From NCBI GenBank assembly GCA_012515395.1, contig JAAYYL010000097.1:1-33452 (forward strand): a DNA stretch of 33,452 nucleotides. Direction: 5' to 3'. This document shows positions 1-33,452 of this stretch, piece after piece. The position numbers and the translations under genes are program-made. The number at the start of each line of letters is the position of its first letter. The stretch's first letter is position 1. The notes under the pieces are model-generated. The model did no database searches. It saw nothing but the letters and a program-made list of their open reading frames with translations, and had not been told where the DNA came from. Origin of the DNA: Bacteroidales bacterium (GTDB lineage: Bacteria > Bacteroidota > Bacteroidia > Bacteroidales > UBA932).

Positions 1-342
1 GAGGGCCTGCCGGATATTCACCTGTATTTTGCAACACTTCTAGGCAAATACCTGGGTTACGAACCCGCGTTGGAAACTTATTCCGGGGAAAAGCCGTTCT
101 TCCATATGAAAGATGCCTGTTTCCGGGAGACCCCCGATACATCTTTCGGGGCTTTTGACCGGGAAGATTCCGCCCTGATGCAGAAGATCCTGGCCGGTGC
201 TTCAGAGGAAAAAATTCCTTTACTGTGTTCCGGTTCACGACGAAATCATTTTCTGAACAGTCTGATTAACTATTACGGTTACCACATGGGAAAATGCCCC
301 GAGATTAAATCCCTTGAGATTTTGCATCAGGTTTTTCTTTAG
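1..342 (+). CDS. recO: DNA repair protein RecO, C-terminal part (gene starts before the window)
   Basis: The reading frame is open from base 1 and ends at TAG 340-342, giving the last 113 residues of a longer protein. RecO helps load RecA on gapped DNA in the RecFOR recombinational repair pathway in the cytoplasm. Identification rests on resemblance to the C-terminus of Bacteroidetes RecO proteins as I remember them: an early segment PDIHLYFATLLGKYLGYEP, then a helical end with RRNHFLNSLINYYGYH and the closing EIKSLEILHQVF, which matches the family's usual KSLEVLQELF-like ending. The N-terminal OB fold and zinc region, if present, lie outside the window. A TTG at 70 could mimic a start but the frame clearly continues upstream. 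The promoter of the next gene overlaps or abuts this stop codon. I am fairly sure of the family. Confidence 0.82.
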   Translation, partial: EGLPDIHLYFATLLGKYLGYEPALETYSGEKPFFHMKDACFRETPDTSFGAFDREDSALMQKILAGASEEKIPLLCSGSRRNHFLNSLINYYGYHMGKCPEIKSLEILHQVFL

Positions 343-350
343 TAACTTTG
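343..350 (+). promoter_or_regulatory. Bacteroidetes -7 box (TAnnTTTG) for the GH3-like gene
   Basis: TAACTTTG is an exact match to the Bacteroidetes -7 element TAnnTTTG. A TTTG lies 18 bases upstream (321-324), close to the usual 19-21 spacing. The ATG at 358 is only seven bases after the box, so the predicted transcript has a leader of a few bases at most. The box starts one base after the recO stop codon, so the pair of adenylating enzymes can be transcribed apart from recO. Confidence 0.6.
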
Positions 351-357
351 TCCGCTC

Positions 358-1890
358 ATGTCACTGATCAACACCGCCTACAAGCTCTATAACAAAAAAC
401 TCCTGACAGAACTGGACTTTGCTTCCCGGGATCCTTTTCCTTTCCAGGAAGCCACGTTTCGTTATTTGATGGAACATGCGTCGAATACCGTTTTCGGGAA
501 AGATCACAAAATCTCCGGGATCAAAAGTATTGATGCATTTCAGCAACGGATCCCCCTGCATTCGTACAACCAGATTGAACCTTATATCCGGCGAAGCCTG
601 AAGGGAGAGGAAAATGTTCTGTGGGACAAGCCCGTACAATGGTTTGCATTGTCCAGCGGCACCTCTTCCGCAAAATCCAAGTTCATTCCCATGAACAGGG
701 AAAACCTGCAATTTTGCCATTACAAAGGCATGTTAACCATCCTTTCTTCGTATGTAAGAACGTTCCCGAAATCAAAACTGTTCCTGGGCAAATCACTTAC
801 TCTGGGAGGTAACCGTCATATTGACAAAAGCATAGACACATCCTGCTGCTACGGAGATCTCTCTGCTTTTCTGCTTATCAACACTCCGCTTATTGCACGT
901 ATGTTTACCACACCCAACAAAAAGATCGGGCTCATCCCGGACTTTGAATACAAAATAGAACAGGTAAGCAAGCTCATTGCCCGGCAAAACGTGGTCAGTT
1001 TCTCCGGAGTGCCTTCATGGAACCTTATTTTAATGCGCAAAGTGTTGGAAATCACAGGAAAAAACAACCTGAGTGAACTCTGGCCCAATATGGAACTTTT
1101 TATGCACGGAGGCGTAAGTTTTGAACCCTACCGGGTCCATTACAAAACATTGTTTCCTTCTCCGAATATGCATTACCTGGAAACATACAACGCCTCTGAA
1201 GGCTTTTTTGCTTTCCAGACAGATCTGAACGATCCCGGTCTTCAATTGCTGCCCAATGTAAGTGTATTCTATGAATTCATACCCCTGGACAAACTGGAAG
1301 CCGCACAAAACGGATCTTATACCCGGTTCCTGACAATGGACAATGTGGAAAAAGATAAACCTTACGCCATGGTCATATCCACAAATTCCGGATTATGGCG
1401 CTATTTGATAGGAGATACCGTCCGTTTCACAGACCTGTATCCTCACAAGATCCGTATCACCGGACGTACAAGGCTGTTTATAAACACCTTTGGTGAAGAA
1501 TTGATGATAGAAAATGCGGAACGTGCATTAGCACATGCCTGTGATGTTACGGGAGCCAGCGTCCATGAATATACAGTGGCTCCGGTATTTATGGATACCC
1601 AACAGAAAGGAACCCACCAATGGCTTATAGAATTTGAAGCCCTGCCTACGGATATGGAAACATTCACACGAATTTTGGACAGGGCCCTGATGGACCAGAA
1701 TTCCGATTACGAAGCTAAAAGGCTGGATACCGGAACGATGGATATGCCGCAAATAACCAGTATGAAAACAGGAAGCTTTTACCGTTGGATGGCGCTCAAT
1801 GATAAGCTGGGCGGACAAAACAAAGTGCCCCGGCTGTGGAGCACCCGTCAATATGCGGAAGCTTTATTGAAGATCAATGAGGGATTGTGA
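358..1890 (+). CDS. GH3 auxin-responsive-promoter family protein (acyl-adenylate/amidosynthetase-like)
   Basis: This 510-residue protein belongs to the GH3 family, part of the adenylate-forming (ANL-like) enzymes. Plant members adenylate a carboxylic acid and join it to an amino acid. Bacterial members are common in Bacteroidetes and mostly have no known substrate. Visible motifs are the phosphate-binding SSGTSSAKSK (residues 99-108), YNASEG (277-282), which fits the adenine/acyl-binding [YT]xxxE motif, and a conserved Asp in YLIGDTV (D353), expected to contact ribose. The length is normal for a one-domain bacterial GH3 protein. There is no signal peptide, so it should be cytosolic. The gene overlaps the next adenylating gene by 14 bases, which argues for translational coupling and a joint function. 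Family assignment is firm; the reaction is not known. Confidence 0.9.
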   Translation: MSLINTAYKLYNKKLLTELDFASRDPFPFQEATFRYLMEHASNTVFGKDHKISGIKSIDAFQQRIPLHSYNQIEPYIRRSLKGEENVLWDKPVQWFALSSGTSSAKSKFIPMNRENLQFCHYKGMLTILSSYVRTFPKSKLFLGKSLTLGGNRHIDKSIDTSCCYGDLSAFLLINTPLIARMFTTPNKKIGLIPDFEYKIEQVSKLIARQNVVSFSGVPSWNLILMRKVLEITGKNNLSELWPNMELFMHGGVSFEPYRVHYKTLFPSPNMHYLETYNASEGFFAFQTDLNDPGLQLLPNVSVFYEFIPLDKLEAAQNGSYTRFLTMDNVEKDKPYAMVISTNSGLWRYLIGDTVRFTDLYPHKIRITGRTRLFINTFGEELMIENAERALAHACDVTGASVHEYTVAPVFMDTQQKGTHQWLIEFEALPTDMETFTRILDRALMDQNSDYEAKRLDTGTMDMPQITSMKTGSFYRWMALNDKLGGQNKVPRLWSTRQYAEALLKINEGL

Positions 1891-2824
1891 TATCATTGAA
1901 ACGTTTCGTTACCAGGCAAAACATACTGGCGTGTATGCCCGTTACCTGGAGCTGCTCGGTATAGATCCCCTCCGGGTAAAATCTCCGTCTGACATTCCTT
2001 ATCTTCCCATCCGTTTTTTCAAAACGCACAATATATACAACGGACAGAAACCGGCCATGGAGGTTTTCACAAGTTCAGCCACTACCGGCATGATACCTTC
2101 CCGCCACCCGGTAGACAGTCTGGAGCGTTATGAGAAAAACGTCCTGGAAATTTTCCGTCATTTTTACGGTGACCCGTCACAATATACTATCCTGGGCCTG
2201 CTTCCTTCTTACCTGGAAAGAAAAGGGTCTTCCCTGGTATATATGATGAAGTTTCTGATGGAACACGGCAACACTTCCGAAGACGGTTTTTACCTTTACA
2301 ACAGGCAGGCTTTGTATGAACGCCTGATTGCACTGGCGGCCAAAAACATGCCCGTCTGGCTCTTAGGGGTCAGTTTTGCCTTACTTGATTTCGCCAGAGA
2401 ATTCACGGTTCATCACCCGGGTCTTACAATAGTGGAAACGGGAGGCATGAAAGGACGGGGAACCGATTTAACCCGCGGGGAACTCCACCGGCAGTTAAAA
2501 CAAGGTTTTCCGCAAAGTCCGGTACACAGCGAATACGGAATGGCCGAGTTGTTTTCCCAGGCCTATTCCTGCACGGAAGATGATTTTTTCAGTTGTCCGC
2601 CTGTTATGCAGGTAAAGATACGGAACCTCCAGGATCCTTTCATGGAAGAGCCTGACGGCCACCGGGGAGGCATCAATATTATTGATCTGGCAAACCGCCA
2701 TTCCTGTTCTTTTATTGAAACCGAAGATCTGGGATTTCGTCTTTCAGACGGACGTTTCCAGGTTTTGGGAAGGATCCCCGACGCTGAACGCCGGGGATGC
2801 AATATGCTTATTGATACTTACTGA
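1877..2824 (+). CDS. LuxE/PaaK-type acyl-protein synthetase-like adenylate-forming enzyme
   Basis: This 315-residue cytosolic protein resembles the LuxE acyl-protein synthetase domain. LuxE activates a fatty acid as acyl-AMP and passes it on within the bacterial luciferase reductase complex; related proteins activate other acids. A serine/threonine/glycine phosphate-binding loop is visible as TSSATTG (residues 65-71), followed by VETGGMKGRG and the EYGMAELFSQAY segment typical of ANL enzymes. The ATG at 1877 lies inside the end of the GH3-like gene in another frame (14-base overlap), so the two are very probably one operon. No luxC, luxD or carrier-protein gene is nearby, so the light-producing role does not apply. 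The 3' end overlaps the convergent DUF2723 gene by 17 bases. The substrate is unknown. Confidence 0.82.
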   Translation: MRDCDIIETFRYQAKHTGVYARYLELLGIDPLRVKSPSDIPYLPIRFFKTHNIYNGQKPAMEVFTSSATTGMIPSRHPVDSLERYEKNVLEIFRHFYGDPSQYTILGLLPSYLERKGSSLVYMMKFLMEHGNTSEDGFYLYNRQALYERLIALAAKNMPVWLLGVSFALLDFAREFTVHHPGLTIVETGGMKGRGTDLTRGELHRQLKQGFPQSPVHSEYGMAELFSQAYSCTEDDFFSCPPVMQVKIRNLQDPFMEEPDGHRGGINIIDLANRHSCSFIETEDLGFRLSDGRFQVLGRIPDAERRGCNMLIDTY

Positions 2825-5800
2825 ACAATTCTTCTATCATGGCAGTGTATTTATCCGCCAGTTCCTGGTCTTTGTTTGCTTTCAAGATATCGTTCACATG
2901 TACAAAGGTACTGATTGCCGATTCGGCGTCTGTGGAAGAAAGGAACCCGTCCCTGAAAGGACTCAGGAAATATTCTATGGCTGTATAAGTTTCATCCATG
3001 AAAGGAACTGCCAGAGCCCTGGCTTTTTCAGGATTATCCAAATAATAATACAACTCTATAGCTTCCATAACCCCTACTTCGTTCAGGGAAGGCTGCACAA
3101 AATAATTTAAAGGATACTGTTTCATGACTTCCATCCCTTTATCAATAATGGCTTCTGCCTTTTCCGGTTTTCCCTCCAGGATCAAAGCTTTGGCCACCTG
3201 GGTATACATTTGTCTGACAGCCTGTTGTACCAGATATAAATAAGTTACATGGTAATCCAGCAACACGTCGGGCTGGTCCATTCTTCCCCACCGGTATACA
3301 TCCATAAGCAATGTATAGAGTTTGTCCGTATCCATATAAGGTACTTCACCGCTCAACGAATCCACTTTAAAAGGCATTAGTTTATAGGCCATCCCGTCAA
3401 AACGCAAATAATCCCTGATACCAATATTCAGATCCCCCCCTTTGGAAACCATATAAATAGGCCTGTCCCACTGATAATTGGCCAGCAAGTCCAGGAACAT
3501 CATTTCCACTTTCATAAGTGTATGTTTATTCTCGGGAATATCCAGATCCATATACTCAGGAATCAGGTGTGCATCTTTGGGAGCTACAATCCCACTGGCC
3601 AAAACGTTTTCTTTATTGACCGGAACACGTAATTTCCTTGCCGGCAGGTAATTGATCTTTGTGCCGTCTGCCAGCTGGATCTTTGCCTTTGGGTTCCCCA
3701 TAACACCTACAGCCTGTAAGGCAGAAACCCTTTCGGTAACTCTTTCGTAGACCGGCAATATTTCATTGGTTCCGTAGAGATACGATTCTCGTGGAATAGA
3801 AAATTTAAGCGGTGCGGAATCATAGGTTCTCCACTGCATCTGATCAATATACCAGTCCGTTCCCAACAAGGATGTATTCAGAACCCTCACGTCGGTTCGG
3901 ATTCCCTCCACCTCCTGTGCATACCATAACGGAAAAGTATCGTTGTCCCCGTGGGTCACAATGATGGCATTCCGGTCTTCATCGCATGTATTCAGAAAAT
4001 TGTAGGCGAAATCCCTTGCCGTATAACGGCCGCTGCGGTCGTGATCATCCCAGTTTTGGGCCAACATCTGGAAAGGTATAAACAAGCACAGGACGGCAGC
4101 CGTGACTCCGGAAATGGTTTCAGGCAATTTTTTGCGTAATAAAGAAAACAGTGCCATCACACCCAGCCCTACCCATATTGAAAAAGCATAAAACGAACCG
4201 GCATAGGCATAATCGCGCTCTCTGGGCTGATACGGCGGCTGATTCAGGTAAACCACCACAGCCAATCCGGTCAGGAAAAACAGCAAAAAAGTGATCCAGG
4301 CATTGCGTTTGTCCCTGGATACCTGGTACACAAAACCCATTAAACCCAATATCAGGGGCAATAAATAATAATGGTTTTTGCCTTTGTTGTTTTTAAGCAT
4401 TTCCGGAGCCATTTCCTGGTCACCCAGACGCGCCCTGTCCAAAAATTTTATACCGCTTTCCCAATTTCCTCGAATGGGATCTCCCGGGATAGTCCCCTGT
4501 ATATCGTTCTGTCGTCCCGCAAAATTCCACATGAAATAACGCCAGTACATATAGTTCACCTGGTAATCAAAAAAGAAGAGCAGGTTGTCCCCGAATGACG
4601 GCATGTTTTTCCCTTCCGAGTTGAGCTGTCCGCTACCCGAGTTGTACGAATCGTAAAACGAGGCATGTGATTCCCGTTTGCTCCACATCCTGGGAAAGAA
4701 CATTTTATCCGAATCTTTGTATACAGGCACTTCCGGACCTTTCACCCTTGCATAACGGCCATCCAGTTTTACAGTTTGTTTTGTGGCTTTCCATGTATCA
4801 TAAGGCGAATTGTAAATTCCGTCATATACCAGGGGCGAAGAGCCGTACTGTTCCCGTGCCAGGTAACGTCCAAGGGCAAAAGGATTGTCCGGCTGGTTTT
4901 CGTTGGTAGGTGTTTTGGCACTGGAACGAATTACCACCATGGCAAAAGACGAATACCCGATGACGATAACTGCCAGACAGAGCAATATGGTATTCCACAG
5001 CACTTTGCCTTTTTTATGAGTAACCAGCACTCCCCGGAACAAAGCAGCTAACAACAGAAGCACAAAAAACAACATCCCGGTATTGAACGGCAATCCAAAG
5101 ACATTCACAAACAAAAGATCAAACCATCCTGAAATTTTTGGTAGCCAGGGTATGATCCCATACAATATAAATACAATAATTACCAGGGATATGAGAACTG
5201 TTTTTACAACTCCTTTCCAGGTAAAAGGATACTTTTTGTAAAAGTAGATAAAGACCAGGGCCGGTATGGTTAGCAGGTTTAGCAAGTGAACGCCTATGGA
5301 AAGCCCCATCAGATAAGCGATCAACACAATCCACCTGTTTGCATGCGGTTTATCCGCGTTTTCTTCCCATTTAAGCATGGCCCAGAATACGGTCGCCGTA
5401 AAAAGCGAAGACATACCGTATACTTCGGCTTCTACGGCAGAGAACCACGCTGTGTCCGAAAAGGAATAAACAAGCGCCCCTGCCGCTGCTGCTCCCCATA
5501 TTGCAATGGCGTTCCCTTTTTTCAGAGGGATTTGCTGTACTTCCAGCAACCTCCTGCCAAGGTGAGAGATGGTCCAGAACAGGAACAGCACGCAAAAAGC
5601 AGAAGCCAACGCACTCATGGCATTAATAAGCATGGCGGCTTGCTGGTCGCTCCCGAACATGGAAAACAACCTGCCAAAAAGCTGGTAAGTGGGATTTCCG
5701 GGAGGGTGACCCACCTCCAGTTTGTAAGAAGAGGCAATGAATTCACCGCAATCCCAGAAACTGGCTGTCGGTTCTATGGTCGCCAGATAAACAGCGGCCG

Positions 5801-5861
5801 ATATAGCAAAGACCACCCATCCGATAAGGAGGTCCGTTCTTTTGAATGTCCTTGTTTCCAT
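2808..5861 (-). CDS. DUF2723 multi-pass membrane protein, probable GT-C O-mannosyltransferase-like glycosyltransferase
   Basis: This 1017-residue inner-membrane protein starts with a short basic N-terminus and a first membrane span at about 10-28. Next come the conserved loop residues E30, D37 and E40 (context FWDCGEF) and GHPPGNPTY (51-59), the arrangement expected of the first periplasmic loop of GT-C glycosyltransferases. Many further hydrophobic spans fill the N-terminal half. A later soluble part contains THGDNDTFPLWYAQE and ends in a helical, TPR-like region. The DUF2723 family is shared with human TMEM260, reported to be a protein O-mannosyltransferase. A role in periplasmic protein O-glycosylation, which is widespread in Bacteroidetes, is therefore plausible but inferred. 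The gene stands alone on its strand, with its own promoter box four bases before the ATG. Confidence 0.88.
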   Translation of the reverse strand: METRTFKRTDLLIGWVVFAISAAVYLATIEPTASFWDCGEFIASSYKLEVGHPPGNPTYQLFGRLFSMFGSDQQAAMLINAMSALASAFCVLFLFWTISHLGRRLLEVQQIPLKKGNAIAIWGAAAAGALVYSFSDTAWFSAVEAEVYGMSSLFTATVFWAMLKWEENADKPHANRWIVLIAYLMGLSIGVHLLNLLTIPALVFIYFYKKYPFTWKGVVKTVLISLVIIVFILYGIIPWLPKISGWFDLLFVNVFGLPFNTGMLFFVLLLLAALFRGVLVTHKKGKVLWNTILLCLAVIVIGYSSFAMVVIRSSAKTPTNENQPDNPFALGRYLAREQYGSSPLVYDGIYNSPYDTWKATKQTVKLDGRYARVKGPEVPVYKDSDKMFFPRMWSKRESHASFYDSYNSGSGQLNSEGKNMPSFGDNLLFFFDYQVNYMYWRYFMWNFAGRQNDIQGTIPGDPIRGNWESGIKFLDRARLGDQEMAPEMLKNNKGKNHYYLLPLILGLMGFVYQVSRDKRNAWITFLLFFLTGLAVVVYLNQPPYQPRERDYAYAGSFYAFSIWVGLGVMALFSLLRKKLPETISGVTAAVLCLFIPFQMLAQNWDDHDRSGRYTARDFAYNFLNTCDEDRNAIIVTHGDNDTFPLWYAQEVEGIRTDVRVLNTSLLGTDWYIDQMQWRTYDSAPLKFSIPRESYLYGTNEILPVYERVTERVSALQAVGVMGNPKAKIQLADGTKINYLPARKLRVPVNKENVLASGIVAPKDAHLIPEYMDLDIPENKHTLMKVEMMFLDLLANYQWDRPIYMVSKGGDLNIGIRDYLRFDGMAYKLMPFKVDSLSGEVPYMDTDKLYTLLMDVYRWGRMDQPDVLLDYHVTYLYLVQQAVRQMYTQVAKALILEGKPEKAEAIIDKGMEVMKQYPLNYFVQPSLNEVGVMEAIELYYYLDNPEKARALAVPFMDETYTAIEYFLSPFRDGFLSSTDAESAISTFVHVNDILKANKDQELADKYTAMIEELFSKYQ

Positions 5862-5865
5862 ACCA

Positions 5866-5873
5866 CAAATGTA
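5866..5873 (-). promoter_or_regulatory. Bacteroidetes -7 box four bases before the DUF2723 start
   Basis: On the minus strand the sequence reads TACATTTG, then TGGT, then the ATG of the DUF2723 gene (start codon 5861-5859). This is an exact TAnnTTTG match. A clear -33 TTTG is not visible at the expected distance. With a start site a few bases after the box, the mRNA would be leaderless or nearly so. Confidence 0.55.
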
Positions 5874-5898
5874 GGCTATTTTTTTTTACCTTTACCGT

Positions 5899-5906
5899 TG
5901 ATTTTG
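5899..5906 (+). promoter_or_regulatory. Possible -7 box (TGATTTTG) for the DUF4271-hemD-rnpA operon
   Basis: TGATTTTG matches TAnnTTTG at five of the six fixed positions, the second base being G. It ends ten bases before the ATG at 5917. It lies in the short divergent gap shared with the DUF2723 promoter. The same variant also occurs upstream of groES, which gives some support. No convincing -33 box was found. Confidence 0.35.
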
Positions 5907-5916
5907 CTTGAAAATT

Positions 5917-6546
5917 ATGGATTACATTGTATTGGGACTCGTTGTCAGTTTTTGCTTTATCCTTATCTATACACGGGCACCTCTTGCTTTGTTGCTGACG
6001 GGTTGTTTCCGCTACAATATTTCCACTGAAAACGAAGAACAGGGAAATATCCGTTTTTCCCGGAACATTCTTTGTTTTTTCATAATGGCCGTCATTTCCT
6101 TTTTCATTGCCTTTCATTCCCGGTTGCTATCTCCTTTACCGGTTCCGCTACAGGGTTTTTCCCGCCCTCTTGTTTTTGGAACGGTCATGGGTGTATTTTG
6201 CATTTGGTTTCTATTTAAAGTGGTAATTATAAGAATAATAGGGTGGACAATTGATGCTCCGGGATTTATGAATTTTTTAGGTCGTACGGGACAAGATTTC
6301 TGCATTCTTACCGGCTTTGTCTTTATCCCGTTCCTGGTGCTCTTAGGTTCGCTCAACAATCTGTCCGGCAGTGCGGTACTGATCACGGCAGCCGTGATTG
6401 CAGTGGCCGGTTATATTATCTATGCCTTACGCTGTATAAGGATTTTTCTTGCAGCCGGCTATTCGCTTTTTTTCTGGATTTTGTATCTTTGCACACTTGA
6501 ACTGGTACCCTTAGGAGTATTAATTCATTATGTTGCGGGGATATGA
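5917..6546 (+). CDS. DUF4271 integral membrane protein
   Basis: This is a 209-residue hydrophobic protein with about six predicted membrane spans (for example near residues 3-22, 50-70, 85-110, 125-145, 150-170 and 180-205). It fits the Bacteroidetes DUF4271 family, whose genes commonly lie just before hemD. The role is unknown. I start it at ATG 5917; a TTG at 5908 is in frame but adds only three residues. Its stop overlaps the hemD start (ATGA at 6543-6546), so the two are probably translationally coupled. Family assignment rests on gene order and hydrophobic pattern more than on sharp motifs. Confidence 0.72.
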   Translation: MDYIVLGLVVSFCFILIYTRAPLALLLTGCFRYNISTENEEQGNIRFSRNILCFFIMAVISFFIAFHSRLLSPLPVPLQGFSRPLVFGTVMGVFCIWFLFKVVIIRIIGWTIDAPGFMNFLGRTGQDFCILTGFVFIPFLVLLGSLNNLSGSAVLITAAVIAVAGYIIYALRCIRIFLAAGYSLFFWILYLCTLELVPLGVLIHYVAGI

Positions 6547-7289
6547 CAATGAAAATCAAGAATATACTAATTTCACAACCAACGCCAAACGGATGTTCCC
6601 CCTATGTAGAAGTTACCGAAAAGTTTGGTCTTTCCATAGATTTTATTCCTTTTATACGTGTTGAGGGATTGTCTGCAAAAGATTTCCGTACACAAAAGGT
6701 TTCTATACCTGATCATACTGCCGTAGTTTTTACATCCCGTTCTGCCATTGATTCATTTTTTCATTTATGTGAAGAATTGCGCATTACTATTCCGGAAACC
6801 ATGAAATATTTCTGTATGACGGAAGCCGTTGCGTTTTACCTTCAAAAATATATCGTTTACCGGAAAAGGAAAATCTTCTTTGGAAAAGGGAACATCCCTT
6901 CCCTGATGGAATCCATCGGCCCAAAACATAAAAATGAAAAATTTCTGCTCACACTGGCCGATTGTTATAAACCCGAACTTCCCCAGGCTTTTGAAAAAGC
7001 AGGTCTTAAATTTACCAAAGCCGTATTGACCCGGACCATGATGGAAGACCTGTCCCGGCTTGATCTGAAAAAGTACCAGATGCTTGTATTTTATTCTCCT
7101 GCCGATGTGCGTTCCCTGATGGAGAATTTTCCGGAATTTAAACAAAACAGTATTTTATTCGGAACTTTCGGCAATGCAACGGCACTGGCACTTAAAGAGG
7201 CCAACTTGCAATCCTGCTTTGAAGCACCTACTCCGGAAGCGCCTTCTATTGCACAGGCATTGATGCTTTATTTGGATAAGAACAAATGA
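6543..7289 (+). CDS. hemD: Uroporphyrinogen-III synthase
   Basis: HemD closes hydroxymethylbilane with inversion of ring D to give uroporphyrinogen III, the branch point for haem, sirohaem and cobalamin in the cytosol. HemD proteins diverge greatly, but this one follows the Bacteroidetes type closely as I remember it: an ILISQPTP start, FIPFIRVEGLSAKDFR (near residues 35-50), HTAVVFTSRSAIDSFFHL, IPETMKYFCMTEAVAFYLQKY, and late LVFYSPADVRSL and EAPTPEAPSIAQAL. The ATG at 6543 overlaps the upstream stop; a second in-frame ATG at 6549 matches the usual MKIK start and may be the true one. The gene ends in an ATGA overlap with the next gene. A cobalamin product would also serve the B12-dependent ribonucleotide reductase encoded further along. 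Confidence 0.9.
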   Translation: MTMKIKNILISQPTPNGCSPYVEVTEKFGLSIDFIPFIRVEGLSAKDFRTQKVSIPDHTAVVFTSRSAIDSFFHLCEELRITIPETMKYFCMTEAVAFYLQKYIVYRKRKIFFGKGNIPSLMESIGPKHKNEKFLLTLADCYKPELPQAFEKAGLKFTKAVLTRTMMEDLSRLDLKKYQMLVFYSPADVRSLMENFPEFKQNSILFGTFGNATALALKEANLQSCFEAPTPEAPSIAQALMLYLDKNK

Positions 7290-7684
7290 TCATGAAGCGG
7301 ACTTCCTGTCTGTTTACAGGGTTTCTTTTGGCTTTATCGGTTTTATCCTGCCAAAAAAATTACAACCATTACCGGGAATTGGTATATGGCAAATGGGATC
7401 TTGTGGCTGTTGACGGCCGGACACCCGCATTGGGCGAGCAATTGCATTTCAAAACCGGCACAGCGGTAACACTTACTCTTGACGGACAGTCTTTTGACGG
7501 GGAGTACCAGTTTTATTGCAACATACTGACTACTTACTTTGAAAACAATGAGAACCTGTTTCAGGAATGGCGAGTGGAAACCATGAAAGATTCCCTGATG
7601 CTCGCTGTCATTGAACTCCGTGAAATGAACGGAGACACCCTGGATGTGACAGGCTCCCGTCTGGAATACAAAAAACTTCCGTGA
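7286..7684 (+). CDS. Small lipoprotein, possibly lipocalin-like
   Basis: This encodes about 130 residues. A type II signal peptide is clear: basic MKR, a hydrophobic stretch, and the lipobox LSVLSC. The mature part begins with a short linker and YGKWDLVAVDGRTP, reminiscent of the first strand of lipocalin-like domains in Bacteroidetes lipoproteins, followed by alternating polar and hydrophobic strands (VTLTLDGQSFDGEYQFY). It is predicted to be membrane-anchored on the periplasmic side. The ATG at 7286 overlaps the hemD stop; ATG 7292 is a plausible alternative. It overlaps rnpA by one base if rnpA starts at ATG 7684. I cannot assign a function. Its place inside a haem/RNase P operon is unusual. 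Confidence 0.75.
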   Translation: MIMKRTSCLFTGFLLALSVLSCQKNYNHYRELVYGKWDLVAVDGRTPALGEQLHFKTGTAVTLTLDGQSFDGEYQFYCNILTTYFENNENLFQEWRVETMKDSLMLAVIELREMNGDTLDVTGSRLEYKKLP

Positions 7685-8118
7685 TGAACAACGCAATTTC
7701 TTATGCGTTCGCCAAAAAGATGCGTCTTTCTTCAAAAAAAGAAATTGATTCCCTGTTTACCGGAGCCTCTTCATTTACCAGTGGTCCGTACCGTGTCTTT
7801 TACCGGATCATTAAACGTGAAGAAAACGCAACATCTCCATGCAGTCTGGTCATAAGTGTACCTAAGAGGCATATCAGATCTGCCGTCAAAAGAAACCTGG
7901 TTAAACGCCGTATCCGGGAAGCTTTTCGACTCAATTATCCCGTTATATTGGCCCCTGCATTGGAAAACAAACAAATACGGCTCCTTTTTTTATGTTTATA
8001 TTTGCCTTATGAAGTCTACCCCTACAGCAAACTGGAGGCAAAAATGCAGAAACTCCTGGAACGTATTGCTCAAATACCTGAAAAAGGTATTGATCTTCCC
8101 GTTGATCCTGCTGATTAA
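7684..8118 (+). CDS. rnpA: Ribonuclease P protein component
   Basis: RnpA is the basic protein cofactor of RNase P, the ribozyme that trims the 5' leader of tRNA precursors. The 144-residue product shows the family order: an N-terminal [15 protein letters not shown] helix and strand segment, a central LVISVPKR, and the RNA-binding signature [17 protein letters not shown] (the RNR motif). The ATG at 7684 overlaps the last base of the lipoprotein stop; a GTG at 7681 gives one more residue. The 3' third overlaps the presumed yidD start in another frame, an arrangement seen in several bacteria where the two genes are neighbours. Confidence 0.95.
7997..8004 (+). promoter_or_regulatory. Internal -7 box inside rnpA, four bases before the yidD ATG
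   Basis: TATATTTG is an exact TAnnTTTG match lying inside the rnpA coding region. It is followed by CCTT and the ATG (8009) that begins the longest reasonable yidD product. This is the same four-base spacing seen at three other genes here. No good -33 box is visible. It may allow yidD expression apart from rnpA. Confidence 0.4.
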
Positions 8119-8299
8119 GTGTTATCAGATCTGCATATCCCCCTTTACCCCTCCCTCATGCCGGTTTACACCAACTTGTTCCCAATATGCCCTTGAGGCT
8201 CTACGTAAACACGGACCGCTGAAAGGTTTGTATCTTGCTGTATGGCGCTTTCTCAGATGCAATCCGTGGGGAGGCAGCGGTTACGATCCCGTTCCCTGA
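8009..8299 (+). CDS. yidD: Membrane protein insertion efficiency factor YidD
   Basis: YidD is a small membrane-associated protein that assists YidC-dependent insertion of inner-membrane proteins. The family core is clear: an amphipathic hydrophobic N-terminal helix, [31 protein letters not shown] and the ending [14 protein letters not shown], with the conserved cysteines. The start is uncertain. ATG 8009 gives 96 residues with about 20 more at the N-terminus than related proteins usually have; a TTG near 8063 would give a more typical length. Either way the gene overlaps rnpA in a different frame. Its 3' end overlaps the convergent uvrC gene by 19 bases. Confidence 0.9.
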
Positions 8300-10104
8300 G
8301 CATCCAGATAATCCCTTAGCTTTTGAGCCGTTTTTGCCGGAATCACCCCGGAAAGTTCCTCTAATGTTGCTTTTTCTATGTGTTTGAGGCTTCCGTACCG
8401 TACCATTAGTCTCTCCATGGTGCGGGGACCGATCCCCGGAACATCAGTAAGTACGGAACGTGCAAAGCCGGAACTCCGTTTTTTCCTGTGAAACGTTATT
8501 CCAAAACGATGCGCTTCATTACGCAGGTGCATAAGAATTCTTAACGAAGAGGAATTCTTATCCAAAAACAACGGGGTTTTATCTGTAGCCAGATATATTT
8601 CTTCCAATCTTTTTGCCAGACCTATCACTGTTACGGCAGGAACCAGTTGCAGGTCTTTCAGGGCAGAAAAAGCTGCCGACAATTGCCCTTTACCTCCGTC
8701 TATGACCACCAACTGCGGCAAGGGTTGTTTTTCTCTCAACACACGGCTGTAACGCCTGGTGACCACCTCTTTCATGGAAGCAAAATCATTTGGACCCTCA
8801 ACGGTCTTTATGGAAAAATGCCTGTAATCTTTATTGCTGGGAACTCCGTTCCTGAAAACAACACAAGCCGCCACGGGATTGGATCCCTGCAGGTTGGAAT
8901 TATCAAAACATTCAATGTGGACCGGTAAAGATGGCATATTCAGATCCTGTTGCAATTTTTCCAGCACTTTTCGCGTTTTTACATCCCGGCTTTTTCCCTT
9001 GTCCCGTGATTCAATAAGACGGAGCTGTTCCGTTTTGTAATTTTCGGCATTGCGCAGACTCAAAGTGACCAGTTTCTTTTTGTCTCCTTTCAGGGGAACA
9101 TGTACACGGTGGTCGCCGGGAACAGCTTCGGGAAGAAATGGCACCAGTATTTCCCGGGAAAGCCCGCCGGTCTGTTCTTTCATATCGGCAAGAAACAAGC
9201 TCAGCAGCGTTTCCAGTGTTTCTTCAATTTGCAACTTGTATTTTACATTCCGGGACTGAATAACAGACCCTTGAGAAACGCGCATAAAATTTCCAAATGC
9301 CATGGAAGACGACTCATTTGTCAACAGGCTGAACACGTCAACATTGGATATGTGAGGGTTGACTATGACCGATTTATTTTGATATCGTGTAAGGGCTTCC
9401 CATTGTTCTTTGTATTTTTGTGCCTGTTCAAAATTCAGTTTCTCAACCGCATTATTCATTTGCTCTTCCAAAAGGTTCCTTACGGATGTAACGTCTCCTT
9501 TCAGAATTTTTACGGCATCCCGGATATATTGTTCATAGGCGTCCTCCGTTTCCAACCCCACACAAGGTGCTTTACAACGGCCTATGTGGTATTGCAGGCA
9601 TTTCCGGTAACGTTGGGCAGCTATTGCTTTTGGTGTAAGCACCAGAGAACAGGTGCGTAAAGGATACAAATTATGGATAAGCTGCAGGAGTTGCCTGCAA
9701 TAATAAGTACTGGTATAAGGACCAAAGTAAAGCGATTTGTCTCTGATCACTTTCCGGGTCTGCATGATTCGTGGAAAAGGTTCATTTTTCACGCATATCC
9801 ACGGAAATGTCTTATCATCCTTAAGCAGGATGTTATATCTGGGCTGTAATCTTTTGATCAAATTGTTTTCCAGTAACAGGGCGTCGCTTTCAGTTTCCAC
9901 TACGGTATACTCAAGGGACCGGGCCCGGCTGACCATACGCTGTGTCTTAATTGACAAGTTTTTTCCGCGCGTAAAATATTGTGAAACCCGCTTTTTAAGG
10001 TCTTTGGCTTTGCCTACATAAATAACCGTTCCGTCTTTGTTCAGAAAACGGTACACACCGCATTGATGAGGCAGCAGGGTTAATTGATCGTCTATATGAG
10101 CCAT
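8281..10104 (-). CDS. uvrC: Excinuclease ABC subunit C
   Basis: UvrC makes both incisions around a DNA lesion during nucleotide excision repair, working with UvrA and UvrB. From the ATG at 10104 the protein has 607 residues. The GIY-YIG nuclease domain is at about 14-95 (GVY at 16-18, [12 protein letters not shown] at 28-39, E79). Four cysteines at 152, 169, 177 and 181 are spaced like the iron-sulphur ligands described for E. coli UvrC. The UVR domain is near 208-243 ([12 protein letters not shown]), followed by the RNase H-like nuclease domain ([20 protein letters not shown]) and a C-terminal helix-hairpin-helix pair ([12 protein letters not shown]). An in-frame ATG at 10122 would add six residues; MAHIDDQL fits the family better. 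Confidence 0.97.
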
Positions 10105-10121
10105 AACATTGTAAAAATACA

Positions 10122-10129
10122 TATATTTG
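10122..10129 (+). promoter_or_regulatory. -7 box (TATATTTG) for the acyltransferase-tadA unit
   Basis: TATATTTG matches TAnnTTTG exactly and ends 11 bases before the ATG at 10141. It lies in the short gap between the divergent uvrC and acyltransferase genes. No clear -33 TTTG is seen at 19-21 bases upstream. Confidence 0.5.
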
Positions 10130-10140
10130 CCAAACCATTT

Positions 10141-11925
10141 ATGAAAAAACTAATAGAAACCAAAGATCTGCGACAGGTCTTCGGGGAAAAATCGGTAGTG
10201 GGTTTCTTTCTTGCACCGGCCCTGATGAAATTGATGAAGCTTGACAAAATAAACAAGCTTTATGACAAGGTGGCAGATTTTCAGGGACGTGAATGTTTAG
10301 AGGCTTTTCTGGCCGAAATGCGTATAACATACGAGATCCCCTCTACAGATCTGGCCAACCTTCCCAAAGAAGGGCCTTTCATTACTGTGTCCAATCATGC
10401 ATACGGCGGCCTTGACGGGATCATCCTGATGCATCTTGTTTCTGAAGAAAGACCCGATCTGAAAGTCATTGTTAATTTCCTGTTATCCCGTATTAAACCT
10501 TTAGAGAATTTCTTTTTACCTGTCAATGCCTTTGATAAAAATGTATCATCCCGTTCCAGCATTAAAGGAATCCGCCTTGCTAAAGAAAGCCTCCAAAACG
10601 GAAGTCCTTTAGGCCTTTTCCCTGCCGGAGAAGTTTCACATATAGGACCTTCGGGACAGGTGGAAGACCTTCCCTGGCACACTCCCATAGTTAAATTCAT
10701 CCAAAACGCAGGAGTGCCTGTGGTCCCCATTTATTTTGGAGGTCACAATTCGGCCCGGTTTATGCGCCGGGCAAAAATCCATCCCATGCTTCAGACAGCC
10801 AGTTTGCCGGCTGAAGTACTTAACAAAAAAGGCCAACGCATTTCCATACGCATAGGAGCGCCTGTAAGTGTGGCCGAGCAACAACGCTACCGGGATTACA
10901 AGGAACTGGGGGATTACCTGCGTGCCAGGACTTACGCCCTGGCGGCAAACATAGAAAAAGAAGACAAGTATAAAGACCTGGAACATGCAGCCCCCATTGC
11001 AGTGGCTAAACAAAACGATCTGGCGATAAGGGAAATTGAGCAGCTTCCTTCACGAAATTGTCTGTTCAAAATAAACAATTTTGCCGCTTATTTTGCTCCT
11101 TATTCCTTTATTCCCAACCTCATGTACGAAATCGGAAGAAAAAGGGAAGAGGCGTTCCGTTCCGTAGGTGAAGGTACTTACCAACCATTGGATCTGGATC
11201 CTTATGACCGTAATTACCATCATTTGATTTTGTGGGATACAGAAAAAAAGGCAATCGTGGGAGCCTACCGCATAGGCATGGGAGCCGAGTTAATGAAACG
11301 GTTTGGCCCTACGGGATTTTACAACAGCACACTTTTTCAGTTTGACGAAAAATTTGAACCTGTGCTTCGTCAGAGCCTTGAACTGGGCAGGGCCTTCATC
11401 AGTCATGAATACCGGTATGAAACCATACCCATGATGTTACTCTTCAAGGGCCTTTTCCACATCATGCTGCGCAATGAGGAATACCGTTATTTTATTGGAC
11501 CGGTCAGCATTTCATCCTGGTATCCTGAATTGTATCAATCCCTGATACAGAAATATATCATGGAACATCACAGCACGCCTGATTACCAAGACTGTGTACA
11601 TCCACGATGTCCCTTTGTTCCTGAATTCGGATTGGTCAATCCTGACGTCTTACTACGCGATATACAGACGCCCGAACAACTGGACCGGCTGTTGATGCGC
11701 ATGAGTAACAGGCAATACCGCCTTCCTTCATTGGTGAAACGCTACCTGAAACTAAATGCCAAAGTGGTTGTGTTTAATATTGACAAAGAATTCAACGATT
11801 CTCTGGACGGATTCATCGTTTGTGATGTGCAGGAAGTCTCCAAGGAAGAATTGTTGATGGTAACCAAGGATATTTCGGATCCTTCGGTAATCGAAAAACG
11901 CTTTGGAAGGTCTCTCACAAGATAA
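10141..11925 (+). CDS. Fused two-domain acyltransferase (PlsC-like plus GNAT-like), probable aminolipid synthase
   Basis: The 594-residue product has two acyltransferase halves. The N-terminal half is PlsC/lysophospholipid-acyltransferase-like, with SNHAYGGLDG (H86, D92) as the catalytic segment and GLFPAGEVSH as the second motif. The C-terminal half (from about residue 305) is GNAT/hemolysin-like, of the type that acylates the amino group of an amino acid; it contains LELGRAFISHEYR and FIGPVSISSWYP. This order matches the bifunctional OlsF/GlsF enzymes, which make ornithine or glycine lipids, whereas Bacteroides thetaiotaomicron uses separate glsB and glsA genes. Membrane aminolipid (probably glycine lipid) synthesis is therefore the best guess. 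ATG 10141 is chosen over an upstream GTG- or ATG-like start because it follows the promoter box. Substrate is inferred. Confidence 0.8.
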   Translation: MKKLIETKDLRQVFGEKSVVGFFLAPALMKLMKLDKINKLYDKVADFQGRECLEAFLAEMRITYEIPSTDLANLPKEGPFITVSNHAYGGLDGIILMHLVSEERPDLKVIVNFLLSRIKPLENFFLPVNAFDKNVSSRSSIKGIRLAKESLQNGSPLGLFPAGEVSHIGPSGQVEDLPWHTPIVKFIQNAGVPVVPIYFGGHNSARFMRRAKIHPMLQTASLPAEVLNKKGQRISIRIGAPVSVAEQQRYRDYKELGDYLRARTYALAANIEKEDKYKDLEHAAPIAVAKQNDLAIREIEQLPSRNCLFKINNFAAYFAPYSFIPNLMYEIGRKREEAFRSVGEGTYQPLDLDPYDRNYHHLILWDTEKKAIVGAYRIGMGAELMKRFGPTGFYNSTLFQFDEKFEPVLRQSLELGRAFISHEYRYETIPMMLLFKGLFHIMLRNEEYRYFIGPVSISSWYPELYQSLIQKYIMEHHSTPDYQDCVHPRCPFVPEFGLVNPDVLLRDIQTPEQLDRLLMRMSNRQYRLPSLVKRYLKLNAKVVVFNIDKEFNDSLDGFIVCDVQEVSKEELLMVTKDISDPSVIEKRFGRSLTR

Positions 11926-12346
11926 AATCTTCATGGAAAAGGCCCTGGAAGAGGCCCGTACGGCTTTCGCCAAAGACGAAATTCCCGTGGGAGCCGTTAT
12001 TGTTTGCCGGGGTAAAATCATTGCCAGGGCTTACAATCTGACGGAAACTTTAAACGATCCGACGGCACATGCCGAGATGCAGGCAATAACAGCCGCATGC
12101 AATTCCCTGGGAGGTAAATACCTGGATGATTGCACGCTTTACGTAACATTGGAACCGTGTGTAATGTGTGCCGGAGCCTGTGCATGGGCTCAATTGGGTC
12201 GCTTGGTGTATGCTGCAAGTGATCCCAAAAGAGGATACACCTTGTGTCCGGGCAATATCTTGCACCCAAAAACGGAAGTATCAGCAGGTTTGCTCTCTGA
12301 GCCGGCCGGACAGTTAATGAAAGATTTTTTTGCGGGGAAACGCTAA
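11903..12346 (+). CDS. tadA: tRNA-adenosine deaminase TadA / nucleoside deaminase
   Basis: This cytosolic zinc deaminase most likely converts the wobble adenosine of tRNA-Arg(ACG) to inosine. Zinc-binding and catalytic segments are clear: TAHAEMQA (His ligand and proton-shuttling Glu) and EPCVMCAGAC (two Cys ligands). The N-terminal IPVGAVIV and the LGGKYLDDCTLYVTLEPC stretch match Bacteroidetes TadA closely. The start is uncertain. TTG 11903 gives 147 residues and restores the usual residues before FMEKAL, at the cost of a 23-base overlap with the acyltransferase gene; ATG 11933 would give 137 residues. A related guanine or cytidine-type deaminase cannot be excluded but fits less well. Confidence 0.85.
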   Translation: MEGLSQDKIFMEKALEEARTAFAKDEIPVGAVIVCRGKIIARAYNLTETLNDPTAHAEMQAITAACNSLGGKYLDDCTLYVTLEPCVMCAGACAWAQLGRLVYAASDPKRGYTLCPGNILHPKTEVSAGLLSEPAGQLMKDFFAGKR

Positions 12347-12359
12347 TGTTATATCTTTG
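12329..12359 (+). promoter_or_regulatory. Full Bacteroidetes promoter for the tandem tRNA-Gln genes
   Basis: TTTG (12329-12332), a 19-base spacer and TATCTTTG (12352-12359) form an exact copy of the consensus TTTG-N19-TAnnTTTG. The first tRNA begins 11 bases after the -7 box. The -33 part overlaps the end of tadA. This is the best-formed promoter in the window. Confidence 0.75.
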
Positions 12360-12370
12360 CAGCCTCCGAT

Positions 12371-12441
12371 TGAGCTATGGTGTAATGGTAGCACTACAGA
12401 TTTTGGTTCTGTCTGTCCAGGTTCGAATCCTGGTAGCTCAA
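12371..12441 (+). tRNA. tRNA-Gln (anticodon TTG)
   Basis: The cloverleaf folds well. The acceptor stem TGAGCTA (12371-12377) pairs with TAGCTCA (12434-12440). The anticodon stem ACAGA/TCTGT encloses loop TTTTGGT with anticodon TTG (12403-12405), reading CAA. The T arm CCAGG-TTCGAAT-CCTGG is perfect. The 3' CCA is not encoded. It is the first of two tandem copies separated by seven bases. Confidence 0.96.
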
Positions 12442-12448
12442 CAAAGGA

Positions 12449-12519
12449 TGAGCTATGGTGTAATGGTAGCACTACAGATTCTGGCTCTGTCGGTCCGGGT
12501 TCGAGTCCTGGTAGCTCAA
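12449..12519 (+). tRNA. tRNA-Gln (anticodon CTG)
   Basis: This is a near copy of the preceding tRNA with the same acceptor stem. The anticodon loop is TTCTGGC with anticodon CTG (12481-12483), reading CAG. It differs from the first copy at five positions, two of them in the anticodon loop. The T stem CCGGG/CCTGG keeps one G-T wobble. CCA is not encoded. It is probably co-transcribed with the TTG copy; no hairpin terminator follows, only a T-rich stretch. Confidence 0.96.
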
Positions 12520-12567
12520 CTTCTCTTGTTTTTTCCTTATAAATTCCAACTATTAAATACAATCAGT

Positions 12568-12575
12568 TAATTTTG
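12568..12575 (+). promoter_or_regulatory. -7 box four bases before the HExxH/barrel protein gene
   Basis: TAATTTTG is an exact TAnnTTTG match, followed by CCGA and the ATG at 12580. No clear -33 box is present. Transcription from it would give an mRNA with almost no leader. Confidence 0.5.
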
Positions 12576-12579
12576 CCGA

Positions 12580-15483
12580 ATGAATAAACTGATTGCCTGT
12601 TTTGTTTCCTGTTGTTTTCTTCTGGGAACGTATTTCCCGGCAACCGGACAGTATTACAAAACCGGTGAAGACCCTGCCCGGTTGAAATGGAATCAGTTGC
12701 AAGCCGGTCCCTATAAGATCATCTTTCCCCGGGGTACGGACTCCCTGGCTTTTCGTTACGCCTGGTTACTGGAACAGGTCACCCCTCATGTTATGAGATC
12801 CCTGGAAGCTGATACCCCTGCCATCCCCGTGGTTTTGCATCCTTACAATGTAAATAGCAACGGCATGGTTGCCTGGACACCAAAAAGAATGGAACTGATA
12901 ACCACACCCCCTTCTTCAGGAACCATGCATAACTGGGAAAAGCAACTGGCCGTCCATGAAACCAGGCACGTGGCACAAATGCAACGTGCCGGTGAACACT
13001 TTTTCCGTGGTTTCAGGTGGTTTTTCGGACAGCAATCGGAAGGCGTGTCTGTTGGTTTGTATTTTCCCCGGTGGCTTCTGGAAGGAGACGCGGTAATAAC
13101 CGAAACGCTGTTGTCTTCCGCCGGACGCGGCAGGGAAGCCTCTTTCCTGATGCCATACAAAGCCTATTTTGCAGAAAACAAGTTTTTTTCTTACGATAAA
13201 TGGCGTTACGGATCCTTTCGTCATTTTATTCCGGATCATTACGCACTGGGATACATGAAATTATCCGTTGCCACATTGAATGCGGCTGAAGACGCGCTCA
13301 GCCGTATATTTACGGATATTACAAAATACCCTTACTGGCCATTTATTTACGGCACAACCTTCAAAAAAAATTACGGTTCGTATGCCGTAAAACTATGGGG
13401 TCCGGCAGCAGATCACTATAAACAGATCTGGCAACAGGAAGAAATGCTTAAACAACCGGCGGATCCGGGCGTACAGCTCAACCGCAGTGTGAAGGATTAT
13501 GTCCGTTACGCCTCCCCGGCTCTTGTTATGCATGAAGACGGGGCCGGGTACCTTTATGCCGTAAAATCATCTTTAGCAAAAACATCCCGAATCATTCGCT
13601 TTGATAAAAATGTTGAGCAAAAAGAACACCCCTTGTTTCCGGCAGGGAACATCAATTCATCTTTGAACGCAAACGGTCCTTACCTCTATTGGAGTGAAAC
13701 GGTCAGCGGATACCGCTGGGCTCACGAGAATTACTCGGTGATCATGAAATACAATGCGGTCACCGGACGCAAACAACAACTGACATCCAAAACACGTTAT
13801 TTCAATCCGGCTCCCGGCCCCGATAACAAACTGCTGGCTGCGGCGTTTTATAAGCCGCAGGGAGGTTCGCAATTGCACCTGTTGAACGCCATGACCGGCG
13901 AGCTTTTGGAAATTGTTGAAATACCCGACGGCGGGCAAATTACGGAAATTGCGTGGAGCAGCATAGATACCCTTATTGTGATGATAACGGGAGAAAACGG
14001 TACCGGGATATACAAAATGGACCGGAACTCCGGCCTTAAGACCGTGATCCTGCCTCCCTCTTTTCATTCCCTGGGAGGTTTGCAATATGCTTCCGGAAAG
14101 ATATTCTTTAAAAGCGACAAGGTCAACAATACCGACAATATTTTCAGCATGAATGAAGACGGGTCCGGAATACTTCAGCTTACGCGGGCCCGCTTTGGCG
14201 CTTTTGATCCTTTGCCTTACGAAACGCCGTCAGGAACATTTCTGTATTATACCAATTACACAACCCGGGGATATCAGCTTACCCGCTTGCATCCGGACAG
14301 TCTTCTAAACGCGCCGGCTTGTTTTACACGGGAACATCCGGATTCTTTTATCCTTTCGGAAAAATCCGGTTTCAACATAGATACGCTAAGGGTTCCGGAA
14401 ACCATTTCTTACCCCGTAAAAAAATACAGCAAACTCCTGCATGCCGTCAGAATTCATTCATGGATGCCTTTTTATTTCAATTACGACAAACTGGAAAATT
14501 TCACCTTTAAGGAATACTACCGGTCCGTGGCACCGGGTGCTACCATCATGTCACAAAACACCCTGGGAACACTTGTCACCACCATGGGATATTCTTATCA
14601 CCAGGGATTTCATGCCGGACACCTGAAAGTTAATTATTCAGGATGGTTGCCTGTATTTTCATTCCAGGCAGACATTAACGACAGGTACCATACCCACACC
14701 TTTACCATACCTGAAAACGGACAATACAAATGGGCAAGTGACACCTTGATGACCCCCGCTCTGGAGTTTTCCCTGCGTTCCTACATTCCTTTTACTTTCA
14801 ACAGCCACGGTTGGCAACGGGGACTTGTGCCGCAAATAAGGTACAGTATATCCAACGATACATACAGACATCCCCTGAAAGACAAAACCGTCGTAAACCA
14901 AATGTTCCAGGCAGGATTACAGTATTATCAAATGATGAACCGTGCACCCCGGGATATTTTTCCCCGCTTTGGATTCGGATTGAATGTCCAGACTTCATTT
15001 GCTCCGCAAGCTGCGGGACTTTTCACCAATATCCTGTATATGCAGGCCTACGGGTACCTTCCCGGATTCCTGAGGAACCAGGCTCTCAAATGGAACCTGG
15101 GATGGCAGGAACAACAGGATAAGGATCGGTTCTTCTACCTGGGAACATTCATGGCCGCTCCCCGTGGTCTTGATCAACGCATCCTGGCTCCCGGAACGTT
15201 TTCCGCCTCTGTGGATTATGCCATTCCGGTGTGGATTGGAGATCCATCCATCCCCGATGTGATATATATCAAACGGCTTCAGGTTATACCTTTTGCAGAT
15301 TACATGCAAACCCGCCAAAGTGACGGCGTCAAAAACGAATACTGGTCTTTAGGAACGGATCTTCTTATGGATTTTCATTTGTTCAGAATAGGGGTCATGC
15401 TTTCTGCCGGGGTTCGTTATGCCTATACGTGTGAGCACAAACACCGCTTTGAATTTTTGTTTTCATTTCCCGCTTTTTATTAA
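12580..15483 (+). CDS. Exported HExxH metallopeptidase-like / TolB-like propeller / outer-membrane barrel protein
   Basis: The 967-residue protein opens with a type I signal peptide (likely cleavage after TYFPATG). Residues about 30-290 resemble a gluzincin zinc peptidase: H126-E-T-R-H130 forms HExxH, and WLLEGDAVITE supplies candidate third-ligand glutamates E168 and E175, the usual EGxA arrangement. Residues about 300-600 contain repeated strand-turn units such as NIFSMNEDGSGILQLT, typical of TolB/WD40-like propellers. From about 640 onward, alternating aromatic strands lead to an ending FEFLFSFPAFY with a terminal aromatic residue, as in outer-membrane barrels. Proteins of this layout are usually labelled TolB-like in Bacteroidetes. 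Substrate and activity are unknown. The pnuC start lies five bases downstream, so the two are probably co-transcribed. Confidence 0.75.
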   Translation: MNKLIACFVSCCFLLGTYFPATGQYYKTGEDPARLKWNQLQAGPYKIIFPRGTDSLAFRYAWLLEQVTPHVMRSLEADTPAIPVVLHPYNVNSNGMVAWTPKRMELITTPPSSGTMHNWEKQLAVHETRHVAQMQRAGEHFFRGFRWFFGQQSEGVSVGLYFPRWLLEGDAVITETLLSSAGRGREASFLMPYKAYFAENKFFSYDKWRYGSFRHFIPDHYALGYMKLSVATLNAAEDALSRIFTDITKYPYWPFIYGTTFKKNYGSYAVKLWGPAADHYKQIWQQEEMLKQPADPGVQLNRSVKDYVRYASPALVMHEDGAGYLYAVKSSLAKTSRIIRFDKNVEQKEHPLFPAGNINSSLNANGPYLYWSETVSGYRWAHENYSVIMKYNAVTGRKQQLTSKTRYFNPAPGPDNKLLAAAFYKPQGGSQLHLLNAMTGELLEIVEIPDGGQITEIAWSSIDTLIVMITGENGTGIYKMDRNSGLKTVILPPSFHSLGGLQYASGKIFFKSDKVNNTDNIFSMNEDGSGILQLTRARFGAFDPLPYETPSGTFLYYTNYTTRGYQLTRLHPDSLLNAPACFTREHPDSFILSEKSGFNIDTLRVPETISYPVKKYSKLLHAVRIHSWMPFYFNYDKLENFTFKEYYRSVAPGATIMSQNTLGTLVTTMGYSYHQGFHAGHLKVNYSGWLPVFSFQADINDRYHTHTFTIPENGQYKWASDTLMTPALEFSLRSYIPFTFNSHGWQRGLVPQIRYSISNDTYRHPLKDKTVVNQMFQAGLQYYQMMNRAPRDIFPRFGFGLNVQTSFAPQAAGLFTNILYMQAYGYLPGFLRNQALKWNLGWQEQQDKDRFFYLGTFMAAPRGLDQRILAPGTFSASVDYAIPVWIGDPSIPDVIYIKRLQVIPFADYMQTRQSDGVKNEYWSLGTDLLMDFHLFRIGVMLSAGVRYAYTCEHKHRFEFLFSFPAFY

Positions 15484-15488
15484 AGTTC

Positions 15489-16184
15489 ATGAAATTACTG
15501 CGCTTTTTTTCTCCTTACGAATGGTTCTTGCTGTCATCCATCATAATTCTCAATTTCGTCGTCTTTTTTATAACCGGCCAATGGGATGCTTTGTCAGCCA
15601 TTGCAACAATTTCCGGAGTTTTATGTGTGGTTCTTGTAGCTAAGGGACACATTTCCAATTACCTTTTCGGATTGATCCAGGTGAGTTTATACACATATCT
15701 TTCCTGGGGAGTGGGATATTGGGGAGAAGTAGCCCTCAACGGGTTGTACTACGTGCCCATGCAATTTATCGGATTTTTCATGTGGAGAAAACGGATAAGG
15801 GAAGGGAGCAAGACCCGCGTCAAAGCGAAAAACCTGACCAGGCAACAACGCATATGGCTGTTTGTTGCATGTGTAATACTCATCACTGCAGGCGGACTGT
15901 TATTGAAATATTACAATGACCCCGCTCCTTTCCTGGATTCCACCACTACATTTTTGTCAATTGTGGCCATGTACCTGATGGTTAAAACATACTCGGAACA
16001 ATGGTATTTGTGGATCACTGTCAATGTTGCTACTATCATCATGTGGGGAATGGCTTTTATCCGCGATGGCCAGGAGGCCGGTCATCTGATTATTGCATCC
16101 ATGTGGTGCGTTTACCTGCTTAATTCCATTCACGGTCTGATTATCTGGAAAAAGGCTGCCAAAACGTCTTCGCTGACAAATTGA
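15489..16184 (+). CDS. pnuC: PnuC-family nicotinamide riboside transporter
   Basis: PnuC proteins are inner-membrane facilitators that bring in nicotinamide riboside for NAD synthesis; close relatives carry thiamine (PnuT) or riboflavin. The 231-residue product has about seven hydrophobic spans. It carries the family motif WxxWxxVN as WYLWITVN, and the N-terminal ISNYLFGLIQVSLYTYLSW and QFIGFFMWRKR segments typical of PnuC. The starting ATG is five bases after the upstream stop. No TPP or FMN riboswitch lies in front of it and no thiamine kinase is nearby, so nicotinamide riboside is the default guess for the substrate. Confidence 0.88.
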   Translation: MKLLRFFSPYEWFLLSSIIILNFVVFFITGQWDALSAIATISGVLCVVLVAKGHISNYLFGLIQVSLYTYLSWGVGYWGEVALNGLYYVPMQFIGFFMWRKRIREGSKTRVKAKNLTRQQRIWLFVACVILITAGGLLLKYYNDPAPFLDSTTTFLSIVAMYLMVKTYSEQWYLWITVNVATIIMWGMAFIRDGQEAGHLIIASMWCVYLLNSIHGLIIWKKAAKTSSLTN

Positions 16185-16212
16185 CAGACTTTGTGCCGTG
16201 GCATTGATTTTG
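16181..16212 (+). promoter_or_regulatory. Probable groESL promoter
   Basis: TTG (16181-16183), a 21-base spacer and TGATTTTG (16205-16212) approximate the Bacteroidetes promoter, with one mismatch in the -7 box. The predicted start site is near 16216, giving an AT-rich leader of about 65 bases before the groES ATG at 16283. The long leader contrasts with the nearly leaderless genes nearby. The -33 element overlaps the pnuC stop. Confidence 0.45.
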
Positions 16213-16214
16213 CG

Positions 16215-16238
16215 TTATCACCCTTCATTGAGTGAAAA
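16215..16238 (+). promoter_or_regulatory. Imperfect inverted repeat at the groESL start, CIRCE-like in part
   Basis: Arms TTATCACCC (16215-16223) and GAGTGAAAA (16230-16238) pair at seven of nine positions around a six-base spacer, right where transcription should begin. Each arm matches seven of nine bases of the HrcA operator CIRCE, but CIRCE normally has a nine-base spacer. It could be a degenerate heat-shock operator, or chance. Confidence 0.2.
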
Positions 16239-16282
16239 CATTAAAAATCAATAAAAACAATCATTTTAAAACTTTTAAAGAA

Positions 16283-16552
16283 ATGAAAATCAAACCTTTA
16301 GCAGATCGAGTAGTCGTTCAGCCGCAAGAGGCGGAAACCAAGACAGCTTCGGGCCTCTACATTCCCGACACCGCAAAAGAAAAACCCCAACGTGGAAAAA
16401 TCGTAGCAGTAGGCAGCGGTAAAAAAGACGAGCCTATGGAATTGAAAGAAGGTGACATGGTTCTCTACGGCAAATATGCCGGTACCGAGATCAATGTTGA
16501 CAACGAAGAATACCTTATTATGCGTCAATCGGACGTTTTAGCCATTATCTAA
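16283..16552 (+). CDS. groS: Co-chaperonin GroES (Hsp10)
   Basis: GroES forms the seven-subunit lid that closes the GroEL folding chamber in the cytosol. From ATG 16283 the protein has 89 residues. It begins [12 protein letters not shown], carries the mobile-loop region [19 protein letters not shown] and then GKIVAVGSG, and ends [15 protein letters not shown], all diagnostic. An upstream GTG at 16232 would add 17 lysine/asparagine-rich residues not found in the family, so it is rejected as the start. An A-rich AAAG run precedes the ATG. groEL follows 29 bases downstream. Confidence 0.97.
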
Positions 16553-16560
16553 AAAATTAA

Positions 16561-18210
<1,650 letters not shown>

Positions 18211-18234
18211 TATTCAACATATTACAAACCTTTG

Positions 18235-18271
18235 GAACACGGGAAGTTATGCTTCCCGTGTTCTTTTTTTT
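18235..18271 (+). terminator. Intrinsic terminator after groEL
   Basis: A perfect 12-base-pair stem, GAACACGGGAAG (18235-18246) with CTTCCCGTGTTC (18252-18263), encloses the five-base loop TTATG and is followed by eight T residues (18264-18271). It begins 25 bases after the groEL stop. It is the only clear intrinsic terminator I found in the window. Confidence 0.93.
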
Positions 18272-18273
18272 CG

Positions 18274-18281
18274 TATCTTCG
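18274..18281 (+). promoter_or_regulatory. -7-like box four bases before the GH95-like gene
   Basis: TATCTTCG matches TAnnTTTG at five of six fixed positions and is followed by TTTT and the ATG at 18286. The region where a -33 box would sit falls inside the groEL terminator stem and T tract. Confidence 0.4.
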
Positions 18282-18285
18282 TTTT

Positions 18286-20715
18286 ATGAAGAATATACGC
18301 CTTTTACTCTGGCTTACTCTTCTACTGGCGGGTTGCAAGACCCCAACTGCGGAAACGCCCCGGGTCATGGCTTTAGTCTTTGACAAGCCCGCAATCTTAT
18401 GGGAAGAACGCCTGCCGTTGGGTAACGGAAGGCTGGGGGCTATGCCGGACGGGGGTATAGCGGCTGAAAACATTATTCTCAACGAGATATCACTTTGGTC
18501 GGGATCTCCGGCAAACGATCTGAGACAGGGAGCATACCAGGTACTGCCGGCAATCCGGGAGTTGCTCTATAAAGAACAAACTCCCAGGGCACAGGAGATC
18601 ATGTACCGTTTTTTCACTTCCCGCACAAGGGGTTCTGAAGGAAGTGGCGGTGCCGGCAATACTTTTGGTAGTTACCAGGTTCTTGGTTCGCTGTCACTGG
18701 ATTTTATCTACGACGCATCTGTCTCTTCCGTTTCCGATTATTCCAGAATGCTTGATATTGCCACTGCCACTTCCTTTACGTCATTTAACCTGGAAGGTGT
18801 TACTTATACCCGAGAATGTTTTACGTCCCTGGCAGATGACGTGATCATTTTGCGTCTTACAGCTTCACAGCCCGGATCTCTTTCGTTCAAAGCCACGTTA
18901 AAGCGCCCTGAACGAGCCCATGTGCGCGTAGCTGACAGCTGTCTGATCATGGAAGGATCGCTGGTTTCCGGACAGGATACAATTCCGGGAATGAGGTATT
19001 ATACCCGTATGGAAATCATCCCGGAAGGACGCGGCCGTTTGAGCTATACTCAGGACTCCATAATCCTGCAGCAGGCAACACAGGCAAACATAATCATTTC
19101 CGCCGCAACCGATTTCATGGTGGATTCCATGTCCCTCAGTCCGGATTCATCATACATTTTTAGGGCAGATTCCCTTGCACGCAGGGCCGCTGTCAAAGAA
19201 TATCCCGGACTGAAAAAGGATCATATTGATACCTACCAGCATTTCTTTCATCGTGTTAATCTGCATTTACCGGATTCATCCGATTTGTATTTTCAAACGG
19301 GAAGGTACTTGCTCATTGCTTCCACCCGCCCCGGATCGCTTCCGCCGAATTTACAGGGATTGTGGACTCCTCACATTCAGACACCCTGGAACGGTGCTTA
19401 CGATCTGAATATGCATGTGCAAATGAATTTCTGGCCTGCTTTAAGCACCAATTTAAGCGAGTTTCAAGGGCCGCTTGCGGATTTTGCCGCATGGCTTTCA
19501 GAAAAGGGAAAACAAACGGCTGCCGGATACTACAATGCTCCCGGATGGACGGTGCATGCCCGCACCAATCTATGGGGCTATACCGCACCGGGACACAACA
19601 CCGCCTGGAGTGCTTACAATACGGGGGGAGGCTGGTTGTGCAATCCTTTGTGGGATTACTATCTTTACACGTTGGACGTTGAATACCTGAAATCGGTATA
19701 TCCCGTTTTGAAAGAAGCTTCACGTTTTTACCTTGCCTCTCTTATGGAAGACCCCGTATACGGATGGCTTGTTCCCGTTCCTTCCATGTCTTACGGCAAC
19801 ACGTATTATATCATGGATCAGGAGGCACCCGGGCAATTGTCCGTTCCTTTGTTCCTTTGCATGGGATCTACGGCAGACATACAAATGATAAGAGAACTGT
19901 TCTCCAATGTCATCGCTGCCAATCGTATTTTGATGAACACGGAAGATTTTCCATTTATCTACAAACTGGAAGAAGCGCTGGACAGGCTGCCTCCTTACAC
20001 GGTAAACGAAATGGGCTGTCTGAGACGTTGGTTATACGATTATACGGAAGAAGACCTGAGAATGCGAAATGTAACGCATCTTTACGCCTTGTATCCCGGT
20101 CATCAGATCACCCATAAAGATTCCGTACTGTTGAAGGCTTGTGCCCAAACATTGGAAAGACGGGGTTACGGCGGATCCGGGTGGCAAATGGCATGGAACC
20201 TGAATCTCCGTGCACGACTGGAAGATGGGGAGGGTGCTTATAAGGTCTTGACTGAAATGATGTCTCCGGCTCTGGAAGAAAGTATTTCCCCTTACCTGAC
20301 AGGGGATCTTTCGGCTATAACACTTCTGGGATCAGGGATGTACCCTAACGGGTTTTCTTCCAATCCGCCATTCCAGATAGACGGAAATCTTGGAGGATGT
20401 GCCGGTATTGCCGAGATGTTGCTGCAAAGTCACCGGGGGTACATTCACGTATTGCCTGCCTTACCTGAGGCGTGGAAGCAAAAAGGATCTTTCAGGGGCC
20501 TTTGTGCCCGGGGAGGAGCAGAGGTGTCCTGTAAGTGGGAAAACGGGGAAATACTTGAAATTCAGATTAAGGCAACTTCCGACAATACGTTCAGATTAAG
20601 AATTCCGGAAAATTTTGACAGGATTAAAAAGCAGTATATTGATATCCCGCTAAAAAAAGGTGAAATAATAACCTATCATACAAAAAGTAAAATCAACCGT
20701 AAAAAAACATTATGA
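18286..20715 (+). CDS. GH95-like glycoside hydrolase lipoprotein with altered catalytic residues
   Basis: This encodes 809 residues with a lipoprotein signal (hydrophobic [12 protein letters not shown]). Family GH95 enzymes hydrolyse alpha-1,2-L-fucosides or alpha-L-galactosides by inversion. The fold is well supported: N-terminal [24 protein letters not shown], central [33 protein letters not shown] and C-terminal [20 protein letters not shown]. Key positions differ. The usual N-x-N before QMN is N375-M-H377. The usual SPE(N/H) segment carrying the general-acid glutamate reads S502-Y-G504-N. The DGN aspartate D699 is kept. It may be inactive or act on another substrate. It overlaps nfo by four bases. 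ATG 18286 is preferred over an upstream in-frame start because it opens the signal peptide directly. Confidence 0.85.
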
Positions 20716-21572
20716 GATCAGACAAACAAGAACAGGACTTTCGCATAGGCTGTCATCTTTCAGCTTCCGCAGGATACCTTGCAATGGCAAAAACCGCCGT
20801 TGAGATAGGCGCCAATACATTCCAGTTTTTTACCCGGAATCCTCGCGGCGGAGCAGCCAAACCAATTGATCCGAAAGACATTGAAGCATTCCAGCAGTTT
20901 TCACAAGAAAACAATATCGGACCTATCCTGGCACACGCATCTTATACAATGAACTTATGTGCCGCCGAAAACCGGATCCGGGAATTTGCGCTCAACACCC
21001 TGATGGACGATTTGTTCAGGATGGAATATACACCCGGGAATCTGTACAACCTGCATCCCGGAAGTCACGTACAACAAGGCGTTGAAAAAGGCATTTCTTT
21101 GATTGCCGATGCACTAAACGCAGCCATAACAAAAGAGCAAACCACCTGGGTACTGTTGGAGACAATGGCCGGAAAAGGCACGGAGATAGGCCGCAGTTTT
21201 GAAGAAATCCGGGCTATTATGGATCGTATAGAAATTCGTGATCGGTTAGGAGTATGCCTGGATACCTGTCATATTTTTGATGCCGGATACGACATTAAAA
21301 ATAATTTGGATGGCGTTTTGGAAAATTTTGACAAAATAATCGGTCTGGAGAGGCTAAAAGCCATTCATATCAACGATACCAAAAATCCGTTTGAAAGTCA
21401 CAAAGACAGGCATGAAACCATAGGAAACGGTTATCTGGGCCTGGAGACGTTCCGCAAGGTCATAAACCATCCGGCTTTACGACACCTCCCGTTTTATCTG
21501 GAAACGCCCAACGAACTACCGGGATATGCCAGGGAAATCGCTTTGCTGAAAACCGAACGAACCGGGGCATAA
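20712..21572 (+). CDS. nfo: Deoxyribonuclease IV (AP endonuclease)
   Basis: Endonuclease IV cleaves DNA at abasic sites in base excision repair, using three metal ions in a TIM barrel. The 286-residue protein shows the expected metal-ligand segments: [10 protein letters not shown] at the start, [58 protein letters not shown], and the ending [19 protein letters not shown]. The ATG overlaps the stop of the GH95-like gene (ATGA), so it probably shares that transcript. Its last 79 bases overlap the end of the convergent permease gene. Confidence 0.97.
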
Positions 21573-22738
21573 GCAGCCAGAAATCCTATTCCCAGAACGA
21601 CCAGTGAAACCAATACCATATCCGACCATTGGACGTCTACCGGGTAAGCCGTAATCATAAAGCTGCCCGGAAGGGATATAAAGCCAAAACGGGATTGTAC
21701 AAAACACAGGAGCAGGCCCGTAATCATACCTGCGCCCCAGCCGATTATGGATATCAGCCACCCTTCGGTAATGAAGATCTGCCGGATCAAAGAGGGTCTT
21801 GCTCCCATGCTTACCAAGACCGCAACGTCTTCTTTTTTCTCCAGAATAAGCATGCTGAGGGAACTCAGCACATTGCAGGATATGATCAGCAGTATGAATC
21901 CCAAAAGCACGAAAATTATGATCTTTTCCGTTGTCATCATCCGGTACAGGGTTTCATTCTGTTGGTAACGGGTCAGTACCGTGTAGCCGTTTCCCAGATG
22001 TTCTTTTAATTCTTTGCTCAATGATTTTGCACTTCTCGGTTCTTTCACGCGAATTTCCAGATGAGACAAACGATCTCCGTAATCCAGGAGTTTCCTGGCA
22101 GTTTCCAGAGATACCAGTAAATGGTCTGAATCGTAATGCTGTTCTACGGCAAAAATGCCGGCAGGAAACAATTTCTCCTGCCTGAGTGAAGCCATGGGAT
22201 TGAGCGGTGAAAAAACGGCGTCTTTTTTGGGATAATATATCCATAAAGGATCAATAAAAGCCACATTTAATCCCAGATTCCCTGCAAGGCCCCTTCCTAC
22301 TACGGCTTCTTCCAATTCACCAAACCGAACACTGAACCTTCCGTGTGTCAGATAAGCCTGTAGAGGGGACTGTTTCATGAATACACTGTCAACTCCTTTC
22401 ATCAGAGCCACTGCCTGTTGGTTTCTGTATTGAAGAAATACTGTTTCTTCAATGACCGGACACAATGCTTCTATACGTGAATCCTGAAAAATCTCCCCGA
22501 AATCGTGTATTCCCGGTATTGTTTTACCTTCCGTACTTCTGATTATCAGATCGGGATCAAAAGCATTGTACATACCCTTTACCAGGTTGTCAAACCCGTT
22601 GTATACAGACAGCACAACCACAAGAGCCATGGTTCCCAAGCCAATTCCTATAGCACTAATGGCTGAAATGACATTGATGATCTGTCTGGATTTTTTTGCA
22701 ACCAGGTACCGTCTTGCTATGAAGAAAGCCGTTTTCAA
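21494..22738 (-). CDS. LolC/LolE-type ABC transporter permease (FtsX-like)
   Basis: The 414-residue inner-membrane protein follows the MacB/LolCE layout. An N-terminal span sits at about 20-46 after the FFIARRYL and [11 protein letters not shown] segment, then a large periplasmic domain (about 47-270), then three C-terminal spans (near 275-305, 325-350, 370-395) with the FtsX motif region [20 protein letters not shown]. Such permeases, with a LolD ATPase, release lipoproteins from the inner membrane toward the outer membrane. No ATPase gene is nearby; in Bacteroidetes these components are often separate. It is the last gene of the tyrS-rbfA run, 15 bases after rbfA. The C-terminus overlaps nfo by 79 bases on the opposite strand. 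Confidence 0.9.
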
Positions 22739-22753
22739 CCTTAAGCCGTTTTG

Positions 22754-23113
22754 TTACTTAAGCAACTCCTCAATGTGTTGCACATAATCCAGGGAATCGT
22801 CCAGGAAAAACACCAATTCAGGGACAATTCGTAATTGCCGGGCTACCCGGCGACCCAATTCTCCCCGGATGGCTTTGTTTTGTTCTTTTACCTGTTCCAG
22901 AACTGCATCGGCCTTTTCAGATGGGAAAACACTTATCCAGGTATGAGCCACAGAAAGATCGGGGCTGATGCGAACCCTTACTACGGATATCATGGCTCCC
23001 CGGTAGGATGCCATACCTTTTTCCCGAAATATTTCCGAAAGATCTTTTTGTATCTGACGGGCTACTTTTAGTTGTCTTGTACTGGTTTCTGTTTCGGGGA
23101 CTTTCATGATCAT
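22754..23113 (-). CDS. rbfA: 30S ribosome-binding factor RbfA
   Basis: RbfA is a small cytosolic KH-fold protein that binds immature 30S subunits and helps process the 5' end of 16S rRNA, with a role in cold adaptation. The 119-residue product shows the family's features: [17 protein letters not shown] near the N-terminus, [22 protein letters not shown] in the middle, and [33 protein letters not shown] at the end (quoted as the family signature region). ATG 23113 overlaps the tyrS stop (ATGA); a second ATG at 23107 is equally possible. The permease gene follows closely, making a three-gene operon. Confidence 0.95.
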
Positions 23114-24405
23114 ACAATCTTTATTATGAAATAATTTTTCTTTCCTTTCTGTACCAACAGGTATTTCCCCTGTATAAGCATGTTTTTGTCTACGGTCAGT
23201 TCGGGTGAAGCAATCTTTTCCTTGTTCAGGCTTAAGCCTCCGCCCAAAATTAATTTACGGCATTCGCCTTTGGAAGGAAGTACGGATGTTTCTATGGCAA
23301 GCAAATCCGTAATGACGGAAGGCAATTTGTCTTCTGTGATTTCAAACTGAGGAACACCCTGAAAAACAGACAAAAAAGTACTTTCTTCCATGGACATTAA
23401 TTGTTCTTTTACCCCGTTTCCAAACAGAACCTGCGAGGCGGCAACAGCTTTGTTATATTCATCAGCCCCGTGTACCATTGTTGTTACACATTCCGCTATA
23501 ACACTTTGCAACAGCCTTTTGTGCGGTTCTTGCCTGTGTTTGCCGACTACTTTTTCAATTTCCTCCCGGGATAAAAGAGTAAAGATCCTGATGTATTTTT
23601 CCGCATCCTGGTCACTAACGTTCATCCAAAACTGGTAGAACGCATACGGAGTCGTTCGTTCCGGATCCAGCCACACATTTCCCGATTCGGTCTTGCCGAA
23701 TTTTCCTCCGTCTGATTTGGTGATCAACGGACAGGTAAGTGCAAAACTTTCTCCGCCTTCTTTTCGGCGGATCAATTCAGATCCGGTAGTAATATTGCCC
23801 CATTGGTCAGAGCCACCCATCTGTAATTTGCAGCCGTAATGCTTATAAAGATAGAGGTAATCGTACCCCTGCAGCAACTGGTAAGTAAATTCGGTAAAAG
23901 ACATTCCTTCCGATTCTTCACCGGTTAGTCTTTTGCGTACGGAATCCTTGCTCATCATATAATTGACGGTAATATGCTTCCCGATATCTCGCGCAAAATT
24001 GAGGAACGTATAATCTTTGGTCCAGTCGTAATTGTTCAATAAAAGGGCGCCGTTGGATCTGGTCTGGTCAAAATCAAGAAAACGCATAAGCTGTCGTTTT
24101 ATACATTCCTGATTATGCCGCAATGTATCCTCGTTTAAAAGGTTTCGTTCAGAAGACTTTCCGGAAGGATCTCCAATCATCCCCGTAGCACCGCCTATCA
24201 GGGCAATGGGCCGGTGTCCGCATTCCTGGAAATGCCGAAGCATCATAACACCCACCAGGTGCCCGATATGCAGAGAATCCGCCGTGGGGTCAATCCCAAC
24301 GTATGCCGTTGTCATTTCTTTGTTCAACAATTCTTCTGTTCCGGGCATTATATCGTGGATCATGCCCCTCCATGCAAGTTCTGCCACAAAATTATTCTGC
24401 TTCAT
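23110..24405 (-). CDS. tyrS: Tyrosyl-tRNA synthetase
   Basis: TyrRS charges tRNA-Tyr with tyrosine in the cytosol. The 431-residue protein is a bacterial TyrRS of usual length: [19 protein letters not shown] carries the class I HIGH motif (H46-H49), [13 protein letters not shown] follows, [11 protein letters not shown] is the tyrosine and KMSKS-side region, and KFGKTESG is the KMSKS counterpart. The C-terminus carries an S4-like RNA-binding domain ([17 protein letters not shown]). It leads the operon with rbfA and the permease, with a promoter box 23 bases upstream. Confidence 0.98.
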
Positions 24406-24428
24406 CCTCTGTGTTGGTATGTTTTGTG

Positions 24429-24436
24429 CAAAGGTA
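24429..24436 (-). promoter_or_regulatory. -7 box (TACCTTTG) for the tyrS-rbfA-permease operon
   Basis: Read on the minus strand the bases are TACCTTTG, an exact TAnnTTTG match. The box ends 23 bases before the tyrS ATG, so this transcript has a leader of roughly 20 bases. A -33 TTTG is not evident. No T-box-like structure fits in so short a leader. Confidence 0.5.
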
Positions 24437-24479
24437 AAGAATAAAAATTTGTACTTTAGTGGGATAATTCATTTTTGTG

Positions 24480-25856
24480 ATGAAGCGACTTTTTATACTG
24501 TTTTCTCTTGTATTCCTTTTAACGTCCTGCGAATGGTTCAGGCAACCGGAGGAAGCGCCACCGGTCACTCAAAAAGTGAACACATATATGCTGGAGCTGA
24601 TGAAAGAAGTTTATCTGTGGGAAACGCATATCCTGGACACATTTGACATTCGGTATGAATTTGACGAATTTGAGTTTTTTGAAAAATTGTGTTACCGGAC
24701 AGAAGACCGTTGGTCATTCCTGACCGATGATGTTCAGTCTCTTCTGGAAGGTGGTGAAGGCGTGGAAACCACGTTTGGGTATTCCCTGGCATTCGGCACA
24801 TTTTCCAACACGGGCAATTATTTTGCCGTTATTCAATACGTATATCCACAAACACCGGCCACTGAAGCCGGGTTGAAAAGAGGCTCCATTATTATTGAAA
24901 TGAACGGAAATGCGATTACCCGGGACAATTATACGGATCTTTATTATTCCTCTTCACTGAGCCTGACACTGGGAGAATTACAGGATGGCGTTATACACCA
25001 AACCGGTACGGTTAATCTTACTGCCCGAAAACAAAATCTGAATCCCGTCATTGCTTCAACCGTTATTGATAACGGCTCCCAAAAAACAGGATATATTTGT
25101 TATACGGACTTTTTCGGAAATTCCGAGACCCTTTTTTACCCGGTTTTCCAGGAATTCAAAGCTGCCGGGATCACAGACCTGGTTCTGGATCTGCGTTACA
25201 ACCTGGGCGGATACCTGAGTGTTGCTGCAGCCCTGGTAGGTGTAGTATGTCCGTCGGAATTCCTCACGGGCAACACGGTCCTGATCTCAAAAACATGGAA
25301 CGATCTCTACCAGGATTATTGGGCAGACAACAACCGGGATGATATGTTGCATGAGTATTTCCCAAAATTTTCAGATGTGCCTGTGAACCTGAACTTATCC
25401 CGCATCTATATTCTGACAGGATACAACACCGCAAGTGCTTCCGAATTGACCATCTGCGGTCTGGACCCATATATGGAAGTTATTAAAATCGGAGACGTGA
25501 CCCGGGGAAAATATACCGCAGCCATGATCTTTAATCCGGAAGAAGATCCGGAAATTGAGAATTGGGGAACCCAGGCTATCGTATACAAGTACGCCAATGC
25601 AGAAGGTGTCACGGATTTTAAAAACGGTTTCTCTCCCGATTACCCGGTAGAAGATGTGCTTATGGGAGAAGTATATTCCCTGGGAGATCCGCGTGAAAAT
25701 CTTTTTAAAACCGCACTTTCGCTTATTGGAACAAACGCTCCGTCTTCCGTATCCCTGCCTCCCACCCGGAATATTTCCGGGGTGAACTTTGACCGCTCTT
25801 TTTCATCTAAAATGAATGGACTGAACCATCATTTGATTGATACAAAAAAACCGTAA
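24480..25856 (+). CDS. S41-family (C-terminal processing type) serine protease lipoprotein
   Basis: The 458-residue protein has a lipoprotein signal (KRLFILFSLVFLLTSC). An N-terminal helical segment (LELMKEVYLWETH) typical of Bacteroidetes S41 lipoproteins is followed by a PDZ-like region (about 85-180, with YVYPQTPATEAGLKRGSIIIEMNG). The S41 catalytic domain contains DLVLDLRYNLGGYLSVA, NTASASELT (residues 316-323, nucleophile serine) and RGKYT with K344 as the likely general base. It should act on proteins in the periplasm or at the cell surface. The substrate is unknown. I use ATG 24480; a GTG at 24477 is also in frame. An S37 protease gene begins seven bases after its stop. Confidence 0.9.
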   Translation: MKRLFILFSLVFLLTSCEWFRQPEEAPPVTQKVNTYMLELMKEVYLWETHILDTFDIRYEFDEFEFFEKLCYRTEDRWSFLTDDVQSLLEGGEGVETTFGYSLAFGTFSNTGNYFAVIQYVYPQTPATEAGLKRGSIIIEMNGNAITRDNYTDLYYSSSLSLTLGELQDGVIHQTGTVNLTARKQNLNPVIASTVIDNGSQKTGYICYTDFFGNSETLFYPVFQEFKAAGITDLVLDLRYNLGGYLSVAAALVGVVCPSEFLTGNTVLISKTWNDLYQDYWADNNRDDMLHEYFPKFSDVPVNLNLSRIYILTGYNTASASELTICGLDPYMEVIKIGDVTRGKYTAAMIFNPEEDPEIENWGTQAIVYKYANAEGVTDFKNGFSPDYPVEDVLMGEVYSLGDPRENLFKTALSLIGTNAPSSVSLPPTRNISGVNFDRSFSSKMNGLNHHLIDTKKP

Positions 25857-25863
25857 CAACTCT

Positions 25864-27285
25864 ATGAAACCTTACAGATTCTTTCTTTTCCTTTCTGCCG
25901 TTCTGGTATTCACGGCATTTTCACAGCCTTCTTTTTCACAAACATTCCAACCGGGTCGTACTCCGCTGGAGATACAACTTTCCTCTTTACCGCAGGTTAC
26001 TGAAGTATTAAGGCTGGAGAGCAGCACATTTGATGAAAAGTACAGGATCCGGGTCCGGCAAATGGTCAATCACGAAGATATCATTTACGGTTTTTTCGAG
26101 CAACGCGTCTTTGTAATGCATGCAGGAACTGACCGTCCTACCGTTCTGGTTACCGAAGGATACGGAGCCGACTATGCGGCAAATCCCCGGTATCGTGAAG
26201 AATTGTCACGTTTGCTGGATGCCAATCTTATAGTGGTAGAACACCGTTATTTTTCCGAATCCGTTCCTTCTCCCAGGTACTGGGAATTTTTAAACGGCCC
26301 TCAGGCGATGACTGATCTGCATAAAATCCGCGAGATTTTTGCCGCCGTATATCCCGGGAAATGGATCGCTACCGGAATCAGTAAAGGCGGTCAGACCGCC
26401 TTGATGTACAGGACGTTATATCCTGAAGACGTAGATATTACCGTATCTTATGTAGCCCCGTTGTGCCAGGGTGTAGAAGACGGCAGGCACGAACCTTTTA
26501 TAGCCCGTAAAGCAGGGACCCCTGAAACAAGAGAAAAAGTCTTGAACTTTCAGAAAGAAGTCCTTATACGCAGGGACAGCCTAATGCCTCTTTTTACAAG
26601 TTATTGTGATTCGGCCGAATTAAGTTTTACAAGACCCGTGAATGAGATCTTTGATTATTGCGTTTTGGAATATTCTTTTGCCTTTTGGCAATGGGGTACG
26701 GATCCTGACAAAATCCCGGCTTCAGACGCTTCCGACAAACTTGTTTTTGCACATTTTATGCAGGTGGCATCTCCCGATTATTTTGTCAGGGATTCTCCCA
26801 CCATGCCTTTTTTTGTACAGGCTGCCAAAGAATTGGGGTATTACGGTTACGACACAAAACCGTTCCGTTTCAAAGTAGAACGAACCCGTTTTGTTCCCGG
26901 AAAACAAAAAAAACGTAAAAACGATTCCGTTGCTGTAAATACTCCCGCTGAAGGAGAATGGGTTACCCGTAAATACCCCGCTATGGAGCTGAAAAATGCA
27001 CGGGGATATCTAAAACAACTTTTTTTACCGGACACGTACAAACCCCGTTTCAAAAAAACATTGTACCGTGAACAAAGTAAATTTGTAAAAGAAACGGATG
27101 CCCGCATGGTTTTCATATACGGAGAATGGGATCCATGGACAGCAGCAGCCGTTCCCAATCCCGACAAACCCAATATTTTGTACTACGTGGAACCCGGGGG
27201 AAGCCACCGCGCCCGGATTTCAACACTGCCTGAATCCATGAGAAACGAATTGTTACAACAATTGCAAGTCTGGTTGAACGAATAA
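25864..27285 (+). CDS. S37-family (PS-10) exported serine peptidase
   Basis: The product has 473 residues with a type I signal peptide (hydrophobic FFLFLSAVLVFTAF, probable cleavage near SFSQ). It matches the S37 family, whose founding member is a secreted Streptomyces tripeptidyl aminopeptidase with an alpha/beta-hydrolase fold. Catalytic candidates are S173 in GISKGG, D423 in YGEWDPWTA and H448 in GGSHRARI. LVTEGYGADY and VEHRYFSES correspond to the family's N-terminal strands. It should trim peptides in the periplasm or outside the cell. ATG 25864 is preferred because it starts the signal peptide; an in-frame start at 25837 would overlap the S41 gene. It probably shares a transcript with the S41 gene and the DUF2156 gene. 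Confidence 0.9.
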   Translation: MKPYRFFLFLSAVLVFTAFSQPSFSQTFQPGRTPLEIQLSSLPQVTEVLRLESSTFDEKYRIRVRQMVNHEDIIYGFFEQRVFVMHAGTDRPTVLVTEGYGADYAANPRYREELSRLLDANLIVVEHRYFSESVPSPRYWEFLNGPQAMTDLHKIREIFAAVYPGKWIATGISKGGQTALMYRTLYPEDVDITVSYVAPLCQGVEDGRHEPFIARKAGTPETREKVLNFQKEVLIRRDSLMPLFTSYCDSAELSFTRPVNEIFDYCVLEYSFAFWQWGTDPDKIPASDASDKLVFAHFMQVASPDYFVRDSPTMPFFVQAAKELGYYGYDTKPFRFKVERTRFVPGKQKKRKNDSVAVNTPAEGEWVTRKYPAMELKNARGYLKQLFLPDTYKPRFKKTLYREQSKFVKETDARMVFIYGEWDPWTAAAVPNPDKPNILYYVEPGGSHRARISTLPESMRNELLQQLQVWLNE

Positions 27286-27292
27286 TAATGAT

Positions 27293-28228
27293 ATGGATCC
27301 TTTTATCCCGCTTACCGTAAGTGATAAAGAACTCCTGGACCCGTACCTGAAAAACTCCGGTAAATCCGGTTCTGAATACGCTTTCTCTACCTTGTATATG
27401 TGGTCAGGGATATTTCACACTTTTCATAATTTTATACAGTCCGGGAACGATTCATTGCTTGTGATCCGCAGCCGTAAAGATGAAAGCACCCCGTTTCATT
27501 ACTTATACCCCTTAAGCCTGAAAGGCCCCGTTCCACCGCAAACGGCATTATCTGTTCTGGAAAAAGTGTCCGGAAATGATCCCTATTTACTGGGCGGACT
27601 TTCGCAGAGCGAAGCGGCCATGCTGGAATCCGGGTTTCCTGATCAATTTATCATTCAACCCGTCAGAGACTCTTTTGATTATATTTACGACATAGGTGAT
27701 CTGACCCATCTGAAAGGAAAAAAATTACAATCAAAAAGAAATCATTTAAATGCATTTCTGAATAATTATCCGCATTATGAATTCCTGCCCATAACAGAAG
27801 CTGACATTGCCGATTGCCTGGTCATGAATGATCAATGGTGCAAGATCATGGGATGTATTTACAATCTGGAGATGGAAGAAGAGATTTGTGCCGTACACAG
27901 GGCTTTCAGGGCATACCGGACATTAGGACTGGAAGGCTTCATGATAAAACTTGACGGACATATCATCGCATATACGTTGGGGGAACCTTACAGAAAGGAC
28001 ACTTACCTGGTTCATGTAGAAAAAGCGTTCCCCGAATATCGCGGGGCGTATCAAGCTATCAACCAACTATTTGTGAAATATATTGCGGGGAAATACCCGG
28101 ATGTAAAATATATAAACCGGGAAGATGACGCCGGAGACAAAGGACTTCGTCATGCAAAAATGAGTTACCGGCCGGCCTTGCTTCTGGAAAAATACATGAC
28201 AAAAATCACCCCACCAGCCATACCATGA
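27293..28228 (+). CDS. DUF2156 domain protein (GNAT-fold, phosphatidylglycerol lysyltransferase-like domain)
   Basis: The 311-residue protein has no signal peptide or membrane span. It fits the DUF2156 family, whose two tandem GNAT-like folds are related to the aminoacyl-tRNA-dependent transferase domain of MprF. Visible segments are the N-terminal SEYAFSTLYMW, GKKLQSKRNHLNAFLNNYP in the middle and YINREDDAGDKGLRHAKMSYRP near the end, which are characteristic of Bacteroidetes members. Without the membrane domain of MprF, lipid lysinylation is not a safe guess. The role is unknown. It begins seven bases after the S37 protease stop and overlaps the convergent phosphopantetheinyl transferase by 23 bases. 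Confidence 0.85.
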   Translation: MDPFIPLTVSDKELLDPYLKNSGKSGSEYAFSTLYMWSGIFHTFHNFIQSGNDSLLVIRSRKDESTPFHYLYPLSLKGPVPPQTALSVLEKVSGNDPYLLGGLSQSEAAMLESGFPDQFIIQPVRDSFDYIYDIGDLTHLKGKKLQSKRNHLNAFLNNYPHYEFLPITEADIADCLVMNDQWCKIMGCIYNLEMEEEICAVHRAFRAYRTLGLEGFMIKLDGHIIAYTLGEPYRKDTYLVHVEKAFPEYRGAYQAINQLFVKYIAGKYPDVKYINREDDAGDKGLRHAKMSYRPALLLEKYMTKITPPAIP

Positions 28229-28847
28229 CATGGTCTTCCAGCAAAAGATATTCCAGGGTAAAAGTTTCTTCTATGCCATCCTTGTGGTAGAAGACGGCAT
28301 CTAATTCACCTTCTTCTTTAGGTGAAAATCTGCTGATTTTCATTTGCTCTATAAAATCCACATCGGGTTGGGACATATATTTGTACAAGGCTTCCTTGGC
28401 ACTCCAGATCAGTGCCAGTTGCAATTCGCGCACTTCCGGTTTGTCGGAAAGAAATTCTTTTTCTTCTTCTCCGACCGCCTTTTTTTCAACGGCAGAAAAG
28501 TTTCTTTTTAGTGATTCAATATCAATGCCCACGCTGTTTTCCGGGTGGGTTAGAACGGTAGCAAAGCGCCGTGTGTGTGCAATGCTGATCTCAATTATGG
28601 AGTTTTGTAAAAACGGCCTTCCGTTCTCATGATATCCCAGGTAAACCTTTTCTTTAAAGATGGTATCCAAAATGGCTCTTACGGCCAGTCGTTCCAAACG
28701 TCGTTGAGGATTGGTTATGTACGAAAGTTCTTCCTGTTCATCATTCGGAAGAACACACATTGTTTTTAATTGCTCTTCGGGTTCGGTAATTTCCCAAACG
28801 GCAATTTCTGCTCCATTCTTAAATTTTTCCCTAAAAAACAGTCCCAT
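28206..28847 (-). CDS. 4'-phosphopantetheinyl transferase superfamily protein
   Basis: This 213-residue cytosolic enzyme moves the phosphopantetheine arm of coenzyme A onto a serine of a carrier protein. The magnesium and CoA-binding motifs are present: VGIDIES in the middle and WSAKEALYK about 45 residues later, as in Sfp/AcpT-like enzymes. The length is between AcpS and Sfp, as in many Bacteroidetes proteins. No carrier protein or synthase is encoded nearby, so the partner is probably fatty-acid ACP or another carrier elsewhere. It lies 28 bases after ispE on the same strand and may be read from the nrdJ-ispE transcript. A weak box (TATCTTTA on the minus strand near 28858-28865) might also serve it. 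Confidence 0.9.
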   Translation of the reverse strand: MGLFFREKFKNGAEIAVWEITEPEEQLKTMCVLPNDEQEELSYITNPQRRLERLAVRAILDTIFKEKVYLGYHENGRPFLQNSIIEISIAHTRRFATVLTHPENSVGIDIESLKRNFSAVEKKAVGEEEKEFLSDKPEVRELQLALIWSAKEALYKYMSQPDVDFIEQMKISRFSPKEEGELDAVFYHKDGIEETFTLEYLLLEDHVMVWLVG

Positions 28848-28875
28848 AAACGAGCGGTAAAGATAACAACAAAAT

Positions 28876-29658
28876 TTAAATCCTGAACAATCCGAAAACA
28901 GCCGAACCGCTGCCCGTCATGGACGCGAATACTGCACCTTCCGTGTACAATGCTGTTTTGTATTCTTCTATCTGGGGATGTTTCTCAAAAACCGTTTCTT
29001 CAAAATCATTTTCTACTATATATTTCCACGAATCTATAGGTTGCATTAAAAGATCTTTCAATGCCGTATTATGCTTTTTTAGTCTGAGGCCTCCGTAAGC
29101 CATGGCCGTAGATACAGAAACAGGGGGGAAACGCACTTCTATACGGTACCGGGTCAGATCCGGATCAAAAGGTGTCAGGACATCTCCCCTGCCTGTTGCC
29201 AGATAAGGTTCATAGGGAGTACTTTGAAGAAAAAAAGGAACATCGCTTCCCAGTTGGAGGGCATAATGATGCATTTGCGTGACTGTCAGCCCCAATGAAA
29301 AATGTTTATTCAGCAATTGAAGACAAAAAGCCGCATCTGAAGAACCTCCGCCCAAACCGGTGCCGGGCGGTATTTGTTTATAAAGGTGAATATCCACCGG
29401 GGAAATATCGAAATCCCGGGCTATCAAACGGTAGGCTTTTACGCAAAGGTTTTCTGATTCAGGACCCGGTAACGGCAATCCGTACATAAACAAGCGGACG
29501 TTCCTGTCTTTTCCCCGGGCATCCGAAATTTCAAGAATATCACACAACTTATGAGGCACAAAAAGAGTTTCTATATCATGGTAACCGTCCGCGCGCTTTC
29601 CCAACACGTGCAATCCCACATTGATCTTGGAATAAGGATAAACTACTGTAGTGGCCAT
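28876..29658 (-). CDS. ispE: 4-diphosphocytidyl-2-C-methyl-D-erythritol kinase
   Basis: IspE phosphorylates CDP-methylerythritol in the non-mevalonate (MEP) isoprenoid pathway in the cytosol. The 260-residue protein is a GHMP kinase: the N-terminal YSKINVGLHVLGKRADGYHDIET holds the substrate-binding lysine and aspartate-histidine pair, the ATP loop is IPPGTGLGGGSSDA, and GSDVPFFL and MTGSGSAVFGLF are the later motifs. The loop has PPGTG where many members have PVGAG, a tolerated change. It starts ten bases after the nrdJ stop, so it is likely co-transcribed with nrdJ. Confidence 0.97.
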   Translation of the reverse strand: MATTVVYPYSKINVGLHVLGKRADGYHDIETLFVPHKLCDILEISDARGKDRNVRLFMYGLPLPGPESENLCVKAYRLIARDFDISPVDIHLYKQIPPGTGLGGGSSDAAFCLQLLNKHFSLGLTVTQMHHYALQLGSDVPFFLQSTPYEPYLATGRGDVLTPFDPDLTRYRIEVRFPPVSVSTAMAYGGLRLKKHNTALKDLLMQPIDSWKYIVENDFEETVFEKHPQIEEYKTALYTEGAVFASMTGSGSAVFGLFRI

Positions 29659-29668
29659 ATAACAAGGG

Positions 29669-32212
29669 TTAACCGCACTTTGAGAACCCGCAGCTCATAC
29701 ATAGCAGGCACCCTTCCTGGTATACCAGATTTTGCGATCCGCATTTTTCACACAACGTTCCCGACGTGTCTTTTGTCCCGTTGGGAATGTATCTTTTCAA
29801 TGCCCTTTCAACACCGGTTCTCCAATTATTAATAGTCTGACTGTCCAGTTCCAGCGAAGAGACCAGGTGGACTACTTCTTCCACGGGAAGCCCGTTTCTT
29901 AACACACCGGAGATCAGCTTGGCATAATTCCAATAAGCCTGGTTGAACATATGCGATATACCTCCTACCGTATTGGGATACCCGTATTTGTCAATAAAAC
30001 GGAAATCGTAACGGGATCCTTTTTCTTCAACCACTTTGATAACCTGGCCCATGGTAACTGATTTGGGAATCACACGTGTGTCTTCGTCCAGTTTCCCGGT
30101 AAAAATTTCGTATGGCCGCCCCTGGTACAATCCCACAAAGGCAATCCATTGTTCATTGGCGTTTTTGAACCGGATTATCTCAGCATCCAACGCTTCCGGT
30201 CTTTCTTTGGGAAGGGATTGTATTTTCTTTTTATCCTGCGACTCGGAAGAAATAAGCACTCCCGAACGACTTCCTTCCCTATATACGGTAACGCCTTTAC
30301 ATCCCCATTCCCAGGCGGTTTTATATACCTTGGCCACCATGTCTTCCGTAATATCTGCCGGCAAATTTACCGTAACACTGATGGAATGATCCACCCATTT
30401 CTGCAATTGTCCCTGCATTTTAACCTTTGCAACCCAGTCAACATCATTGGCAGTTGCCTTGTAATAAGGAGATTCCTGAACCAGTTTTTGCAACGCATCC
30501 TTGTCCATGCCAATAACGGCATTTCTGTCATGACCGTTTATTTCCGCCCAGTCCAGGAATTTGTGGTGAAATACGTTGTACTCTTCAAACGCATCCCCCA
30601 TTTTATCGGTATAAGCTACAGTAACGTTTTTATCATTCGGGTTAACCTTCTTACGACGCTGATAAACAGGCATAAACACCTGCTCAATTCCACTGGTGGT
30701 TTGTGTCATAAGACTGGTGGTCCCCGTTGGCGCAATGGTCAGCATGGAAATGTTGCGACGCCCCGATTTTTCCATCATTTGATAAAGGGTTTCGTCCTCC
30801 TGTCTAATCCTTTCAATCATTGGATTCCTAAGTTCCCGGTTTGGATCATATATGGGAAATGCACCACGTTCTTCGGCCATGATAACCGAAGACCGATACG
30901 CCGTGAGAGCCAGTGTTTTCTGAACCTGGACACCTACCTGTATAGCCTCCTCCGAGCCGTAACAGAGTCCAAGTGCAGCCAGCATATCTCCCTCAGCAGT
31001 AATGCCCAGTCCCGTACGCCTTCCTCCCATACTTTTTTCTTTGATCTTCATCCACAATTCACGCTCGTTTCTTTTGATTACCTCGTCTTCCGGGTCCCTG
31101 TCTATTTTGGCTATGATGGCATCTATCTTTTCCATCTCCAGATCTACCAGATCGTCGTTCAGACGCATGGCTTTCATAACATGGTCTTTGAACAACGCCA
31201 TATCAAACCTGGCATTTGCAGTAAAAGGATTTTCCACATAGGAATACAAGTTGATGGCTATCAGCCGACAAGAATCATAAGGACAAAGCGGGATCTCACC
31301 GCAGGGATTCGTACTTACTGTCTTATATCCCAGGTCCGCATAACAGTCGGCAACGGATTCGCGTGTTATGGTGTCCCAGAAAAGCACTCCGGGTTCCGCC
31401 GATTTCCATGCATTGTGGATTATCTTTTTCCAAAGGGCGGCAGCGTCAATTTCCTTTTTATATTTCGGAGTCGTTGCTTCTACAGGATATTGCTGTACAT
31501 ATGTTTTACCGGCAAGAACCGCTTTCATGAAATCGTCATCAATTTTCACGGATACATTGGCTCCGGTCACTTTGTTTTGTTCCAGTTTGGCATCAATGAA
31601 CTGTTCTGCATCCGGATGTTTAACCGATATGGTGAGCATAAGAGCTCCCCGTCTGCCATCCTGGGCAACTTCGCGTGTAGAATTGGAATACCGTTCCATA
31701 AAGGGAACCACTCCCGTTGAGGTAAGGGCCGAGTTTAACACCGGAGACCCTCCCGGCCGGATGTGCGACAGATCGTGACCGACACCGCCCCGGCGTTTCA
31801 TCAGCTGAACTTGTTCTTCATCAATTTTCAAAATCCCGCCGTAAGAATCGGCCGGGTTCTGATGACCTATCACAAAACAATTGGACAAAGAAGCTACCTG
31901 GTGATCATTCCCGATCCCGGACATGGGTCCTCCCTGGGGCACCACGTACTTGAAATGATCCAGCAATTCAAAAATTTCCTTTTCGCTCAGGGGATTGGGA
32001 TATTTTTCTTCTATTCTGTAAAACTCCCGCGCCAGTCTCCTGTGCATATCCTCGGGAGTGCATTCGTAAAGATTGCCAAAAGAATCTTTCATGGCATACT
32101 TATTGATCCAAACCGAGGCGGCCAGCTCGTCGCCGTTAAAATACTCCTTTGTTTTTTTCAAGGCTTCCTCATAGGGAAAAACTGCCTTTGCATTCTTGAC
32201 TTCAGAATCCAT
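29669..32212 (-). CDS. nrdJ: Adenosylcobalamin-dependent (class II) ribonucleotide reductase
   Basis: NrdJ reduces ribonucleotides to deoxyribonucleotides with a cobalamin-derived radical, so it needs no oxygen and is not poisoned by it. The 847-residue protein has the class II layout: early SLSNCFVIG (first redox cysteine), KRRGGVGHDLSHIRP, STNPCGEIPL (active-site cysteine and glutamate), SMGGRRTGLGI and APTGTTSLMTQTT, then a C-terminal extension. The tail bears six cysteines (C821, C824, C835, C838, C841, C846), a zinc-ribbon-like and redox-capable end. No N-terminal ATP-cone is evident. No cobalamin riboswitch fits in the 120 bases upstream. ispE follows within ten bases. Confidence 0.96.
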   Translation of the reverse strand: MDSEVKNAKAVFPYEEALKKTKEYFNGDELAASVWINKYAMKDSFGNLYECTPEDMHRRLAREFYRIEEKYPNPLSEKEIFELLDHFKYVVPQGGPMSGIGNDHQVASLSNCFVIGHQNPADSYGGILKIDEEQVQLMKRRGGVGHDLSHIRPGGSPVLNSALTSTGVVPFMERYSNSTREVAQDGRRGALMLTISVKHPDAEQFIDAKLEQNKVTGANVSVKIDDDFMKAVLAGKTYVQQYPVEATTPKYKKEIDAAALWKKIIHNAWKSAEPGVLFWDTITRESVADCYADLGYKTVSTNPCGEIPLCPYDSCRLIAINLYSYVENPFTANARFDMALFKDHVMKAMRLNDDLVDLEMEKIDAIIAKIDRDPEDEVIKRNERELWMKIKEKSMGGRRTGLGITAEGDMLAALGLCYGSEEAIQVGVQVQKTLALTAYRSSVIMAEERGAFPIYDPNRELRNPMIERIRQEDETLYQMMEKSGRRNISMLTIAPTGTTSLMTQTTSGIEQVFMPVYQRRKKVNPNDKNVTVAYTDKMGDAFEEYNVFHHKFLDWAEINGHDRNAVIGMDKDALQKLVQESPYYKATANDVDWVAKVKMQGQLQKWVDHSISVTVNLPADITEDMVAKVYKTAWEWGCKGVTVYREGSRSGVLISSESQDKKKIQSLPKERPEALDAEIIRFKNANEQWIAFVGLYQGRPYEIFTGKLDEDTRVIPKSVTMGQVIKVVEEKGSRYDFRFIDKYGYPNTVGGISHMFNQAYWNYAKLISGVLRNGLPVEEVVHLVSSLELDSQTINNWRTGVERALKRYIPNGTKDTSGTLCEKCGSQNLVYQEGCLLCMSCGFSKCG

Positions 32213-32312
32213 CGCGCTGTAAATAAGAAGGTTACTAAATAATAATTGTTTTCCGGCGGAAAAGGGAATTGCAAGTTAGCTCAATCGTTGCTGGATTAAC
32301 AGAGGCATAGTA

Positions 32313-32342
32313 AAAAGATATGCACAAAATTTTTAACAACAA
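32313..32342 (-). promoter_or_regulatory. Possible nrdJ promoter
   Basis: On the minus strand, TTG (32342-32340), a 19-base spacer and TATCTTTT (32320-32313) match the Bacteroidetes promoter with one mismatch in the -7 box. It overlaps the sufD stop region. The start site would lie about 95 bases before the nrdJ ATG. I see no other ordered structure in the 120-base gap 32213-32332. Confidence 0.35.
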
Positions 32343-33370
32343 TGCATCGTGCAGTTGGAGCATTTTGTAAACTCCCCGCGCAGCCTGCTTTCCACCATTT
32401 TTTCCAGTCTTTCACGGATGGCCCGGGTGCGGATACCGGCCAGGACATCTTCCACAAAGGCCATTTGCTGGAGCATTTTTGCCTGAGCCAGAGGAATTCC
32501 TCTTGAACGCAAGTAAAAAAGGCCCATTTCGTCCAGACGGCCAATGCTGGCACCATGTGAACATTTTACGTCATCGGCATAAATCTCCAATTGCGGTTTT
32601 GTAGTGACTTTGGCGTCATTGGTGAGCAGTAAATTATGATTTGCCTGATAAGCCTCGGTTTTCTGTGCCCCCGGCGCCACTTTTATCGCTCCATTGAATG
32701 AACCCCGGGAGTGATTATCCAGAATCCCTTTGAATAATTGACGTGAATAACATTCAGGAGCATTGTGGACAACGGAAATATCGTAATGTATTTGCTGTTC
32801 CCCGTCAGCCAGATAAAGTCCGTCCATACGGCAAACCGCCCCGGGATGGTTCATAACGGCATGAAGCTTATTGCTTATGATTCCGCCGTAAAGGCTTAAT
32901 ACGTGACAATCCAGGGCAGCTCCCTTATCCAGGGTTGCCATAAGATCCAGCCAGTACCGGGAACGAATATGTTCATTCTGCATGAACAGGATATCAAGAC
33001 GGGCGTTTTCTCCAAGAGTGATCTTAGAAAAACGGGAAGTCCTGTACAAGTGTTCTTTTAATGTATGATCGCACACAATAATTTGAATTCCGGATTCCGG
33101 CTCCAGCGTCCACTCGTTGGTAAACTCCAGGGGACAGGACAGGTTTTCGCTCCTTACACTTATGATTTGTATGGTTTCTCCAAAGTGATCCCCCTTGATA
33201 TGCAAACGCAAGCCTTTATCATCAGGCCCTCTTTTAAGGGTTACCCCGTTTTTTTCATTTTCGTCTTCCTGAAGTATGCCGTCCACCAGGAAAACCTGCC
33301 TGATTTTCTCATCAGGCACGGTACAGCGGAAAGCACGCCTTACTTCAGGCATATAGGTGTATTCTTTCAT
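32333..33370 (-). CDS. sufD: Fe-S cluster assembly scaffold subunit SufD
   Basis: SufD joins SufB and the ATPase SufC in the cytosolic SufBCD scaffold that builds iron-sulphur clusters. The 345-residue protein has the family's beta-helix core. The most typical stretch is the C-terminal part: KVAPGAQKTEAYQANHNLLL, KPQLEIYADDVKCSHGAS (the conserved Cys-His region) and FYLRSRGIPLAQAKML. The end bears extra cysteines (CSNCTMHCC), unusual in the E. coli protein but possibly a lineage feature. The start overlaps the sufC stop (ATGA), as expected for a sufC-sufD operon. Confidence 0.95.
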   Translation of the reverse strand: MKEYTYMPEVRRAFRCTVPDEKIRQVFLVDGILQEDENEKNGVTLKRGPDDKGLRLHIKGDHFGETIQIISVRSENLSCPLEFTNEWTLEPESGIQIIVCDHTLKEHLYRTSRFSKITLGENARLDILFMQNEHIRSRYWLDLMATLDKGAALDCHVLSLYGGIISNKLHAVMNHPGAVCRMDGLYLADGEQQIHYDISVVHNAPECYSRQLFKGILDNHSRGSFNGAIKVAPGAQKTEAYQANHNLLLTNDAKVTTKPQLEIYADDVKCSHGASIGRLDEMGLFYLRSRGIPLAQAKMLQQMAFVEDVLAGIRTRAIRERLEKMVESRLRGEFTKCSNCTMHCC

Positions 33371-33452
33371 TTTCCGTTAATAAGATGGTCGTAGCCCTTT
33401 GTTTCTACTTCCAGAGCCAGCTCTTTTCCGGCCGTTTTAATAATCTGTCCCC
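33367..33452 (-). CDS. sufC: Fe-S cluster assembly ATPase SufC, C-terminal end (gene continues beyond the window)
   Basis: Only the last 27 codons are present, read on the minus strand from 33450 to the TGA at 33369-33367. The peptide GQIIKTAGKELALEVETKG followed by YDHLINGK matches the usual SufC ending (ELALELEEKGYDW). SufC is the ABC-type ATPase of the SufBCD scaffold. The stop codon overlaps the sufD start by four bases, so the pair is coupled. The frame is too short for the ORF search but clearly real. Confidence 0.9.
   Translation of the reverse strand, partial: GQIIKTAGKELALEVETKGYDHLINGK

Follow-up and report, generated by a model that had tools for sequence, protein, structure and literature searches.

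TolB, of the Tol-Pal system, is a soluble periplasmic protein with neither a peptidase nor a barrel. PlpD joins a patatin lipase, in the place where we propose a metallopeptidase, to an outer-membrane barrel and has no propeller. In 2014, Heinz and Lithgow defined the WD40-Omp85 subfamily, which they called 'reminiscent of' a BamA-BamB fusion (PMC4104836, main text). The same text reports that PlpD, a patatin-Omp85 protein, brings its enzyme to the cell surface (PMC4104836). The word 'peptidase' is absent from that main text by a word-start search, and the text consulted from a paper of 2025 that deals with BAM in the Bacteroidota (PMC12611786) makes no mention of a propeller, a peptidase or TolB. 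In the open-licence literature, judged by titles and the starts of abstracts, we found no study of a peptidase-propeller-barrel protein, which agrees with an earlier statement that no established function is known.

Here we analyse such a protein from a Bacteroidales bacterium (assembly GCA_012515395.1, contig JAAYYL010000097.1). The window, meaning the whole stretch of DNA analysed, is 33,452 nt long. Our protein shares fold and sequence of its propeller with TolB, the placing of a TolB-like propeller before a barrel with the WD40-Omp85 subfamily, and the proposed fusion of an enzyme to an Omp85-like barrel with PlpD-type patatin-Omp85 proteins (PMC4104836, main text). The WD40-Omp85 account covers the propeller only, and the barrel described here failed the Omp85 sequence test.

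Architecture and propeller

Positions 12580–15483 of the + strand translate as one frame of 967 aa with an ATG start and no internal stops. The protein starts with a hydrophobic stretch, followed by the motifs HETRH and EGDAVITE, a TolB-like propeller and, up to the final FPAFY, a C-terminal part rich in beta structure. The original prediction was of a single exported protein in which an HExxH peptidase-like domain precedes a propeller of the TolB type and a barrel of the outer membrane, and frame, motifs, profiles and conservation all agree with it. Residues 1–24 (12580–12651, + strand) were read by eye as a signal peptide region; Q24 at its end is kept in 49 of 50 aligned sequences. By itself the protein has no Pfam or NCBIfam match at E ≤1. 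A full-length structure model, built from an alignment of 11 sequences with relatives 53–83% identical, reached a mean pLDDT of 50.6 and was poor outside the propeller.

The propeller (approximately residues 301–600; 13480–14379, + strand) was recognized both by a profile search of the PDB, in which TolB structures matched profile positions 401–546 (best E 9.4e-14), and by Foldseek on the model, which returned TolB (E 5.3e-10). Over these residues the means of ten-residue blocks were 51–90 pLDDT. Both routes support the TolB-like fold predicted earlier. Among 46 family members, the NCBIfam TolB model matched 24 and Pfam PD40 matched ten, both at E ≤0.1. These 46 (alignment A1) were taken from a 51-sequence alignment by leaving out L013 (truncated), L035, L037 and both L036 copies. 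It had been said that genes of this kind are normally called only TolB-like; this is so for the relatives, which appear to the models mainly as TolB-like or PD40, but not for the 967-aa protein, which matches no model.

Distribution and gene neighbourhood

A protein search found a match in 49 of 60 genomes, the protein's own included. By profile search, 110 of 119 genomes of the family matched at E ≤1e-60, 86 of 149 genomes of the order matched with at least 500 bits (a hand count that includes the own genome), and 17 of 149 genomes of the class matched at E ≤1e-20. Of the family genomes with a completeness of 90% or more and contamination no higher than 5%, 71 of 72 had a match; the gene is near-universal in its bacterial family. 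When viral contigs were searched for relatives, 12 stretches matched and none of them encodes one.

A pnuC-like gene lies directly downstream (15489–16184, + strand; PF04973, E 2.6e-46). It stands directly downstream on the same strand in 11 of the 12 other genomes of the genus (L002–L012; L013 is cut at the contig end) and in the same position and orientation in seven of 21 loci from other genera of the family (L014, L015, L017, L021, L023, L027 and L031). At L025 it adjoins convergently, and it was not found in the flanks of approximately 1–3 kb at the remaining 13 loci from other genera. Outside the family, lists compared by eye held no genome with a match of at least 500 bits and a PF04973 match on one contig, and at 36 loci there the commonest neighbour group occurred in six. 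We rejected pnuC as a functional partner, its adjacency being confined to the genus and part of the family, and because no such pairing appeared on the lists from outside the family we read it as local gene order with no sign of function.

Peptidase-like domain

Residues 25–299 (12652–13476, + strand) form a peptidase-like domain that hhalign relates to Peptidase_MA_2 (PF13485). On the same strand it holds HETRH (residues 126–130; 12955–12969) and EGDAVITE (residues 168–175; 13081–13104), assigned by conservation and by alignment with the HExxH and EG of PF13485 proteins, and a GRGR loop (residues 182–185; 13123–13134), assigned by conservation. HETRH is the sole HExxH of the protein. An HExxH alone is weak evidence and called for a conservation test, because one turns up in 2.9% of cases when the letters of the protein are shuffled 20,000 times.

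The counts in the alignment of 51 sequences are 48 for each of H126, E127, H130 and E175, 49 for E168, 50 for each of R129 and D170, and 51 for each of G182, G184 and R185. We then counted 67 sequences, made up of these 51 and 16 homologues from the class-wide search; both counts take in the 967-aa protein and L013, a homologue cut at a contig end. The residues named in the original prediction are kept in 64–65 of the 67 (H126, E127, H130 and E175 each in 64, E168 in 65); nearby, R129 is kept in 65, G182 in 67, G184 in 66 and R185 in 66. Each of the three sequences that lack HExxH is a second copy, from a genome that also has an intact one. A chance HExxH is ruled out by this conservation, at 64 of 67 for H126, E127 and H130. 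The gap from H130 to EGDAVITE is 37 residues, which is also the commonest length (48 of 64 motif-bearing family sequences). The peptidase domain is more strongly conserved than the other parts, with 26 sites at 95% or more; the propeller has one such site and the barrel has 11.

The domain aligned with the N-terminal part of Peptidase_MA_2 proteins (hhalign, 98.6%, E 5.7e-16) and with a full alignment of 18 such proteins, A4, described below (98.2%, E 3.9e-14). With both motif stretches masked, the comparison with the N-termini still gave 96.1% (E 3.2e-9). Controls consisting of one reversed and eight column-shuffled profiles gave 0.1–0.8%, and the barrel profile against the peptidase part gave 1.2%. 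In the alignment, PF13485 proteins have their HExxH opposite HExRH, and the E of the EG in EGLAEY opposite E168. H126 and H130 are accordingly placed as predicted zinc ligands, with E127 as predicted general base, and E168 is likely the third ligand because it aligns with the E of the EG motif. Between E168 and E175, which had been offered as alternatives, this alignment speaks for E168; E175 is also invariant in intact copies. The profile relation and the conserved predicted ligands together support the peptidase-like (gluzincin-like, HExxH...E) domain that had been proposed.

Among the 46 family members no PF13485 match was listed at E ≤0.1, and beyond the propeller families Pfam and NCBIfam models matched single members of the 46, including the HExxH families DUF2268 (E 0.0036) and flagellinolysin (E 0.0013). 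The peptidase-domain profile had no match among solved structures at E ≤10, and over residues 11–280 the full-length model is of low confidence, with ten-residue block means of 21–45 pLDDT.

The conserved residues also bear on what the domain might cut. The family conserves more than the general signature, namely R129 of HExRH and the GRGR loop, neither of which was seen in the 18 A4 proteins, as would fit a metal-dependent hydrolase that uses a peptidase-like scaffold on some other envelope substrate, such as a glycan, a lipid or a cross-link. Against this stand the HExxH with its downstream EG, the profile homology to a peptidase family, and the two HExxH families among the single-member library matches, and we consider such a substrate very improbable. 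A peptidase remains our preferred reading of the domain.

Relatives in the Bacteroidota

A search for PF13485 in 61 genomes of the phylum matched 35, with no match in the protein's own genome, and the twenty best matches lay in frames of 1054–1279 aa. A4 comprises 18 of 20 hand-picked loci; L087 and L097 were left out for want of a suitable frame. Pfam scans of nine of the 18 found Peptidase_MA_2 in all nine (eight over the cut-off), PD40 in eight and Omp85 (PF01103) in three. Over the peptidase and propeller, A1 aligned with A4 at 99.9% (E 2.4e-35). These Peptidase_MA_2-PD40(-Omp85) proteins likewise have a peptidase, then a propeller, then a C-terminal barrel region. Their motifs differ, being mostly HELVH and EGLAEY with 27–29 residues between them, whereas the family of the 967-aa protein has HExRH and EGDA..ET..GRGR with 33–37 residues between them in 62 of 64 sequences (in the other two, EGDA was not found within 80 residues). 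The C-terminal regions of the two groups gave no significant alignment.

In 148 genomes of the phylum, the peptidase profile matched 82 at E ≤0.01 and the barrel profile 29. Through these searches we came upon another family, whose frames are 933–1075 aa long, mostly with HELVHA and EGxAV..E[ST] and with a GRG-like loop. Seventeen of 20 hand-picked loci (leaving out L125, of another type, and L135 and L136, which belong to the family of the 967-aa protein) form alignment A8. These HELVHA/GRGN relatives are homologous to the 967-aa family over the full length, with 894 columns aligned, barrel included (100%, E 5.5e-74), and 99.3% for the barrels alone. Where A8 mostly has HELVHA and EGxAV..E[ST], the 967-aa family has HExRHxxQ and EGDAxxxET. 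In nine A8 proteins and L136, PD40 matched nine of ten at E ≤0.01 (seven over the cut-off; none in L136), and the Peptidase_MA_2 and Omp85 Pfam models matched none of the ten.

Pfam shows peptidase-propeller(-Omp85) in relatives from the phylum, and WD40-Omp85 is in print. The 967-aa protein thus has an architecture that is already known but apparently uncharacterised, of which it is a divergent and unannotated variant. The expectation that the possible zinc-peptidase part is easily overlooked holds for this protein, which matches no model; it is less new than it seemed, as Pfam can see the same order in other Bacteroidota. Nearly all relatives retain the active-site letters, so the protein probably is a genuine envelope protease, as yet unstudied, with an architecture known in broad outline.

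C-terminal barrel

The C-terminal region (residues 606–967; 14395–15480, + strand), read as a barrel from modelling and Foldseek, contains conserved HSWxP (626–630) and PRG (861–863) motifs. Residues 600–967, modelled alone from 11 sequences, gave a low-confidence model of 15 strands (pLDDT 58.7, pTM 0.55), where an Omp85 fold would have 16. Foldseek on this model returned 493 matches at E ≤10, 18 of them at E ≤0.001 (best E 1.7e-4), and the best 50 of the 493 were titled as proteins of the Omp85 superfamily or complexes containing them (TamA, BamA, FhaC, TOC, SAM). A second aligner, VIA, placed BamA first (Z 15.8) but tied with TonB receptors and porins. A large outer-membrane barrel, as predicted earlier, is well supported by these structure comparisons; because of the tie, its Omp85 type is only moderately supported.

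The sequence comparisons with Omp85 were negative. PF01103 matched none of 46 barrel segments at E ≤1, and hhalign of the barrel with the C-termini of Pfam-recognised relatives gave 4.4% (E 0.009) and 7.6% (E 0.0046), neither significant, the latter with 0.5% for a reversed-profile control. The best alignment in the first comparison, itself not significant, pairs the PRG region with the RG region of those relatives. P861 is conserved in 53, R862 in 59 and G863 in 63 of 67 sequences, and five strands follow PRG in the low-confidence model. In Omp85 proteins, BamA likewise, five strands follow the (V/I)RG(F/Y) motif of loop L6. Since both the PF01103 and the hhalign tests failed, we term the barrel Omp85-like and do not file it as a member of the superfamily; with sequence tests negative, the term rests on a low-confidence model. 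In the comparison with BamA/Omp85 barrels proposed earlier, the low-confidence model thus drew Omp85 titles for the best 50 of 493 matches, but the link in sequence was not significant.

The N-terminal domains of BamA and TamA lie in the periplasm. By analogy, because the barrel model matches Omp85 structures, the peptidase-like domain and propeller would face the periplasm too. PlpD leaves this side less than certain, as the enzyme of that protein is reported to end up at the cell surface (PMC4104836, main text). With this precedent and an Omp85-like C-terminal barrel, the same enzyme might sit on the cell surface, the barrel carrying peptidase and propeller outward as in PlpD, and digest external peptides. 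Approximately 575 residues of two folded domains would then need to cross, however, and neither the 46 members nor their barrel segments had a POTRA model among their listed matches. We regard a surface location as unlikely, and prefer the periplasmic one.

Second copies lacking the active site

Ten family genomes had two matches. Four of these were left out (G017, G473, G517 and G529), their matches being two pieces from different parts of the query, which leaves two full-length copies in six of 119 genomes (G026, G027, G033, G508, G540 and G543). In each of the six, one copy has HExRH and the other has lost it, and is still an open frame with propeller and barrel. The inactive copies group in twos, with one pair per genus in three genera. 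Built from propeller and barrel columns only, a tree supported the pairs at 100, 100 and 97 and needed three changes, as did an earlier tree with three inactive copies; a single clade of all six was rejected (AU p 3.9e-86, from a quick tree with long branches in play). The inactive second copies have three separate origins. In one genus the intact and inactive genes stand in tandem on the same strand (L036, L137). Outside the family, both G056 copies (L038, L049) keep HExRH; the two-copy genomes G076, G162 and G169 were left out of the copy comparison. These recurrent intact/inactive pairs were the least expected part of the finding.

We compared 79 intact copies, the 967-aa protein included, with the six inactive ones at sites conserved in at least 95% of intact copies. 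N94, W119, L123, H126, E127, H130, Q133, E168, E175, R183 and Y221 are kept in no more than two of the six, and R183 of GRGR is lost in all six. All six do keep W37, P101, G150, G169, G182, G184, R185, G211, S212 and G224. Of the 12 sites of this kind in propeller and barrel they keep 11, the exception being P883, which four of the six retain. Loss of HExxH was built into the comparison, as its lack defined the group; the other losses were not. Because N94, E168, E175, R183, Y221 and others went along with HExxH, the pattern points to a single active site formed by the co-lost residues.

Between the two species of each inactive pair, dN was 0.25–0.51 and dS 1.9–3.6 over residues 25–960, and 0.20–0.37 and 1.7–3.9 over the peptidase-like domain; with dS near saturation, only the direction of dN/dS is safe. 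These values suggest that the inactive copies are under purifying selection, peptidase-like domain included. For inactive and intact copies respectively, the comparison gave 63% and 80% in one genus and 67% and 88% in another, indicating faster divergence of the inactive copies, and 47% and 41% in the third. For the inactive and intact pair of one genus, barrel dS was not computable. The faster divergence, the near-saturated dS and the missing barrel dS count against reading the copies as a pseudoenzyme pair.

Since the inactive copies appear to be kept under selection, part of the protein's function may be non-catalytic. Taken further, the whole protein might serve mainly as an assembly or docking platform in outer-membrane biogenesis, like a BamB-BamA fusion, with the peptidase domain an accessory. 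The likening of WD40-Omp85 proteins to a BamA-BamB fusion (PMC4104836, main text) is in keeping with this, as are the propeller and barrel retained by all six inactive copies and their dN well below dS. But none of the genomes whose copies were extracted lacks a copy that retains the active site, and it is the peptidase domain, not the propeller or barrel, that is most conserved. We think a platform role quite improbable. A catalytic protein accompanied in some genera by a dead one, a possibility that we hold only tentatively, would make this a core outer-membrane metallopeptidase of Bacteroidia, in which some genera have an active and a dead copy (in tandem in one genus), the dead copy acting as regulator, scaffold or decoy receptor and having arisen at least three times.

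Discussion

On balance we lean, by a little, towards an exported outer-membrane zinc metallopeptidase whose gluzincin-like domain and propeller face the periplasm and whose Omp85-like barrel is the anchor. The protein would be exported and its C-terminal barrel set into the outer membrane, with the peptidase-like domain and propeller hanging on the periplasmic side. Zinc would be held by H126, H130 and E168, with E127 as general base, and N94, E175, R183 and Y221 would complete the active site. The propeller, suggested earlier to sort substrates, might hold or present polypeptides, or bind partners in the envelope, in the service of local cleavage or of quality control. The sequences show the order of the domains, their conservation, the kinship of the N-terminal domain with Peptidase_MA_2 and the joint loss of active-site residues in second copies, whereas zinc binding, peptidase activity, the periplasmic facing, the propeller's task and the substrate are what we infer in this scheme.

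A gene present in 71 of 72 good-quality genomes of its family has no Pfam or NCBIfam model in its own genome, and in its relatives little is seen beyond propeller models. These observations point to barrel-anchored zinc-peptidase-like proteins as a class that is widespread among Bacteroidota. The intact and inactive pairs provide a natural list of residues to mutate, and whether working proteases are carried on Omp85-like barrels, and on which side of the membrane, is now a directly testable question. If the reading of the pairs is true, active and dead copies would together constitute a protease system of the envelope in which one of the partners is a pseudoenzyme.

Genomic context of the predicted peptidase gene

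The stop of the gene encoding the predicted zinc-peptidase, propeller and barrel protein is separated by 5 bases from the start of pnuC (15489-16184), which matches PF04973. The genus keeps this gene order, as do 7 of the 21 loci from other genera of the family; among the genomes compared outside the family, it was not kept. The genome also has a second PF04973 match, on another contig (C95).

Further along the window lie a glycoside hydrolase family 95 gene (18232-20715; E = 2.5e-125) and a peptidase S37 (PS-10) gene (25837-27285; E = 1.1e-44). The hydrolase gene adjoins groES- and groEL-like genes that precede it, both named by eye.

Outside the family, common neighbours occurred at 5-6 of 36 loci: a putative pseudouridine synthase, PanB-like enzyme and pyridoxamine-oxidase-like protein, names that we assigned by eye from the sequence letters. 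The loci with such neighbours are L159, L163, L167, L170, L172, L173, and L176.

Second copies lacking the HExxH motif

We take PF00149 to be a metallophosphoesterase family. An Omp85 subfamily carrying this domain is termed 'metalloproteases' in a passage of Heinz and Lithgow 2014 (PMC4104836).

Six of the 119 family genomes sampled hold two copies of the peptidase gene, and in all six the second copy lacks HExxH and keeps the propeller and barrel. The intact and HExxH-less copies stand in tandem at L036 and at L137; in the other genomes they occupy paired loci (L035 and L152; L138 and L139; L037 and L151; L141 and L140). The HExxH-less second copies have three separate origins.
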